In this document: piece by piece, positions 1 through 64,000 of the stretch | How positions within the stretch are numbered: the stretch's first letter is position 1 | Layout of the letters: the number at the start of each line of letters is the position of its first letter | Origin: Ferrimicrobium sp. | GTDB taxonomy: Bacteria; Actinomycetota; Acidimicrobiia; Acidimicrobiales; Acidimicrobiaceae | Direction of reading: 5' to 3' | Assembly: GCA_022690815.1 (NCBI GenBank) | Contig: JALCZJ010000003.1 | Span: forward strand, 62,001-126,000 | Length of the DNA stretch: 64,000 nt | Notes under the pieces: generated by a model | What the model was told of the DNA's origin: nothing | The model's database searches: none | Seen by the model: only the letters and a program-made list of their open reading frames with translations | Made by a program: the position numbers and the translations under genes

Positions 1-373
1 AGGCCCCACCAACGGGATGTTGTGGCCAGCCCGCGCCCGATTGTATGAGCCGACCTGCCATGAAGACGTAGATGCCGGGAGCGATCGCTGCGATTACCGC
101 CCCGATCATCGACCCGATATTTTGGATAGTGAACAGCACGCGGGCCGAGGTCCGTCGTATGACCAGTGAGAGCGCCTGTAGCGCGCTACCGACGATTGCG
201 GCGATCGAGAGGAGAATACCCACAGTGGCATAGGTCGTGTGGAAGGCGATCAAGACGTACGGGATTGCAATGCCGAGGGACGCAATGTAGGCATGCTGGC
301 CGGCGTGAGACCATCCGACAACGATAAGGTCTCGAAGACGCCGTCGATCGTCGTGTCGTGTCGAGGAACTCAT
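1..373 (-). CDS. MFS-type membrane transporter, N-terminal part (runs off window)
   Basis: Reading the minus strand from an ATG at 373 gives 124 codons without a stop, continuing past base 1. After a basic N-terminus (about residues 1-15, with DDRRRLRD) come alternating hydrophobic segments, for example LGIAIPYVLIAF, VGILLSIAAIVG and MIGAVIAAIAPGIYVF, separated by short basic loops such as IRRTSARV. This pattern resembles the first helices of a major facilitator transporter. The substrate cannot be told from this fragment. The gene lies 85 nt downstream of the split-barrel oxidoreductase on the same strand and may be co-transcribed with it. Another multi-pass membrane protein family is possible because only about a third of the chain is visible. 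Confidence 0.6.
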   Translation of the reverse strand, partial: MSSSTRHDDRRRLRDLIVVGWSHAGQHAYIASLGIAIPYVLIAFHTTYATVGILLSIAAIVGSALQALSLVIRRTSARVLFTIQNIGSMIGAVIAAIAPGIYVFMAGRLIQSGAGWPQHPVGGA

Positions 374-458
374 ATCGTTTCGGGTGTAAAGACGACGTTG
401 GTTAGGTGCGAGGAGCGATTAGCTGAGGTCAGTTGGCGATCGAAGAGAACCCGTGATC

Positions 459-845
459 TCAATCGACGACCCGGGTCCGCTGGGGCGTGATCTTAAGAAT
501 GACTCGCTCTGTTTCGATGTCGCCAGCAAAGGCTTGCCCGGTGTATTTTTGTGCGAGCTGTTCAAGCTGTTGGTCTGCGGTGGAGCCAGTGATCGTAGCG
601 GTCACGACTCCTCTCGCTTCCACATAATGGTATGGGTTGTCGCGGTCCCACAGCAGTACCGTTACATTTGGCTGGCGCGTAATGTTGTGGAATTTGGCTC
701 TCCCTACCTCAGTGTTGATGAGGAGATGTTCGTGATCGCAATCGACCCACATGACCGAGGATTGGGCCTGGCCCTGTGGAGTTAGGGTGGTGAGTACTGC
801 GAAGTTTGGTCCGTGGGCGAGCTGTTCAAGGGCTGGATCGAGCAT
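459..845 (-). CDS. PPOX-class (split-barrel) F420/FMN-dependent oxidoreductase
   Basis: The 128-residue product matches the pyridoxamine-5'-phosphate-oxidase-like split barrel: an N-terminal FAVLTTLTPQGQAQSSVMWV strand pair, then LLINTEVGRAKFHNI and the RQPNVTVLLWDRDNPYHYVEARG core typical of actinobacterial F420-binding PPOX proteins. Such proteins use F420 or FMN to reduce small molecules; the substrate is not predictable. The frame is open to an ATG at 878, but that would overlap the divergent aminotransferase start at 877. I prefer ATG 845 (MLDPALEQL), where family similarity begins. Neither start has a clear ribosome site, so a leaderless mRNA is possible. A CofC-like F420 biosynthesis gene occurs elsewhere in the window. 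Confidence 0.85.
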   Translation of the reverse strand: MLDPALEQLAHGPNFAVLTTLTPQGQAQSSVMWVDCDHEHLLINTEVGRAKFHNITRQPNVTVLLWDRDNPYHYVEARGVVTATITGSTADQQLEQLAQKYTGQAFAGDIETERVILKITPQRTRVVD

Positions 846-876
846 ACCACTAGGATAACCCAAGGAGGTCAAAGCC

Positions 877-1710
877 ATGGCAGTTGTATGGATTGACGGA
901 TATCTTCAGGATGCCGACACCGCGGGGGTTCCCATTGTCGATCATGGTCTGGTGTGTGGCGATGGTGCATTTGAGACCCTGGTGGTTGTCGGCGGTCAGC
1001 CGTTTGCCCTGACGCGTCACCTCGATCGACTCGCTCGCACGGCAGATGGCATGGGCCTCCCCCTCCCCCCGATTGCTAGCCTCCGAGAGGGTGTCGTCGA
1101 GCTCATCGATCGTAATCGTTTGGTGACGGCTAAAATTCGGATCACCTACACCGCCGGCAACGCGGGCCTCGGCTCGGGTCGGCCGCCGTCCATGCAGCCG
1201 CGGTCGGTGATTGCGTCCGAGGAGATCACGCTGGAGCCAGCGACTACGAGGCTTGCCCTCGCTCCTTGGCCACGCAACGAGCGTGGAGTGCTCGCTGGAC
1301 TGAAGACCACCTCGTATGCCGAGAACGTTGTCGCCTTGGCCTGGGCCCTCGAACGCGGGGCTAACGAGGTTCTGTTCGCCAATACCGTTGGCAATCTCTG
1401 TGAGGGCTCCGGTTCGAATCTTTTTGTGGTTCGCGATGGTCGCGTCGTGACACCACCGCTGAGTGCAGGTTGTTTGGCAGGCGTCACCCGTGATCTCGTG
1501 ATCGAGGGAATTGGTGCCATGGAAGAGGATATCCCAGCCGCTGTGCTGGCGGATGCCTCTGTTGCAGAGGTCTTCGTGACCTCCACGTTGCGGATGGTGC
1601 AAGGTGTCGCCGAAATCGACGGTCGCCGTTTTCAAGGGGCTCCGGGACCGGTAACCCAGAAGGCGCAGGGATACTTCGCTGAGCTGATGCGCGATCGCAT
1701 AGACCCATAG
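877..1710 (+). CDS. Class IV (PLP) aminotransferase / aminodeoxychorismate lyase-like
   Basis: A 277-residue fold-type IV PLP enzyme. Family features are VDHGLVCGDGAFETL near the N-terminus, an R-x-H-LDRL segment (TRHLDRLARTADGMGL), the LKTTSYAEN segment holding the PLP lysine, and NLCEGSGSNLFVV, which lines the phosphate-binding cup. Members are branched-chain aminotransferases, D-amino-acid aminotransferases or 4-amino-4-deoxychorismate lyases; at 277 residues this is closer to the lyase/D-amino-acid group, but the sequence alone does not settle it. The start ATG follows CAAGGAGGTCAAAGCC, a strong ribosome site. The XdhC-like gene begins 10 nt downstream, so the two are probably one operon. 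Confidence 0.88.
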   Translation: MAVVWIDGYLQDADTAGVPIVDHGLVCGDGAFETLVVVGGQPFALTRHLDRLARTADGMGLPLPPIASLREGVVELIDRNRLVTAKIRITYTAGNAGLGSGRPPSMQPRSVIASEEITLEPATTRLALAPWPRNERGVLAGLKTTSYAENVVALAWALERGANEVLFANTVGNLCEGSGSNLFVVRDGRVVTPPLSAGCLAGVTRDLVIEGIGAMEEDIPAAVLADASVAEVFVTSTLRMVQGVAEIDGRRFQGAPGPVTQKAQGYFAELMRDRIDP

Positions 1711-1720
1711 AGGTGAGATT

Positions 1721-2677
1721 ATGACCTTTGAAGAGTTGAGTCCGCTCCAGCAGGCTGGGCCTGCTTCCGATGCCGCGGTGATGCGCCTCTATGAAATAAC
1801 GGGTTTCGGTGGCGGTGATCGCGCGAGTGACTTCATGGTGGCGATAGGTGATCACTACGTCGGTGCCGTGCTGGCTCCACAGCTATCGCAGCGATTGGTC
1901 GCTGGCGATGGATCCTCTCGACCTCGGAGTGTGATTGGCGAGATTGGCGACCCTGAGGCCGTCGCAAGTGGACTCGCTTGTGGCGGGACGGTTCGCGTGA
2001 TAGTACATCCATGGAGTTGGGTGAGCGACATGGTCCGATACCTCGTCGCTCGTCGCCCCTTCGCGCTGGTGACTCATGTCGATGCCGAACTCTGCCCGGT
2101 TTCGGTTACGGTCGTCGGTCCGGGTGATCGGGTAGAGAGTCAGGCGGTTGACGCTGCGCTCGCCCTCTTGGCGCGGGGGCGTAGCGGCGTGAGTGTCGTT
2201 GAATTTGACGACCAGCGCTATCATCTCCAATGCTTTGTGCCGAGCTCAAGACTGGTGGTGATCGGTGGGGGAGCCCTCGCCGGGGCGCTTTGCGAACAAG
2301 GGGCGTTGCTGGGTTTTGAGACAGTGGTGCTCGACAAAGAGGGTCCAATTCCGATCTTGGGACCAGCCGACGGCGTCGTTGTTCTCGACCATGATCACGA
2401 TCGGGTGACCCCAATCCTTGAAGACCTGTTGCGCAACACCGAGGTGGACTACGTTGGATCCCTGGGATCGAGGGGCACACAGGCCGAACGACGACGACGA
2501 CTCGCCGATGTTGGTCTCGAAGATGAGCTTGCGCGGATCTATGGACCCGCTGGGCTCGATATTGGTTCACGAACGAGTGCTGAGACCGCGATGGCGATCA
2601 TCGCCGAGTTTGTCAGCGTGCAACGTGGGCGCTCTGCGATAAGCCTGCGCAGCGTAGACGGCCCAATCAACGGTTGA
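1721..2677 (+). CDS. XdhC/CoxI family protein
   Basis: A 318-residue protein with both XdhC halves. The N-terminal part holds GLACGGTVRVIVHP (around residue 87) and the C-terminal part is Rossmann-like, starting LVVIGGGALAGALCEQG and ending with YVGSLGSRGTQAERRRR and GLDIGSRTSAETAMAI, the standard XdhC_C signature. XdhC proteins bind molybdenum cofactor and help sulfurate and insert it into xanthine dehydrogenase or CO-dehydrogenase-type enzymes. No molybdenum hydroxylase lies in this window, so the client enzyme is elsewhere. The gene follows the class IV aminotransferase by 10 nt. Confidence 0.88.
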   Translation: MTFEELSPLQQAGPASDAAVMRLYEITGFGGGDRASDFMVAIGDHYVGAVLAPQLSQRLVAGDGSSRPRSVIGEIGDPEAVASGLACGGTVRVIVHPWSWVSDMVRYLVARRPFALVTHVDAELCPVSVTVVGPGDRVESQAVDAALALLARGRSGVSVVEFDDQRYHLQCFVPSSRLVVIGGGALAGALCEQGALLGFETVVLDKEGPIPILGPADGVVVLDHDHDRVTPILEDLLRNTEVDYVGSLGSRGTQAERRRRLADVGLEDELARIYGPAGLDIGSRTSAETAMAIIAEFVSVQRGRSAISLRSVDGPING

Positions 2678-2792
2678 TGTCGATCGCGGTCAAAGCGAGT
2701 GATGGTCATCTCGGTGGACGGATCTTGGCTGACAGATCCCCATTAGCAGTGTCAGGATAGTTCAACGCCCGTGACTCATCGTCGGCTGTTGA

Positions 2793-4376
2793 CTATTGGC
2801 AGTTGAGTTGCAGGGCTTCGGGGAGGCGCCATGTCGGCAACGTCCCTGTCTGGAGATAACTCCAGCGCAGTGCCGCGACATCTTCGAGCTCAGGTACGAG
2901 CGAAGCGAATCGGCCGAGTGCCGCAATCTCAAGACACTGTCCTAGCGCTGCGAGTGCTTCTTTGAAGTGCCAGGGTTCACCGTTAAAATTACCGATTGCC
3001 TGTTCCGCCTGCTTGAGAACCATCGACCGCAGTGAGTCGGGAACCCAAGTGCCCAGAAGATGGCGAATACCGTTGGCCGCCTCCGGATGACGGATGACTT
3101 CTGCGGCATCGAGCGCATGGATGTTGGAGCTACCCTCCCAGATCGGCAAGACGAGTGCCTCACGATGCCAGCGAGCGATCGCAAAGTCCTCGAGGAACCC
3201 AAGGCCACCGAAACACTCAAGTGCCTGTTGCGTGATGGAGATGGCGTGTTGGGCGGTGTGAGTCTTGGTGGCGTGGCTGAGCAGACGCAACACGAGGTAG
3301 TCGGGATCGTTGCGATCAGTAAAGTCATAGCTTGAGGCAAAGGAGATGGCACCCAAGAGCGCGAGCGCGGTGATGCCAAGATGGGCCAGGCGCATGGTGA
3401 GCAAGTCTCGCGAGAAAAGCGCGTGTTGGGCAAGCTGGGCTCCGAATGCACTCCTGCGGTCACCGCGTATTGTGGCTTCGATTGTGGCGATCCTTGCGAC
3501 GCCCGCGCTGGCTATGGCGTTGGCTATACGGGCGAGCGTGAGGCTTTGGAGGACACGATAGATACCATCGTTGGCACCAGCCAACAGGATTGCGGGAGTC
3601 TCGTCGAGTTCGACCTCTCCGGTTGGGATGGCTCTGGTGCCGAGCTTCGATTTGAGTCGCCGAACGGTGAAGCTTGGACCTTGTTCGCTGGCATCGCGGT
3701 CCACAAGAAAGAGATGGAGGTCGCGCAGAGACGTTGCGCCGTCGGGATAGGCGCTCGTGAGGGCGAGATCGGTCATTCCAGCGCCACTGGCAAAGTATTT
3801 GTCGCCGCTAAAGAGCTGCCAGCCATTCGCGGTTCGCCTTCCTCGAGTGCGACTTGCTGCAAGGTCGCTTCCGGCATGCGTCTCGGTAAACCAGGTCCCA
3901 CCCCAGCTGGGACCCTTCGTCAGCCGTTGCAGATACTTCCCTGGCGATGGGTGCAGGAGCCCTAGTGCATTGGCGACCTGCGTCGAAAGCGTGAGGAGGC
4001 AGTAGAACCCAGGATCGGCGATCAAGTAGCCCTGAAGGAAATGTCCGACAAAGCCCGCAGTTCTTTGCCATGTGTCGATGACGTCACGGAGCTGTTCGTA
4101 GATGGCGCGATGGGCATGAGTGAGTCGTGCCTGGTCAATGCGGTTGCCATCGAGATCGTGGCTGATGAGCTCCACCGAAGAGTTGTGATCAATATCGTTG
4201 CCGACTGGTAGCAGCTGATCACCAACGAATTGGCCAAGCTCGGTCAGTTCGGACCGAAAGGCATCAGGAACGATACCGGTGGTTATCTTGACGACGGCAG
4301 GATCCACGGTGTAGTGGTTGATTCCGACGCTGTAGCTCAAAGGGCTGGTGATGGCTGGTACGGCTCTGATCCCCAT
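2793..4376 (-). CDS. AidB-like acyl-CoA dehydrogenase family protein
   Basis: The 527-residue flavoprotein has the acyl-CoA dehydrogenase middle domain (GTWFTETHAGSDLAAS, then GWQLFSGDKYFAS) and a C-terminal helical domain with QQALECFGGLGFLEDFAI and LPIWEGSSNIHALDA. The length (about 530-550 in AidB) and the EGSSNI-type end place it in the AidB/isovaleryl-like branch, rather than the 380-residue short-chain dehydrogenases. E. coli AidB is linked to alkylation response, but most actinobacterial homologues probably act in acyl-CoA metabolism. It would pass electrons to an ETF; a fused ETF is encoded at 25215-26960. It converges on the XdhC-like gene and sits 95 nt downstream of the gamma-glutamyltransferase. 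Confidence 0.88.
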   Translation of the reverse strand: MGIRAVPAITSPLSYSVGINHYTVDPAVVKITTGIVPDAFRSELTELGQFVGDQLLPVGNDIDHNSSVELISHDLDGNRIDQARLTHAHRAIYEQLRDVIDTWQRTAGFVGHFLQGYLIADPGFYCLLTLSTQVANALGLLHPSPGKYLQRLTKGPSWGGTWFTETHAGSDLAASRTRGRRTANGWQLFSGDKYFASGAGMTDLALTSAYPDGATSLRDLHLFLVDRDASEQGPSFTVRRLKSKLGTRAIPTGEVELDETPAILLAGANDGIYRVLQSLTLARIANAIASAGVARIATIEATIRGDRRSAFGAQLAQHALFSRDLLTMRLAHLGITALALLGAISFASSYDFTDRNDPDYLVLRLLSHATKTHTAQHAISITQQALECFGGLGFLEDFAIARWHREALVLPIWEGSSNIHALDAAEVIRHPEAANGIRHLLGTWVPDSLRSMVLKQAEQAIGNFNGEPWHFKEALAALGQCLEIAALGRFASLVPELEDVAALRWSYLQTGTLPTWRLPEALQLNCQ

Positions 4377-4445
4377 GGTGTCAACCGTACTCGGCTTTTG
4401 CCGACGCTGCTCGCCAAGATGAACCAGTTTCAGCGAAGTCGATCG

Positions 4446-4457
4446 CGACCGCGGTCG
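4446..4457. repeat. 12-bp perfect palindrome between ggt-like and aidB-like genes
   Basis: CGACCGCGGTCG is self-complementary and lies in the 95-nt gap between two minus-strand genes. It could be an operator or part of a weak hairpin. There is no U-tract, so I do not call it a terminator. Confidence 0.25.
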
Positions 4458-4471
4458 ATCCCAACGTGTGG

Positions 4472-6049
4472 TCAGTAGCCAGCGATACCAACCGCTTCTG
4501 AGCGCGGATCCGAGGCGGTGATCCAGCCGCTTACGTGTCGAATGCTCAGATGTGCCACCCCAGACTCTGAGGCGAATGCAGGGGTTTGTGCGATTGGCCC
4601 CAGTTGCTCCTTGAGTTCTGCTAGGACCGAGGGTTCGAGATGCTCTTCGATCGTAAGGAGCGGTTTGTCGTTGCCATCAAAGGTATCAAAACCCGATAGC
4701 TCGTTCGACGAGGGGGAGCTAAAGGCAAAGCGCGGCTGAATGAGCGCATCGCTGGGTCCGAGTCCGTCGCGAAGTGCCGCGGTAACGACCTGGGCTAGGA
4801 TGCTTGGCTGTCGATCCCCTCCCATGGTCCCGGCCAGCATCGCGAGTTCGCCACTCTTGGTTTGGGCGATGATAGGTGCGAGTGAATGGCGTGGACGCTT
4901 TCTTGGTGCAAGCTCGTTGGCATCACCGGATATGAGGTTGAACCCTACTGCCCCCCGATCATGGATAAAGATGTTGGTGTCTGGGGTGGCGAGTCGTGAG
5001 CCAAAGGCGTGTCCATTTGATTGGACAATGACGACGCCCAGCCCAGTCTCGTCGATTGCGGTGATGGCCGTCGTGTCAGGACCAGCGGCGATCGTTTTGG
5101 TGCGCGGGGTGGAGGCAGGGACGGTACCGTCCAACACCGCCTTGAGATCGCTTGTATCATGATGGTAGGCACGCATCCATGAGGTGGTGACGAAGGCATT
5201 GATCAGGCTGGCATACCAGTCTGGGGTACCGACCTTGGTCGGCATGGCGTCGAGTTTTGCCAAGGCCCCGAGAATGAGGTACCCGGCGCTTGGCGCCGGA
5301 TTTGTTGAGAGTGTGTGTCCAAAGATCGTGGCCGTCAATGGATCGGCAAACCTTGCGATCGGGGTAGCAAGGTCGTCAGGGCGAAAGACGCCCTCGCCCA
5401 GCTTCATGAGTTCGGCGCCGAACTCGCCGGCGTAAAACCCTTCTCGACCGAGTTTTGCGATTGCCGCGAGCGTACGGGCTACCCCTGGACGCCGAACAAT
5501 TGGTGTTGGGGTAGCTGTCCTTGCGAGAAAGGCGCTGAGAGGTTCGCCGGACGCAAACCCGCGGAGCTGCGCATAATTCCTTTGAAGACGAGGTGACGCA
5601 GGGAAGCCATCGTTAGCGTAGCCGATCGCGTTATCCACTACCTGATCGAAGCGAAGTTTGCCAAACTTGTGATGCAAGGCAAGCCATCCATCGACGGCGC
5701 CTGGCACCGTCAGTGCGCCGAGACACGAGCGAGGTATTGATTGATGTCCCTCGGCCCGTACTGCATCGGCGGAGGCTCCTGCACCTGCATGTCCTATCGC
5801 CTGCAGCGATTGGACCTGGGCAGGTCCTCTCGCTGAGGGCGGAGAGAAAATAAGCGCGACCAGATCACCCCCGAGGCCACACTGGTCGGGCGCGGTGACT
5901 GATAAGACAGCATTGGCGCCAATGGCGGCATCGACAGCGGATCCGCCCTGACGCAAAAGGTCAATCGCAGCTTGGGACGCAAGCGGGTCAATCGAGGAGA
6001 CTGCTGCCCGAGGGAATGGCTGGCTAAATGATGGTGAAAAGTACGACAC
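4472..6049 (-). CDS. Gamma-glutamyltransferase family (Ntn-hydrolase) protein
   Basis: The 525-residue product is a gamma-glutamyltranspeptidase-like Ntn hydrolase. The N-terminal part shows AAIDLLRQGGSAVDAAIGANAVLSV and CGLGGDLVALIF, the PGAVDGWLALHHKFGK segment follows, and DTTAITAIDETG around residue 325 supplies the threonine at which the proenzyme would cleave itself (about Thr326). The small-subunit region has a GTMGGDRQPS motif. GGTs hydrolyse or transfer gamma-glutamyl groups from glutathione or other gamma-glutamyl amides. No signal peptide is evident, so a cytoplasmic role is likely. It is divergent from the alanine dehydrogenase-PuuB-like-GabT operon, which suggests a role with gamma-glutamylated amines. 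Confidence 0.88.
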   Translation of the reverse strand: MSYFSPSFSQPFPRAAVSSIDPLASQAAIDLLRQGGSAVDAAIGANAVLSVTAPDQCGLGGDLVALIFSPPSARGPAQVQSLQAIGHAGAGASADAVRAEGHQSIPRSCLGALTVPGAVDGWLALHHKFGKLRFDQVVDNAIGYANDGFPASPRLQRNYAQLRGFASGEPLSAFLARTATPTPIVRRPGVARTLAAIAKLGREGFYAGEFGAELMKLGEGVFRPDDLATPIARFADPLTATIFGHTLSTNPAPSAGYLILGALAKLDAMPTKVGTPDWYASLINAFVTTSWMRAYHHDTSDLKAVLDGTVPASTPRTKTIAAGPDTTAITAIDETGLGVVIVQSNGHAFGSRLATPDTNIFIHDRGAVGFNLISGDANELAPRKRPRHSLAPIIAQTKSGELAMLAGTMGGDRQPSILAQVVTAALRDGLGPSDALIQPRFAFSSPSSNELSGFDTFDGNDKPLLTIEEHLEPSVLAELKEQLGPIAQTPAFASESGVAHLSIRHVSGWITASDPRSEAVGIAGY

Positions 6050-6200
6050 TGGCCCTTAGAATAGCTTTTATAGCCCCTTCATTCGTCTCCTGCCTCCACC
6101 TTTGTGCGTTCGGTCAGCTGGTACCATGAGGAAAACCGTGATTTTTGGAGATTTCGCTATTGAATCGATCGAATGGATTAGGGTTTTTGCGGGAATCGCT

Positions 6201-6229
6201 TGCACCCCTGGAGGAGATGTTCTAGCATA
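6201..6229 (+). promoter_or_regulatory. Candidate sigma70-type promoter for alanine dehydrogenase operon
   Basis: TTGCAC at 6201-6206 and TAGCAT at 6224-6229 are separated by 17 bp, about 90 nt upstream of the ATG at 6318. The gene also has an AAGGAG ribosome site at 6305-6310. Confidence 0.5.
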
Positions 6230-6317
6230 GGAGTGGGTTAATTAGCGCTCGCGTTTTCCCGCGATGGCTGCTGTCGTCAGCGATAGCTGTCGCCTCAAGT
6301 GATGAAGGAGTAAGTGA

Positions 6318-7373
6318 ATGGTTCAGTCGATCGGTCTTCCCAAGGAGATTAAGGACGGGGAGCGTAGGGTCGCTCTAGACCCGTCAGCCGTCAAGTCTTG
6401 TGTGCAGGCGGGCTTCGACGTCTGGGTGGAGACAAATGCCGGGGTCGGTGCGGGCTTTGCGAACGCAGACTACGAGGCGGTTGGTGCCAAGATCGCGCCG
6501 AATGCCAAAGAGACATGGGCAGCCGACCTCGTAGTGAAGGTCAAGGAGCCACAAGAGTCGGAGTGGGGTTATTTCCGCAAGGACCTTACCCTGTTCGCCT
6601 ATCTCCATCTGGCGGCCGAACCAGCTCTCGCCAAAGCCTTGATCGATAGTGGGATCGATGCTTTTGCCTACGAGACACTTGAGGAGAAGGGCGGTCTTCC
6701 GCTACTCGCACCGATGAGCGAGGTCGCTGGGCGTACGGCTGCTATCGTTGGGGCGCACTATCTTGCTAACGGCTCCGGAGTACTCCTCGGGGGATCTGCT
6801 GGCGTACCTCCTGCGCGAGTGGTCGTCATCGGTATGGGCGTTGCAGGCACGATGGCAGCACGGGGCGCTCGAGGAATGGACGCCGAGGTGACTGGCGTGG
6901 ACATCGATCTACACAGGCTCTATATGGCACAACAAGAGGGAACGATTACCGCCACGCTTGCAAGCTCGGAGCATGCCATCAGCCAGGCTGTTAAGGATGC
7001 CGACCTCGTGGTGGGCGCAGCGTTGGTCACCGGCGCAAAGGCCCCGAAACTCGTGTCACGTGACCATGTGGCCAGCATGAAGCCTGGTTCGGTGATCGTC
7101 GACTTGGCGATTGACCAGGGTGGTTGCATCGAGACGTCACGACCCACCTCACATTCGAATCCGATCTATGAGGAGCTCGGGGTGATCCACTACTGCGTGA
7201 CCAACGTGCCTGGTCAATACCCCAGAACTGCATCAAGGGCCCTGTCAGCAGCGGTTGCTCCGAAGCTTGTGCGACTTGCTCGGGACCCCAAGGATCCCGC
7301 ATTGCAAGGGTCACTCAACGTTGCCAAGGGAGCGATCGTGCACCCTGTCGTCGCGGCTGCTCTCGGTAAGTAG
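6318..7373 (+). CDS. ald: Alanine dehydrogenase
   Basis: A 351-residue protein with the alanine dehydrogenase/PNT architecture. The N-terminus has IGLPKEIKDGERRVAL, the pyruvate-site lysine lies in KVKEP (about 74-78), the active-site histidine in YLHLA (His97), the NAD-binding loop is VVIGMGVAGTMAARGA (about 170-185), and DLAIDQGGCIETSRPTSHS near 270 contains the catalytic aspartate. The length equals that of typical Ald (360-371). It interconverts L-alanine and pyruvate plus ammonia with NAD and works in the cytoplasm. It opens a plus-strand operon: the FAD oxidoreductase starts 31 nt downstream. Pyruvate made or used here could serve pyruvate-dependent aminotransferases in the same region. 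Confidence 0.95.
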   Translation: MVQSIGLPKEIKDGERRVALDPSAVKSCVQAGFDVWVETNAGVGAGFANADYEAVGAKIAPNAKETWAADLVVKVKEPQESEWGYFRKDLTLFAYLHLAAEPALAKALIDSGIDAFAYETLEEKGGLPLLAPMSEVAGRTAAIVGAHYLANGSGVLLGGSAGVPPARVVVIGMGVAGTMAARGARGMDAEVTGVDIDLHRLYMAQQEGTITATLASSEHAISQAVKDADLVVGAALVTGAKAPKLVSRDHVASMKPGSVIVDLAIDQGGCIETSRPTSHSNPIYEELGVIHYCVTNVPGQYPRTASRALSAAVAPKLVRLARDPKDPALQGSLNVAKGAIVHPVVAAALGK

Positions 7374-7404
7374 TCGCCGAGACCGAGTGGGAGAGCGATA
7401 GCTC

Positions 7405-8754
7405 GTGGTCACGTTACCGAGTTTTTGGCTTCGCCAGCTTGGTGAACAGAGGCTGCGGGCTTCGCTTTGCTCACCGCTCGATCTTGATGTAGCTATCGTT
7501 GGTGGAGGGTTGACTGGGTTGTGGACTGCGCGGTACCTTGCCGAGCGTGACCCTAATCTTCGGATCGCCGTCTTCGAGCGATCGTTTGCTGGCTTTGGAG
7601 CGTCGGGGCGCAACGGTGGCTGGGTTTCAGCCTTGTTCCCCGTGTCCTTATCCAAGGTGCGGTCTCTGTACGGTGATTCGCTCGCCGTCGAGTTGCGTGA
7701 CGCACTTGCGGCCACGGTCGATGAGGTCGCTCAACAGGTCAAGGATCTTGCGATCGATTGTGATTTCGTCAAGGCAGGGACCCTGCTTTTGGCCCGTGAT
7801 CGGGTCCAGTGGCGACGCTTGCAAGGCGAGGCTGGATCAGGTGCTACCGTACTCGATGCTCGTGGTGTCGAGCGCCGTCTCAAAGCCAGCCAGGTCATCG
7901 GTGGCCTTTACGAGCCTCAATGCGCCACCGTGCAACCCGCCAAGCTCGTGCGGGGCCTTGCTGATCGTGTTGAGGAGCTTGGGGTGCGCATCTATGAACA
8001 GACCGAGGTCAGTGACGTTGGTGATCACGTTTTGTTGGCCAATGGATTGCGTGTCAAGGCTGATGCTATTGTGGTGGCCACGGAGTCTTATACCGCTCAA
8101 TTCAACGATTGGCACCGACTTGTCCTACCGCTGTATTCGATGATGGTCGTCACCGCTCCGCTCAACGATCATCAATATGGAGCTATCGGGAGCCCCGAGC
8201 TCGGTTTGAGTTTTGCCGACGAGAGGAATTTGGTAGTCTACGGGCAGATCACCTCCGATCGGAGGATCGCCTTTGGGGGTCGAGGTGCACCCTACGGCTA
8301 TGGATCTGCCATCCTTCCTGCCCCCCAGCAGGGGAAGGGTATGCGCGCGAGGCTCGAGGCGACCGTTCGCGAGCTGTTCCCTGAGATAAGCGATGTGGCC
8401 TTTGACGACTTTTGGGGCGGGACGTTGGGCGTTTCGCGGGATTGGTTCCCACGGATGGAGGTTGAGGCCAATGGAGGGCCGATCAAGGTATATGGCTATG
8501 CGGGTGACGGGGTGGCGATGACAAACTTCATGGGCCGATTGGTGGCACAACAGTTGGTCTCGCCAACGTCGCTCCCACCAGTTAGCCAGGTCTTTCGCCG
8601 TCCACCGCGCCTTTGGGAGCCAGAGCCCTTGCGATATCTTGGTATCAACACTGGGCTCGCGATGACTCAGTTTGTGGATGTTTTGGAGCACCGAGGTTTG
8701 CCGGTCGCCTCGCTTGATACGCTTCGGCGTGCATTGATCGGTCAACTGGGTTAG
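7405..8754 (+). CDS. FAD-dependent oxidoreductase, gamma-glutamylputrescine oxidase (PuuB)-like
   Basis: The 449-residue protein belongs to the DAO (glycine/D-amino-acid oxidase) family. VAIVGGGLTGLWTARYLAE (about 30-50) binds the ADP part of FAD, FGASGRNGGW (about 70) is the family motif near the flavin, and GYAGDGVAMTNFMGRL (about 365) closes the flavin site. The FGASGRNGG motif and total length fit the gamma-glutamylputrescine/amine oxidase subgroup (PuuB, OrdL). A GTG start follows a GGGAGAG ribosome site. The neighbours are alanine dehydrogenase and GABA aminotransferase, supporting oxidation of an amine or gamma-glutamyl amine to an aldehyde. The exact substrate is inference. Confidence 0.85.
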   Translation: MVTLPSFWLRQLGEQRLRASLCSPLDLDVAIVGGGLTGLWTARYLAERDPNLRIAVFERSFAGFGASGRNGGWVSALFPVSLSKVRSLYGDSLAVELRDALAATVDEVAQQVKDLAIDCDFVKAGTLLLARDRVQWRRLQGEAGSGATVLDARGVERRLKASQVIGGLYEPQCATVQPAKLVRGLADRVEELGVRIYEQTEVSDVGDHVLLANGLRVKADAIVVATESYTAQFNDWHRLVLPLYSMMVVTAPLNDHQYGAIGSPELGLSFADERNLVVYGQITSDRRIAFGGRGAPYGYGSAILPAPQQGKGMRARLEATVRELFPEISDVAFDDFWGGTLGVSRDWFPRMEVEANGGPIKVYGYAGDGVAMTNFMGRLVAQQLVSPTSLPPVSQVFRRPPRLWEPEPLRYLGINTGLAMTQFVDVLEHRGLPVASLDTLRRALIGQLG

Positions 8755-8821
8755 ACCCAGCCGAGAGAAGTATCGAGAGATTTGGGATAGGGTCATTGAC
8801 GAAGATGCAACAGGAGGAGAT

Positions 8822-10084
8822 ATGGCACATTTAGCACCGGTATGGTCGAAGTTGACCCCACTCACCGTCGTTCGCGGGGAGGGGGCAGTTGTTTTTGATG
8901 TTGAAGGGACGAGCTACCTTGACGCGACGTCCGGTATCGCCGTGACCTCGACGGGACACAGCCATCCAAAAGTGGCCAAAGCCATCGCTGACCAGGCTCA
9001 GCAGTTCATTCACGCTCAGGTGAACATCTATACGCATCACCGACTTCAGGAGTTGGCTGATCGCTTGGAAAGAATTACGCCAGACGGGATCGACACCTTC
9101 TTCTTCTCGAATTCAGGAGCCGAGGCAACCGAGGCGGCCGTCAAGCTCGCTCGTCAGTACACCAAGCGAACGAATGTGATTGTATTCCAAGGTAGCTTTC
9201 ATGGACGCACAGCGCAGGCGATGGCTATGACGACCTCGAGGACTGGCTATCGAGCTGGTTATCAACCGCTTCCAAGCGGAGTGTTCGTCTCGCTATTCCC
9301 TGGGTTCCCAAGGGCGGGTGGTGCTGATGGAGCGAGCCTCCAAGAGGCTATCGACTACCTCGACTACTTGTTGGCGGCCCAAACTGCTCCTAGCGAGACG
9401 GCAGCCATGGTGATCGAACCGGTACTCGGTGAGGGTGGTTACTTACCTGCGCCTGCTGAGTTTTTGCTGGCCATTCGTGAGCGTTGCAGCCGTCATGGGA
9501 TTCTGTTTGTCGCAGACGAGGTTCAGACGGGCTTTGGTCGTACTGGAAAGATGTTCGCGGTACAGCACGCCGGGGTGACCCCAGATATCTTGGTGATGGC
9601 CAAGGGCATCGCCTCTGGCTTCCCCTTCTCTGGCATTGGATCCTCCTACGACATTATGAAGGAGTGGACAGTCGGTAGCCACGGTGGAACGTATGGTGCC
9701 AACCCGATCGGTGTGGCGGCAGCCATCGCGACCATTGATGTTATCGAGGATGAGGGCTTGGTAGAGAATGCGGCGAAGCGCGGGGCTCAGCTAGAAGCGG
9801 GGTTACGAAAGGTTGCTGAGTCACACAAGGAGATCGGGAAGATTCGTGCACTCGGCCTGATGGTTGGGGTCGAGATTGTCGATCCGGTGACTGGCGCACC
9901 GGATGCCACAAGAACGTCAGCGATCCTTGCCGAGTTGTTCTCGACGCACCGAATCATCGCGATGAATGCAGGCACTTTTGGCAACATCATCCGATGGATG
10001 CCTCCGCTGATCGTTACTGAAGAACAGATTGCAACCATCCTTGACGGATTTAATGCTTCGGTGGAGGCGACAGCACACCGCTAG
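8822..10084 (+). CDS. gabT: 4-aminobutyrate aminotransferase (class III PLP)
   Basis: A 420-residue class III aminotransferase. TSGIAVTSTGHSHPKV begins the substrate domain, FFFSNSGAEATEAAVKLARQ (about 90-110) binds PLP phosphate, FQGSFHGRTAQAMAMT follows, VADEVQTGFGRTGK holds the cofactor aspartate, and ILVMAKGIASGFP contains the Schiff-base lysine. The sequence is close to GABA:2-oxoglutarate aminotransferases. It converts GABA to succinic semialdehyde, the expected end of putrescine breakdown with the neighbouring oxidase and aldehyde dehydrogenase. The ATG follows CAACAGGAGGAGAT. Acetylornithine/ornithine aminotransferase activity is a less likely alternative. Confidence 0.88.
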   Translation: MAHLAPVWSKLTPLTVVRGEGAVVFDVEGTSYLDATSGIAVTSTGHSHPKVAKAIADQAQQFIHAQVNIYTHHRLQELADRLERITPDGIDTFFFSNSGAEATEAAVKLARQYTKRTNVIVFQGSFHGRTAQAMAMTTSRTGYRAGYQPLPSGVFVSLFPGFPRAGGADGASLQEAIDYLDYLLAAQTAPSETAAMVIEPVLGEGGYLPAPAEFLLAIRERCSRHGILFVADEVQTGFGRTGKMFAVQHAGVTPDILVMAKGIASGFPFSGIGSSYDIMKEWTVGSHGGTYGANPIGVAAAIATIDVIEDEGLVENAAKRGAQLEAGLRKVAESHKEIGKIRALGLMVGVEIVDPVTGAPDATRTSAILAELFSTHRIIAMNAGTFGNIIRWMPPLIVTEEQIATILDGFNASVEATAHR

Positions 10085-10461
10085 ATCAGGCTTGCTCTCT
10101 TGGGCTGGTTGCTGGGTACGCCAAGCCTTGCACCGGTTCGGGCGCGGTAGCAGTTTGATCTATCGCCGAGCGAATGAGCAGCCAATAGGTACCGTTTAGT
10201 ACTTGTGGGTCCATCTGGTGACTAGGTGCGCCACACATGGTGTGGGTCACCTCGAGTAGGTTCGTCTTTTGGGTAGGGTGCGCCCTTAGGCGTGTATTGC
10301 CGGTCGATGGCTTGGATCGCCGGGGCGCCGTCCCTGATAGTCTTCGCGGATGGCGTAGAACAGGACGGGTGTTGTTGGCGGGAATCTAGCCAAAGGGGGC
10401 CTCTACAGATTTGTCGAGGCCCCCTTTGGGCTGTTAGGGGGATGAAGGGACGAGCTGGTCG
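10085..10461. other. Intergenic region between convergent gabT and aldehyde dehydrogenase
   Basis: A 377-nt stretch with no supported gene. It separates converging genes. Its only clear element is the strong hairpin at 10390-10429. Confidence 0.7.
10390..10429. terminator. Bidirectional hairpin terminator
   Basis: A perfect 14-bp inverted repeat (CCAAAGGGGGCCTC, then GAGGCCCCCTTTGG) surrounds a 12-nt loop between two convergent genes. There is no long U-tract on either side, but the stem is very stable and the position is right for stopping transcription from both directions. Confidence 0.75.
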
Positions 10462-11895
10462 CTAGTCCTTGCCGATATAGCTCATCACGTGCTTGATGCG
10501 GGTGTAGTCCTCAAACCCATACATTGACAGGTCTTTTCCGTATCCAGAGTGCTTGAAGCCTCCGTGCGGCATCTCTCCGACGATCGGAATATGGGTATTA
10601 ATCCAAACGGCACCGAAGTCTAGGCTCCGCGAAACTCGCATCGCGGTTCCATGGTCGCGCGTCCAGATGCTCGAAGCAAGGCCATACTCTACGTCGTTTG
10701 CGAGTCGGATTGCCTCTTCTTCGGTGTCGAAAGTCTGGACGGTAATGATCGGGCCAAAGATCTCACTTTGAATGATCTCGTCGTCTTGGCGGAGGTTATC
10801 AACCACGGTGGCAGGAAAGAAGTATCCGTTACGATCTAGTTGAGCACCGCCCGCGGTTACTGTTGCGTGATCGGGAAGGCGTCCGACCAGCCCTAGGATG
10901 CGATCGTACTGATTCACGTTGTTTAGAGGGCCAAAGTAGGCGTCCTCTTCTGAAGGGGAACCGACCTTGGTGTCGGCTGCGACCTTTGACAGCGCCTCGA
11001 CAAAAGCGTCGTGTGCGCCACGTTGTACGAGAACGCGAGCAGCCGCGGTGCAGTCTTGGCCTGCGTTGAAGTAGCCTGCTCCAGCGATCCCCTCAGCAGC
11101 GCGGGCGATGTCCGCGTCGTTAAAGACAACGACAGGGGCGTTGCCACCGAGTTCGAGGTGGACTCGTTTGACGTCGGCGGCAGCGGCGGTAGCAACTTCA
11201 CGCCCAGCGCGCAGCGAGCCGGTGATGGCGACGAGTTGAGGGATTTTGTGACTCACGAGGAGACGGCCGGTATCTCGGTCGCCGAGGACGACGTTAAAGA
11301 CGCCTGGAGGAAAGATTTCTCCGATAAGACGGGCCAGAATCGTGGAGCTCGCCGGGGTTGTGTCGGAGGGCTTCAATACGAGGGTGTTGCCGGCTGCCAA
11401 GGCGGGGCCAATTTTCCAGATGGCCATCATCATCGGGTAGTTCCAGGGTGTGACTGCAGCACAAACGCCGATTGGTTCTCTGCGGATATAAGACGTGTGG
11501 TTCGCCATGTATTCGCCAGCGCTCTTGCCTTCGAGGTTTCGAGCTGCTGCTCCAAAGAATCGAATCTGATCGGCCATGGGAGGGATCTCTTCGCTCATGG
11601 TAAGGGCAACAGGCTTTCCGGTGTTGGTCGTCTCGGCCTGGACGAGCTCCTCGGCGTGCTCTTCGATGGCATCAGCGAGTCGAAACATCATAAGGCTTCG
11701 CTCGGAAGGGGTTGAATCCCTCCAGCTCTCGAACGCGGCCGCTGCGTTCTGGAATGCTTGGTCGATGTCGGCCTCTCGTGAAGCCGGCGACGTGGCATAG
11801 ACCTCACCGGTTGACGGATTGACGATCTTCATCGTTTCATTGGAATGTGCCTCAACGAAGTCACCCCCGATGTAATTTTTGAACTGTTCGCTCAT
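10462..11895 (-). CDS. Gamma-aminobutyraldehyde dehydrogenase-like NAD aldehyde dehydrogenase
   Basis: The 477-residue ALDH-superfamily enzyme shows PWNYPMMMAIWKIGPALAAG (about 150, with the catalytic asparagine), KPSDTTPAS, VAITGSLRAGRE, LELGGNAPVVVF with the general-base glutamate (about 246), FNAGQDCTAAARV with the nucleophilic cysteine (about 280) and SEIFGPIITV. The GQDCTAA context is typical of the aminobutyraldehyde/betaine aldehyde group (PatD, PuuC). The frame is open to 11973, but ATG 11895 follows GAGGAGGGTCA and gives the usual N-terminus, so I take that start. It oxidises an amino-aldehyde to the acid, for example 4-aminobutanal to GABA for the adjacent GabT. It is divergent from the Lrp/AsnC gene. 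Confidence 0.88.
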   Translation of the reverse strand: MSEQFKNYIGGDFVEAHSNETMKIVNPSTGEVYATSPASREADIDQAFQNAAAAFESWRDSTPSERSLMMFRLADAIEEHAEELVQAETTNTGKPVALTMSEEIPPMADQIRFFGAAARNLEGKSAGEYMANHTSYIRREPIGVCAAVTPWNYPMMMAIWKIGPALAAGNTLVLKPSDTTPASSTILARLIGEIFPPGVFNVVLGDRDTGRLLVSHKIPQLVAITGSLRAGREVATAAAADVKRVHLELGGNAPVVVFNDADIARAAEGIAGAGYFNAGQDCTAAARVLVQRGAHDAFVEALSKVAADTKVGSPSEEDAYFGPLNNVNQYDRILGLVGRLPDHATVTAGGAQLDRNGYFFPATVVDNLRQDDEIIQSEIFGPIITVQTFDTEEEAIRLANDVEYGLASSIWTRDHGTAMRVSRSLDFGAVWINTHIPIVGEMPHGGFKHSGYGKDLSMYGFEDYTRIKHVMSYIGKD

Positions 11896-12373
11896 TGACC
11901 CTCCTCTACTTTTGGTTCGCTCGTATGGCGTCGTGAGCTGAAATCTAATGGTCTGACCGGATGCTGTTCGCACCTCTCCAATCCGATACCCTTCACCTTC
12001 ACAACACAGTCGCCGCTGACCGTCGCCAGGCTGTTCGAGCGCAGAGCTGTAACTTCAGCCCGAACCTTACACTACACCATTTAGGCTGGGCTGGCGAGCG
12101 ATGCGAAGGATTTCGCAGAATTATGGTTAAAAAATTGCGCTTTCGGTTGACGAAGCCGGATTTATGGATAAGAATAGTTGGAAGGATCGGTCCGAATTCG
12201 ATTGACGTCGATCGATGCCCCCCGAGTTTGGGCGTCGGTATCGTTCAAGATGTCATCCGATGGAGACGTGATTGGGTTGAGACTTGATTTGGTGCGTACG
12301 TCGTGAGTGAGGTGAGCGGTACCAGGCAGTTGCGGTCGAGCGGAGGTTGTGAAGGTGTCAAGGGGGTAAGCCA
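11896..12373. other. Divergent promoter region between aldehyde dehydrogenase and Lrp regulator
   Basis: A 478-nt region without a supported gene. It must hold the promoters for both divergent genes, and its centre (around 12110-12180) looks AT-rich. The best promoter candidate is listed separately. Confidence 0.6.
12147..12174 (+). promoter_or_regulatory. Candidate promoter upstream of lrp-like gene
   Basis: TTGACG at 12147-12152 and TAAGAA at 12169-12174 are spaced by 16 bp in the most AT-rich part of the divergent region. The start codon of the regulator is about 200 nt away, so a long leader would be needed. Confidence 0.35.
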
Positions 12374-12925
12374 ATGGTAGATCGGGGCGGGGCCGATAGA
12401 GCGGAGCGTACGTTTCCGCTCATTCGAGGACAGGGTTTACCGGCGGTCCGCGAGATGGGCGCGGCGAACCCACCGACGATGAACCTCGACGAAACATCAA
12501 AGCGGCTGATCGAGCTCCTGCAGGAGGATGGAAGGGCGTCATATGCGGCGCTCGCAAAGGTAGTAGGGCTTTCCGAGGCCGCTGTTCGTCAGCGAGTCCA
12601 ACGTCTTATCGACAACGGAGTCATGCAAATCGTGGCGGTGACCGATCCCACCAGAGTGGGGTTTATGCGTCAAGCCATGATTGGGCTCAAGGTGGCTGGC
12701 AACCTCTCGTCGGTTGCCCAGCGATGCGCAGCGTTGCCGGAGGTCGATTATGTCGTGATTGCGGCTGGTAGGTACGACCTTCTTCTTGAGGTGGTTTGTG
12801 AGAACGACGAGCACCTGCTCGAGCTCATGAGTGATCGAATTCGCACGCTAGAGGGGGTGGTTTCGACTGAAGTAAATGTCTACTTGCGATTGGAGAAGCA
12901 GACCTATAGTTGGGGAACGCGCTGA
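12374..12925 (+). CDS. Lrp/AsnC family transcriptional regulator
   Basis: Up to 183 residues. The core starts at MNLDETSKRLIELLQEDGR (about residue 36), followed by the winged helix-turn-helix AALAKVVGLSEAAVRQRVQRL and an effector-binding RAM domain with VDYVVIAAGRYDLLLEVVCEND and VVSTEVNVYLRLEKQTY. The family uses an amino acid as effector and binds DNA as dimers assembling into octamers. I report the longest start (ATG after AAGGGGGTAAGCCA); ATG 12479 would give a standard 148-residue Lrp protein, and the N-terminal extension is unusual. Its position between the aldehyde dehydrogenase and a second aminotransferase makes it the likely regulator of this amine cluster and the candidate binder of the palindromes at 13115-13213. 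Confidence 0.88.
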   Translation: MVDRGGADRAERTFPLIRGQGLPAVREMGAANPPTMNLDETSKRLIELLQEDGRASYAALAKVVGLSEAAVRQRVQRLIDNGVMQIVAVTDPTRVGFMRQAMIGLKVAGNLSSVAQRCAALPEVDYVVIAAGRYDLLLEVVCENDEHLLELMSDRIRTLEGVVSTEVNVYLRLEKQTYSWGTR

Positions 12926-13236
12926 GGCCTTGTTAAAGGATGCTCGACGGAAATGTCAACTACTGGTAACCTAACAGCGACATGCGTTGCCTACTCTGAC
13001 ACTTTCAGCTGACGTCGAGAGGTTAAGGTTTGGATAGGTTTGGTCGCAACCCATATGTGAGTGTGTTTGGTCGTGAACAGGAGGCGGCTTCGCTGCATGT
13101 GCGGCGCTGCTTGCGAGGTATGGCACCTCTGGTGCCGGTGAGGTATGGCACCTCTGGTGCCGGTGAGGTATGGCACCTCTGGTGCTCATAAGATGTGGCA
13201 CCCGTGGTGCCCAGAGAAGGAAAAGGAAAAGGAAAT
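12926..13236. other. Leader region of the second aminotransferase
   Basis: A 311-nt gap holding the palindrome array at 13115-13213. I see no convincing promoter hexamers. A 14-codon reading frame starts at ATG 13096, 12 nt after AGGAGG, and ends inside the second repeat; it might be a leader peptide but the evidence is thin. Confidence 0.5.
13115..13213 (+). repeat. Four 25-bp tandem units, each with a 15-bp palindrome (operator array)
   Basis: Units start at 13115, 13140, 13165 and about 13190. Each carries GGCACC-NNN-GGTGCC, beginning at 13122, 13147, 13172 and 13197, so the spacing is exactly 25 bp. Copies 1, 2 and 4 are perfect; copy 3 has one mismatch (final C to T) and copy 4 has CGT rather than TCT in the centre. 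The last copy ends 25 nt before the ATG at 13237. The 6-3-6 layout matches the kind of dimer site used by Lrp/AsnC proteins, and such a regulator is encoded just upstream. The same bases could also form four small RNA hairpins with triloops. Confidence 0.75.
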
Positions 13237-14598
13237 ATGAATACAGACGAACTTTCAGATTCAGCGCGTCAGCATCTTTGGATGCATTTTACGAGGATGT
13301 CCTCGTATGCCGACCACGAGGTTCCGGTGATGGTCCGGGGCCAGGGGCCGTATGTCTATGACAGTCGGGGTAAGCGATATCTTGATGGGCTTGCAGGCCT
13401 CTTCGTCGTCCAGGTGGGACATGGACGCACCGAGTTGGCGGAGGCGGCGGCCAAGCAGGCGAGTGAGCTCGCTTATTTCCCTTTGTGGAGTTATGCGCAT
13501 CAACCCGCGGTGGAGCTAGCGGACCGGTTGGCCTCTATTGCTCCCGGTGATATCAACCGGGTGTTCTTTACGACCGGTGGCTCTGAAGCGGTCGAGTCGG
13601 CTTGGAAGCTTGCCCGTCAGTACTTCAAGCTCATGGGTAAGCCAGAGAAGACGAAGGTGATTTCTCGCAATCTTTCCTATCATGGAACGACTTTTGGGGC
13701 GCTCTCGTTGACTGGTCTACCAGGGATCAAGACACCGTTTGAGCCGCTGGTCCCGGGTGCGATCAAGGTACAGAATACCAACCACTATCGATGCATCGAT
13801 TGCGCGATGTTGGATCAGTGCAACCTCGCCTGTGCCGACGATATTGAGCAGCGGATCGAATTCGAAGGCCCAGAGACGATTGCCGCTGTATACCTGGAGC
13901 CTGTTCAGAACGCCGGTGGCTGTTTCACTCCAGCTCCGGGGTATTTCCAGCGGGTGCGCGAAATCTGTGATAAATACGACATCTTGTTAGTTTCTGATGA
14001 GGTAATCACAGCCTTTGGGCGTCTTGGCTATTGGTTTGGCGCACAGAAGTACGGCTATCAGCCGGACATCATCACCTGCGCCAAGGGTCTGACTTCGGGC
14101 TATTCGCCAATCGGTGCCATGCTCGCCTCTGATCGGCTGATGGAGCCATTCTTGAAGGAGCAAAATAGCTTCTTGCACGGAATCACCTTTGCGGGGCATC
14201 CGGTGAGTGCCGCTGTAGCCCTTGCAAACCTCGACATCTTCGAGCGCGATCAGCTGCTTGAACATGTTCAGAGCAAGGAGGGCGAGTTCCGCGCCAAGCT
14301 TGAGACGTTGAGCGATCTTGACATCGTTGGCGATATCCGTGGCGCCGGCTTCTTCTATGGCATTGAGCTCGTCAAGGACAAGAGTACTCGTGAGACCTTC
14401 AACGATGATGAGTCCGAGCGGTTGCTGAGAGGCATCTTGACGCCGAAACTCTTTGAGCTCGGGTTGATTTGTCGTGCTGATGATCGTGGCGACCCAGTGG
14501 TGCAACTCTCACCTCCGCTGGTGTGTGAATCAGAGCAGTTTGACGAGATGGTGGCAATTCTTCGGGAGGCGTTTGAGGCTGCTCAAGCCGCTCTCTAG
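13237..14598 (+). CDS. Class III aminotransferase, putrescine/polyamine:pyruvate type
   Basis: A 453-residue PLP enzyme resembling omega-aminotransferases that act on putrescine or polyamines with pyruvate (SpuC-like). MHFTRMSSYADHEVPVMVRG at the N-terminus and YLDGLAGLFVVQVGHGR are subgroup features; VFFTTGGSEAVESAWKLARQ binds phosphate, ISRNLSYHGTTFGALS follows, LVSDEVITAFGRLG has the cofactor aspartate and ITCAKGLTSGYSPIGAM the Schiff-base lysine. A cysteine-rich insert (CIDCAMLDQCNLACADD, about 188-204) is notable. The ATG at 13237 follows AAGGAAAAGGAAAAGGAAAT. The frame upstream reaches 13195 but would run into the palindrome array, so I reject that start. It probably makes 4-aminobutanal for the aldehyde dehydrogenase. 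Confidence 0.88.
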   Translation: MNTDELSDSARQHLWMHFTRMSSYADHEVPVMVRGQGPYVYDSRGKRYLDGLAGLFVVQVGHGRTELAEAAAKQASELAYFPLWSYAHQPAVELADRLASIAPGDINRVFFTTGGSEAVESAWKLARQYFKLMGKPEKTKVISRNLSYHGTTFGALSLTGLPGIKTPFEPLVPGAIKVQNTNHYRCIDCAMLDQCNLACADDIEQRIEFEGPETIAAVYLEPVQNAGGCFTPAPGYFQRVREICDKYDILLVSDEVITAFGRLGYWFGAQKYGYQPDIITCAKGLTSGYSPIGAMLASDRLMEPFLKEQNSFLHGITFAGHPVSAAVALANLDIFERDQLLEHVQSKEGEFRAKLETLSDLDIVGDIRGAGFFYGIELVKDKSTRETFNDDESERLLRGILTPKLFELGLICRADDRGDPVVQLSPPLVCESEQFDEMVAILREAFEAAQAAL

Positions 14599-14755
14599 GC
14601 GATTGCAGTATTCGAGCTAGTCACTGCTGTTAACATTGGCGGTGGATAGGTCGGATTCAGTAGCGTCATGCACTGCAGGTCTTGATCCTGTAGGGTAAGT
14701 GCTGTATTGGTGGTGCTCCCACCCTCATCGGTTGAAGAACCAAAGGGGGGTGGGG

Positions 14756-16855
14756 ATGCGCCTTTCGAAGATACGGGGATCGCTTAGCTACTATTCCGAG
14801 CGTGAGCTGAGCGACGAATCAGGTGATGTCCTCTGCTTGGCGTATGGACGGGCTGGGGATCGGGTTCAGGCTAATTCCGTCGGTGTCGAGGCGCTCCTTG
14901 ACTCCACCCTGGGTATTCGTTACCCTATCAAAGCGCTCGATATCACGGTTGCTGCCCCGAAGGCAGTGTCGATCCAATGGGCATTGGCCAGTGATAGTCA
15001 GCGCCAGGACATCGAGCGCGCGCATCATGACGCCGTTGCTCGGACCTTAACCTTGATGCTGTGGGTTGACGCGGCGAAAGTTGGCTCCGACGGTGGACTT
15101 CGGCCGATCGAAGGAGTGCGGGCTTTTGATGTTGGGCACAAGCTTTCGCGGGCCGGTGATCCGCATCTGCATTCGCACGTAATTATTCCCAATGTCGGTG
15201 AGGCTGATGGACATCGAGTAGCGCTTGAGCACGGCCGTTGGCAGCGGGGACTCGCCGTCTACGAGCTGGCCTATCGGTCGGAGCTGGCGGCCGGACTAGC
15301 CTCGCTTGGCCTCCAACTGATCGGGCGTGGTCTAGAGCCGTGGCACATCGTTGGTCAACACCCAGGACTGAACGAGGTGTTTTCAAAGCGCCGGAGAGAG
15401 GTGCTCGCTCTCAGCACCGAGAATGCTTCGAGCCGAGCGCGCCAGCTTGCTGCGATCACGACTCGTCAACCAAAGACGATCCATGTTGAGACGGAGTTGC
15501 GCGAGCAATGGGAGGCCGAGGCACACGCGAACAGCCGAGAGAGGTCACCGGCGATGGCTAGCAAGGATGTTCGGGTTCGGGTGAACGCCCCTTTGCTCAA
15601 TGAGGTCGCCTTTGCGATTGAAGAGGGTGCTGTTGGGATATCGGCAGCCACCAAGATTGCATTCTGTCGAGCATTGGGTGCCGATCGGGCTAGGGAGCTG
15701 ATCCTGGGGCAAGCGGTCGACCTGGGTGGCGTCAAGGCTGGCCTTAACGGGACACTGTGTCAAGCCTATCGCTCGCTATCAGTGAGGGAGCGACTTGCGT
15801 TGATGGAGACGCCGATGGCCAACCTTGAGGTTGTTCGTGCACCTCGTGAAGTGACAGCGATGGTCCGGGAGCTGGAGGCGAACGGGCTCACGGCCCGAAC
15901 GCCAGTTCAAGTGGCGACTCGGACTGTGCAAGAGGAGGCACTCGTCGTCGGATTCAGTCAATATCGGCGATCGACGATTGGGCCGACACTGGTGGTTGAT
16001 GCCAACGTTTGTTCGCCGTCTGAACTGGCAACCTTGGTGGCGAGGTCGCGTACGATTGTGCGCGAGAATGGTTTGGGTACCCAAACTGCCGGCTCCACGA
16101 TGTTGATGGGTATGCAAGATGACCAGGGCCGGGCACTTGTGGTTGCTGAAAGCGCAATCGCGGTTTGGCATGCCTTCGTTGACGACTGTCACCGCTGGGT
16201 CCAGGCCGGCTGTGGTGAGCAAGTCCATTTCGCGACACCATCGCCTGGGTTGACGGCCAAACTAAGGCGCGAGGTTGCAGAGCGTTCCCCTGATGCGATA
16301 GCCGGATTTCTCGGGGCGATGCCGCTCTTTGATGGCGAGCTCGTCAGATTAGATGATGGACGACAAGGGGCACTGCGTGGGATCAAGGGTGGTGAGCTGG
16401 TGGTCGATATTGAGGAGACTCGTCAATTGGTCAGTGTGTCGACCACACGGCTGGCGTCGTTTGGCTCACAATTGATGGGCACTGACGTGGTCCGTTACGG
16501 GCCGGCTCGGGAGGGAAACCACGAGGCGAAGCGTGCCTACATCTGTGAGGCGGGAGTAAACGAGCTGGTGAGGAGTCTTGACCTGAACGTGGATGGTCAA
16601 GGGGTTTGTTGGGTTCGCGAGGGGGCGGTTCGATCGATCTCGACCGCTCGCATGCGCGAATTGGAGCGCACGAATGGTCGATTCGTTGGGCAGGAACTCT
16701 ATCGCCTTCGAGCTATTACGACGGTATTAAGTCGAGTCTACGATTCGGCTTCGGAGTTAGGCCTTGATGAGCGACGTGGGCGCGATCGTATTATCGACGA
16801 GCGCCTCGGACTCTCTCGCGAGATGGCTGGCCGCCAGAGGGCGCGTCAGCTATGA
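14756..16855 (+). CDS. Orphan MobF/TrwC-type relaxase-domain protein
   Basis: A 699-residue protein whose first ~290 residues look like a MobF (TrwC/TraI) relaxase: a tyrosine pair at 12-13 (GSLSYYSERE), the LDITVAAPKAVSIQWALA motif at 61-78, and the metal-binding histidines in HKLSRAGDPHLHSH (His128, His139, His141). These proteins nick and covalently hold oriT DNA. The remaining ~400 residues show no Walker A motif, so the usual helicase half is absent or highly diverged. No coupling protein, type IV secretion gene or obvious oriT is nearby. ATG 14756 follows AAAGGGGGGTGGGG; GTG 14699 is possible but lacks support. It may be a chromosomal remnant of a mobile element or a domesticated DNA-processing protein. 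Confidence 0.75.
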   Translation: MRLSKIRGSLSYYSERELSDESGDVLCLAYGRAGDRVQANSVGVEALLDSTLGIRYPIKALDITVAAPKAVSIQWALASDSQRQDIERAHHDAVARTLTLMLWVDAAKVGSDGGLRPIEGVRAFDVGHKLSRAGDPHLHSHVIIPNVGEADGHRVALEHGRWQRGLAVYELAYRSELAAGLASLGLQLIGRGLEPWHIVGQHPGLNEVFSKRRREVLALSTENASSRARQLAAITTRQPKTIHVETELREQWEAEAHANSRERSPAMASKDVRVRVNAPLLNEVAFAIEEGAVGISAATKIAFCRALGADRARELILGQAVDLGGVKAGLNGTLCQAYRSLSVRERLALMETPMANLEVVRAPREVTAMVRELEANGLTARTPVQVATRTVQEEALVVGFSQYRRSTIGPTLVVDANVCSPSELATLVARSRTIVRENGLGTQTAGSTMLMGMQDDQGRALVVAESAIAVWHAFVDDCHRWVQAGCGEQVHFATPSPGLTAKLRREVAERSPDAIAGFLGAMPLFDGELVRLDDGRQGALRGIKGGELVVDIEETRQLVSVSTTRLASFGSQLMGTDVVRYGPAREGNHEAKRAYICEAGVNELVRSLDLNVDGQGVCWVREGAVRSISTARMRELERTNGRFVGQELYRLRAITTVLSRVYDSASELGLDERRGRDRIIDERLGLSREMAGRQRARQL

Positions 16856-17014
16856 CCCGTGATAATTGGGCGCGCTGCCCTGATGGTATGCATGGATGAC
16901 GCGAGCGTGGGAGGTGCTGGCGTGTCCAAGGAGGTGATGGGAGCGTCCGCAGCGAGGGCTTGCTTGGTTGTTAGGTCCAACGGACTGTGATTGCACCTTG
17001 AGTGAGAGGATTGG

Positions 17015-18361
17015 TCACAGTGGAGAGTTCGCGTGCTTGGCCCTCCGCAGCTGTTCCTTTTTCGTGGCCAGCAGATCGAACGTGCGGACGAGGTGGGCAC
17101 GCGTGAGGTTGGGATCGATCACGTTATCGACGTAGCCACGCTCGGCGGCGAGCCAAGGTGTGAGATATTCGTCCTCGTATTTTTGTTGGTGGCGTAGGCG
17201 CTCCTCAGCTGGCGCTCGCCGGTAGATGATCTCGACGGCTCCCTGCGCACCCATGACGGCGATTTCGGCAGATGGCCAGGCAAACGTGATGTCGTTGCCG
17301 ATTCCTTTGGAGTCCATGACGATGTAGGCTCCGCCATAGGCTTTTCGGGTGATCAGGCAGACTCTTGGTACGTTACAGGCGGCGTAGGAGAAGGCGAGCT
17401 CTGCCCCATGGCGAATCATCCCGCGCCACTCTACGTCCTTACCAGGTAAGAAGCCAGGGGTGTCGACCAGTGTCAGGATTGGAATGTTGAATGAGTCACA
17501 GAAGCGGACAAATCTTGCCCCCTTTTGGGCCGCCGGAATATCGAGGGTACCGGCCATGATTTTCGGTTGATTCGCGATGATACCGATCGTGCGCCCCTCG
17601 AGACGGGCGAGACCGATCACGAGCTGGTTGGCCCAGGAGGCACGTAGCTCGTAGAATGAATCGGCATCGACCAGGCCTTTGACGAGATCTCGGACGTCAT
17701 AAGCCGCCGTTGGCTGGTTAGGCATCAGATCTGCGAGGTCGATATCGTCGGGGTCTCGAGGTTCGATCCTGGTGGGTAACTCATCGGTCGAGTTGGGCAG
17801 GTAGTGGAGAAGGTTCAAGATCGACTCTTCGATATCGCGGCGATCGTTAGCGACATCAAAGGCGACTCCGGAGCGATTGAGGAGCACCGATGCTCCGCCC
17901 AGCTCCTGATTGGTCACCGAAACCCCCGTAAACTCAGCGACTGATTGGGGGCCGCTCAAAAAGGCGAAGGAGTCTGGAGCAATGATGACGTAGTCGGCGA
18001 GGCCGAGGAGCAGTGCCGGCCCCGACACCGCTGGTCCCGTCAGCCCCAGCAGGATAGGCACCCTTCCTGAACAGTGGGCAAGTGCACGGGCGGCGACCCC
18101 CCAACCGTGCAGCGCTGCGACACCATCCTGGATTTTCGCTCCCGAGGTGGAGAACTCGCAGACGATCGGGATGCCGATGCTGGCGGCCGTGGAGGCGGCA
18201 TGCGCAATTCGTTCACCGTCGCGTTCGGAGAGTGCCCCGCGGCGGGTCGTTGCTCGCGACGAGATCCACATGACCTTGCGATCACCAAAGGTCCGAAGCT
18301 CGGAACGGGTCGATCCCGTCGAGGAGGCCTTGAGCTCAAGGTGAGGACTTTTTCTGAGCAT
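17015..18361 (-). CDS. Acyl-CoA carboxylase beta subunit (carboxyltransferase), N-terminally short
   Basis: A 448-residue crotonase-fold carboxyltransferase like PccB/AccD. The N-terminal half has FSTSGAKIQDGVAALHGWG and VPILLGLTGPAVSGPALLLG; the C-terminal half has LEGRTIGIIANQP, FCDSFNIPILTLVDTPGFLPG, ITRKAYGGAYIVM and ITFAWPSAEIAVMGAQGAVE, all strongly conserved in propionyl/acetyl-CoA carboxylases. It transfers carboxyl from biotin to an acyl-CoA. Standard subunits are 510-530 residues; this one lacks about the first 60-70, where ARERI...LLDPGSF normally lies. It begins 4 nt after the upstream FAD oxidoreductase, so translation is probably coupled. No biotin carboxylase subunit is in the window. 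Confidence 0.9.
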   Translation of the reverse strand: MLRKSPHLELKASSTGSTRSELRTFGDRKVMWISSRATTRRGALSERDGERIAHAASTAASIGIPIVCEFSTSGAKIQDGVAALHGWGVAARALAHCSGRVPILLGLTGPAVSGPALLLGLADYVIIAPDSFAFLSGPQSVAEFTGVSVTNQELGGASVLLNRSGVAFDVANDRRDIEESILNLLHYLPNSTDELPTRIEPRDPDDIDLADLMPNQPTAAYDVRDLVKGLVDADSFYELRASWANQLVIGLARLEGRTIGIIANQPKIMAGTLDIPAAQKGARFVRFCDSFNIPILTLVDTPGFLPGKDVEWRGMIRHGAELAFSYAACNVPRVCLITRKAYGGAYIVMDSKGIGNDITFAWPSAEIAVMGAQGAVEIIYRRAPAEERLRHQQKYEDEYLTPWLAAERGYVDNVIDPNLTRAHLVRTFDLLATKKEQLRRAKHANSPL

Positions 18362-18365
18362 GAAT

Positions 18366-19562
18366 TTAGGGCTCCTTTGGCGTGATTGCGGTGGAACGAA
18401 TAATGCGTTCGGCCGCTTTGCGACCGGAGGCGATTGCGCCGTTCATTGACGGCGATTCGAGGTAGTCGCCAGCGAGCAACACGTGGTGGCCTACCTCACT
18501 AACGCACCGAGCGGGTCGAGGGAGTGCATGCTCGATAATGCCAAGCTCAACGATCTCTAAGGATTCAGCCCGGCACCCAAGGGTATCGGCGAGGGCCTGA
18601 TGGACTTGCGCCGGAGACGCCTTGGGGTCAAAGGATGCGGTGATGAGGTGTCGTTGGGCGTCGTAGTTGACGTAGCTCGGTGCGATGTCGCTCATCGGTG
18701 CGGCGGTGAAGATCGGGCTTTCTGGCGGAGGTAAGAGTACCGCTGGCACCCCAAAGAGGCGCGTGTCGCTCAAAACGTGGATAAACCCAACACGGTGCAT
18801 TGGAGGTAGGGTAAGTCCCACAAGTGGTTCCAGCTCTGGAGGGTCGACGGCGAGGACGATCCAGTCGGGATGCGCGCTTACCTGATCTTCGAAGCTCAGC
18901 GTGCCCGTCGCCACCGACGTGACTCTGTGGTGATACTCGATATGGCCGTTGAGTTCAGAAGCGAGAATCGCAGGCAGCTGTTCCATTCCCTCGGTGGGTA
19001 ACGAGGCGTAGCCATTCAAGAAGCGACCCATGACGAAGCGCGCAAAGTCCGATGGGTTACCGAGACTTGGATCGAGTGTGATGCCTCGCAAGAGCGGGGC
19101 GACAACTGAAGCCCCGAGGTGCTTAGGGAGGAGGGCTACTAGATCGGCGATGGTCGGCTCCGACGCACCAAGATAGCGGCCAAGCGCTCGCAGGCCTGGC
19201 ATGCCCACCAGGCTCGTGATGGTCTGTGCCATGGCACGATAGGTTCCTGGAACGCGTCGGGGGTCTGAAAGCAGCAGTGGTTCGCCAGGTTGAGGAATGT
19301 AGACACCCGGATAGAGGCGGTGCAATGGCAACTCTTGCACCGCGACGAGGCGACGCAGTTCCGGGTAGTCCTCCAGAATGATTTGGAATCCTCGATCGAG
19401 AGTAAGACCATCGACATGAGAACTGGCCACGCGTCCTCCGGGCCGACCTAAGGCCTCATAGATCACAAAGTCGATGTGGTTGATCGCCAGATAGTGCGCG
19501 GTGGCCAAGCCAGCCATGCCTGCACCAACGATCGCGACCGTTGGAGACTCCTCCACTCGCAT
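18366..19562 (-). CDS. NAD(P)/FAD-dependent amine-oxidase/protoporphyrinogen-oxidase-like protein
   Basis: A 398-residue flavoprotein. VAIVGAGMAGLATAHYLA (about 9-26) is the dinucleotide-binding motif, YEALGRPGGRVASSHVDGLTLDRG follows with the RxGGR motif of the monoamine-oxidase/phytoene-desaturase superfamily, and LLAGDYLESPSMNGAIASG near the C-terminus completes the FAD site. The substrate is not predictable; desaturation or oxidation of an isoprenoid, porphyrin or amine is possible. It is the first gene of a two-gene minus-strand unit with the carboxyltransferase, only 4 nt apart, which is an unusual pairing. Confidence 0.82.
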   Translation of the reverse strand: MRVEESPTVAIVGAGMAGLATAHYLAINHIDFVIYEALGRPGGRVASSHVDGLTLDRGFQIILEDYPELRRLVAVQELPLHRLYPGVYIPQPGEPLLLSDPRRVPGTYRAMAQTITSLVGMPGLRALGRYLGASEPTIADLVALLPKHLGASVVAPLLRGITLDPSLGNPSDFARFVMGRFLNGYASLPTEGMEQLPAILASELNGHIEYHHRVTSVATGTLSFEDQVSAHPDWIVLAVDPPELEPLVGLTLPPMHRVGFIHVLSDTRLFGVPAVLLPPPESPIFTAAPMSDIAPSYVNYDAQRHLITASFDPKASPAQVHQALADTLGCRAESLEIVELGIIEHALPRPARCVSEVGHHVLLAGDYLESPSMNGAIASGRKAAERIIRSTAITPKEP

Positions 19563-20219
19563 CCCTCTCTCTCACCGATTCCTAATCGACCAGCCCACCT
19601 GCGTCCTGTGAGCAAGGTGGGTTCGCACTAACCATACGCTAATATCGCCACAGCTCGCCCTCGTCCATGCAGGATCGGGGTCACGTGTTTGAGCGTTGTT
19701 GTGGGTGATCTACGCTGACGCGCTAGGGGCGCCAGCCAGCGTCATGGTGCTATCAGGTTTGCAATAGTGTAAGGGCCATTTGGCAGGGTCAATCGACACT
19801 GATCGATGAGATCTCTGGTCAACGCAAGAGAGGATTACATGCCGTGACGCCGTCCACGATTGATCGGCGCTGGTCGATAGGAGTGGAGGTCCTGTTTGTC
19901 GGTTCGTGGGCATGGGATCTAAGGGCAGCCGTTTGCGGTGATCATCAAGACATGGCGAGACCTTCCATCACATAGGGTACACCAGCTCAGGTGCTTGTGG
20001 GCTCCTGGTGATGAGTCGTAGGTGGAGATAGTCTTTGGAGGCGAAGTTTTGTAGGGCCCTGCTGTTCCTGCGATACCACGGGGCGATGAGTGAGGTCGAA
20101 CATGTCGCTCGTGGCCTGGTCTGGACGACCCGGTATGCCCTCTAGTCTGCTGTAAGTAAAAACGTTTATCGAGTCGGGTAGGTAGATACGGAGCAGCGTT
20201 CGAACGGTCCTTCGGTTCC
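19563..20219. other. 657-nt gene-free region
   Basis: I see no supported gene. It separates the divergent FAD oxidoreductase and flippase-like gene and must contain their promoters. Short frames in it show no recognisable domain. The end (20155-20175, GTAAGTAAAAACGTTTATC) is locally AT-rich and may be a promoter area for the downstream gene. Confidence 0.5.
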
Positions 20220-21200
20220 GTGGCGGTGAAGACTTTGCCTCGACGCGTGCTGCAGATCGGCGTCGGTGTTCTTGCGTTGGTCGTTGCCGGAGCGGTCCTC
20301 TATGGTGAGCGCGGTCAGCTCAGTGGTACGGCCAAGGTGCTCGCGAGTGCGACCCTTGGTCTCGTCGTTGTCGGATTTGGACTTGAAGTCCTGTCGGATG
20401 TCTCGTACGCCCTGATGACGTACTATCTCTTGCCAACGCGACTTGCCAAAATTACGCGCCGATGGTTCCTCGGCGCATCGTTGGCGGCGATCGCGATGAA
20501 TGACTCGATACCACTGGGGGCCGGTTTCTCGGTAGCATATCTCTATCGCAAGTTACGCGGTCGAGGTTGTAGTGTCCTGGAGGCTACTGCAGCGCTGCTG
20601 GCTGGCAACCTGTTGGCGATCGTTGCACTGCTCGTGTTACTCGGGATTGTTTTGGTTGCCCACACACAGGCCACCAGCGTCCTTAGTGGCGTTGACATCG
20701 TCATTCTGTTGTTGTTGTTATTGTTGGCCGCTGGTGCGATTGTTCGAATTGATCGGTTCTTGGTTCTGGCGTTTTGGGCAGCAAGCTGCGTGCGCTCCCT
20801 CCTACATATGAAGGTTGAGGCGACACAGGAGAATCGGCGCTCGGCAGGCCAGATGCGGTTCACGCGCCCCGCCTTGCTCAAGTCGTCCTTCGGGGCACTC
20901 GGTAATTGGTTGTTCGACCTCGCGACCTTGGTGTTGAGCCTCATAGCGGTGCATGCTCACGTGGGGTTGGTTGGCGTGACGGCGGCCTACGTTCTTGGCG
21001 CGTTGGCGGCCAATCTCCCGATCACGCCTGGAGGCCTCGGTGTGGTTGAGGGCTCTATCACGGTCGCTCTAGTGGCCTTTGGTGGCGCACCATCGGCGAT
21101 GTTCGCGGCTGTACTGCTGTATCGTTTGGTGAGCTTCTGGGTCTGGATTCCGATCGGTTGGATCAGCTATTTTGTGTTAGGTGGTCTGCATGAGAGGTAG
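20220..21200 (+). CDS. Flippase-like (UPF0104 / LPG synthase TM domain) integral membrane protein
   Basis: A 326-residue polytopic protein with about eight hydrophobic segments, including VLQIGVGVLALVVAGAVLYG, LLAGNLLAIVALLVLLGIVL and DIVILLLLLLLAAGAIVRI. The C-terminal motif LAANLPITPGGLGVVEGSIT (about 260-280) followed by YRLVSFWVWIPIGWISY is the signature of the lysylphosphatidylglycerol-synthetase TM/UPF0104 family, members of which move or modify lipids or polyprenyl-linked intermediates. It lacks the soluble transferase domain of MprF, so it is not a complete LPG synthase. Start GTG 20220 has no strong ribosome site. A 46-bp piece encoding its C-terminal motif is repeated downstream at 21628-21673. 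Confidence 0.85.
   Translation: MAVKTLPRRVLQIGVGVLALVVAGAVLYGERGQLSGTAKVLASATLGLVVVGFGLEVLSDVSYALMTYYLLPTRLAKITRRWFLGASLAAIAMNDSIPLGAGFSVAYLYRKLRGRGCSVLEATAALLAGNLLAIVALLVLLGIVLVAHTQATSVLSGVDIVILLLLLLLAAGAIVRIDRFLVLAFWAASCVRSLLHMKVEATQENRRSAGQMRFTRPALLKSSFGALGNWLFDLATLVLSLIAVHAHVGLVGVTAAYVLGALAANLPITPGGLGVVEGSITVALVAFGGAPSAMFAAVLLYRLVSFWVWIPIGWISYFVLGGLHER
21034..21079 (+). repeat. 46-bp direct repeat, copy 1 (inside flippase-like gene)
   Basis: This stretch encodes the conserved GLGVVEGSITVALVAF motif of the flippase-like protein. It matches 21628-21673 with a single mismatch (A at 21071, C at 21665); the copies are 594 bp apart. Confidence 0.9.
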
Positions 21201-21567
21201 CGTGAAGAAGATCTGGCTGTGCATGGTGTTAGTGTGCACGATGGCGCTTGCAGCATGCGGTGGTGCTCGCTCGGTGGGAGGCACTTCGGCGGCGAACTGC
21301 GTTGGTGCGTTGCAGCGAGCGATCACCACGGTACCACATCAGGACGAATTCCGCGGGTTGGCTCAGGTGAACGCCAAGGGATTGGCCCACCTGGGGTTTG
21401 GCCAGGTCGCCGCGGGACAGTACTGCGTGGTGATGTTCTTGAACCGGAACCTTTCCAATTCTCATCGGTTTGTCCTCGACCTCTACGGCTATACCGAGCA
21501 TCCGGTTGACTTCGTTGGTCATGTGCGACACGACCGTAAGCACCCCAAGCTGTTGGATCTCGCCTAG
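21190..21567 (+). CDS. Small secreted lipoprotein of unknown function
   Basis: A 125-residue protein. The N-terminus MRGSVKKIWLCMVLVCTMALAAC is a lipoprotein signal peptide: basic region, hydrophobic core and a LAAC lipobox with the modified cysteine around residue 23. The mature part (about 100 residues) includes HQDEFRGLAQVNAKGLAHLGFG and YCVVMFLNRNLSNSHRFVLDLYGYTEH; I do not recognise a family. The ATG at 21190 overlaps the end of the flippase-like gene by 11 nt, so the two are co-translated and probably act together at the membrane. GTG 21181 is a less likely start. Confidence 0.72.
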   Translation: MRGSVKKIWLCMVLVCTMALAACGGARSVGGTSAANCVGALQRAITTVPHQDEFRGLAQVNAKGLAHLGFGQVAAGQYCVVMFLNRNLSNSHRFVLDLYGYTEHPVDFVGHVRHDRKHPKLLDLA

Positions 21568-21889
21568 AAGCGGTTGAGCAGCGCATGCGTGGGTGATCGA
21601 CCTGTGCATGCAGACCGGCGGGTCGACGCCTCGGTGTGGTTGAGGGCTCTATCACGGTCGCTCTCGTGGCCTTCTGGAGGAGTGACGAGGTCGCAAAGGT
21701 TGGCATCCGCGGCTGAGGCCGCACCTGCTTTACGGGCTCAAGGGTGTTTCTGCAAGATATTGGCACCCAGCAGATGGTCCGTCGGTGGCGAGCATCGCTG
21801 CCGAGATCCTTGTCACATACGTAGTCTTTCGAGTTGCGCACCTTTGCGAGCCGGTATCGATGGTTGTGAGCGGGTTCAGGTTAACGGAC
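21568..21889. other. 322-nt region between convergent lipoprotein and hydrolase genes
   Basis: No supported gene. It carries copy 2 of the 46-bp direct repeat. The frame of the repeat runs on for only about 14 more codons before a stop. Confidence 0.6.
21628..21673 (+). repeat. 46-bp direct repeat, copy 2 (intergenic)
   Basis: A near-identical copy (45/46) of 21034-21079, lying outside any gene. The preceding 20 bases also keep some resemblance to those before copy 1, so this may be a remnant of a partial duplication. Confidence 0.9.
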
Positions 21890-22669
21890 CTACGATGCCG
21901 AAGTAGAGTCTAGAGTTTCCGTGAGTCGTGAGATGATGAGGTGCCAGGCATCACCCTTGGGGTTTATCATCGATACGTGCCCCTGATCCGGGAGCAGTTC
22001 GAGTGAGACATGGTCACCACGCGTTCGTGCGGTCTGCGCGTAGGTGATGCTGTTTGCCGGCGAGATCACCGAGTCGGCGAGGCCATGGACGATCAACTGC
22101 TCGATGCCGATAGGGAGCAGTGCGAGAGGAGACGATTCACGGTAGTGTTCGCTAACCGTTTGAGGCAGGCCACCACAGAACCTCCGAGCGGCGCCACGTC
22201 CGAGGTTTGCATCAGCGACCATGACCAGATCAAAGATCCCAGCCAGGCTAACGGCGAGACGAGGACGTAGAGTTGGCCGCGTCGAGTGACGGCGATGTTG
22301 ACGTGAGAGCGCACAAAGCATGAGCTGCGCGCCAACGGAGTGGCCACAGATGACGATACGCTCCATGTCCACGCCGGCAAGCTTGTCGAGTGAACAAAGT
22401 GCAGCTTCAACGTCGCTGATCGATGTCGACCAGCCTCCACCGCCGCCCAGCAGGCCGAAGCGGCGGTACTCGATGTTGTACACCGCGAAGCCATGACGCC
22501 ATAAGTCCCACGCCAACGGATGCATGAGCCTTCGGGTGTAGTGGGCACGCCAGAAACCCCCATGCACGAGGATCACGACTGGAGCAGGGGAAGTTGATTT
22601 GGGTAGCCAGAGGTCGGCGACCTGAGCTCGGTTCGTTCCGTAGCGGAGTAGGGTATGGGAGCCACTCAA
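21890..22669 (-). CDS. Alpha/beta hydrolase (esterase/acylpeptide hydrolase-like)
   Basis: A 259-residue alpha/beta-hydrolase. The oxyanion-hole HGGFWRAHY (about 36-44) is followed by YNIEYRRFG, the nucleophile elbow GHSVGAQ (about 113), the acid residue in VHGLADSVISP (about 204) and the histidine in DQGHVSMI (about 238). The arrangement is that of BD-FAE/carboxylesterase-like enzymes such as kynurenine formamidase relatives. The substrate is unknown. Its start overlaps the last codon of the EAL-domain gene by 4 nt, so the two form an operon. Confidence 0.82.
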   Translation of the reverse strand: MSGSHTLLRYGTNRAQVADLWLPKSTSPAPVVILVHGGFWRAHYTRRLMHPLAWDLWRHGFAVYNIEYRRFGLLGGGGGWSTSISDVEAALCSLDKLAGVDMERIVICGHSVGAQLMLCALSRQHRRHSTRPTLRPRLAVSLAGIFDLVMVADANLGRGAARRFCGGLPQTVSEHYRESSPLALLPIGIEQLIVHGLADSVISPANSITYAQTARTRGDHVSLELLPDQGHVSMINPKGDAWHLIISRLTETLDSTSAS

Positions 22670-24648
22670 GGGCTGGCCTTTTCCGGAGTCGTCGCAGCCG
22701 TCGCCAGGTAGGCCAATAGCGCGTCTTCGGAGAGCGGTTTGGCGAAATAGTAACCCTGAAAAAGTTGGTATCCAGCGCTCTTCATGCGTTCTGCGCTTTG
22801 AGTATCCTCGATTCCTTCGGCAACAGCACAGAGATCGAGGCGTCTCGCGAGATCTCCGACAGCTCCGGCGATGGCGAGATCATTGGTTGAGACCGCAGAT
22901 CCTTGGACGAATTGAAGATCGAGCTTGAGTTCGTCCACAGGCAGTGTTCGCAGCGAAGCCAACGAGGTGTACCCGGTGCCAAAGTCGTCGATCGAGATGC
23001 GAACACCAGCGGCGTGTAAGGGTCTGATTGCTTGTACCGCACGCCCAAGGTTAGCGGCCGTTGTTTCGGTCATTTCGATTGTTAAGCATTGCGGGTTAAG
23101 ACCTCGGCTGTCGAGTTCGCGCATGACCCAGGTGGACAGATCTCCTCGGCTGAGTGTTTGTGCCGAGAAGTTGACGGAAACTGATAGTTGAATCCCTTGT
23201 GCACGCCATCGGACTTGTGCATCCAAGGCCTCTTTGAGCACCCACTCTGTCAGGCGGTCGATCAGTCCAGTACGTTCTGCATGAGGGATAAATCGATTGG
23301 GCCCGAGCTCTCCGAGCTGAGGATGTCGCCACCGAATCAACGCCTCCACCCCGATCGGTCTATTGTGGTGAACATCGACTTGGGGTTGGTAAGCGAGCCA
23401 GAGTTCGCCTCGTGAACCGGCTGATTCCAACTCTGCGAGGAGACGGAGATCGCTTGCGGTGAGTGCCCAAGCGTCTGGGTCCCACCATGTCCGATCGATA
23501 TTTTCGCGGGCGGCACGGCGAGCGCTTAACGATGCACGTCTGATCAGTTCTTGTGCGTCGATCTGCTCAGAAGGTGCGCCCGTGAGGCCAATATGGGGAC
23601 GGAGTCGAACCTTCAAATCTCCAACGGAATAGTTGCCACTTTGTAGGGAGCCCAAGACAGTTGCGGCAAGCCGTTCGCCAGCCCTGATGATCTTCTGTGG
23701 GTGTTGCGATTGAGCGCGGGTATCGTCGAGGAACCGGATTGCGATGATCTCGTCAGTGTCAATACGGCCTATCAGGGAATCAGCAGGTAGTACTTGACCA
23801 ATATCTTCCACAAGTCGCCGTAACAATTCGGATCCTGCGTGGTGTCCGATTGCTTCGCGAGTCTCATCTAAGCCCTGGAAGACGATGCTGGCAATGACAA
23901 TCGGGTGGTTATCGGCGATGTGGGGGGCTATGTCAGCGACGATGCCGAACATGTTGGGCAGCCCGGTATCGGCATCGACTGATTCTCGGGTGCGTGCGGT
24001 ACGCGTAAGAAGGATAACGACAAGGCCAACCGAGCTGAAACTCGTGGTCGTTAGCGTGAGTATGCTGGCCGTGCCAATAAGCCCGACAGATGGTTCAAGC
24101 ACCAACGCTAAAGCCATGACGGCTGAACCTACGTAGGCCAAGGTTGCTTTGAACTCAAGGAAGAGGGCGACAAAGACGATGCCGGGCACCAAGAGCATGA
24201 CCGCGCCCGTGGTCAAGGCATGGCCACGGCCGAGCCAGGCCGCACAGATTGCGTTGCCAATCCACAAGAGACTAAAGATCCAACTGCCATGTGGGCCAAT
24301 CGAGCGGATCGTGATCAGCAGCACCCAGCAGGCGAGCATCAGGATCCCTGCGCTCGTGATGACAAGGACAGACGTTGCATCGCCTCGCCAAGCGAGGTCC
24401 ACGATCGGCCAGAAGAGGCATCCGATGAAGAAAAGGATCCGTAAGATCGAGAGTGGGCTCATGAGCTCGAGTGGTGCACCAAGTGTGATCCACGAGCGGA
24501 TCTTGGGAGCTAGCCGACTCTTCACCGGTGCGTGGGCCGCGAGCGGGGAGCTTGTCACCGTGAGGGCGTTATCGCTGTGAGCACCCCATCCACGCCAAGT
24601 GGTGGCTACGCGGCCGGGTCGCTTACTAGTGGTCCGCGTGTGTCTCAC
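22666..24648 (-). CDS. Membrane c-di-GMP phosphodiesterase (degenerate GGDEF + EAL)
   Basis: A 660-residue signalling protein. Residues about 60-220 hold five or more hydrophobic membrane segments. A GGDEF domain follows: DADTGLPNMFGIVADI is recognisable, but the active-site loop reads GRIDTDEIIAI where GGDEF is expected, so cyclase activity is probably lost. The EAL domain (about 400-650) looks intact: GVEALIRWRHPQLGELG with the EAL motif, SVSVNFSAQTL, ISIDDFGTGYTSLASLR and VDELKLD. It should therefore hydrolyse c-di-GMP, perhaps with the GGDEF-like part sensing GTP. The start is GTG 24648; a start further inside is possible because the first 40 residues are not conserved-looking. Confidence 0.87.
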   Translation of the reverse strand: MRHTRTTSKRPGRVATTWRGWGAHSDNALTVTSSPLAAHAPVKSRLAPKIRSWITLGAPLELMSPLSILRILFFIGCLFWPIVDLAWRGDATSVLVITSAGILMLACWVLLITIRSIGPHGSWIFSLLWIGNAICAAWLGRGHALTTGAVMLLVPGIVFVALFLEFKATLAYVGSAVMALALVLEPSVGLIGTASILTLTTTSFSSVGLVVILLTRTARTRESVDADTGLPNMFGIVADIAPHIADNHPIVIASIVFQGLDETREAIGHHAGSELLRRLVEDIGQVLPADSLIGRIDTDEIIAIRFLDDTRAQSQHPQKIIRAGERLAATVLGSLQSGNYSVGDLKVRLRPHIGLTGAPSEQIDAQELIRRASLSARRAARENIDRTWWDPDAWALTASDLRLLAELESAGSRGELWLAYQPQVDVHHNRPIGVEALIRWRHPQLGELGPNRFIPHAERTGLIDRLTEWVLKEALDAQVRWRAQGIQLSVSVNFSAQTLSRGDLSTWVMRELDSRGLNPQCLTIEMTETTAANLGRAVQAIRPLHAAGVRISIDDFGTGYTSLASLRTLPVDELKLDLQFVQGSAVSTNDLAIAGAVGDLARRLDLCAVAEGIEDTQSAERMKSAGYQLFQGYYFAKPLSEDALLAYLATAATTPEKASP

Positions 24649-25214
24649 GTGACATCACAAGGATCGACGGAGACCTCGTTGCGGGAGGCAGTGTCGACTG
24701 TCATTGTCTTCAGTGACGCCGACCAGTGAGCAATCCTCGTTAGCCTTCCCAAGTCTGGGGTTGTCCCCCTCAGGCGGATACTTCGCCTATGGTGTGACAC
24801 GACTTGCCCCTGTCGGTGGCCTGCGAGCCCCAAAGGATCGTTGGAATGCACGATTGGCGCCATGAATTGCGTCATCGGCTGCGATTGGAGCCGGTACAAT
24901 GCCTCCCGATCCGTGTTCATTGTTGCTGGCATAGATCCTCATCGGATCACTTTGCACGGTACTTTATGAGTCCAAGCTCCCGGTTGGCTCGTTATGGAGT
25001 GACTGCTGCCAAGCTTGTTGATGCTGGTGTCATGGGATTGGGGCACCCTGGCTTGGGTTCCTTGCGCCGGCGTAGCCTGCGGTGAATGAGTGGCGCGACC
25101 CGAGGCAGCTATCTGATTTTGCGCGACTGGTCATCGAGATCATCTTGACCAGCAGCATTCACTAGGGCTCACAACATAACTTGAGAAGCCATGCTGAAAG
25201 GAGGCAATTGCTCA
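24649..25214. other. 566-nt gene-free region
   Basis: I see no supported gene, RNA or repeat. It separates the 3' end of the fused ETF gene from the start of the EAL-domain gene, both on the minus strand, and must hold the promoter of the latter. Confidence 0.5.
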
Positions 25215-26960
25215 TCAAGGACGGATTTGCTCGCGTAGATGGTTGACGATAGGTGGTAGTGTGAGATGCCAATCACCCAGGACGGTGAGATCGACTCCTG
25301 GGTCAACATCTGGGGGCGTCGTCGTAAGATTGACGGTCATCAGGGCTCCGCGGACGCCAGCGAGATGGTTATGGCTCCCTCGTGTTCCGATGGCGATGTA
25401 GAGTCCTGGAGATACTGAGCGACCAGTGATGCCTATCTGCCGTGATCGTGGCATGATTCCACGATCAGCGATCTTGCGGGTACAGCCGAGCTGTGCTTGC
25501 ACGCTGGCCGCGAGCTCTTCGATTAGAGGCAGGTCCTCAGCGCTGACGCCGGCACCAACGCCAAAGATGATCGGAGCGTTGGCAAAATCGAGGATATCTA
25601 GTATCTGGTTCGCGCTAAGGGTGACTCGACCACGCCTTTGGACCACAAGGGTGCTCTTGGTAGGTGTTGCAAGACGTCGAGATGGTAGGTGTTGGGGCAT
25701 ATCTGGACGAAGAAGCGCGATCCCGAGGCTGGTAACGGCGGATACGTTGGCCGCCGATGCGATCGATCCAACACTCTTTGCTCCACTCACCAATGGCGAA
25801 CGATCGCTACTAAGCCGGGAGAGATCGGTGAGGACACCGGCGTTCAGACGGGCGCCAAGACGTCCGCCCACCTCGCGTCCAAATGAGGTAGCCGGGGTGA
25901 CTAACAGCTGTTGTGGATGTGCAAGAAGCCAGTTTGCGATGGCAGGGACGAGGTCATCCTCGACGGGGGCTCCATCGATTTCAACTAGGTAGTCGACGCC
26001 ACCGAAGTCCTCCCCACCCTCAAGTGCGTTGTGAAAGGATAACACGGTTAGCTGGCCGTTGATGGGGTCGATTCCTGCCCCAAGGTAGTTGATTAAGTGA
26101 CGATTGAGCTTGGGTTGTCCGGGATCGCAAAGGTAGGCAACGCGATCAAGACCGAGCAATTCCGACTGAGTGACGACGTCGAGGGGTTGGAGTGGTCGAT
26201 TCCGAATCATGGCAAGTCCCTTGTCAAGTTCGCTCCTGCCGTCGATGACGATGTTGAGGCGATGGGTCTCGTCATGGCTGATCCCGTCGACCACGGTGCG
26301 CGCGCTCGGTACGGCTTCGACAAAGCCGAGTTCAAAACGTCCTAAGGTGCTAATGCGCTGCGCTGGTATCGCCTCGATCTCTTCATCTGTGGGCTTTGCT
26401 GGCGCACAAATCCGTTCAGCGACCGAGATTACGGCTGGAAGCGTTACGGATGCTGAACGGGTGCCATCATCGAGTTCGGTGTCCAGCGTCGCAATGTGGT
26501 CCTTGAGTGCCAGCTCGCGAGCCGCTCCCGAGTACGGGATGTCAAGGAGTTCGGCCAGTTGGGCTCCGACGATGCCGGTATTAGCGTCGACGGCAAATCT
26601 GCCGGTGAGGATGAGGTCGTATGCAGAAGGGTGAGTCTTGACGAAGCGTGCAAGCACCTCTGCGGTTGCCAGCGTGTCGGCGCCGGCAAAGGCGGAATCA
26701 GTAAGGTGAAAGGCTTCATCGGCGCCGATGGCTAGCGCCTCTTTGAGGATCTGTCGTGCCGTTGGTGGACCCATGCTGACCACGTCGCACGTACCACGAT
26801 GTTGGCGAGCCAACGCTACTCCGAAGGTGACGGCGCGACGACAGAACGGGTTTAGCTCCTGGTCTTGTGGTCGGCGAACCATTTGGCCGTTGGCGTCGAA
26901 GTCGGCACTCTCGGCACGACTTACCTGCTTGACGGCAACCAGAATACGTAGACCATCCAT
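25215..26960 (-). CDS. Electron transfer flavoprotein, beta-alpha fusion
   Basis: A 581-residue single chain containing both ETF subunits. Residues 1 to about 245 are EtfB-like: ILVAVKQVSRAESADFDANG, ELNPFCRRAVTFGVALA, GADEAFHLTDSAFAGADTLATAEVL and LTGRFAVDANTGIVGAQLAELL. From about 275 it is EtfA-like, ending in the FAD domain with RQIGITGRSVSPGLYIAIG and HLAGVRGALMTVN. It would carry electrons from acyl-CoA dehydrogenases (two are in the window) to ETF:quinone oxidoreductase. Subunits are normally encoded separately. In the FAD domain the usual INKD segment reads VNLTTTPP, and SGAIQH reads RGSHNH, so the flavin site is divergent. The MaoC gene lies 59 nt upstream on the same strand. Confidence 0.87.
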   Translation of the reverse strand: MDGLRILVAVKQVSRAESADFDANGQMVRRPQDQELNPFCRRAVTFGVALARQHRGTCDVVSMGPPTARQILKEALAIGADEAFHLTDSAFAGADTLATAEVLARFVKTHPSAYDLILTGRFAVDANTGIVGAQLAELLDIPYSGAARELALKDHIATLDTELDDGTRSASVTLPAVISVAERICAPAKPTDEEIEAIPAQRISTLGRFELGFVEAVPSARTVVDGISHDETHRLNIVIDGRSELDKGLAMIRNRPLQPLDVVTQSELLGLDRVAYLCDPGQPKLNRHLINYLGAGIDPINGQLTVLSFHNALEGGEDFGGVDYLVEIDGAPVEDDLVPAIANWLLAHPQQLLVTPATSFGREVGGRLGARLNAGVLTDLSRLSSDRSPLVSGAKSVGSIASAANVSAVTSLGIALLRPDMPQHLPSRRLATPTKSTLVVQRRGRVTLSANQILDILDFANAPIIFGVGAGVSAEDLPLIEELAASVQAQLGCTRKIADRGIMPRSRQIGITGRSVSPGLYIAIGTRGSHNHLAGVRGALMTVNLTTTPPDVDPGVDLTVLGDWHLTLPPIVNHLREQIRP

Positions 26961-27019
26961 CGATCACTCCATTTGGACACAAGTGGGGCTGGGGATAACA
27001 GATTGGGTGGCGCACACCG

Positions 27020-27484
27020 TCATTTGGAATGACCGCGCCGAAGCACAAAGTTGCTGGCGATCATCGATAGTACTGGAGCTCCGGTCTCGGGGTGCAGTTC
27101 GATTTTGGTCTTCACGATTCCACGATCTGGCTTCGATTGTGAAGGGCGTGCCTCGACTACCTCGCAGGACAGCCAGAGTTGGTCTCCACCACGCACTGGA
27201 GCGAGCCAACGAAGCTGGTCAAGCCCTGGTGACCCAAGACTTGACGCTGACGATAGATAGTGAGTGACCAGCTCCTTCATGGCGACCACACAGGTGAACC
27301 ACCCACTCGCGATGATCCCACCGTAGATGCTGGTACGTGCTGCCTGGGGGTCGATGTGGAAGGGCTGAGGATCCCACGCGCGGGCAAAGGCGATCATGTC
27401 GGTCTCAACGATCTCGATCGGGCCGAACTGTTCGATCATTCCGACGGGATAGTCCTCAAAGAATCGTGACTCCATTGTGGTCAT
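27020..27484 (-). CDS. MaoC-like (R)-specific enoyl-CoA hydratase/dehydratase
   Basis: A 154-residue hot-dog-fold protein with the MaoC active-site motif FARAWDPQPFHIDPQAA (catalytic Asp and His) and YGGIIASGWFTCVVAM. The end of the protein (GIVKTKIELHPETGAPVLSM) is also family-like. It would hydrate trans-2-enoyl-CoA or dehydrate 3-hydroxyacyl-CoA. The frame is open to 27646, overlapping the glutaredoxin gene; I take ATG 27484 (MTTMES) because the extension is low-complexity serine-rich sequence and antisense-like. ATG 27475 is equally possible. It sits between the glutaredoxin and ETF genes. Confidence 0.83.
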   Translation of the reverse strand: MTTMESRFFEDYPVGMIEQFGPIEIVETDMIAFARAWDPQPFHIDPQAARTSIYGGIIASGWFTCVVAMKELVTHYLSSASSLGSPGLDQLRWLAPVRGGDQLWLSCEVVEARPSQSKPDRGIVKTKIELHPETGAPVLSMIASNFVLRRGHSK

Positions 27485-27515
27485 CTTAGCGAGATGTCGA
27501 GCGCTACCAAAGACG

Positions 27516-27794
27516 TTAGCGAGGAGTCGTTGATTCGCCTGTGGGCGGGACGGCGACCCCAAGCTTCGCAGCAAGTTCAGCATCACTTGGCTCGACGAGG
27601 AAGCTACCGTCGTCGAAGATGATGGTGGGTATCCTTGGCTCTTCACCTTGGAGCTGCCGTATCAGCGCCTTGCCTTCGGAGTCTGCATCGGTATCGATCC
27701 ATTCGAATGTCGTCTCCGTCTCGATCAGGAGTGTCTTGGACCGCCGACAGTCTGGGCACCAATCGGCGCCATACACCCGAATCGTCATGGGCAT
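27516..27794 (-). CDS. Glutaredoxin/mycoredoxin-like protein (CPDC active site)
   Basis: A 92-residue thioredoxin-fold protein. IRVYGADWCPDCRRSKTLL (about 5-23) contains the CPDC redox motif, and RIPTIIFDDGSFLVEPSDAEL has the cis-proline TIIF segment followed by the usual glutathione/mycothiol-site end. The tail PPTGESTTPR is probably disordered. Actinobacterial proteins of this type (mycoredoxins) reduce mixed disulphides with mycothiol; a mycothiol amidase is encoded at 59401. The ATG follows AAGGAAGGTGAT. Confidence 0.85.
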   Translation of the reverse strand: MPMTIRVYGADWCPDCRRSKTLLIETETTFEWIDTDADSEGKALIRQLQGEEPRIPTIIFDDGSFLVEPSDAELAAKLGVAVPPTGESTTPR

Positions 27795-27927
27795 ATCACC
27801 TTCCTTTCGATACGACGACGCAGACTGATCAACCGCCGTGGCCGGGCACTAGTCAGCCCTTTGTTGCCATGGTAGTCGCCACTCCGGTACTCTCGTGATC
27901 GGATCGTGAGGCCCTCGGCAATCTGGA

Positions 27928-29748
27928 CTAGGACGATTGACCAGGGCGTCGGGCTTTGGCGCGGGCCGCCGCTTCCAAAATGACCTTTCTCACACGCACC
28001 TGCGTTGGGGTAACCTCGACACACTCATCATCGGTGATGAGCTCGAGGGCTGATTCAAGCGTCAGAGGAATCGGGGGCACGAGCCTCACCAACTCGTCCG
28101 CAGTCGATGAGCGCACGTTGGTGAGTTTCTTCTCCTTAGTGGGGTTCACGTCCATATCACCTGGTCGGGCGTTGATCCCGATCACCATTCCCTCGTAGAC
28201 TTGATCTTGGGGCGACACAAAGAGCTCGCCGCGCTCCTGGAGATTTAAGAGCGCATAGGTCATGGCGACACCGGTTCGATCGGACACTAAACTTCCCTGG
28301 CTTCGCGGCTTGATCTCGCCGACAACTGGACCCCACTTTTCAAAAGTGTGGTGGATGATCGCGCTGCCTCGCGTCGCCGAGAGCAGCTCGCTCCTGATGC
28401 CGAGCAGTCCGCGGGACGGGATCAGATAGCTCGCTCGAATCCAACCGGAGGCCATTTGGTGCATGGCATCAAGCGTCGCCCGCCGCATTGAAACGATCTG
28501 GGTAAGCGAGCCAAAGTACTCCTCAGGAACATCGACTTCGAGGAGTTCAAAGGGCTCTTGGAGTTTGTCGTCGACCACCATGGTGAGGGCCTTGGGCTTA
28601 GAAACGGTGAGCTCGAAACCCTCCCGGCGCATCAGTTCGATGAGGACAGCGAGAGCGAGCTCTCCACGCCCCTGTACCTCGAAGGTATCGTTGCGTTCCG
28701 TTGGCACGACCTTGATGGCGACGTTGCCGATGGTCTCTTGCGCAAGCCTCGAGCTGATGAGGCGCGCAGTCAACTTCTTACCCTCTTTGCCGGCAAGCGG
28801 TGATGTGTTCACCCCGATCGTCATTGAGATCGCTGGCTCTTCGATAGTGAGAGGGGGGAGGGCGACCGGTGCCTCGGAGTCGGCAATTGTTTCTCCAATG
28901 TTGACATCTTCGAGTCCAGCGACGATGGCGAGTTCGCCGGCAGCGACCTCGTCAACCGCCACCCGTTCGAGATAGTGGGTGATGAAGAGTTCACCCAGGC
29001 GAATGCGCGTTTGCGTGCCATCGATATGAATGCGGGTCACGCTGGCGCCACGCTTGAGCGAACCGGCAAAGACGCGACAGATGGCGAGTCTACCGAGATA
29101 AGGAGAGGCGTCGAGGTTGGTAACTTGGGCCTGCAACGGAGCGTCGGGTACCGCAAACGGTGCTGGGATCGTCTCGATGATGGCGCGAAAGAGTGGCGTG
29201 AGGTCCTTCTCGAGGTCGTCGGCACTCCGGCCGGCAATCCCTTGCTTTGCGGAGGCATAGATAACGGGGAATTCAATCTGGTGCTCATCGGCGCCCAACT
29301 CAATGAAGAGATCGAGGATTTCGTCGAGGACCTCTGCTGGGCGTGCGTCTGGCCGGTCAACCTTGTTCACGACGACGATCACCGGCAGCTTGCGCTCGAG
29401 TGCCTTGCGCAGCACGAAGCGAGTCTGAGGCAATGGCCCTTCGGCGGCATCGACCAACATGAGGACGCCGTCGACCATGAAGAGTGCTCGTTCCACCTCA
29501 CCGCCAAAGTCGGCGTGTCCAGGCGTATCAACCAGATTGATTTTGTAGTCCTCGAAGAACACCGAGGTGTTCTTGGCCAAAATCGTGATCCCTTTCTCAC
29601 GTTCGAGGTCCATCGAGTCCATGATGCGATCCTCGATGGCCTGATTCTCTCGGAAGGCTCCCGATTGACGTAGAAGCTTGTCCACGAGCGTGGTCTTGCC
29701 GTGATCGACGTGGGCAATAATGGCAACATTGCGTAATTCGTTGGGCAC
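27928..29748 (-). CDS. typA: Translational GTPase TypA/BipA
   Basis: A 606-residue ribosome-associated GTPase. G1 is [16 protein letters not shown] (about 10-24), the switch region has [15 protein letters not shown]3 is [16 protein letters not shown]4 [13 protein letters not shown] and G5 VIYASAKQG. The EF-G-like domains and the BipA-specific C-terminal domain follow, with FKW-like [11 protein letters not shown] and MKKLTN-like EKKLTNVR. The length is standard (about 605-635). TypA helps large ribosomal subunit assembly under stress. CtaG is 68 nt upstream on the same strand. Confidence 0.97.
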
Positions 29749-29816
29749 TGTAATGAATACTCCTAGTCGTTTGGGCGCGGTTTATCTTGAGCATGATGAG
29801 GTGGGTTGGATGTTGT

Positions 29817-30710
29817 CTAAGCGCCGTTGTCTTTGCGAGTCCGCTTGAACTCGCGCTGGACATCGAGCCAAGTGATCGGCTCGGGGTCTGCACCCAGGTC
29901 CTCCTGCTTTTGCGCCCTGACCATTATAGCGATAGCGACTGCCCAGAGAATCCCGAAGTCAATGACCTTGGAGATTCCACCGGCAAGCTGCTGGTCAGCG
30001 ACTTCGGAAATGTGAAAGATGAGATGTAGATTCGAAGCGAAGATGGGGTAAAAGGAGTGATGAGCGAAGATCAGGATCACCGCTGGAAATGAGGGTATCA
30101 GGCTTTGGGCAAAGAGGTAGAAGACCCGACCACCGGTTGACAGTTTTTTGGTACCAGGATTCAACCGCAGCGCGGGAATCCACATCAGTACGCCGGCGAA
30201 GATGAAGACGACCTGGAGATAGGTATAGACAACCAGGGACGTGGCTTGGGCCTGGACGATGGTCGGAAGCATCGAGAGCATGAGAACCGCGCAATAGAGG
30301 ATGGTGGTAAGGGTTGGGGATGTCAACAGTTCAAGGAGGGCATCGGCGAATGGCGTCTCGGTCAACTTGTGGAAAAGCCAGTTTGGGGTGCCAAGAAGTA
30401 GCAACGGTACCGCGACCAATTCGATAACCATGGTGTGGGTCAGGTACGCGAGGCTTGATACGTATCGGGCAAGCTCCAGCGATGGCCAACTCTCCATGAG
30501 CGCCAGCAGGACAAGGCCTACAAGAAAGAGCGTACGTTGCCGCGCTGAGACGACATCTCTTAGGCGTATTCGCTTCGGCGAGTCGCCGAGCCGACTGGCG
30601 ACCTTGGGCACGAGTTGATAGTAGAATAGCCACCCGAGTAGTAGGACGATCAACCCCCCGTACGGTGGGGTGATGTGAATGACGGCTTCTCCTGTTACGG
30701 TGCCAAGCAC
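29817..30710 (-). CDS. ctaG: Cytochrome c oxidase assembly protein, CtaG (caa3) type
   Basis: A 297-residue polytopic membrane protein of the caa3_CtaG family: about seven helices including YGGLIVLLLGWLFYYQLVPK, TLFLVGLVLLALMESWPSLEL, YLTHTMVIELVAVPLLLLG and LQVVFIFAGVLMWIPAL, plus conserved histidines in AYLTHTM and HHSFYP that may bind copper. Bacillus CtaG is needed to build the CuA/CuB centres of caa3 oxidase. The longest frame starts at GTG 30731, but GTG 30710 follows GGGAGGAG and is my preferred start. It is divergent from the PafBC gene. Confidence 0.83.
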   Translation of the reverse strand: MLGTVTGEAVIHITPPYGGLIVLLLGWLFYYQLVPKVASRLGDSPKRIRLRDVVSARQRTLFLVGLVLLALMESWPSLELARYVSSLAYLTHTMVIELVAVPLLLLGTPNWLFHKLTETPFADALLELLTSPTLTTILYCAVLMLSMLPTIVQAQATSLVVYTYLQVVFIFAGVLMWIPALRLNPGTKKLSTGGRVFYLFAQSLIPSFPAVILIFAHHSFYPIFASNLHLIFHISEVADQQLAGGISKVIDFGILWAVAIAIMVRAQKQEDLGADPEPITWLDVQREFKRTRKDNGA

Positions 30711-30816
30711 CAGCTCCTCCCAGCGACACACAAGCCTCTAGCGAGTGAGACCCCGCAAAGATGGCACCCTCCTAGTCTAGGCTCGCGTGCGCGCTAACCA
30801 TAGACTGGCATTTGAG

Positions 30817-30845
30817 AGTGGATCGGTACCAACCAGTGGATCGGT
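30817..30845 (+). repeat. Two 11-bp direct repeats in the ctaG-pafBC divergent region
   Basis: AGTGGATCGGT occurs at 30817-30827 and 30835-30845, 18 bp apart, between the divergent start codons. It could be a regulatory site for either gene, but no regulator can be named. Confidence 0.35.
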
Positions 30846-30896
30846 CCCTGGGATTCGATGGTTCCGGTTGCAGACTCTAGAAGGGAGAAAACGGTC

Positions 30897-32918
30897 GTGG
30901 CTCTTGATCCTTTGATCCGGCTGGTGAATCTTTTCGAGCTGCTCAGCACCAGCAAGCAACCACTCACACAGGAGGCCCTCACTGATCTGATTCCCGGCTT
31001 CCCGGAGTCACCCGTTGCCCGCGCTCGTGCCTTTGAGCGCGCTAAGGCGAGCCTTCGCGAGATCGGGATTCCTGTCAGAACGGCCGCGTTGCCTGGGCGC
31101 GCGCACGTGGGCTATTGGATCGATCCAGATGATTTTGCCTTCGATCTTGATCTCACTCGTGATGAGTGGGCGGCGCTCGAGGCGGCACTTGGGTGCGCAG
31201 TGTTTGTCGGGCAGCATGGGCAGCACTTCGAGAGTCGTCTCGGTTTGCTCTATCGTCAGGTCGCCCCGATTCTGTGGGACATGGGAGGGCTGACCCGTCT
31301 TGACCCTGCTCTTGCGGAGGCGATCGCTGGCTCCAAGCGCGTTCGATTTGGCTATCGAGGACGTGAACGTGACGTCTTCCCTTTTGGGGTTTTGATGCGC
31401 TGGGGACAGACGTATCTGGTGGCCGAAGAGGAAAACCGACAGAAGAGCTTTCGGATCGATCGAATCGAAGGTCCCTATGTGCTTGGTCCCTACGAGGCGC
31501 ATTCGAGACCGATCGATCTTCGATCAGCGTTGCCCTCCCATCCCTGGCACCTCGAGATCGATCAAAGGGTTCAGGTGACCCTCTTGGGCGCGCGCGCCCA
31601 ACTGGAGCATCTTGGGGCGACGCCCAATCATTTGAGTCCAGATCCAAGCGGTCTCTCCACTGGAGTGGTTGAGGTATCGAACATGGTGGCCTTCTTTGGG
31701 GATCTGATGATGGAGAGTGCTCCGGTCGTTCCGATCGCCCCACCTGAGGTTCGTGTGCGTTTCATAGACCATGTCCATGGGGCTCTAGCGGCGTTGCAGA
31801 ATAACTTTACGGTCACAACATCTACGCCGTCGCCGGTCGTTGCGAGGGTGTCCACCCGACCGCCTCCACGTCGTAGTCATCAACGACTTGAGGATCGCTT
31901 CATGGCCGTGCAACAGCTGCTCTCATATCTACGGATTAATGGAGGCTCGGCAACGATCAAGGCCTTGACTGAGGCCTCTGGGTTGCCGGCCGACGAGGTT
32001 GTGGAGCTGTTGGAGTCTGCGTCGTTGGCGGGACTGCCGCCCTACAGCCCGGATGTGTTGTTAGACGTGATAGTCGACGAGGAGTTCGATCTCGTCGAGG
32101 TCTCGGTGGATACTGAATTGGGACGCACCAAGCGCATCGACGTCGTTGAAGCCATGACGGTGCTGGCGACCCTGGATGCGGTGGCGGGTCTCTTGGAAAA
32201 CAACGACCCCGAGCTGACGAGTGCTTCACGGAAATTGCGCTCCGCTATTGAGGGTCAGTTTGTCCGCGTCGGTGACGTGGTGAACCTCGATAACCCACCG
32301 GAATCACTGGCTCTCTTGCGTCGAGCTGTCGTCGTCCCAGATTGTGTCGAATTCGCCTATACCGATGCCGAGGGGAAGACAACGACCCGGCATGCGGTGG
32401 CCTTGACGCTTTTCGTCGTGGGTGGGCGTTGGTATCTGTTTGGACTTTCTGAAGGTAAAGAACGACACTTTCGTCTGGATCGTATGCGCGAGGTGCAACT
32501 CACCCCCTTCGATGGCTGCCACGATGCCCTACGAATTCGTGAGGGTCGCCAATCCATCGATCGTCTCGATCCTTTAGGTCTTCGCTCTGCCGGGCAGCCG
32601 ACGAGACTCAGGTTGAGGGCTGATCAAATGCCCACCCTTGAGGCGTTGACTGGAGGCGTGTTCGATGTTGAGGGTGATGAGGTCATTGTGTATAGCTTTC
32701 GTGATGAATGGCTTGCACGGCTGTTGCTCGCTCTTGGCCCAGGAGTGCGAGCCGCATTGCCGAGTGCGACGATCGAAATGTTTCGCAACATTGGAGAGCG
32801 GACGCTGGTTCAGTTTGATAGCCCTTGGACCGAACCCGCGTCAGTTGGCCCAGGCGATCAGGGAGGCAGTACAGATGAAAGCAGTGCAGATGAAAGCGGG
32901 ACAGATGACGGGAAATGA
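30897..32918 (+). CDS. pafBC: PafB-PafC fusion, WYL-domain DNA-damage regulator
   Basis: A 673-residue protein made of two tandem PafB/C-like halves. Half one: winged helix ALDPLIRLVNLFELLSTSKQPLTQ, then a WYL domain with VRFGYRGRERDVFPFGVLMR and KSFRIDRIEG. Half two (from about 335): RLEDRFMAVQQLLSYLRINGG and a second WYL domain with VEFAYTDAEGK, RWYLFGLSEGKERHFRLDRM. In actinobacteria PafB and PafC activate LexA-independent DNA-damage genes, and natural fusions occur. The C-terminus is a low-complexity STDESSADESGTDDG tail. GTG 30897 follows AAGGGAG; the upstream GTG 30858 is less likely. The window also encodes the mutasome, a plausible damage-response partner. Confidence 0.87.
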   Translation: MALDPLIRLVNLFELLSTSKQPLTQEALTDLIPGFPESPVARARAFERAKASLREIGIPVRTAALPGRAHVGYWIDPDDFAFDLDLTRDEWAALEAALGCAVFVGQHGQHFESRLGLLYRQVAPILWDMGGLTRLDPALAEAIAGSKRVRFGYRGRERDVFPFGVLMRWGQTYLVAEEENRQKSFRIDRIEGPYVLGPYEAHSRPIDLRSALPSHPWHLEIDQRVQVTLLGARAQLEHLGATPNHLSPDPSGLSTGVVEVSNMVAFFGDLMMESAPVVPIAPPEVRVRFIDHVHGALAALQNNFTVTTSTPSPVVARVSTRPPPRRSHQRLEDRFMAVQQLLSYLRINGGSATIKALTEASGLPADEVVELLESASLAGLPPYSPDVLLDVIVDEEFDLVEVSVDTELGRTKRIDVVEAMTVLATLDAVAGLLENNDPELTSASRKLRSAIEGQFVRVGDVVNLDNPPESLALLRRAVVVPDCVEFAYTDAEGKTTTRHAVALTLFVVGGRWYLFGLSEGKERHFRLDRMREVQLTPFDGCHDALRIREGRQSIDRLDPLGLRSAGQPTRLRLRADQMPTLEALTGGVFDVEGDEVIVYSFRDEWLARLLLALGPGVRAALPSATIEMFRNIGERTLVQFDSPWTEPASVGPGDQGGSTDESSADESGTDDGK

Positions 32919-32990
32919 AGACCCGCAGAGCACCTGGGGTGTTGCATGTGCCCAGGATGCAACGATTGGGCACAGGCGTTGGTGCTAGCA

Positions 32991-33380
32991 ATGAAGTTGA
33001 CCCAAGTAGCCATCGTCCGTGCCGTTGAAGAGAACCGCCACGGGGTGTTGGCAACCATCATGCCAGGCGGTTTCGTCCACTCCGTGTTGGTCAACCCCTT
33101 TTGGGTGGAGGATGCACAAGCCGTTGGAGTATTCTCGAGACGCAAAGCTCAAAAGATCAGTAATCTCGTCAACCGGCCGGTCGCGACCATCACGCTGGTG
33201 CGCGACACCCGATATCTCTCCCTTATGGGCTCAGCGAGTCTGGTAGGGGAGTCTGACCGGGTGGCGGACTGTTTCGATGCGTTTTATAAGAAGTATCAGC
33301 GATTTCCAGCAGAAGCATCCGACCGGGTTCTGATACTCGTGCATGTCCAACGCACCGTTGGGGCGTTGGACATGCGTTGA
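32991..33380 (+). CDS. PPOX-class split-barrel flavin/F420-binding protein
   Basis: A 129-residue protein like actinobacterial F420- or FMN-binding split-barrel enzymes: AIVRAVEENRHGVLATI, VHSVLVNPFWVEDAQAVGVF, KISNLVNRPVATITLVRD and YLSLMGSASLVGES. The C-terminal RVLILVHVQRTVGALDMR resembles the end of related TIGR03618-type proteins. The substrate is unknown. I use ATG 32991, since the extension to 32946 (with a CPGC motif) is poorly conserved-looking. It lies 72 nt after pafBC. Its last codons form a hairpin (33341-33375). Confidence 0.75.
   Translation: MKLTQVAIVRAVEENRHGVLATIMPGGFVHSVLVNPFWVEDAQAVGVFSRRKAQKISNLVNRPVATITLVRDTRYLSLMGSASLVGESDRVADCFDAFYKKYQRFPAEASDRVLILVHVQRTVGALDMR
33341..33375 (+). 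terminator. 12-bp stem hairpin overlapping the 3' end of the PPOX gene
   Basis: GCATGTCCAACG and CGTTGGACATGC are perfectly complementary with an 11-nt loop, and the TGA stop follows 2 nt after the stem. There is no U-tract, so this may instead stabilise the 3' end of the mRNA. Confidence 0.45.
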
Positions 33381-33499
33381 CGTATCAAAGATCGCCGCTC
33401 GGCCCGCATGGTAGGACGTTCCTGAAGAAGTTCGGAGCACAAATCGCTGGCAGTGTTGGCAGTTCGTTGATCCTGTACCTATGCTTTCCATCTGAAAAC

Positions 33500-33515
33500 A
33501 GTTTTTAACTAAACT
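33500..33515. promoter_or_regulatory. Candidate MarR operator
   Basis: AGTTT and AAACT flank a 6-bp centre (TTAACT) in an AT-rich patch about 100 nt upstream of the leader ORF and marR gene. The size and AT-rich symmetry fit MarR-family sites, but no other copy was found to support it. Confidence 0.35.
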
Positions 33516-33617
33516 ATGCCGGTTGTGCGCGTGACGCATGCACTGGCGCTCGTCAACGTGTTGGTGGCTCGTTTAGATTACGAGCGCAAGAGAATGGTGC
33601 ATAGAGAGGAGATCGCG

Positions 33618-33695
33618 ATGCCACGTGGTGCTTGCCGAATCGATGAAGTGATGACTGGCGCTGTCAAGCGAGTGGCCGGGGTTGCGTTGTGGTGA
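33618..33695 (+). CDS. 25-codon leader ORF translationally coupled to marR
   Basis: ATG 33618 follows GAGAGGAGATCGCG, one of the best ribosome sites in the region. The product MPRGACRIDEVMTGAVKRVA plus GVALW is 25 residues and ends with TGA at 33693-33695, which overlaps a GTG at 33692 (GTGA) in the marR frame. The marR start itself has no ribosome site, so its translation probably depends on this short ORF. The peptide has no recognisable motif; it is short and basic with an amphipathic middle. It may act only as a coupling leader. Confidence 0.5.
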   Translation: MPRGACRIDEVMTGAVKRVAGVALW

Positions 33696-34228
33696 TTGAA
33701 GTTAGATCGGACCAGATTGTACGTGATGCCCCCTCGCCGAGTGGTTCCCCTGACCAGACCCTTGGGCCAAGAGTCAACGATGCAAGACTCGGTGGGGCGG
33801 TATCGCTGATACTGGCGATGATGCCAGTGGTACGGACCATCAAGGCTCGTGCTGGCACCTGCCAAGTTCACGGAATGTCGGTGACGCCACGGCACATGCA
33901 GGTGTTGATGCAGGTGTACATGGTGGGCCGGGTGACGGTCAGTGAACTCGCTGACCAGCTGCGACTGAGTTTGGCAAGTGTCTCATTGATCGCTTCGCAG
34001 CTGGCCTCGGTCGGGTTGCTCGAGCGCCACGAGGACCCTCAGGATCACCGGCGTACTGTGATTGGTCCTGGCCCAGAATACGACCGGTTTGTTGGTGAGG
34101 TGTTGGTCCAGCGCTTTGAGCCCTTAATGCAGGCACTTGCGGGCCTCAGCCCAGACGATCGAGTGGCCCTCGATCGAATTGCACACTTGTTATCGATGAA
34201 GTTGATCGAGACGCTTGATGAAGCATAA
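33692..34228 (+). CDS. MarR family transcriptional regulator
   Basis: A 178-residue protein. After a 30-residue variable N-terminus comes the MarR helix SLILAMMPVVRTIKARAG, then MSVTPRHMQVLMQVYMVGRVTVSELADQLRLSLASVSLIASQLASVGLLERHEDPQDHRR: the recognition helix and the wing with the conserved DPxDxRR. It ends in a dimerisation helix, SMKLIETLDEA. MarR proteins sense phenolics, lipids or oxidants. It stands 90 nt upstream of an MMPL transporter and is probably its repressor. I use GTG 33692 because it overlaps the leader ORF stop; GTG 33689 is adjacent. Confidence 0.85.
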   Translation: MIEVRSDQIVRDAPSPSGSPDQTLGPRVNDARLGGAVSLILAMMPVVRTIKARAGTCQVHGMSVTPRHMQVLMQVYMVGRVTVSELADQLRLSLASVSLIASQLASVGLLERHEDPQDHRRTVIGPGPEYDRFVGEVLVQRFEPLMQALAGLSPDDRVALDRIAHLLSMKLIETLDEA

Positions 34229-34318
34229 CGCGAGCGACGGGTTGACGATGAGGAATAACAGGTGGTCGGCTGAGGTTGTCCCCTCTGGCAGAAAGACATC
34301 TATCGATGGGAGTCTACG

Positions 34319-36676
34319 TTGAGTCGTTTCTTCGAGCGTCTTGGGTTGTTCACGGTCCGTTTTAAGTACGCGATTGTCGTGGTATGGATTGTGGGTCTCA
34401 TCGCAGCGCTGGCCTTCCTGCCCTCGATCGGATCGGTCGTCCAAAATAACTTCTCAAACTTTTTGCCTACGAACTCTCCTTCGATTAAGGCGGCACAACT
34501 TGCCGACGTGTTTCAAAAGAGTACCGATTCTACGGTGGTGGTCATAGCTGATAGTCCACACGCTGCGCTTACATCGGCAGATTCCGCCTATCTGAGCACA
34601 CTGGCAGCGCAATTAAAGACGGTGCCATCGGTGGTCAAGTCGAACGTGGCAGCAATCTCGGCTAATCAGAAGGCGGAGCAGATCGAAGTCGTATCGTCGA
34701 CGTCACAGTTCGATGATATTGGTATTAAGACGCTTGTCAATGACATGGCGGCCAAGTTGAAGGCCAGTCCCGCCCCTGCGGGGCTCCAAGTACACCTCGC
34801 GGGCACGGTGGCGACCGCGGTCGCACAAGCCGACCAGAACAATTCCAGCGCCAGCGCAACCCAGGGCTTTTCGGTGCTGTTCATCCTGGTGCTGTTGTTC
34901 ATTGTCTTCAGGTCGGTGCTCGCACCGTTTCTCACCCTGTTGCCTGCTCTTATCGTCTCGCTGCTTGCAGGTCCAGTGGTGGCTAGGCTGACCTCGGTCC
35001 TTCATTATCAGGTCTCTAGCGTTACGCAGCTGTTGATGATCGTGCTTGTCCTCGGTGCCGGTACCGATTACGGCCTGTTTTTGGTGTTCCGAACGCGTGA
35101 GGAGTTGGATCGAGGGCGCTCTACCCGCGAGGCTGTAGAGCACGCCCTCGCAAAAGTCGGCGAGTCGATCACTTTCTCGGCGCTGACCGTTATAGCAGCG
35201 GTTCTCATGCTGATCACCGCCACCTTTGGTTTCTATCGTGGCCTTGGGTATCCGCTTGCCATCGCGGTCTTTCTCATGTTGCTCGCAGGTCTTACCCTTC
35301 AGCCAGCGCTCCTTGCGATCTTTGGCCGGGCGGCGTTTTGGCCACGCCGTAAGGTTCAAAAGCGGTCCGAAGTCAAGTACGGACTCTGGGGCAGGGTTGC
35401 GGGTCGGTTGGTGATGCGACCGGCAGCGACGTTGCTTGTTGGTGTGGCCTTCTTCGGCGTCTTGGCTCTCTTCGCTCCGCTGAATCGTCCCTCCGGCTTT
35501 GCAAGTAATGCGTCGGCACCCTCGGGTACGAACGCTTATTACGGCAACAAGGATCTCACGAAGTATTTTCCTAAAGCCTCGTTTAATCCGACCGAGTTGA
35601 TCTTCCGCTTCTCGTCACCGATTTGGGATCACGTGGGAACATTGACGACATTGCAGGACGATATCTCGCATTCATCGCTGTTCACCCAGGTTGATGGCGC
35701 GCTCAACCCAGCGGGTGTAAACCTTGCGACGTCGAATCTCGAGCGGCTTCATGCGGTGCTGGGATCGGCATCAAATCTGCCACAGGTGCCAACGCAACAT
35801 CTGGTCACTGGCGGGGCCTACCAGCTCTATCGGGCGACAAGCAACTACATCAGTAAAAATGGACACGAGGTGCTCTTTGAGACGACGCTTCGGGCCGGTT
35901 CGCCTGGGCAGAATCCGGCGATCAATGCCGTGCCATCGATTCGTTCCTTCACGACCAATTTGGCAAACAAGGTTGGCGCCACCAAGTCAGGTGTCGCAGG
36001 GGAGGCGCCGGCTTCGTACGACGTCTCAGCAGCGTCGAATCATGACCTAGTCCACATCGTACCGTTGGTCATTTTGATCATCGCCATCTTGTTGGCGCTG
36101 GTGTTGCGATCGATCGTGGCCCCGGTGTTCCTAGTGGTGAGCGTCGGGCTCTCCTTCTTCGCCGCTCTTGGTGTGGCGGTGTTGATCTTTATGAAGATCG
36201 GGAGCCATAGTGGGTTGATCTTTATCTTGCCCTTCATGCTGTTCCTCTTCCTGTTGGCGTTGGGAGAGGATTACAACATCCTGGTCATGACTCGAATACG
36301 CGAGGAGTCTCATCATCACACGGTGAAGGAAGCGGTTGTCGCTGCGATTGGAGCCACTGGTCCGGCGGTGACCTCTGCTGGCATGGTGTTAGCGGGCACG
36401 TTCTTGGTGCTCGGTCTAGCTTCCGCTGGACAGGCGGAGGTGGAGGAGATCGGAATTTCGTTAGCGCTCGGCGTCTTGATGGATACTTTCTTGGTGCGGA
36501 CGCTGCTCGTTCCCTCCGCAGTCGTGTTGTTGGGTCGGTGGAGTTGGTGGCCGTCCAAGCTCAGTGATCTCGAGCCCGACGGGGCACCTGCTCGCACGCA
36601 AGGCGCAGATGATAATAATGCAGGGCTATCGTCAGCCGATCAGGACGATCGTGAGCCTGAAGGGCAGCTCACCTGA
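34319..36676 (+). CDS. MMPL/RND-family membrane transporter
   Basis: A 785-residue RND-type exporter with 12 predicted helices in two MMPL halves. The first helix is KYAIVVVWIVGLIAALAFLP; a periplasmic loop (about 35-190) follows; the first helix bundle has GAGTDYGLFLVFRTREEL, and the second has FLLALGEDYNILVMTRIREE. These D-Y pairs are the proton-relay motifs of MmpL proteins. Family members export lipids, siderophores or hydrophobic drugs. The start is TTG 34319. A MarR regulator precedes it and two acyl-CoA enzymes follow, the first only 1 nt downstream, so a lipid-related cargo or detoxification of a fatty/aromatic acid is likely. The tail after residue 760 is hydrophilic. Confidence 0.9.
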   Translation: MSRFFERLGLFTVRFKYAIVVVWIVGLIAALAFLPSIGSVVQNNFSNFLPTNSPSIKAAQLADVFQKSTDSTVVVIADSPHAALTSADSAYLSTLAAQLKTVPSVVKSNVAAISANQKAEQIEVVSSTSQFDDIGIKTLVNDMAAKLKASPAPAGLQVHLAGTVATAVAQADQNNSSASATQGFSVLFILVLLFIVFRSVLAPFLTLLPALIVSLLAGPVVARLTSVLHYQVSSVTQLLMIVLVLGAGTDYGLFLVFRTREELDRGRSTREAVEHALAKVGESITFSALTVIAAVLMLITATFGFYRGLGYPLAIAVFLMLLAGLTLQPALLAIFGRAAFWPRRKVQKRSEVKYGLWGRVAGRLVMRPAATLLVGVAFFGVLALFAPLNRPSGFASNASAPSGTNAYYGNKDLTKYFPKASFNPTELIFRFSSPIWDHVGTLTTLQDDISHSSLFTQVDGALNPAGVNLATSNLERLHAVLGSASNLPQVPTQHLVTGGAYQLYRATSNYISKNGHEVLFETTLRAGSPGQNPAINAVPSIRSFTTNLANKVGATKSGVAGEAPASYDVSAASNHDLVHIVPLVILIIAILLALVLRSIVAPVFLVVSVGLSFFAALGVAVLIFMKIGSHSGLIFILPFMLFLFLLALGEDYNILVMTRIREESHHHTVKEAVVAAIGATGPAVTSAGMVLAGTFLVLGLASAGQAEVEEIGISLALGVLMDTFLVRTLLVPSAVVLLGRWSWWPSKLSDLEPDGAPARTQGADDNNAGLSSADQDDREPEGQLT

Positions 36677-36677
36677 G

Positions 36678-37424
36678 ATGCCAGGTGCGATCTATGCCCA
36701 GGTGGATGCCCCGACAAAGGTAGCCACGGTCTGGATCGATAACCCTGATCGCGTCAACGCGATGTCGATTCACATGTGGAATCGGCTGGCGGAGGTCTTG
36801 CATGGTCTTGGCACCGATCGCGCGATACGCGTTGTTGCCATTCGCGGAGTTAACGGCGCGTTTTGTGCTGGTGCAGACCTCAGCGAGTTCGGTGAACACC
36901 GGCGTGGAGCCGACACCATCGCCTACGATGAGCGCACAGAGGCAGCGCTGTCGATACCTCGTCAGCTGCCAATGCCGGTCGTCGCGTTTGTCGAAGGCTA
37001 CTGCCTCGGAGGCGGGGTCAGCATCGCCGTCGCCTGTGATCTGGTGTATGCGGTCGAGGGAGCACGATTTCAAATCCCTGCGGCGCGCATGGGAACCGCC
37101 TACCCAGATGGTGCGCTTTTGCGCCTGCGTGAACGTGTTGGCTCTGCACAGGCGTTTGACATGATCGCCACAGCGAGGCGGCTTGAGATCGCTGATGCGC
37201 TTCGCATCGGGCTCGTGACGGTGTCGTTTCCCTCGAGCGAAGCAGTGGCCGCCACATTGAGCGATATCGCGGCTCTTGCCCCACGCTCGATTGCGGCTGC
37301 AAAAGCGGCCATGGAGGGGCGTTTAAGCGAAGAGGAGCGACTCTCAATCTTCTCCAGTTCCGATTATGACGAGGGCTTGCGAGCCTTCAGTGAGCGTCGC
37401 TCTCCCCGATTCACTGGATTGTGA
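36678..37424 (+). CDS. Enoyl-CoA hydratase/isomerase family protein
   Basis: A 248-residue crotonase. VATVWIDNPDRVNAMSIHMW, IRGVNGAFCAGADLSEFGEH (first oxyanion-hole segment), AFVEGYCLGGGVSIAVACDLVYA (second) and FQIPAARMGTAYPDGALLRLRERVG are all present. The usual ECH glutamate position before the second site (GYCLGGG) is not retained in canonical form, so it may be an isomerase or hydrolase variant. I take ATG 36678, 1 nt after the MMPL stop; a longer frame from 36564 would overlap that gene. The acyl-CoA ligase follows 57 nt later. Confidence 0.87.
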   Translation: MPGAIYAQVDAPTKVATVWIDNPDRVNAMSIHMWNRLAEVLHGLGTDRAIRVVAIRGVNGAFCAGADLSEFGEHRRGADTIAYDERTEAALSIPRQLPMPVVAFVEGYCLGGGVSIAVACDLVYAVEGARFQIPAARMGTAYPDGALLRLRERVGSAQAFDMIATARRLEIADALRIGLVTVSFPSSEAVAATLSDIAALAPRSIAAAKAAMEGRLSEEERLSIFSSSDYDEGLRAFSERRSPRFTGL

Positions 37425-37481
37425 ATCGCATCGCGTCATCGGTGCATGCTACAGTAGACATAGTTCGTAGGAGGGGGAGCT

Positions 37482-39029
37482 ATGAAAGTCGAACTCAATG
37501 TCTTGGATTTCTTGTACCGGGCCGTAGAGGTTTTTCCGAACAAGCTTGCACTCGTCGACGATCCGGAGGTGCAGGGCGCCCTCGGCCGGTTGACGTATGC
37601 CGACATTGGTCAGCGCGTCAAAGGTATGGCTTCGACGTTGGACGCCATGGGCTATAAGGTAGGGGACCGGATTGGGATCGTCTCGCCGAACGCGGGCAAG
37701 TTTCTGATCTCGTACTTCGGGGTGTCAGGATACGGGCGTATCCTTGTTCCGATTAACTATCGACTCAACGCTGACGAGGTCCAGTACATCGTCAACCATT
37801 CAGGCACCCGGCTGCTACTGATCGATCCAGAGTACGCCGAGATCTTCGGCAAGGTCGAGGTCGAGCACCGGATAATCATGGATGGCGTCGAGGACAGTGA
37901 GCTGTTTGCACCTCTCAAAGAAGGGGCATCGATGCCAGAGTGGGCAGGTGATGAGGATTTCGCCTGTTCGATCAACTATACCTCGGGCACAACGTCTCGG
38001 CCTAAGGGTGTGCAGATGACGCATCGTAACGCATGGCTCAATGCCTCCACGCTTGGTTGGCATACGACGGTTACTGACCGAGACGTCTTATTGCATACGC
38101 TACCAATGTTTCACTGTAACGGTTGGGGGATGCCCTATGCCGTCACCGGCATGGGCGGGACCCACGTGGTGCAGCGCAAGATTGATGGCGAGAGTATCCT
38201 CTCCAACGTCGAAAACGAAGGTGTCACGCTGGCGTGCGGCGCTCCAGCGGTCTGGGCGGCGACCTTGGGGGGTGCTGAGAAGCGATCAAGCGAAGGTCGA
38301 ACGATCCCAGGGCGTGATCTCATGCGTGTGGTCGCTGCCGGTGCCCCGCCACCGTCGCGCACCATCGAACGCATCCAAGGCGAACTTGGCTGGGAGTTTA
38401 TTCAGATCTATGGGCTGACCGAGACGTCACCTTTGCTCACCGTCAATCGACGACCGAAAGAGTGGGACACGTTGGAGCCAGCAGAGCTCGCTCGCAAGCT
38501 TTCGATGGCTGGAACGCCGAGTATCGGAGTCCGGATTGCCGAAGACGTTGATGGTGAGGTGTTGGCCCAGGGTAATCAGGTTTTTAAGGGATATTGGGAG
38601 CAGCCGGAAGAGTCGGCAAAGGCGCTGGCGGGCGGTTGGTTTCACACCGGTGATGGCGGAACCTATCAGAACGGTTACCTCCGCATTCTTGACCGAAAGA
38701 AGGATGTGATCATCACTGGGGGTGAGAACGTCTCGTCGATCGAGGTTGAAGACGTACTCTTCCAGCATCCAGCAGTCGCCGAAGTGGCGGTCATTGGGGT
38801 TCCCGACCCAAAGTGGGGCGAAACGGTCAAGGCATTGGTGGTGTTGAAAAGCGGGGTAAGCGCAACTCAGGAGGAGCTTCAGGCGTTCTGCCGTGAACGG
38901 CTAGCGCACTTCAAGTGCCCAACGTCAATCGAATTCCGCGATGAACTTGCTCGCACGGCTACCGGCAAGCTGCAGAAGTTTAAGCTTCGTGCGCCGTACT
39001 GGGAGGGCAAGGAGCGCCTCGTCAATTGA
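37482..39029 (+). CDS. Acyl-CoA synthetase (AMP-forming, FadD-like)
   Basis: A 515-residue ANL-superfamily ligase. The P-loop-like YTSGTTSRPKGVQMTHRN (about 166), TLPMFHCNGW, GLTETSPL (about 310), FHTGDGGTYQNGYLRILDRKKD (about 385) and TATGKLQKFKLR with the catalytic lysine near the end are all intact. It activates a fatty or aryl acid to acyl-CoA with ATP. Its length and motifs are like medium-chain FadD3/malonyl-like branch enzymes, but the chain length cannot be told. The ATG follows AGGAGGGGGAGCT. It ends the MarR-MMPL-hydratase-ligase run. Confidence 0.92.
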   Translation: MKVELNVLDFLYRAVEVFPNKLALVDDPEVQGALGRLTYADIGQRVKGMASTLDAMGYKVGDRIGIVSPNAGKFLISYFGVSGYGRILVPINYRLNADEVQYIVNHSGTRLLLIDPEYAEIFGKVEVEHRIIMDGVEDSELFAPLKEGASMPEWAGDEDFACSINYTSGTTSRPKGVQMTHRNAWLNASTLGWHTTVTDRDVLLHTLPMFHCNGWGMPYAVTGMGGTHVVQRKIDGESILSNVENEGVTLACGAPAVWAATLGGAEKRSSEGRTIPGRDLMRVVAAGAPPPSRTIERIQGELGWEFIQIYGLTETSPLLTVNRRPKEWDTLEPAELARKLSMAGTPSIGVRIAEDVDGEVLAQGNQVFKGYWEQPEESAKALAGGWFHTGDGGTYQNGYLRILDRKKDVIITGGENVSSIEVEDVLFQHPAVAEVAVIGVPDPKWGETVKALVVLKSGVSATQEELQAFCRERLAHFKCPTSIEFRDELARTATGKLQKFKLRAPYWEGKERLVN

Positions 39030-39102
39030 GTCTCGCCCATAGACCCCTGAGGTTGTCATGACATCCAGGAGCTCATAGCCGATGTACGCATGAGGGGCGG
39101 AC

Positions 39103-39162
39103 GAGTGCAGACCCAGCGAGTGCAGGCCGAACGATTGTAGGCTGAACGATTGTAGGCAGAGC
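39103..39162 (+). repeat. Four 15-bp tandem repeats (minisatellite)
   Basis: The units GAGTGCAGACCCAGC, GAGTGCAGGCCGAAC, GATTGTAGGCTGAAC and GATTGTAGGCAGAGC lie head to tail between the convergent ligase and LmbE genes. The sequence drifts from first to last unit, as in replication slippage followed by mutation. Confidence 0.75.
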
Positions 39163-39198
39163 AGGATTGGAGCTCGCCTGATCGATGGTGAGGGCCAA

Positions 39199-39966
39199 TC
39201 AGAGGTCGGTGATTCGTTTGAAGTGCTCCTGATAGGTGGCACTAGCTGGGTCACGAGCGACATCGCTGAGGCGGGCTAGGAGCTGTTCCGTTGCATCGGG
39301 TGCGTTGGGATGTAATCCGTAGCTCGATTGGTACTGGCTTTGGTGGCATGCGAGTGCCTCGGCCTTGGTCGTCAGGTGTTCCTGGCTGAGGGTCTCGTGA
39401 TGGTCTTCGACATCGGCCTCAAAGAGCAGAAGATTGTTTGGTCGGGCGGGGGTTGACGAGAGCTCTGGCCAAAACGTCGCGTCACGGGCTCTTACCAGTG
39501 CATCGATGACGATCTCGCCGGTGACACGATGGTCGGGATGAAGCCGATAGCGTTTCCACGGATCGTGGGTGATGACCACGTCAGGGCAAAGTGAACGCAT
39601 AAGTGCAACGAGTTGCATCACTATCTCAGCGGCCATCTTGAGTTCACCGTCGATTTGTCGGTAGAAGTTGAGTGTTGTTGCCCCCAAAATGGCTGCGGCA
39701 CGCTTGGCCTCCGCTTCGCGGGTGACGGCGAGTGCGAGCTGATCCTCGGTTACATTCCAAGTTCCTCGACGTCCATCCGTCAAGATCGCGACATGAACCT
39801 CGGTGCCCCGTTGTGACCACTTCGCCAGGGTTGCCCCGCAACCAAATTCAACGTCGTCAGGATGTGCACCGATGGCGAGCACGACGCCAGGATTGACGAG
39901 ATCAACGGTGGTGTCGTGATTCTGAGCTACCAGGTAAGAGGCGAACCCATCGCGTTGTGAGGTCAC
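39199..39966 (-). CDS. PIG-L/LmbE family deacetylase
   Basis: A 255-residue zinc-dependent deacetylase-like protein. LAIGAHPDDVEFGCGATLAK (about 31-50) gives the AHPDDxE metal-binding motif, and YRLHPDHRVTGEIVIDALV (about 140) gives the second histidine pair (HPDH). Members remove acetyl groups from GlcNAc-inositol and related sugars; the closest known types include MshB, BshB and LmbE. With no other sugar gene here, I do not assign a substrate. Its start overlaps the stop of the CofC-like gene by 4 nt. Confidence 0.88.
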   Translation of the reverse strand: MTSQRDGFASYLVAQNHDTTVDLVNPGVVLAIGAHPDDVEFGCGATLAKWSQRGTEVHVAILTDGRRGTWNVTEDQLALAVTREAEAKRAAAILGATTLNFYRQIDGELKMAAEIVMQLVALMRSLCPDVVITHDPWKRYRLHPDHRVTGEIVIDALVRARDATFWPELSSTPARPNNLLLFEADVEDHHETLSQEHLTTKAEALACHQSQYQSSYGLHPNAPDATEQLLARLSDVARDPASATYQEHFKRITDL

Positions 39967-40574
39967 AATATGCTCCAGAGTTCTGCGTGCGGGAACGTCT
40001 CTCGTGCGAGGACGAGGTCGCTAGCCGTATCGATGTCAAAGGCACCAGAAGATGGGTGAACCTCAATGGCAAGGCCAGCCGCAGCCGCAAGCTCGAGATG
40101 TGAAAAAAACGAGTTGTCACCGAATGCAAAGCGTGGAGCCTGCATTGAGGTAGGGACGCGGAGGAGGTTTGTCCCACTGAGGTGGGCATCAGGGGTGATG
40201 AGACACTGGGGTGATGGGCGAGTCTCACAGGTGGTGAGGCTGGTAAGAAAGGGGAGGTCGTTCGGGATGATGGCAATCGCCCGATAGCGTCCAAGTGCGG
40301 TCGAGGTTACCGCTTGTGTGAGCGCCTCATTGAGTTCACTGCCCTGCTGCAGTAGCGAAGGTATCCCAAGCAGGGTCCCCTCTGCGGCGGCAGCGTGGTT
40401 CTCGGCGAGCATGTAGAGGTCGCTCGTCCCGACAGCTTGCTTGACGCGTTCGAGACAATAACGCGTGAGTCGTTGGCGCTGATCTTGGGAGAGCACATCA
40501 CGCAGTCGAGTTTTCGACGTTGCAGGGTCCCCCTGTAAAACTAGGTACGCGACGTCGTTGGAGCCCTTGGACAC
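39963..40574 (-). CDS. cofC: CofC/FbiD-like phosphoenolpyruvate/lactate guanylyltransferase
   Basis: A 203-residue nucleotidyltransferase-like protein. Family marks are TSKTRLRDVLSQDQRQRLTR at the N-terminus, SELNEALTQAV (about 77), AIAIIPNDLPFLTSL (about 96), a CLITPDAHLSGTNLLRVP stretch (about 120), FAFGDNSFFSHLELAAAAGL and SGAFDIDTASDLVLA near the end. CofC/FbiD makes the guanylated 3-carbon acid precursor of coenzyme F420, in the cytoplasm. The first segment lacks the usual VPVKPL start and reads VAYLVLQGDPATSKTRL, so it is diverged. It is divergent from rnhB and coupled to the LmbE-like gene. Confidence 0.8.
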   Translation of the reverse strand: MSKGSNDVAYLVLQGDPATSKTRLRDVLSQDQRQRLTRYCLERVKQAVGTSDLYMLAENHAAAAEGTLLGIPSLLQQGSELNEALTQAVTSTALGRYRAIAIIPNDLPFLTSLTTCETRPSPQCLITPDAHLSGTNLLRVPTSMQAPRFAFGDNSFFSHLELAAAAGLAIEVHPSSGAFDIDTASDLVLARETFPHAELWSIL

Positions 40575-40900
40575 GTGAGACAGCTTAGCAACGAAGGGCC
40601 GACGGTCGCTGTCGTTGCTAAAGTGCTAATCCCTTTGCCTAAAGCGGTGCGTACGTCATCAGCAGCCAGCGCCGCCCCTTTGCAGTTTGCCGATTCCTGG
40701 TCATACCTGTCTCGTGTTGGCGGATGTTGTTCGTCTCAGCCTGCGTCTGTCACGATGGATGCGGCCGGGCAAGGAACGCTGGTAACTATTCCTCGATGTG
40801 CAGCCCTGCGGTTACTCCGTCGTTGGTGCATCGGGTATCCTGCTTGGATTCGTCGGGAACCAACGAGAACGTAGGTATACGAGACGCTAACCTTGGTCCA
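40575..40900. other. Divergent region between cofC and rnhB
   Basis: A 326-nt gap; the rnhB frame is open from 40724, so part of it could be coding if an upstream GTG (for example 40826) is used. Otherwise I see no gene. Confidence 0.5.
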
Positions 40901-41539
40901 ATGTCGATTGGAGTGGATGAGGTAGGACGAGGTGCCTGGGCGGGCCCGCTTGTCGTTGGAGCAGCCAGCGGTGACATCGAAGTCGCCTCACAGATCCTGA
41001 GGCGACGCGACAATGATGGTTATTACGATTCAAAGGCGTTGTCGCCACAGCGACGATCGGTGATGGCTGCTCGGCTCGTCGATGCCGGATTGGTGTTTGG
41101 TCTAGGATCTGCGACTGCCCATGAGATCGATGCTAAAGGATTGACCAAGGCGCTCGCGCTCGCAGCAGGGCGAGCACTCGTGGATCTTGGCCCCCAACTA
41201 GTAACTGGGATTGACGATCATCAGCTGTTGCTTGATGGAGCAGCCAACTATCTGGCTGACGCCGGAGCCGTTATGGTTGTCCGTGGGGATCGAACCCATC
41301 CGTTGATTGCAGCCGCCTCGATCGCCGCGAAGTTGGCACGGGATGAGTGGATGATCATGTTGGATGCTGAGCTGCCATTTTGGGATTTTAGAGCCTCCAA
41401 GGGTTACGGTTCACCACGCCATCGCTTCGGTCTCTCTTGGTTGGGTCCCTCTGTTGAACATCGCCGTTCGTTTCGCCCAATGTCTGAACTTCAGCTCCCA
41501 GCTAGTGGTCATTTCTCCTCCGCCGTTCGCACAAAGTAA
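40901..41539 (+). CDS. rnhB: Ribonuclease HII
   Basis: A 212-residue type-2 RNase H. MSIGVDEVGRGAWAGPLVVG supplies Asp6 and Glu7 of the DEDD active site, YYDSKALSPQRR and GLTKALALAAGRAL follow, DDHQLLLDGAANYL gives the third acid, and GDRTHPLIAAASIAAKLARDEWM the fourth. It removes ribonucleotides and RNA primers from DNA. The start is uncertain: ATG 40901 has no clear ribosome site, and the frame extends to 40724 with atypical sequence. The end (SSAVRTK) is short and basic. Confidence 0.9.
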   Translation: MSIGVDEVGRGAWAGPLVVGAASGDIEVASQILRRRDNDGYYDSKALSPQRRSVMAARLVDAGLVFGLGSATAHEIDAKGLTKALALAAGRALVDLGPQLVTGIDDHQLLLDGAANYLADAGAVMVVRGDRTHPLIAAASIAAKLARDEWMIMLDAELPFWDFRASKGYGSPRHRFGLSWLGPSVEHRRSFRPMSELQLPASGHFSSAVRTK

Positions 41540-41598
41540 ACTCAGTGCAGTGATCACGACGTATGGGGATGGCCGGTGCTGAGTAGGGATGATGATTT

Positions 41599-42327
41599 GT
41601 GCTAGAGCATCGATTGGATGGCGATTCGGGGCTACCGCTGTGGGCTCAGCTTGCTGAGGCGTTGCGAGAGGGTATCGAAGTCGGGGACTTTGATGGTCGT
41701 TTTCCGTCCGAACCGGAGCTGGTTGAGCAGTTCAAGGTCTCCAGGTCGACCGTTCGTGAGGCGATTCGCTACCTACGCTCAGAAGGCTATCTAGAGGCGC
41801 GCCAAGGCAAAGGGACGTTTGTCGTTGCTCGCGAGAGCTTCGATTCGTTGCGCAGCCATCGATTTTCCCTGGCCGGGAGGATCGCCGAGTCAGGCCTCGA
41901 GGAGGTTGCCCGGCTGCTTGGCAAAGGGTCGGTACGTGATCCTGAGCTAGCGGCTCGCCTCGCGCTGGGTTCGGATGAGTTTTTTCTTATCGAGCGATTA
42001 CGTGGTTCACAACATGAGAGTTTTGCACTTGAGCGAGCCTATCTCCCGCGGGTGAACGCCTTGAGCTTTGACGATGTTGACTTGACGCAGGCTGGCTCTC
42101 TATACTCGGTGCTGCAGTCGGGAACTGGGATCACCGTCACTGCTGGATTTGATGAGGTCTCGGCTGCGATTCCCTCGGATCGGGAGGCGAAGCTGCTCGG
42201 CATCACGGGGCATGATCCGGTGTTGGTCGTAGAGCGTTGCGCCTATTCTCACCATGAGTTGGTCGAGTTCCGGAGGACGACGCTCGTCCCGGGTCGCGTG
42301 CGCTTTCGTGCCGAATGGGGCCGCTAG
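41599..42327 (+). CDS. GntR-family regulator (HutC/UTRA type)
   Basis: A 242-residue regulator. The N-terminal winged helix is PLWAQLAEALREGIEVGDF, SEPELVEQFKVSRSTVREAIRYL and GYLEARQGKGTFV (about 15-75). The C-terminal half (about 80-240) is a UTRA effector domain with ERLRGSQHESFALERAYLP and LLGITGHDPVLVVERCAYSHHELVEFRRT. UTRA proteins bind sugars or acids. The start is GTG 41599. Its neighbour downstream is a pirin gene with two palindromes near its promoter, a possible target. Confidence 0.88.
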   Translation: MLEHRLDGDSGLPLWAQLAEALREGIEVGDFDGRFPSEPELVEQFKVSRSTVREAIRYLRSEGYLEARQGKGTFVVARESFDSLRSHRFSLAGRIAESGLEEVARLLGKGSVRDPELAARLALGSDEFFLIERLRGSQHESFALERAYLPRVNALSFDDVDLTQAGSLYSVLQSGTGITVTAGFDEVSAAIPSDREAKLLGITGHDPVLVVERCAYSHHELVEFRRTTLVPGRVRFRAEWGR

Positions 42328-42346
42328 AACGCCCTGGCAACCCACG

Positions 42347-42377
42347 GCAGCTGCTAGGATAATAGTTGCAGCTGCAA
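42347..42377. promoter_or_regulatory. Paired palindromes around a -10-like box upstream of pirin
   Basis: GCAGCTGC occurs at 42347-42354 and 42368-42375; the second is inside the longer palindrome TTGCAGCTGCAA at 42366-42377. Centres are 21 bp apart, two helical turns. Between them is GATAAT (42358-42363), with TGGCAA 17 bp upstream (42335-42340) as a weak -35. This looks like a promoter covered by a dimeric repressor, possibly the GntR protein encoded next to it. Confidence 0.5.
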
Positions 42378-42395
42378 TGAGATTCGAGGTGTGCG

Positions 42396-43331
42396 ATGGA
42401 ATCGGTAGAGTTCGTGAATACCCCAGTCGTGACGGCGACGACAGGGGAGGGCCGTGTTGAGCGACTTCCGCGTCGTCTAACGACGGCGCCAAGTGGCCTC
42501 GAGGGCGAAGGGTTTCCTGTGAAGAGGGCTTTTGCCGGTGTGCCCATGTCGGAGCTGGATCCGTTCGTCCACATGGACGAGATGGGCGAGGTCGACTATG
42601 GGCCGGGTGAACCCAAGGGAACGCCGTGGCATCCGCACCGGGGATTCGAGACCGTGACCTACATGATGGAAGGTGAATTCATTCACCAAGACTCCATCGG
42701 TGGCGGTGGTAGTCTCGGACGTGGGGACACCCAATGGATGACGGCGGGGGCAGGCATTCTCCATATTGAGCAACCTCCTGAGCAGCTCGTGGTCACTGGG
42801 GGACTGTTTCACGGGCTGCAACTCTGGGTGAATTTGCCGTCCAGACAAAAGTGGGTTGATCCAAGGTATCAAGATATCGGCCACACGCAGGTCGGCCGTG
42901 GCACGAGCCCACACAAGGATGTCGAGCTGCGAGTCATCGCTGGTTCTCTCGATCCGGTGCAAGGACCTGGGGTCACGTATACACCGATCAACATGGTTCA
43001 CGCAACGCTGCACCCTGGTGCCTATATCAGCCTCGATTGGCCCCGTGCGTTCAACCTTTTGACCTACGTTATGGAGGGTCGCGTTCAATACGGCTCCACC
43101 CGAATCGATGCCCAGGCGGCCCAACTCGCCGTCTTTGCTGAGGGTGACTTTTTTTCAATCGCGAATCCAGGCCAGATCGATGCCGAAGTGGTCATCCTGG
43201 GCGGTCGCCCAATCGGTGAGCCTGTCGCTCACTACGGGCCCTTTGTGATGAACACACGAGAAGAGCTGGAACAGGCGATTGCTGACTTCCAGGCGGGGCG
43301 TATGGGTCAGATTCCTGTCGCGCACCTTTGA
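42396..43331 (+). CDS. Pirin family (bicupin) protein
   Basis: A 311-residue pirin. The N-terminal cupin has the metal site GTPWHPHRGFETVTYMMEGE (about 86-105) and GAGILHIEQPP (about 126); the pirin signature FHGLQLWVNLPSRQK follows (about 150). Pirins bind Fe/Mn; bacterial ones are quercetin dioxygenases or redox/regulatory proteins. The usual HSE metal motif reads HIEQ here, so the last ligand is shifted or changed. It follows the GntR gene by 68 nt. Confidence 0.88.
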   Translation: MESVEFVNTPVVTATTGEGRVERLPRRLTTAPSGLEGEGFPVKRAFAGVPMSELDPFVHMDEMGEVDYGPGEPKGTPWHPHRGFETVTYMMEGEFIHQDSIGGGGSLGRGDTQWMTAGAGILHIEQPPEQLVVTGGLFHGLQLWVNLPSRQKWVDPRYQDIGHTQVGRGTSPHKDVELRVIAGSLDPVQGPGVTYTPINMVHATLHPGAYISLDWPRAFNLLTYVMEGRVQYGSTRIDAQAAQLAVFAEGDFFSIANPGQIDAEVVILGGRPIGEPVAHYGPFVMNTREELEQAIADFQAGRMGQIPVAHL

Positions 43332-43395
43332 GCTCATTTCGAGGCCCTCAGCGGCTAGGGTGGTTGTAATTAGCAACTTATAAGGTGGTAACAGG

Positions 43396-46300
43396 TTGGC
43401 AAAAGGGTGGATGTCGCGACTCCTCGGCGTAGTGCTGACCCAACGCAGGGAGTTGATCATCGCCTTGTCCACCTCGATTCTTGGTACTGTTGCGACGCTG
43501 TTGGTCCCCATCTTTGAGGAAGCTTTTGTCGATGGCCTCAGCAGTCATCACGCCGAGAACGGTTGGCTCGTTGGCCTCATCGCCTTGGCCTTGGCTGCCT
43601 TTGGGTTGGCGTTCCTGCGTCGCTACTTCGGCGGACGCCTTGCCCTCGGGGTGCAGCACTACCTGCGAACCCGGATCTTCAACCACCTCCAGCGGATTGA
43701 CTTCGCCGCCCATGACAGCTTGCAGACCGGTCAGCTCGTCTCCGAAGCGAATGCCGATGTCTCGCTCATCCAGGGTCTTTTGTCATTCCTCCCACGACTT
43801 TTCGGCAATGCCCTCTTGGCACTGCTTTCAATGGTGGTGATGGCGGTGGTTTATTGGCCACTTGCCCTGATAGTGGCTGTATCCCTGGTCATTATCGGGG
43901 TAGCGTCGATTCGCTTGCGTAAGCAGATTTTCCCCGTGAGTCTCATTGCTCAAAAGGAAAAAGGCGCCGTCAACGAGGTTGTTGAAGAGACGGTACGAGG
44001 CATCGCTGTCGTGAAGGGCTCAGCCCTTGAGGACGTGCAACTTAATCGCCTCCATGACAGGGCGACGCGCCTGTACCGAGCACGCGTGGCGACGATTTGG
44101 AGGCAGGCAAAACTGCAAGCATTTTTGCAGCTGGTGCCGCTGGTCACCGAGGCGTTGGTGATCGGGATCGGTGGGTATGCCGCCATCAATGGCGACCTCA
44201 CCATCGGAGCTTTCCTTCTTTTCACCACCTACATCGTAGAGTTGATCCTTCCGGTGCGTCAGCTTTCGGTGTTAGTTGCCCTCTCTGAACAGGCTCGAGC
44301 TGGAGTTGAACGGATCTTCGGACTCCTTGACACCAATCCGGCGATTGTTCAACCAGCGAACCCCTACGTTCCAGTTGCTGTCCAGGGCACCATTGAGTTC
44401 GAGGACGTCGCCTTTGCTTACAAGCCCGGGGTGCCGGTGCTCGATGGACTGAATCTCACGATTGAGCGTGGCGAGACGGTTGCCGTGGTCGGGGCCTCTG
44501 GATCAGGAAAGTCCTCACTGGCACTGCTCGTACCTCGCTTCTATGAGCCCCAACGTGGTGCTCTCACCATCGATGGTGTGCCCGTCAACCAATGGGATCT
44601 CACGTCACTGCGCCAGTCGATCGGCATCGTCTTCGAGGAGAGTTTCCTTTTCTCAGATACAATTCGGTCCAACATCGCTCTCGGTCGGAAGGACATCTCC
44701 GATGCCGAGATCGTGCAAGCCGCCGAGGCGGCGCACGCTGATGACTTCATTCGTCAATTGCCGCTGGGCTATGAAACCGTCGTCGGCGAACGGGGTGTCC
44801 GACTCTCGGGTGGTCAGCGCCAACGGATCGCCCTCGCCCGTGCGTTGCTAGGATCACCCCCGATTCTGATTCTTGACGATGCCACGTCGTCGGTTGACCC
44901 CGCGACTGAGGCAGAGATTCTGGCGGCGATTGGAGCGGCTGGAAGTGGACGAACGATGATTCTCATCGCCCATCGTCGCTCGACCCTGCACTTGGCCGAT
45001 CGCATTGTGCTGATGCAGGGTGGTCGGATCCTTGCGACTGGAACCCATGAGCAGCTGCTCGCAACCGAACCTGCCTATCGTGAACTCATGAGCGGCGAGA
45101 GTGACACCATCGTCGAGACGCCAAGGATTGCCCTGGTCGCAGGTGATGCCCCGGCCCCGACGCAGACAAAGGAAGAGTCGGTCACGATTCCAAAGATGAT
45201 TGATCGTCGCGTTGAGCTTGGCTGGATCGACGAGCGCTTTCGGTTTGGAAGTCTCTTTCGACTGATTCGGGTGGGGGTCGTCGTGGGGGCGGTCTTGGTT
45301 GCCCTGGATGCGCTCTTGAGTTTGGCCTCGCCGCTCGTGCTTCGATCTGGCATCGATGTTGGCGTGTTGCATCACGCGCGTTCGTTGGTGCTTGCTGCGG
45401 CTCTTGCGCTCGGGGCTGTTTCTGTGGTCGACCTCGTCGTCGTCATCCTCGAACAGGTGATTGCTGGCTTGGCCGCAGAGAAGTTTCTGCTGCTTTTGCG
45501 GTCTCGGATCTTCCAGAAGCTCCTCCGACTCGATATGGACTACTACGAGACTGAGATGTCGGGACGAATCATGACCCGCATGATCAGCGACGTGGATGCG
45601 TTTTCGAACCTCGTGCAAAATGGCCTGATCACCGCTTTGGTGTCGGTCGTATCATTTGGCTTGGTGTTGGTGGTGGTGATCGTGATCGCACCGAGTATTG
45701 CGCTGGTTCTCGTGGCGAGCCTGCCACTGACCATCGTTGCCAGTGTGATCTTTCAGCGGTATTCGAACCGCGCCTACACGATGGCTCGCGAGCGGATCGC
45801 TGCAGTCAATGCCAACTTTCAAGAGCAGGTCTCTGGCGTGCGGGCGTCGCGAGCCAAGAATCGCCAAGGAGAGGCCATCAACCGTTTTGACTCGTTGAGC
45901 AGTGGTTATCGTGACGCGAGGATGAATGCGCAAAAGGCGATATCAATTTACTTCCCCTTCCTGCTCATGTTGGCCGATGTCACCACCGCGCTCACCCTCC
46001 TCTATGGCGGATCGCAGGTGTTGAGCCATACGCTTGCAGTTGGGACCCTGCTCGCGGCGACACTCTATGTCAACCAGTTCTTCTCACCAATTCAACAGCT
46101 CTCCCAAACCTTCGACCAGTTCCAACAGGCCAGGGTGGCGGCCCGTCAGATCCGTCGGCTCATGGCTCAAGATATCTCCATTCATCCGACGCAAAACCCA
46201 GTAGCGGTGCCAATGTTGCGGGGCGATGTTGCTTTTCGGTTAGTGACCTTCCAATATCCCCAAGCAGGCCGGCCCTCGCTGGACTCAGTAAGTTTCGACG

Positions 46301-46944
46301 TTCCCGCCGGATCACGGATCGCCTTTGTAGGCGAGACGGGGGCTGGCAAGTCGACGATCGCGAAGCTCTTGGTCAGGTTCTATGATCCAACAGGGGGCTC
46401 GATCACCGTTGATGGGATCCCACTTCGCGAAGTAGACCTTACGAGTTATCGCTCCCAGGTTGCCTATCTTCCCCAAGAGCCATTTCTCTTCACCGGCACG
46501 ATAGCGGAGAACGTCGCCTTTGTCCGTGCTGACGCGACATCGGCTGAGGTGGAGCGCGCGTGCAGGATGGTCGGCCTGGGCGACTTCTTAGACCACCACG
46601 ACGAGGGCGTTGATTACCAGATCGGTGACCGTGGGGCTCGTCTTTCTGCTGGTCAGAAACAGTCGGTGGTGTTAGCTCGATTGATCGTTCAGGATCCGCG
46701 GATTGTGATTCTCGACGAGGTCTCCTCGTCGCTTGATCTCGTGGCTGAGGCGCAGATGCAGACCGCCCTTGACGAGGTGTTGGTGGGGAGAACGACCGTG
46801 GTGATTGCTCACCGGCTTTCGACGCTCCTACAGGCTGATCAGATCTACGTCCTCGCTCAAGGTAAGATCGTTGAGCAAGGGACCCATGACGACCTCATTG
46901 GCCAAGGTGGCCAGTATGCCTCGCTGTGGGAGTTGTCCGCCTAG
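43396..46944 (+). CDS. Fused two-module ABC exporter (TMD-NBD-TMD-NBD)
   Basis: A 1182-residue protein containing two complete ABC exporter halves. Module 1: helices to about 330, then Walker A GASGSGKSS (about 368), signature LSGGQRQRIALARA (about 471) and Walker B ILILDDATSSVD (about 491). Module 2: helices about 620-910, Walker A GETGAGKST (about 980), signature LSAGQKQSVVLAR (about 1084) and Walker B VILDEVSSSLD (about 1105). The first ATPase has Asp where the catalytic Glu belongs while the second keeps Glu, as in asymmetric exporters with one degenerate site. Most bacterial exporters encode the halves separately. The substrate could be a drug, lipid or peptide. TTG 43396 follows AAGGTGGTAACAGG. 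Confidence 0.92.
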   Translation: MAKGWMSRLLGVVLTQRRELIIALSTSILGTVATLLVPIFEEAFVDGLSSHHAENGWLVGLIALALAAFGLAFLRRYFGGRLALGVQHYLRTRIFNHLQRIDFAAHDSLQTGQLVSEANADVSLIQGLLSFLPRLFGNALLALLSMVVMAVVYWPLALIVAVSLVIIGVASIRLRKQIFPVSLIAQKEKGAVNEVVEETVRGIAVVKGSALEDVQLNRLHDRATRLYRARVATIWRQAKLQAFLQLVPLVTEALVIGIGGYAAINGDLTIGAFLLFTTYIVELILPVRQLSVLVALSEQARAGVERIFGLLDTNPAIVQPANPYVPVAVQGTIEFEDVAFAYKPGVPVLDGLNLTIERGETVAVVGASGSGKSSLALLVPRFYEPQRGALTIDGVPVNQWDLTSLRQSIGIVFEESFLFSDTIRSNIALGRKDISDAEIVQAAEAAHADDFIRQLPLGYETVVGERGVRLSGGQRQRIALARALLGSPPILILDDATSSVDPATEAEILAAIGAAGSGRTMILIAHRRSTLHLADRIVLMQGGRILATGTHEQLLATEPAYRELMSGESDTIVETPRIALVAGDAPAPTQTKEESVTIPKMIDRRVELGWIDERFRFGSLFRLIRVGVVVGAVLVALDALLSLASPLVLRSGIDVGVLHHARSLVLAAALALGAVSVVDLVVVILEQVIAGLAAEKFLLLLRSRIFQKLLRLDMDYYETEMSGRIMTRMISDVDAFSNLVQNGLITALVSVVSFGLVLVVVIVIAPSIALVLVASLPLTIVASVIFQRYSNRAYTMARERIAAVNANFQEQVSGVRASRAKNRQGEAINRFDSLSSGYRDARMNAQKAISIYFPFLLMLADVTTALTLLYGGSQVLSHTLAVGTLLAATLYVNQFFSPIQQLSQTFDQFQQARVAARQIRRLMAQDISIHPTQNPVAVPMLRGDVAFRLVTFQYPQAGRPSLDSVSFDVPAGSRIAFVGETGAGKSTIAKLLVRFYDPTGGSITVDGIPLREVDLTSYRSQVAYLPQEPFLFTGTIAENVAFVRADATSAEVERACRMVGLGDFLDHHDEGVDYQIGDRGARLSAGQKQSVVLARLIVQDPRIVILDEVSSSLDLVAEAQMQTALDEVLVGRTTVVIAHRLSTLLQADQIYVLAQGKIVEQGTHDDLIGQGGQYASLWELSA

Positions 46945-46979
46945 CGCCGGGCTCAAAGGGGTGGGCCCACACGACAGGT

Positions 46980-47831
46980 CTACGCCTCTCGGATGACGCG
47001 GACATTGACCTCCATGGTTGAATCGCCGGCGCCACTGTAGATGCCAACGAGTGGAGGAACGTCGGTGTAGTCGCGACCCCGGCCGATCACGACGTAACGT
47101 TCGGGTGTCACGACTCGGTTTGTTGGATCGAGTGGAAGCCAGCTTCCGACCCACGCCTCGATCCAAGCATGACTTTCGGCATCGATGGGTTCGCCGATAG
47201 TGTCGGCTTGGTCTGGGTAGTAGTAGCCCGAGACGTAGCGAGCGGGTATCCCGATGCGACGGAGGAAACCGATGCCGAGATGAGCGAAGTCTTGGCAAAC
47301 ACCCTTGCGAATTGCCCACGCCTCCTCGGCCGAGGTGGAGACGGCGGTCGAGCCGACTTCGTACGTGAGACGGTCATTGATAAGGTCACTCGCCAGCTGA
47401 GCCGCCTCGCGTGGAGATGCGCTTGCGCGGAGCGTCTCAAGTACGGTTACGGTCTCATCGGTATCGTGGATCGCGGTTTTGTCGGTGGGATCGAGAAATT
47501 CAGCGAAGGTGTCAGAGAAGATAGGATCCTCGAAGTCTTGCCATGCCGGGGGATCGGTCAATGGCATTGGTCCGGGTCCGGTCTGGACCCGTGATCGAGC
47601 GACGATCGAGAGTTCCAGGTGGGGTTGATGGACTTCGAAGATGTGTGTCAGGGTTCCCCAATAGTCCTGGTAGCCAATGATGTGGGCCGTCGGCGTGATC
47701 GTGAGGCTTCGTTCCAGGACAAACTGTGATCGATCGGATTGGGGGAGCATGCGAGCCTCGTTGAACGAACCGGCACAGGGCCGAGTGTAACGATATCGCG
47801 AGGTGTGCTCGATCGAGAGCGTCCAACTCAC
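46980..47831 (-). CDS. Transglutaminase-like cysteine peptidase family protein
   Basis: A 283-residue protein of the bacterial transglutaminase-like group. The N-terminal beta domain starts SWTLSIEHTSRYRYTRPCAG, and the catalytic core has RKGVCQDFAHLGIGFLRR (nucleophilic Cys), YYYPDQA, ESHAWIEAWVGSWLPLDPTN (His and Asp) and VVIGRGRDYTDVPP. GTG 47831 overlaps the TGA of the alpha-E gene (GTGA), so I prefer it to the upstream 47933 start. It is the third gene of a conserved trio with the ATP-grasp and alpha-E genes. Confidence 0.88.
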   Translation of the reverse strand: MSWTLSIEHTSRYRYTRPCAGSFNEARMLPQSDRSQFVLERSLTITPTAHIIGYQDYWGTLTHIFEVHQPHLELSIVARSRVQTGPGPMPLTDPPAWQDFEDPIFSDTFAEFLDPTDKTAIHDTDETVTVLETLRASASPREAAQLASDLINDRLTYEVGSTAVSTSAEEAWAIRKGVCQDFAHLGIGFLRRIGIPARYVSGYYYPDQADTIGEPIDAESHAWIEAWVGSWLPLDPTNRVVTPERYVVIGRGRDYTDVPPLVGIYSGAGDSTMEVNVRVIREA

Positions 47832-48784
47832 CGTAGACTCCGTGGCGCCATCGTTGCTACCTCGCGTTGCCACGATTGAGCGCGTGCCTGTCCAAAGTAT
47901 TGCTGGGTGATGGCGTCCGAGGCGAGCGAGCACGCGAGACTGAGATCCTCAAGGAGCGTCTCAATTCGTGTCGTGAGATCTTCTCTGGCGAGAAACGAGA
48001 TGGTGGACCGGGCTTGCCCAAGAATGCGTTGTGCCGGTGGAGGCGCGGCGCTTCGATGCGTGTCAGGTGCGATGTGTTCAAGGCAGCGTTCCGCAGTCAT
48101 AAGGCCAAATTGTACGCTGCGGGGAAAGAGACGATCGACGAGGAGAAACTCAAGAACATAGTCCGGCTCCACCTGTCCGTGATAGGTCCGGATGTAGAAC
48201 TCGTAGGCCGAGCAGTATTTGAGCGTCGTCACCCAATCGCGGCTCTCCGGTGCTAGGACTAGCCGAAACTTCAAAAGACGCAACGTCATGTCCACGCGCT
48301 CGATGAAGGTGCCAAGTTGGAGAAATTGCCAACCGTCGTCTCGTGGAAAGCTCTCAACCAAGAGGCCAACAGTGATGGCGACGCGCTCATGTGCAAGTCT
48401 GACGTAGCGAAAGAACTCAGAGAGTGAGGTGGACCTACGGGGCATCTTCACCAAGAGGCGATCCGCGATATTGATGGCCTCGTAGACCTCGCTCGGCAGC
48501 AGTTCACGAAGACCACCGGCATTGCGTCGTGCGGCCACGATCGAAGAAGCGATGGAGTTTGGATGCTCAACGGAGAAGCCCAGTGTGGCAAAGAGTGTTG
48601 CCGAATCCATCTGCTTGGAGTCGAGTTCGTCGAAGCCAAGGGTGGAGAGAAAGGATTGCTGTGGACCAGATGATCCCGATTCGAGTTCGTGATTGAGGTG
48701 CACCTCGAGGATGCGAGCGGTGTCATCGGCGCGCTCGAGGTAACGGCCCAGCCAGAAGAGTGACTCTGCAATCCGGACTAACAC
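47828..48784 (-). CDS. Alpha-E domain-containing protein
   Basis: A 318-residue, largely helical protein of the alpha-E family. It starts VLVRIAESLFWLGRYLERADDTARILEVHL, the family signature, and includes MPRRSTSLSEFFRYVRLAHERVA and ERVDMTLRLLKFRLV. GTG 48784 is 1 nt after the ATP-grasp stop and follows GGAGTCATGAC, so I prefer it to the 48847 start. The family is found with circularly permuted ATP-grasp and transglutaminase genes and is proposed to take part in a peptide-ligation system; its molecular role is not established. Confidence 0.87.
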   Translation of the reverse strand: MLVRIAESLFWLGRYLERADDTARILEVHLNHELESGSSGPQQSFLSTLGFDELDSKQMDSATLFATLGFSVEHPNSIASSIVAARRNAGGLRELLPSEVYEAINIADRLLVKMPRRSTSLSEFFRYVRLAHERVAITVGLLVESFPRDDGWQFLQLGTFIERVDMTLRLLKFRLVLAPESRDWVTTLKYCSAYEFYIRTYHGQVEPDYVLEFLLVDRLFPRSVQFGLMTAERCLEHIAPDTHRSAAPPPAQRILGQARSTISFLAREDLTTRIETLLEDLSLACSLASDAITQQYFGQARAQSWQREVATMAPRSLR

Positions 48785-48785
48785 G

Positions 48786-50339
48786 TCATGACTCCTGCTG
48801 CTTGGCGACCTGGAGCGGATGGTCGACGGTCGCTGGTTGTCGCCCATTGCCGTTTGCGGTTACAGGGTGATCGATCGTGGGGTCGAGATCTACGGCGCGG
48901 GCCGAGGCGTCGAGTACCCACGTGTCCTTCGAGCCCCCGCCTTGTGACGAGTTAACGATCAGGGAGCCCTTTGGAAGCGCTACTCGGGTGAGACCGCCAG
49001 GGAGCACCCAGATTCGGTCGCCCTGGTTAACGGCGAAGGGGCGCAGGTCGATGTGGCGCGCTTCGATGCCTTCAGCAACTTTGGTCGGGCACGTTGAGAG
49101 CTTCACAACCTCTTGAGCGATCCAGCCTCTAGGGTGAGCCTCGATCGCCTCGCCGACGGCGGTGAGTGTTGGCTCATCGGCGTCGGGGCCGATCACGATG
49201 CCGGCACCTCCAGAGGCGTCCACTGGCTTGAGTACCAGCTGGTCAAGTCGGCCGAGGACCCAAGCGCGTGCCTCAGGATCTTCGAGCCGATATGTCGGCA
49301 CATTGGCCAGCACTGGCTCTTGACCCAGGTAATAGCGAATCATGTCGGGTACGTAGGTGTAGGTGAGCTTGTCGTCTGCGACACCGTTACCGATGGCATT
49401 GGCAATGGTGAGATTGCCCGCCCGCACACAGGTAAGGAGGCCAGGCACGCCGAGGAGTGAGGAGGGTTCAAAATACAGCGGGTCGAGAAAGTCGTCGTTG
49501 ATCCGTCGGTAGATGACGTCGACTCGTTGATCACCGTTGGTGGTGTGGAGATAACAAACGCCATCACGGCAGGTGAGGTCGTTGCCCTCGACAAGATCAA
49601 CCCCCATCTGCCGAGCAAGGAACGTGTGCTCGAAATAGGCGGCGTTATAGACTCCAGGTGTCAACAGAACGACCTTCGGATCGGAGGTGGCACTGGCCGG
49701 AGCCGCGGCGACGAGGGCTCGGAGAAGCTCGGAGGGGTAGTTGGCCACCGGTCGTACACGATGTCCACGGAAGAACTCAGGAAAAATCCGTGTCATGGAG
49801 CGTCGATTCTCAAGAACATAGGAGACTCCAGAAGGCGTTCTCAGGTTATCTTCGAGCACCATCAGAGCACCATCAGAGCCCCTGACGATATCCATACCTG
49901 AGATATGGATGCGGACACCATTGGCAGGTGTAAGACCGTAGGCATGGCGGAGAAAGAGCGAAGAGGAGAGGACGAGACGACGAGGAACGACGCGATCCTT
50001 GAAGATCTGCTGTTGGCTAAAGATGTCGTCAAGGAAGGCCTCAAGAGCGCGCACGCGCTGGATCACACCAGCTTCAAGTGACATCCATTCCTGCGCGGAA
50101 ATGATCCTCGGGATTGGATCGAGAGGGAAAGGAGCCTCCGTCCCTGCAAACGAGTAGGTGACACCACGGTCACGAAACGAGAGATCACGTTCCTGACAAC
50201 GCTGCTCGAACTCGGCTTCGTTGAGCTCCTGCAGGGCACTATAGAGTTCGACGCAACTAGGGCGCGGCACGCCTGGACCTTCGAGCACCTCATCAAAGGT
50301 GTTCGAGACGGCGTACGCGTCAAGGAGGGTGTTCTCCAT
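48786..50339 (-). CDS. Circularly permuted ATP-grasp (type 2) protein
   Basis: A 517-residue protein. N-terminal segments RDRGVTYSFAGTEAPFPLDPIPRII and RVRALEAFLDDIFSQQ are typical; LEDNLRTPSGVSYVLENR (about 173) and VDVIYRRINDDFLDPL (about 275) give ATP/substrate residues, with GGAGIVIGPDADEP and DLRPFAVNQGDRIWVLPGGLTRVAL later. It is about 40 residues longer at the C-terminus than the core, with a proline/threonine-rich tail. The family probably forms peptide or amide bonds using ATP. It is the first gene of the trio. The ATG start is 881 nt from imuA'. Confidence 0.9.
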   Translation of the reverse strand: MENTLLDAYAVSNTFDEVLEGPGVPRPSCVELYSALQELNEAEFEQRCQERDLSFRDRGVTYSFAGTEAPFPLDPIPRIISAQEWMSLEAGVIQRVRALEAFLDDIFSQQQIFKDRVVPRRLVLSSSLFLRHAYGLTPANGVRIHISGMDIVRGSDGALMVLEDNLRTPSGVSYVLENRRSMTRIFPEFFRGHRVRPVANYPSELLRALVAAAPASATSDPKVVLLTPGVYNAAYFEHTFLARQMGVDLVEGNDLTCRDGVCYLHTTNGDQRVDVIYRRINDDFLDPLYFEPSSLLGVPGLLTCVRAGNLTIANAIGNGVADDKLTYTYVPDMIRYYLGQEPVLANVPTYRLEDPEARAWVLGRLDQLVLKPVDASGGAGIVIGPDADEPTLTAVGEAIEAHPRGWIAQEVVKLSTCPTKVAEGIEARHIDLRPFAVNQGDRIWVLPGGLTRVALPKGSLIVNSSQGGGSKDTWVLDASARAVDLDPTIDHPVTANGNGRQPATVDHPLQVAKQQES

Positions 50340-51223
50340 GTCGAAACCTTAGCAGATCTCGCCCTTACGACGCTCTCATATCATGAATTGTTCACGTTCC
50401 TGGTGTGCCTCCACGTGATCGTGAACAAGCTTGGATTCTGTTTGGTGTGATCGTGATTGAGGTTGTGGATGATCATGAGGGAGATGGCCGGTGCGCTTCG
50501 GTCGTGGTGGCGGCGAATGACGTGCCCGGATCGGCGATGTTGATGGTCATGTTGCCTGCGAGGGTATGCCAAAGGCGGCGAGGAGTCTCGCTCTCTCGTG
50601 CGTAGCGAGGTAGATAATGTTCTCACTCGTCTCCTTGTCAAGATGGCTGACGATGGGTCCACAAGCCCTGGCCTACGTCGACCCAAGGATTGCACAAGCT
50701 GGCGATCCCTGGACTGGGCTCAAGGGCTGTGCGGGTTGAGCGGTACCATGAGGGAGGAGGCTTGAGTGTCGCTTCGCTGTCTGATCAAAGGGACGAGAAC
50801 TTCAGTGGGTGGCGGCGCATGCTCTTTACCGTAGCACGATCTGGTGGGCCAAGCGAGCCATAATCGTCATAAACGAGAAAACCTGTAACGATCAAGCGTC
50901 GTGTGATGTAGTTGAGCAGACGCTGATGCCCTGTGATCGACACTCGCGATCAGGTGAGTGTGGACGGCAACTAGGTGTTGTTGATGTCATGACTCCGAAC
51001 GAATGAAGGTCGACGACAACCTTTGGTTCTCGACGACATCGGTGTTCCTGGTGAGTGGGTTCATCCCCTCACCAAAGGTGTCCTAGATCGTGATTGCCTC
51101 AGGCACGGCGGCACGCTGATGATGTGAAGAGGCCTTCTTCGCGACGGTCAAGGTATTGGTCCGCATTGTGGGTGCGGGCACGGTATCGGAGGGAAAAGCG
51201 AACAGATGTATTACTATGGTCCT
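50340..51223. other. 884-nt gene-free region upstream of the mutasome
   Basis: I see no convincing gene. Short frames occur on both strands: one minus-strand frame around 50545-50660 reads GPIVSHLDKETSENIIYLAT, which looks coding-like but is closed by stops on both sides, so a decayed fragment is possible. The 3' end carries the LexA-like box listed separately. No repeat or RNA was recognised. Confidence 0.5.
51198..51213. promoter_or_regulatory. Candidate LexA (SOS) box of imuA'-imuB-dnaE2
   Basis: GCGAACAGATGTATTA matches the actinobacterial LexA pattern TCGAAC-N4-GTTCGA in its first half (CGAAC) and partly in the second (GTAT). It ends 10 nt before ATG 51224 and overlaps TACTAT (51212-51217), a possible -10, so LexA would block the promoter. 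The mutasome is LexA-controlled in mycobacteria, which supports the reading. Confidence 0.55.
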
Positions 51224-51832
51224 ATGTCACAGTCGTCTGTCTCGTCACTTCTTCATGCGACCCAGTACCAGCCATCGACGGTGTTGCCGGTCAAGGACGA
51301 GTTTGTAGGGCTGATGCCAAAAGGTGGGTTGGTAACGGGCACGGTCGTGGCCGTGAGTGGTCTCGGATCCTACACCGCGGCGATCGAGATGCTGAGTACG
51401 ACGTCACAGGCGGGTTTTACGGTCGCCCTAGCCGCCCTGTGTGACCTTGGGGTGATGGCACTGGCACAGACCGGTTGGGATCTTAGCCGAGTTGTGATGG
51501 TCGATGACGGCCCTGAGATGGCTCAGGTGATCGCCCTGCTGATCGCCGCCTTTGATGTCGTCGTTTTCGAGGCTCGTCTCATCGATCGCCATTGGCACCG
51601 GCTCGTAGCGCGAACGAGGGAACGCAAGAGCGCCTTGGTCGTTGTCGATCAGGATCGTCGTATTGGAGGTCATCGACAACGACCGCAGGTCACTCCTGAT
51701 GTCACGCTGATCGTCGAAGAGTTTGGTTGGGCTGAGCCAAGTCGATTGAGCCCATTTGGGGCCCCGACACTGCATCTCTTGACCCAAGAGCATGGGCTTG
51801 TCATCGGCGCACCGACGGTGTTGACACGATGA
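51224..51832 (+). CDS. imuA': ImuA'-like mutasome accessory protein
   Basis: A 202-residue protein resembling actinobacterial ImuA' (RecA-fold-like, without an intact ATPase P-loop). It starts MSQSSVSSLLHATQYQPSTV, followed by LPVKDEFVGLMPKGGLVTGTVVAVSG where RecA has its P-loop. ImuA' binds ImuB and is needed for DnaE2-dependent mutagenesis. The family is poorly conserved, and the call rests mainly on position directly upstream of ImuB. ATG 51206 lies inside the LexA-like box, so ATG 51224, only 7 nt after a -10-like sequence, is preferred; the mRNA may be nearly leaderless. Confidence 0.8.
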   Translation: MSQSSVSSLLHATQYQPSTVLPVKDEFVGLMPKGGLVTGTVVAVSGLGSYTAAIEMLSTTSQAGFTVALAALCDLGVMALAQTGWDLSRVVMVDDGPEMAQVIALLIAAFDVVVFEARLIDRHWHRLVARTRERKSALVVVDQDRRIGGHRQRPQVTPDVTLIVEEFGWAEPSRLSPFGAPTLHLLTQEHGLVIGAPTVLTR

Positions 51833-53346
51833 TGCTTGTGCAACCCCGACGTGTGGTGGTCGTGGACCTTGATGGTCTTGCGCTGCTCGCAGTCGAGGCA
51901 ACGCAGGATGATTGCGTTGCGGTCGCCCATCGGGGGCGTGTGGCGGCATTCACCAAGGCTGCCCAAGCACGCGGTGTTGTCGTTGGCATGCGTTGCGTCG
52001 AGGCGATGGCACGGTACCCCGAGTTAGAGCTGCGAGAACGAGATGGCTATCGCGAGGAGCAGTGGTTGGCGCGGCTGCAGCGGATGTTTGATGACATCTC
52101 TCCTCACGCGCGTCGCAGTCGGCACGCGGTGGTTATCCCATCGGGCCCGATCGCGCGATACTTTGGGACGGAGGAGCGAGCGGTGGCCGCTGTCGATGTG
52201 GTTGGTACCGTGCTCGCTCGGACGTACCCCCAGTTGACGCCCAAGATCGGTGTCGGCGACTCTCTCTTTATTGCCTCTCTTGCAGCTACCCTCGGTCAAC
52301 GAGTCCCTCCGGGTGAGTCGATCCGGTTTGCGGGTGAGCGCCGTGTCGAGGAGCTACTGCCTGAGTCGATGGCTACGTTGTTGCGCGAGGTCGGGTTGAC
52401 ATTAGTCGCTGATTTCCAACGTCTTGAGCCATCCACGGTGGCCGCACGCTTTGGTGGCAGGGGTCTGCATTGGCATCGTCTCTGTCGTCTTGAGGCTGAT
52501 ATCGGTGTCGTCGATGGAGATCCAGCCGACACCACAATGTGCACGACGACAGTTTTTGACGGTGACACGATCGAACACCTGTCGTTTCGTCTGATGCAGC
52601 CACTTGACGCGCTGGTCAGCACCGCCGAACAGCGTGGTCTTACACTCACCAAGGCTCATTTGACGCTCGTCACAACGACGGGTGAACTAACCAAGACGGT
52701 CGAGGTGCTCGATGGGGTCCGGGCAACCGAGCTGATCGCCCGACTGCGATGGTTTGAGCAGGCTTCGCGATTACATCGTGATCCGTTGGTCGAGGTGCGT
52801 ATCGAGCCGATGCAGTGGTCGCCGTTACGCCGTCGACAGCTCACCTTCGACCGCCAGGAGCGTAAGGAGTCAGCGGTGCTTGCGACGCTCACCCGATTGG
52901 CGACGCTCTATGGTGATGATCGAGTTTTGGTGCCGGTTGTTCAGGGCGGTCGTTCTCTGTATGAGCGAGGAACCTGGATGCCCTGGAGTGGCCAATGGCC
53001 GCTACCAAATCAGTCGAAGGATGATCAGGCCCCTTGGCCGGGTCATCTTCCCGGCGTGAGCCCAAGCCTGGTCTACCGACGCCCTCGGGAGGTTCGACTG
53101 CTCGATGCGGTGGGCACCCCGGTTGAGGTCACCGCAGATGGGGTGCTGACACGGGAGCCAGTGATGCTCGTTGTCGGCCACGATGAGCTTATTGTCTCGT
53201 CCTCGATCGGTCCTTGGGTTGTCGTTGAGCGTTGGTGGGAGCGACGTCGTCGGCGCTATGTGCGGCTTATGGTGATGACCTCGCAAGGGACCAAACTTGT
53301 GGTGAGGGAGGCACAACGTTGGTGGCTTGAGGGGGCGTTTGCCTAG
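51829..53346 (+). CDS. imuB: ImuB-like Y-family polymerase homologue (catalytically inactive)
   Basis: A 505-residue protein with Y-family fold segments: RVVVVDLDGLALLAVEA, AHRGRVAAFTKAAQARGVVVGM, PKIGVGDSLFIASLAA and LREVGLTLVADFQRL (helix-hairpin-helix). The two acidic pairs needed for polymerase catalysis are not visible, as in ImuB, which serves as an adaptor. RRRQLTFDRQERKE (about 333) resembles the beta-clamp binding motif of mycobacterial ImuB. Its ATG overlaps the imuA' stop by 4 nt and its stop abuts the dnaE2 start. Confidence 0.87.
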   Translation: MMLVQPRRVVVVDLDGLALLAVEATQDDCVAVAHRGRVAAFTKAAQARGVVVGMRCVEAMARYPELELRERDGYREEQWLARLQRMFDDISPHARRSRHAVVIPSGPIARYFGTEERAVAAVDVVGTVLARTYPQLTPKIGVGDSLFIASLAATLGQRVPPGESIRFAGERRVEELLPESMATLLREVGLTLVADFQRLEPSTVAARFGGRGLHWHRLCRLEADIGVVDGDPADTTMCTTTVFDGDTIEHLSFRLMQPLDALVSTAEQRGLTLTKAHLTLVTTTGELTKTVEVLDGVRATELIARLRWFEQASRLHRDPLVEVRIEPMQWSPLRRRQLTFDRQERKESAVLATLTRLATLYGDDRVLVPVVQGGRSLYERGTWMPWSGQWPLPNQSKDDQAPWPGHLPGVSPSLVYRRPREVRLLDAVGTPVEVTADGVLTREPVMLVVGHDELIVSSSIGPWVVVERWWERRRRRYVRLMVMTSQGTKLVVREAQRWWLEGAFA

Positions 53347-56300
53347 ATGACGGGGCTATTACCACGGGTTGAGAGATCGATCTCACGGCCGGATCTTAGT
53401 GATCTGGCGGGTGCTGCTATCGCCGAGAAGTCTTGCGTTGGGGGCTATGCCGAGTTGCACGCTCACAGCTATTTTAGCTTTCTTGATGGTGTCGTTTCGC
53501 CTGAGGATCTGGTGGTGGCGGCGAGCCGTGCGGGTCTTGCGGGCATCGCACTCACCGATCACAATGGCCTCTATGGGGTGCCTCGGTTCCTCGCCGCAGC
53601 CCGATCGGAAGGAATTCAACCGATTATCGGAGCCGAGCTGACGCTTGGAGAGGCACAGGTGCGCACGGTGGTGCCCGATCCCCAAGGTGAACATCTCGTC
53701 GTTTTGGCGGCCTCACTCCAGGGCTATCAAGCGCTTTCACGGACGATTGCCGAAGGTCATCTCGCAGGGGGATCGAAAGGGGTGTTCTCGTTGTCGCTCG
53801 ACCAGCTGGCGGCGAACCAGCCTGACGGCGGTTGGGTCATCTTGACTGGTTGCCGCAAAGGCCCCCTCTCACGTGCCCTCCTCGAACAGGGGCCAAAGGC
53901 GGCTGAATCGCGTTTAGATGTGTTGGTAGAGCACTTTGGTCACGACGCGTTGGTGGTCGAGATCAGCGATCATGGTGATCCATTGGATGGTGTACGAGCT
54001 GATTTCTTTGCCAAGCTCGCTCATCGGCGATCGCTTCCACTCGTTGGCACCCACAATGTGCATGCCCTCGATGCTCGTGGCCAACGGATGGCAACGGTGG
54101 CGGCGGCGATCCGATCGAATGCCAAGCTTGCCGAGCTTGATGGGTATCTTCCAAGCGCTGGTGTACCCAGGTTGCGGACGCCGCGAGAGCAACACCGTCA
54201 CTTTGCACGATTCCCCGGGGTACTAGCTCAGACCCTCGAGGTGATGGAGCGCTGTCGGTTCCCACTGGACCTGATCGCTCCAGGACTTCCACATTCGCTG
54301 GCCCCCGCTGGCGAGACGGATGCGTCCTGGCTTCGGCACCTAACGTTTGAACGGGCGCCCAAGCGCTACGGAACTATCGATGCCGAGCGTGTTGTGGGGG
54401 CGTACTCGCAACTCGTTTATGAACTCGATATCATCGAGACACTGGGGTTTGGGGGATACTTCTTAGTGGTCAACGATCTCGTCGATTTCTGTCGTCGAGA
54501 GGGGATCTATTGCCAAGGTCGGGGTTCTGCGGCTAACTCGGCCGTCTGCTATGCCCTCGGTATCACGAACGCCGATCCCGTCGCCCTTGGGCTCCTCTTT
54601 GAACGCTTCCTCTCACCGGAGCGAGATGGCCCCCCGGACATCGATGTTGATATTGAGAGCGGTAGGCGAGAGGAGGTTCTCCAATACGTCTATCGTCGTT
54701 ACGGTAGAGAGAATGCTGCTCAGGCGGCAAGCCTGATCACCTATCGTGCTCGATCGGTCCTTCGAGATACGTCGCGCGTGTACGGCGTGCCAATGACACA
54801 GATCGATCAGTGGTCTCGCCAGATCGAGCGGCGCGGCTCGCTGCGAGCCTCACTCGAGGCACGCGATCATCGAGGGGAGCCCTTGCTTACGGTCCCAACG
54901 GACATCGCTGAGGCCGCACTCGGTCTTGAGCACGCCCCTCGGCATCTTGGCCTCCATGTCGGCGGGATGGTGATCTGCGATCGCCCGATCATCGAGGTGT
55001 GTCCGGTTGAGTGGGCACGCAAGGCCGATCGAAGTGTCCTGCAATGGGACAAGGATGACTGTGCTCAGATGGGACTCGTGAAGTTCGATCTTCTCGGCCT
55101 CGGCATGCTGGGTGCCATCCATGAAATGGTTGATCTTGTTGCCACGAGCGATGGGGTCTCGGTTGATATCGCTCTCTTGCCTCAAGAGGATGCGGTCTAT
55201 GCCATGCTGCAACGGGCCGACTCGATTGGCCTATTTCAGGTAGAGTCACGCGCGCAGATGGCGACCCTACCTCGACTGAAGCCGACATGCTTTTATGATC
55301 TTGTCGTCGAGGTGGCACTCATAAGGCCAGGACCGATCCAGGGAGGATCGGTTCACCCCTATTTGCGCCGCCGCAGTGGTGAAGAGGAGGTGCGTTACTT
55401 GCATCCGCTGTTAGAACGTTCACTCGCCAAGACCCTTGGAGTGCCGTTGTTTCAGGAGCAGCTCATGCAGATGGCGATGGACGTTGCTGGATTCTCTCCG
55501 GCACAGGCCGATGAACTACGACAGGCGATGAGCTCCAGGCGATCGAGCGAACGCATGGAGCGACTCAAGCAGCGTCTCTTTGCCGGCATGGAGGCCAATG
55601 GTGTCGATGATCGCACCAAGGCCGAGATCTACCAGAAACTCTCGGCCTTCGCGAACTTCGGATTCCCTGAGAGCCATGCTGCATCCTTTGCCTACCTGGT
55701 CTACATCAGCGCCTGGTTTAAGCTTCACTACCCGGCGGCGTTCTATGCGGGTATCTTGCGTTCGCAGCCAATGGGTTTCTGGTCACCGCAGACGTTGTTG
55801 CGTGATGCCCATCGCCACGGGGTGCATGCGCTCCCTCCGGATGTGAATCGAGGAGCAGCAGCGACCACGCTACAGCGTGTGGGCGACAAGGTCTGCCTCA
55901 GGATTGGCCTCGATACAGTACGTGGCATTGGGACGGCGAAGGCGCACGCGATTATCGACGCTGGGCCTTATGACACCTGGCGAGAGCTCGTTGACCGTGT
56001 CGAACTCAGTGAGCCTCAGATGATCAACCTTGCCAAAGCAGGGGCGCTTGATAGCTGTGGTGAGCATCGGCGATCGATGATCTGGCAAAGCGGCGCGTTG
56101 GTCCATGACCGCGGGGGGCTCCCTAGTGTCGTTGCCATGGGCGTACAACCGAACTTTGCAGAGCTTACCGAGGGTGAGCGTCAGATGATGGAGTCACGAG
56201 CACTTGGCTTTGTGACCGATGGACACCCTATGGAACTCATGCGTGCGGCGTTGGATCGATCGGGTGTGGTGCGTTCGGATGCGCTTGGTGCCTTCGATGA

Positions 56301-56574
56301 TGGTGCCAAGGTGACGGTGGCGGGTGTCGTGACCCATCGACAGCGGCCGGGGACCGCCAAGGGGGTCGTCTTTCTCAACCTCGAGGACGAGGCTGGTCTC
56401 GTGAACGTTCTGCTCCGCCCTGGGGCCTGGGTGCGTTTTCGCGAAGCAGCACTCTCGTCCGCGGTCATGGTGAGTGGGAGGCTGCAATGCAGTGGGGAGG
56501 TCAGGTCGGTGATCGCCTCGCGGGTGCTACCACTCGACGGTATCCCGATGCTGCACTCGCGTGATTTCCAGTAA
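53347..56574 (+). CDS. dnaE2: Error-prone DNA polymerase III alpha subunit DnaE2
   Basis: A 1075-residue polymerase of the DnaE2 length class. The PHP domain opens with YAELHAHSYFSFLDGVVSPEDL and GIALTDHNGLYGVP; the polymerase core has GRGSAANSAVCYALGITNADP, PPDIDVDIESGRREEVLQYVY (catalytic aspartates), LQWDKDDCAQMGLVKFDLLGLG and FGFPESHAASFAYLVY; the C-terminal OB domain is about 970-1060. DnaE2 copies damaged DNA and drives induced mutagenesis with ImuA' and ImuB. The ATG comes immediately after the imuB stop, so all three are one transcript. Confidence 0.95.
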   Translation: MTGLLPRVERSISRPDLSDLAGAAIAEKSCVGGYAELHAHSYFSFLDGVVSPEDLVVAASRAGLAGIALTDHNGLYGVPRFLAAARSEGIQPIIGAELTLGEAQVRTVVPDPQGEHLVVLAASLQGYQALSRTIAEGHLAGGSKGVFSLSLDQLAANQPDGGWVILTGCRKGPLSRALLEQGPKAAESRLDVLVEHFGHDALVVEISDHGDPLDGVRADFFAKLAHRRSLPLVGTHNVHALDARGQRMATVAAAIRSNAKLAELDGYLPSAGVPRLRTPREQHRHFARFPGVLAQTLEVMERCRFPLDLIAPGLPHSLAPAGETDASWLRHLTFERAPKRYGTIDAERVVGAYSQLVYELDIIETLGFGGYFLVVNDLVDFCRREGIYCQGRGSAANSAVCYALGITNADPVALGLLFERFLSPERDGPPDIDVDIESGRREEVLQYVYRRYGRENAAQAASLITYRARSVLRDTSRVYGVPMTQIDQWSRQIERRGSLRASLEARDHRGEPLLTVPTDIAEAALGLEHAPRHLGLHVGGMVICDRPIIEVCPVEWARKADRSVLQWDKDDCAQMGLVKFDLLGLGMLGAIHEMVDLVATSDGVSVDIALLPQEDAVYAMLQRADSIGLFQVESRAQMATLPRLKPTCFYDLVVEVALIRPGPIQGGSVHPYLRRRSGEEEVRYLHPLLERSLAKTLGVPLFQEQLMQMAMDVAGFSPAQADELRQAMSSRRSSERMERLKQRLFAGMEANGVDDRTKAEIYQKLSAFANFGFPESHAASFAYLVYISAWFKLHYPAAFYAGILRSQPMGFWSPQTLLRDAHRHGVHALPPDVNRGAAATTLQRVGDKVCLRIGLDTVRGIGTAKAHAIIDAGPYDTWRELVDRVELSEPQMINLAKAGALDSCGEHRRSMIWQSGALVHDRGGLPSVVAMGVQPNFAELTEGERQMMESRALGFVTDGHPMELMRAALDRSGVVRSDALGAFDDGAKVTVAGVVTHRQRPGTAKGVVFLNLEDEAGLVNVLLRPGAWVRFREAALSSAVMVSGRLQCSGEVRSVIASRVLPLDGIPMLHSRDFQ

Positions 56575-56663
56575 GGCTGCACCCAGTCGCGTCAAGCAAC
56601 CTGAAGCTCGCCGACGCTCGCACAGCACCCAGGACACCATCGGACGTGCTAGGGTGGTGGCCG

Positions 56664-57842
56664 ATGCGACACCGGGCGATCACCACTGTACTAGCCTTGG
56701 CAGCGGGTGGGCTCGTCCTGACCAGCTGCGGGACGACCGCCACCAGCCACGCCGTCCCCCTTGCGTCCGCCCCAGGCATTACGGCTTCGAGTGTGCTTTT
56801 TGCGACCGAGATCAATGCTGAGGGCACCTCTCATCAGGATTCCCTTGATGAGGTAGCTGGCATGCAGGCGGTGTTGCGTCTTTTCGATCAACATCATGGG
56901 ATTTTTGGACGACAGCTCTCGCTGGTGGTGAAGGATGACGCCGGGCAGGCGGCGATTGCTGCGAACGAGACCCGTTATCTCGGTGACACCATCGGAGCCT
57001 TTGCACTCATCGGTGATAGCCCTTCCACGGTGGCCCAGGCCGTCTCAACGCAGGCATCGAGTTCGGGCATTCTCCAGCTTTTCCCGAGTGGTATGGCCAC
57101 AGGCCCCAACACGATCAATGCGACTACATCGCCAACGACCATCGCCGTTGACCTTGGAGCAGCCCTTCGTGATCTCGACCTCGCTAACGGGACGATCGGA
57201 GTCTTGGCCTCTGGCGCCATTCCCGATATTGCCCATGATCTCGGGGTGTCGTCGGTTCCTGTGCAGCTCAGCTACACCAGCGATGGCCAGCTCCAGGGGA
57301 CGGATCAGTTGACGCGTCATGTTCCTGATCTGATCGTCAGCTTTGCCCCACACGCCGTGACGGCCAGGCTGCTCTCTCAGCTTGGTACCCTCAACGAGGC
57401 GCCAACGGTCATCGTCGTCGGCGACGCCGTGTCTCGTGCGACGCTTCTGGCGCAGGCCCCGACGTTTCATGGCACCTTGCTTCGCTTTGGCACCTGGGTT
57501 CCTCTAGGTGCGCTCGGCGATGCCTGGAATACCTATATTCGCGCGGTCATGGGGGAGATCAAGCCAAAGGTGGGATTGACCTTGGGTACCCTTGATGGCA
57601 TCTATGCCGCAACGATGTCGGTTGAACTCCTGCGCTCGGTGGGTATTAACCCAAGCCGGCGGGCTATCTTGACCAGCGTCGCTCGTCAACGGTTCGCGCC
57701 AGCGATTCCAGCGTTGGGCCCCTGGAGTGCAACTACTGGGTTCCAAGGGGGGGTCCTGACCGGGACCGCCCACCCCCTTTACGTACAAGGGACTAACGTC
57801 AGCTCCACCCTGCCAAATCTGCCACCACCACCCAGGCTCTAG
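56664..57842 (+). CDS. ABC-type branched-chain-amino-acid-like substrate-binding lipoprotein
   Basis: A 392-residue exported protein. MRHRAITTVLALAAGGLVLTSC is a lipoprotein signal peptide with LTSC lipobox. The mature part looks like a type I periplasmic binding fold: FATEINAEGTSHQDSLDEVAGMQAVLRLFD, VKDDAGQAAIAANETRYL, AFALIGDSPSTVAQAVS and GTLDGIYAATMSVELLRS. No permease or ATPase gene is adjacent, so it may be an orphan receptor or binding protein. I use ATG 56664; a GTG at 56646 is less likely. It ends in a proline-rich NLPPPPRL. Confidence 0.75.
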   Translation: MRHRAITTVLALAAGGLVLTSCGTTATSHAVPLASAPGITASSVLFATEINAEGTSHQDSLDEVAGMQAVLRLFDQHHGIFGRQLSLVVKDDAGQAAIAANETRYLGDTIGAFALIGDSPSTVAQAVSTQASSSGILQLFPSGMATGPNTINATTSPTTIAVDLGAALRDLDLANGTIGVLASGAIPDIAHDLGVSSVPVQLSYTSDGQLQGTDQLTRHVPDLIVSFAPHAVTARLLSQLGTLNEAPTVIVVGDAVSRATLLAQAPTFHGTLLRFGTWVPLGALGDAWNTYIRAVMGEIKPKVGLTLGTLDGIYAATMSVELLRSVGINPSRRAILTSVARQRFAPAIPALGPWSATTGFQGGVLTGTAHPLYVQGTNVSSTLPNLPPPPRL

Positions 57843-57929
57843 GTACGTCACAGACCCGGGGCACACGCGTGTTCACACCACCGGTGCTCACCGTGCTAAG
57901 GTCGGGTCAGCAAGGGAAGGAGTACAGAG

Positions 57930-59228
57930 ATGGCATGGGACTTTTCGACTGAGCCTGAGTTTGACGCCAAACTGCACTGGATTGAGACGTTAGTGCGCGA
58001 GGAGATCATGCCGCTTGAGACACTCGAGCTCGATACCCCTTCGTTGAAGGCGATGATCGAACCACTCAAGGCCCAGGTCAAGGAGCATGCCCTGTTTGCC
58101 GCTCATCTCCCCCCAAGCCTTGGAGGGCAGGGTTTTGGTCAGGTCAAGCTCGGTCTGATGAATGAACTGCTCGGCATGTCCCCCATTGCGCCTCTGGTAT
58201 TTGGTAACAATGCTCCTGACTCTGGTAATGCAGAGTTGCTTGCGCTCGGGATTGAGGCTAATGGTGCCCAATTCCAGCGAGAACATTACCTTGAGCCATT
58301 GTTGCGTGGTGAGCTATCGAGTGGGTTCTCGATGACGGAGCCCGATGCCGGTGCGGACCCGACCCGCATCACCTCATCAGCGGTGCGGGATGGAGACATG
58401 TGGGTGATCAACGGACACAAGTGGTATACCACGAACGGCTCGGTCGCCGATTTCTTGATCGTGATGGCGAGGACCGTCCCGGATGTGCCGGCCCGCGAGG
58501 CGATGTCGATGTTGCTGGTTCCAAGGGATACACCAGGAGTACGGGTGATTCGCGATATCCCCACGATGGAGGATCCGGTCCCTCACTTCGGCTCCTATGG
58601 CAACCACGCCGAGATCGTCTACGAGAACGTACGTGTGCCACTCGATCATCTCATTGGTCATGAAGGCATGGGTTTCGCGCTCGCCCAGAGTCGTCTTGGC
58701 CCCGGGCGGATTCATCACTGCATGCGATGGCTCGGGCAGTCGCGTCGAGCCTTCGAAATGATGTGTGAGCGTGCGGTCTCCCGTGAGGTCTTCGGCGAGC
58801 CCCTCGCGGCAAAGCAGACGGTCCAAAACTGGATTGCGGACTCCGCGGCTGAGATGGCGGCGGCTCGGCTGATGACGCTGCAGGCTGCCTGGATGATCGA
58901 CCAGAAGGGTCAGAAAGCGGCCCGGAAGGAGATCTCGATGATCAAGTACTTCGGTGCACAGGTGCTTTATAACGTCATCGATCGGGCCATTCAGGTGCAC
59001 GGCGGTCTGGGGTTCTCCTCCGATCTCCCACTCGAGCAGATGTATCGTGCGGCACGTGCTGCCCGCATCTACGACGGACCCGACGAGGTGCATCGAATGA
59101 CGGTAGCTCGTCAGATCCTTCGCAACTGTCAGCCTGTCAGTGAGCCAACGGAGCTGATTGCGACGCGCCGTGTCGCTGCTAGGGAGCACTTTGCCAAAGA
59201 ACTCGAGCTTCTCTCGATCGACCAGTGA
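57930..59228 (+). CDS. Acyl-CoA dehydrogenase
   Basis: A 432-residue flavoenzyme. SSGFSMTEPDAGADPTRITS (about 130-150), VINGHKWYTTNGSVADFLIVMAR, ALAQSRLGPGRIHHCMRWLGQS, FGEPLAAKQTVQNWIADSAAEM and QVHGGLGFSSDLPLEQMYR are standard ACAD elements; the length and sequence resemble the ACAD10/11-like branch acting on long or hydroxylated acyl-CoAs. It transfers electrons to an ETF (fused ETF at 25215). ATG follows AAGGGAAGGAGTACAGAG. No other beta-oxidation gene is adjacent. Confidence 0.93.
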   Translation: MAWDFSTEPEFDAKLHWIETLVREEIMPLETLELDTPSLKAMIEPLKAQVKEHALFAAHLPPSLGGQGFGQVKLGLMNELLGMSPIAPLVFGNNAPDSGNAELLALGIEANGAQFQREHYLEPLLRGELSSGFSMTEPDAGADPTRITSSAVRDGDMWVINGHKWYTTNGSVADFLIVMARTVPDVPAREAMSMLLVPRDTPGVRVIRDIPTMEDPVPHFGSYGNHAEIVYENVRVPLDHLIGHEGMGFALAQSRLGPGRIHHCMRWLGQSRRAFEMMCERAVSREVFGEPLAAKQTVQNWIADSAAEMAAARLMTLQAAWMIDQKGQKAARKEISMIKYFGAQVLYNVIDRAIQVHGGLGFSSDLPLEQMYRAARAARIYDGPDEVHRMTVARQILRNCQPVSEPTELIATRRVAAREHFAKELELLSIDQ

Positions 59229-59400
59229 AGTCAACTGCCAGATGAGCTCGTCGCCGATCCGGCGACGCACTCATTCGATGGCGATCGGATGAGGATCTGA
59301 TGCAGCGCCAAGGCGCGTCCGCGCCCATGAAAGGTGGTCTTGAGACGACCCCTGGGCCGTTAGCCTGTTTGTAACAAGGTACGCATGCAATGGAGGATCA

Positions 59401-60249
59401 GTGTCGAGTAACCAGCGGACGATTGTGAGTTTCCATGCTCACCCAGACGATGAGGCATCCAAGGGGGCTGCCACGATTGCTAAGTATGCGGCCGAAGGTG
59501 CAAGAGCGGTGTTGGTGACGGCCACTGGAGGTGAGGAGGGAGAGTTCCTCAACCCCGCCTTCAAGGACCGTGACCCTGCGGAGCTTCCTGAGTTACGGTT
59601 AAAGGAACTGGCCCGCTCGGCCGAAGTGATTGGCTATCGCGAGGTTGAGCTGCTTGGGTTCCGTGATTCCGGCATGCCCAACAGTCCGGCCAACAGCCAT
59701 CCCAACTGCTTTGGGGCAGTTGAGTTGGAGGTCGCGGTGCGACCGCTCGTGGCCATACTCCGCCGCGAGCGACCACAGGTGCTCATCAGCTACGGTGCGC
59801 ATCAAGATAGCTATCCGCACCCGGATCACCTTCGTGTTTACGAGGTGGCTAAGGTCGCCCGTGAACTGGCCGCTGATGCTACGTTTGCGCCAGAACTCGG
59901 GGATCCTCACTGGGTGCAAAAGTGGTACTGGTCGCTGTGGGTGCGTGCCCGCTTTGAGGCGATCGGTGCGGCAATCGCTGCCAAGGGCATAGAGCTTCCA
60001 TTTCGGATGACAGAACGTACAGGTGATGATGACCTCGTGACCACTCGTATCGATGTAAGCGCTACCATTGAGGTTGGTCGTTCCGCTCTCTTGGCTCATG
60101 AGACCCAGGTCGACCCCAACTCTCCATTTTGGTTTGCGCTCTCTCCCGATGAGCTTGCCAATATCTATCCCTACGAGGAGTATCATCTCGTCGATGCGCC
60201 AGCAGGCTATCTTGAGACTGACCTGTTCGAAGGTATTGAGGGGAGCTGA
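59401..60249 (+). CDS. mca: Mycothiol S-conjugate amidase
   Basis: A 282-residue zinc hydrolase of the LmbE fold, closest to Mca. IVSFHAHPDDEASKGAATIAKYAAEGARAVLVTATGGEEGEFLNPA is nearly diagnostic; SYPHPDHLRVYEVAK (about 139) supplies the other metal histidine. Mca cleaves mycothiol-toxin conjugates so that the toxin leaves as a mercapturic acid. MshB is the alternative, but the length and start favour Mca. GTG 59401 follows GGAGGATCA. The SCP2 gene starts 1 nt after it. Confidence 0.9.
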   Translation: MSSNQRTIVSFHAHPDDEASKGAATIAKYAAEGARAVLVTATGGEEGEFLNPAFKDRDPAELPELRLKELARSAEVIGYREVELLGFRDSGMPNSPANSHPNCFGAVELEVAVRPLVAILRRERPQVLISYGAHQDSYPHPDHLRVYEVAKVARELAADATFAPELGDPHWVQKWYWSLWVRARFEAIGAAIAAKGIELPFRMTERTGDDDLVTTRIDVSATIEVGRSALLAHETQVDPNSPFWFALSPDELANIYPYEEYHLVDAPAGYLETDLFEGIEGS

Positions 60250-60250
60250 G

Positions 60251-60652
60251 ATGGCGGCATGGCTTTCACCGGGATGGATCCAAGACACGCTCGAGCTTGG
60301 GGCAGCGATGCCCTATCAGGCGGGAGTATCAGCGACGCTCCAGTACTTCTTGACGGCTGCTGACGGCGGTGAGTACGCTTATTATTGGTCGATTGAAGAT
60401 GGACAACTCGGTGCTGCAGGTTTGGGGGAACATCCAGCTCCTGACGTAGAGCTCAGTGTTTCGCTCGAAGATGCCCGCAGCATGCAGACTGGCAAGACCG
60501 ATGCGACGAGTGCGTTCATGGAGGGCAAGTTGCGTGTTGATGGCAATCTCGATCTTTTGCTGCAACTCCTTCCAATCACCGGTTCGAAGGAGTACCAGGA
60601 GTTAGAGCGTGAGCTTGCTCGACGAACTGACTTTGACCAGCTTGGTTCGTGA
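60251..60652 (+). CDS. SCP2 sterol-transfer family protein
   Basis: A 133-residue protein. SATLQYFLTAADGGEYAYYW, PAPDVELSVSLEDARSMQTG and AFMEGKLRVDGNLDLLLQLLPI form the SCP2 lipid-binding core. Bacterial members bind hydrophobic ligands; a mycothiol-dependent maleylpyruvate-isomerase-like relation is also known for the fold. The upstream frame (60068-60250) overlaps mca and is rejected. It lies between mca and the phosphatase-like gene with 1- and 3-nt gaps, so the three form an operon. Confidence 0.82.
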   Translation: MAAWLSPGWIQDTLELGAAMPYQAGVSATLQYFLTAADGGEYAYYWSIEDGQLGAAGLGEHPAPDVELSVSLEDARSMQTGKTDATSAFMEGKLRVDGNLDLLLQLLPITGSKEYQELERELARRTDFDQLGS

Positions 60653-60655
60653 TCA

Positions 60656-61441
60656 TTGACGGATCCCCTGGCCGTCCTTGCGGCGATCGACGCTGCCATT
60701 GATGAGACCGCGCGGCTAGAGGGCGAGGGTTGGGAAAAGTCTCCTGGTGAGTGGGTAACCGAGCGTGATATCGCGATTGAAACAATACTCAGTGAGTACC
60801 TCCTCTCCTTGATGCCGGGGAGTCGTGTCCTTGGAGAAGAGGCTGCGAGCGATGCCGATGGGCTACTGGTTGAGACGAATGCGGGGTCGCTTTGGGTCGT
60901 AGATCCAATCGATGGAACCGCGAACTATGTCGCCAGAGCCGGACCGGTGGCCACCATGGTGGCGCTGTCCGTCGACGGCAGTACGCAACTTAGTTGCATA
61001 CGCATACATGGCGGCGAGGCGCTTGTGGCCAGTACTGATGGGGCGAAGATTCTCGATGCGGGCATGTCACGGGTAGAACATGGCTCAATCCAACATACCC
61101 CGACTGCACGGGGAATGATCTCTGGTCGCTTCTTGTCGGCCAGCGTGCACCAGAGGTTGCGAGAAAGCGTTTGTGCCTATGAGATTATGGATGGCTCTGG
61201 GTGTGCAGGAAGAGACTATCTCGACCTGGTGGTTGGACGTTTGGATTTTCTTGTCTACGAGCGGGTGTTGCCATGGGATCATCTTCCCGGAGCGCATGCC
61301 GTCCAGGTAATGGGAGGATCAGTGAGCCTCGGTGACGGTTCGACCTATCGTGGGCAATCTGAGATTCGTGGTCTGGTGGCCAGTCGGTCACGGGATCTCA
61401 CGATGAGGCTGCTGGCGGCTCGTCGAGAGGCGTTTCACTAG
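60656..61441 (+). CDS. Inositol monophosphatase family protein
   Basis: A 261-residue Mg-dependent phosphatase-like protein. RVLGEEAAS (about 58-66), WVVDPIDGTANYVARAGP (about 81-98) and LPWDHLPGAHAVQVMGG (about 205-221) carry the metal ligands of the IMPase/FBPase/CysQ superfamily. It hydrolyses inositol phosphate or a related sugar phosphate; a link to mycothiol (inositol-containing) metabolism through the adjacent mca is attractive but inferred. The start is TTG 60656, 3 nt after the SCP2 stop, without a strong ribosome site. Confidence 0.85.
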   Translation: MTDPLAVLAAIDAAIDETARLEGEGWEKSPGEWVTERDIAIETILSEYLLSLMPGSRVLGEEAASDADGLLVETNAGSLWVVDPIDGTANYVARAGPVATMVALSVDGSTQLSCIRIHGGEALVASTDGAKILDAGMSRVEHGSIQHTPTARGMISGRFLSASVHQRLRESVCAYEIMDGSGCAGRDYLDLVVGRLDFLVYERVLPWDHLPGAHAVQVMGGSVSLGDGSTYRGQSEIRGLVASRSRDLTMRLLAARREAFH

Positions 61442-61975
61442 CGTAGCGAGCGTGGGTTCTTGACTCCCTTGCGACACGTTGAGCCTAGGGCCCGTGGACA
61501 ATGGATTCGGACCAAAGCAGATAAGTGTAGCGCTTCGATTCAACTAATGTTGAAAATTATGCGAGCTTTTGAGTGTGTATTGTCGATCTTGGCCGACTGC
61601 AAATCACCGCGATCTAATTGTCTAGATTTGGTAAAAGTAGATGTAGAGTGGCTGTATGTACGCGGAGAGTGTTTAACAAAGCGAGCAACAAGGGTGTTGG
61701 AGTCAGCCCATTGTGCTCACCTGTTCTGTGTGATCGACCTGCAATCGCTGGATAGTCATATTTCTGATCATTGTATTACCTGATCAGAATGTTGTTTTGA
61801 GAAAATATGTTCCCTGAGTTGTACGGCGCGACTAGCGACGCTATAGTAAAGGAATAAAGCATTGAGTCACTTGGTCGAATGGTCGCTTTGCCGAGTGGTT
61901 AGCTAATGGCGAAACCGGTACGTTGTTTGGGTGGAGAACCAGTGATGGGTTCTCATTGGAACAGGGAGGTCGACG
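61442..61975. other. 534-nt AT-richer gene-free region
   Basis: No supported gene. The base composition shifts to AT-rich here compared with the rest of the window. The promoter at 61819-61847 points to the TasA-like gene. Frame 61460-61783 has no recognisable domain. Confidence 0.6.
61819..61847 (+). promoter_or_regulatory. Strong sigma70-type promoter upstream of TasA-like gene
   Basis: TTGTAC (61819-61824), a 17-bp spacer and TATAGT (61842-61847) match the consensus well. The expected transcript start is about 120 nt before the coding region. Confidence 0.65.
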
Positions 61976-62752
61976 AAGCCGTCACGGTTAACATTAGCAG
62001 CAGGCGTGCTTGGATTGGCTTTGCTAGCATTTGTAGATGTTGGTGGGTACGCAGCATTTACTAGTAATGCGAACTTAAATACGAGTGCCACAGCCGGTAC
62101 TTGTTTTCTGAATGCAAGCGTAGGAAAAACGGGGGAGACTTGTGCTTCTGGGAATAAACAGCAGCTCTGTGTGCCCCGGGATGCTGACAACTACGCAAGC
62201 AACCAAGGGAGTTTGTCCGGGCTACAGAATGATCAGGTAACTACGACAGATGGCAGTAATGCCTCTCTCGCGTGGACAGCGCCTAATATGGCATCAGGTG
62301 TCGAGTACTGGGCTGACAGCTATCTTAAGGATGCCGGCACCCTACAGGGTTAAGTGTCCGAGGTAACCTCTACACTGCCAAATGGTACCCCATCTGCCCT
62401 GTTGCAAGACATGACCGTTACGGTTCAAGAGCTCACGGGATCTGATAATGGGCAGACATGGACCAATCTTACTAGGGTTGGCGGTAACACTATTGATGGA
62501 TCACATTTTGGTGCTGGTAGTTATGCTGCACCTGGGAGTTATACGTTTAGTATGGCTGTGAATAATTAAAACGTCCCGTTCCTGCAGCCATTTGATGTAA
62601 ATGTGACTACTGGTAGAGCTAGCGTAAACTCTGGGGATGAACAGAGTGCAGAGTGTTCAGTGATTTACACCCTGCTTGATGCAGCCACAAATACAGCGGA
62701 GGGGCAGACTGTTAGCCCAACGTCGAATTTTGTTGGCACTTCATTGTTGTAG
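61976..62752 (+). pseudogene. TasA/camelysin-like secreted protein, interrupted by two in-frame stops
   Basis: Read in one frame, this stretch gives a SipW-type signal peptide and precursor: RLTLAAGVLGLALLAFV, then GGYAAFTSNANLNTSATAGT, the hallmark of camelysin/TasA surface-fibre proteins. The frame goes on through TAA at 62351-62353 and TAA at 62567-62569 to a final TAG at 62750-62752, with a coherent, Thr/Ser/Gly-rich sequence between all three, including DMTVTVQELTGSDNGQTW and GAGSYAAPGSYTFSMAV. The total is about 255 residues. GGGAGGTCGACG at 61964-61975 looks like a ribosome site but is followed by AAG, so a normal start codon is missing; GTG 62006 would cut the signal peptide. I label it a pseudogene, but readthrough is not excluded. 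Confidence 0.7.
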
Positions 62753-62850
62753 TTAGGGCAAGGGTAACTCGGGTATTCTGACGGAGGGGGTTGAGCTGTT
62801 GATATGCGCATTCCCGTATCGTCTCTGTGCAGTTCAAGTGAAGGTGGATC

Positions 62851-63543
62851 TTGCTTGTCACAGAGCAATCGGCTGAGGCGAGTGAGTCACTGCTGATTAA
62901 TCCCGATAGCGTCGCTTTGCGATTAATACCGAGAAGGTCGTGTGGAAGGCTCGTATTACTATGGCTGGGGCGCGATGTGGCGCTTTTGGTTTGCCTGCTC
63001 GTTGTCACCTTGGGGTTCTCGGTTCTGTCGGGTCGTTGGGAGCTGTTGCTGGTTTTCTCAGGTTCGATGAGCCCGGGGATACCGACAGGAAGCATAGCGT
63101 TCGCTTAACGTGAGCCGATGAGGGACCTGAAATTGCACGACGTCGCGGTGTTCCATCCGCCAAATTGTTCGCGTGTTATTTACATGCATCGGGTTATCCC
63201 GTTGCCACGGGTCCATGGCGAGGTTGTGGTGCGGACAAAGGGTGATGCCAATCCTGTACCTGACCCGCGGACTCTCCACATCACGGGTACCACGGTCTAG
63301 CTCGTGCGCTACCGGGTTCTGGAGGTTGGATACGTTGTCCTCTGGGTTCATTCGAATACTGGACGGGAAGTGATCTTGACGGTGGCTAGGCTCTTGGCCC
63401 TCGGTCTGGTGATCTCTGCCGTGCGTGATGGCGACGAAAGCCCATGGCCACATCAGAGGTATAGGTTGCGTTATCTCGTAGCTTTGCAGTGTTTGACGAA
63501 AGTAGGTTGGCACCCAGATAGCGATAGTCTCGGGTGCGCGTGA
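62851..63543 (+). pseudogene. sipW: SipW-type signal peptidase I, interrupted by two in-frame stops
   Basis: One frame from TTG 62851 gives a membrane segment (VALLVCLLVVTLGFSVL), the serine site SGSMSPGIPTGSIAFA, then TAA at 63106-63108, REPMRDLKLHDVAVFHPP, the histidine in YMHRVIPLP, the RTKGDANPVPDP acidic site, then TAG at 63298-63300, and a second hydrophobic segment (VILTVARLLALGLVISAV) to a stop at 63541-63543. All catalytic elements of an ER-type (SipW) signal peptidase are in order and in frame. Without readthrough only the first 85 residues, with the serine but no histidine or aspartate, would be made. It lies directly after the TasA-like gene, its expected substrate. Confidence 0.7.
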
Positions 63544-63680
63544 CCATGATGGGTGCTGGATCGCGCTACAGTCCCTCGTCTTCGGTCTGGTGGGAGACGC
63601 GGGGTTTGAGGCTTTTGGGGCAAGGTTGTGGCTGGTGCAATTTCCGGGGGTGAGGAATGATCTCGGTCGCTCGCTGAGGA

Positions 63681-63986
63681 GTGTTAGCGGTAATTGTCGC
63701 GATTGACGGACACGCGTTATCGGTGGTGCCGCCGATACGGATGCTGGTGGCGTCGCTCAGCATGGTGTTTGCCGTTGCAGGTTTCCAGGATCGCCGAAAG
63801 CGCTTAGCGTCAGGATTCCTCATCCTGATCGCGCAACGTCGGCTTTTGCGACTCTATCATGTTGTTGATGACCATGACGATGGAGTCGTTCGTGGCGTTG
63901 TGCGATGCGTCTTAGGGTACTTCCGCGAGGATGCCAGACGCATCGGTCGGCGGTCAAGTAAGGTACATGCGAACCGGCCAACCTGA
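63681..63986 (+). CDS. Possible small membrane protein (weakly supported)
   Basis: A GTG-started frame of 101 residues beginning VLAVIVAIDGHALSVVPP and containing MLVASLSMVFAVAGF, followed by a charged C-terminal part (DDHDDGVVRG). The hydrophobic N-terminus is suggestive, but there is no ribosome site or known family, and the codon use of the region is already abnormal. It may be a remnant following the SipW-like gene or chance. The 457 nt from 63544 to 64000 hold nothing else I can support. Confidence 0.25.
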   Translation: MLAVIVAIDGHALSVVPPIRMLVASLSMVFAVAGFQDRRKRLASGFLILIAQRRLLRLYHVVDDHDDGVVRGVVRCVLGYFREDARRIGRRSSKVHANRPT

Positions 63987-64000
63987 GTGAACGGCCGCTT

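Follow-up and report, generated by a model that had tools for sequence, protein, structure and literature searches.

A broken surface-protein and SipW-type signal peptidase gene pair behind a c-di-GMP-II-type leader, with an intact copy in the same draft assembly

Lesions in the window copy

The window, the whole stretch of 64,000 nucleotides that was analysed, corresponds to C3:62001-126000 of a 2.54 Mb draft assembly of 60 contigs. Close to its right end lie two adjacent reading frames on the plus strand, the first for a surface protein whose N-terminus has a hydrophobic signal region, the second for a signal peptidase. Their left neighbour is an intact gene of the inositol-monophosphatase family (60656 to 61441, plus strand; Pfam PF00459). 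Between this gene and the pair lie a c-di-GMP-II-type riboswitch aptamer at 61847 to 61929 (plus strand; Rfam RF01786, 34.3 bits, E 1.6e-5 in 660 bases) and a ribosome-binding-like GGGAGGT at 61964 to 61970 on the same strand. The pseudogene of the SipW-dependent-type surface protein (TasA/camelysin-like) occupies 61976 to 62752 and that of the SipW-type signal peptidase 62851 to 63464, both on the plus strand; from 63465 to the window end at 64000 there is a spacer without a recognised gene, to which no strand applies. The earlier note had also placed an intact promoter at 61819 to 61847, for which a consensus scan of 61442 to 62000 returned no site. A transcription start near this stretch is nevertheless plausible, because the stretch abuts the putative riboswitch-like leader.

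The surface-protein frame is interrupted by TAA at 62351-62353 and TAA at 62567-62569, and the peptidase frame by TAA at 63106-63108 and TAG at 63298-63300. All four stops were thus found where the earlier note had put them, and homologous protein flanks each of them on both sides. The window copy was aligned with two intact relatives, a paralogue on contig C18 of the same assembly and a copy in another genome of the genus, G005. In this three-way alignment, a sense codon stands at each of the four stop positions in the C18 copy and in the G005 copy. The alignment also bears out the observation that GGGAGGT is followed by AAG and a lost start: AAG stands at 61976 in the window, both intact relatives have a start codon at the same spot, and the GGGAGGT, identical in the three sequences, was kept despite the loss. 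In-frame length differences were seen as well in the surface-protein pseudogene.

The note had further stated that neither frame needs an indel to be restored. This part does not hold for the peptidase gene, in which comparison with the intact paralogue revealed a one-base deletion after about position 63432. With a gap placed there, 22 of 32 compared bases match, as against 8 of 33 when no gap is allowed, and none of 20,000 random window stretches reached 22 matches. The deletion was tested against the C18 copy, the stops and the start loss against both C18 and G005. Because the ancestral terminator of the peptidase gene is left out of frame at 63462-63464, the final 36 residues of the frame that had been read through to 63543 are not SipW sequence. 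The pair therefore carries six separate lesions, namely the lost start, four stops and one deletion.

Intact relatives and the nature of the stops

A DNA search of the own genome returned the region itself and one second place, C18:665-2260, at 73% identity. The C18 operon is intact and encodes a 258-residue surface protein (784-1560) and a 204-residue peptidase (1651-2265). The surface-protein pseudogene, with two TAA codons inside, has 68% protein identity to C18:784-1560, and the peptidase pseudogene, with one TAA and one TAG, has 77% to C18:1651-2265. At the protein level, searches with E up to 10 detected no copies of either gene in the own genome beyond these two. When 60 genomes were searched (E 0.001 or better; own genome included), the surface protein had a match in 6 and the peptidase in 22, and the scan of named genomes kept 80 loci. 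The only close relative beside the own genome is G005, of the same genus, with 70% and 69% identity.

G005 has just one copy of the operon, which is intact and has the left neighbour that is also seen in the window; the order is inositol-monophosphatase gene, operon, YdjC-family gene, ftsH. In all four of the genomes G001-G004, the matches to the flanking genes are about 215-504 bases apart, too close for the operon to lie between them; in G006, the YdjC gene alone of the two flanking genes was found. A search for an operon DNA remnant in G001-G004 and G006 found none. Given the small gap and the missing remnant, the operon is present at this place only in the own genome (G000) and G005, among the genus genomes where the place is visible. 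About 0.5 kb past the window end, on the minus strand at C3:126529-126870, the contig carries only the 3' part of a YdjC-family gene, a broken fragment that contains an in-frame TAG; over its final 93 bases, up to the contig end, it is identical to the intact C18 gene. The non-coding flanks of the two copies showed no local similarity above shuffles, although one global alignment of the spacers scored above its shuffles; we regard these flanks as too diverged to be informative.

Substitutions in the window copy were polarised over 438 codons with G005 as the single outgroup, a procedure that makes the polarisation approximate. The window branch has 93 nonsynonymous changes (stops included) to 49 synonymous, compared with 39 to 51 on the paralogue branch (Fisher p = 0.001), a difference that indicates relaxed selection on the window lineage. 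Taken gene by gene, the test gave p = 0.003 for sipW alone and p = 0.087 for tasA alone, and a comparison of codon positions 1 and 2 with position 3 between the two branches gave p = 0.042. The rough omega is 0.80 on the window branch and 0.32 on the paralogue branch; the former may combine a period of constraint with subsequent drift. Under the window branch's own substitution spectrum, neutrality of all 142 polarised changes would predict about 3.5 stops; four were counted, and three of these fall at polarised changes. Since the stop count is about what drift alone gives, the surprise voiced in the earlier note at the scarcity of frameshifts is not a strong argument.

One possible explanation for stops within otherwise readable frames is programmed readthrough, or a suppressor tRNA, through which the two proteins would be produced at a low level or in certain conditions. 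The frame is indeed recognisable on either side of all four stops. Against this, the stops are not conserved in either of the two close copies, the first gene lacks its start codon, the second contains a frameshift, substitutions follow a near-neutral pattern, and the adjacent gene fragment is broken too. The tRNA genes argue the same way. We checked all 45 tRNA-family matches of the own genome with ARAGORN, 30 as loci and 15 as stretches, and no suppressor anticodon for TAA, TAG or TGA turned up among these tRNA genes, a set that is perhaps incomplete, given a draft of 60 contigs in which no His anticodon was seen. With neither conserved stops nor a matching suppressor tRNA, we regard readthrough or suppression, both of which the earlier note had entertained, as extremely improbable. 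A changed genetic code was also considered and rejected, since TAA and TAG end ordinary nearby genes as well as the intact copies.

Since the assembly is a draft, errors of sequencing or assembly could instead have introduced the stops into a gene pair that is in truth intact. It is very improbable, however, that errors account for six separate lesions together with an excess of amino-acid changes over both genes taken together and a broken neighbour fragment.

The earlier note had listed a pseudogene pair among its explanations, and this is the one that the intact C18 and G005 copies, the lost start, the frameshift, the nonsynonymous excess and the lower score of the window's riboswitch leader support. 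It had reasoned that sense codons in place of the stops in sister strains would mean decay, which is how both close intact copies came out, and that the start loss favours decay, which is upheld by the first gene's start in both of them. The four stops and the start loss are disabling lesions absent from the intact homologues. The finding is ordinary gene decay and is not to be pursued as recoding. One observation counts the other way: away from the lesions the frame can still be recognised, as can the peptidase motifs, which implies some constraint until fairly recently. After the copies parted, one copy may have met the need, and the window copy would then have lost its start codon and gained four stops and a frameshift, with the leader and the adjacent gene fragment drifting alongside. 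Any transcript of this copy would be predicted to give no functional protein pair. Like other decayed bacterial gene duplicates, the window copy has lost a start, acquired nonsense changes and a frameshift, and evolved under relaxed selection while an intact copy exists. It differs in having more nonsense changes than frameshifts, and is otherwise unremarkable.

Arrangement of the two copies

For the arrangement of the two copies, we favour a tandem duplication, with modest confidence. Alternatively, the window and C18 copies might be two alleles of one locus from co-existing strains, merged in one assembly, so that no duplication is needed and the window allele is still a decayed one. Several features of the contig ends speak for such alleles. 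The final 93 bases of C3 are identical to C18:3627-3719 and are preceded by about 78% identity, C3 together with C18 to the right of the overlap reproduces the gene order of G005, and the start of C18 falls within an insertion-sequence-like element that also occurs on C55, C4 and C30. On the other hand, 73% identity would be unusually low for copies within one species, the contamination estimate is 0.9%, and the 93-base overlap is shorter than the stretch of exactly 127 bases shared by the starts of C18 and C55. We infer that 127 bases is the assembly word length. Because the overlap falls short of this presumed word, it does not have the appearance of a simple merge in the assembly graph; the comparison of 93 with 127 bases is in itself compatible with duplication and with strain alleles. 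On balance, we consider strain alleles a possible but less probable account than the tandem duplication. Whichever arrangement holds, the sequence comparisons make it very probable that the window operon reflects ordinary decay.

The insertion-sequence-like end was located at C18:1-406, C55:1-406, C4:64187-64592 and C30:28911-29116, and on C18 it lies about 250 bases upstream of the riboswitch of the intact operon. The copy on C4 includes a 585-residue stretch between stops, which is probably a transposase of the IS1634 type.

Protein families and the riboswitch-like leader

The intact C18 peptidase is a SipW-type (ER-type) signal peptidase, as it passes the cut-offs of both TIGR02228 (77.4 bits; cut-off 51.85) and PF10502 (27.2 bits; cut-off 22.9) and resembles SEC11A and SEC11C chains in the PDB (E 5e-6 to 1.3e-5). 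With the Bacillus SipW equivalog NF046067 it scored 64.5 bits, under the cut-off of 190. The surface protein was harder to place. The earlier note had called it TasA-like, a term that is loose: homologues at loci L047 and L049 pass the model for the SipW-type signal peptide, but scores with the TasA model were far below its cut-off. Against the signal-peptide model TIGR04088 (cut-off 19), the C18 protein reached 10.6 bits; among six homologues scanned, L047 (21.1) and L049 (23.9) pass, L050 scored 14.8, and those of G005, L043 and L045 were not listed. Against the TasA equivalog NF046066, the best score was 15.3 bits, in a relative, compared with a cut-off of 450, and the C18 and G005 copies were not listed. 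On the strength of the two homologues that pass, the surface protein is best called SipW-dependent-type.

A fold model of the G005 surface protein, built from three aligned sequences, reached a mean pLDDT of only 42. An alignment of four rows (A2) was dropped because L050, the fourth, aligned poorly, and its other three rows were kept as alignment A4. With this low-confidence model, no Foldseek match was as good as E 0.001, VIA-align produced middling Z values of up to 7.2, and TasA was not among the 50 rows listed by each program. A profile of the surface protein had no match among PDB sequences. The signal-peptide region does match camelysin/Peptidase_M73 (PF12389), for which L049 passes with 26.2 bits against 22.5. 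This match, however, covers only about 35 N-terminal residues, the C18 paralogue stays below the cut-off at 11.2 bits, and the G005 protein has no PF12389 match.

Bacillus subtilis has a tapA-sipW-tasA operon. The C18 and G005 operons likewise pair a surface protein with an ER-type signal peptidase, and the intact C18 peptidase matches the Bacillus SipW model and TIGR02228 at the scores given above. Unlike the B. subtilis operon, the one described here lacks tapA and consists of two genes, of which that for the surface protein comes first; it has a riboswitch-type leader and is actinobacterial, judging by its relatives, its window copy is broken, and the TasA model gives no more than 15.3 bits, in a relative. 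By analogy with these families, the adjacent peptidase of the intact operon would release the surface protein for assembly outside the cell, and binding of c-di-GMP to the leader RNA might set surface-protein expression.

The leader is a more interesting part of the locus than the decay, and it recurs in some related genomes. RF01786 matches stand at the same place upstream of the operon in all three copies, with 34.3 bits in the window, 46.6 at C18:654-737 and 49.1 at G005:C40:17299-17380, all below the gathering score of 53.5. Searching the 60 genomes with strict filters, by which weak matches are lost, gave 26 matches in 18 genomes (E 0.01 or better; own genome included), at loci that include L209-L228 and L244-L246. 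In none of the 60 genomes did a match exceed the gathering score, and this hints at a divergent branch of the c-di-GMP-II class; none of 14 control genomes has a match.

Covariation was assessed in an alignment of 19 of the 26 matches (18 distinct sequences), from which the six lowest-scoring and one of 36.1 bits were left out; the C18 match supplied the structure, from which one ambiguous pair was dropped. Changes on both sides were found in 19 of 21 pairs, and covariation was 0.616, compared with 0.238 for shuffled and at most 0.169 for slid alignments. Counted by cells, pairing is 98% in helix 2, 92% in helix 3 and 59.9% in helix 1, the outer pairs of which are poor. With the c-di-GMP-II riboswitch, the leader shares its position upstream of the operon and three covarying helices.

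Within the genus, six of seven genomes have an RF01786 match, and in all six a SipW-type gene follows at least one of them. In the own genome this gene is broken after the window riboswitch and intact after that of C18, and in G001, G003, G004 and G006 it belongs to a different riboswitch-led locus. Outside the three operon copies, a surface-protein or SipW-type gene was found downstream of 7 of the 23 other matches (phmmer, up to 3.5 kb; some contigs end sooner). With the three copies included, 10 of 26 matches precede such a gene, and for the other 16 no such gene was found downstream. The gene downstream of the match in G009 is SipW-like by eye only.

The evidence leaves evenly balanced, in our judgement, the proposal that a divergent, sub-threshold c-di-GMP-II branch controls SipW-processed surface-protein operons in the genus and in some other members of the order, tying c-di-GMP directly to fibre or matrix output, with a window leader that has outlived its genes. 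The intact version may matter as a compact operon of surface protein and signal peptidase under a c-di-GMP-II-type RNA leader in uncultured actinobacteria. If the proposal is true, surface-protein output would be under direct second-messenger control. In the literature searched, which left most subscription journals outside, we found no paper on a c-di-GMP-II riboswitch with TasA or on a c-di-GMP riboswitch in Acidimicrobiia; a search on the c-di-GMP-II riboswitch in Actinobacteria, over the same literature, showed none on a riboswitch-led operon of surface protein and signal peptidase.

Riboswitch and operon do not always go together. An Rfam scan of six further operon loci (L043, L044, L045, L047, L048 and L050) gave a c-di-GMP-II-class match, under threshold, before the surface-protein gene of one, L043 in G025; the other five had no match of this class at E up to 0.5. 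Other RNA-family matches were seen around these loci. CRISPR-repeat-like matches, under threshold, occur in two related genomes at L043 1547-1581 and L045 10531-10565, and a group II intron match above threshold (RF02003, 55.2 bits) lies at L044 339-474, just downstream of the operon in G020.
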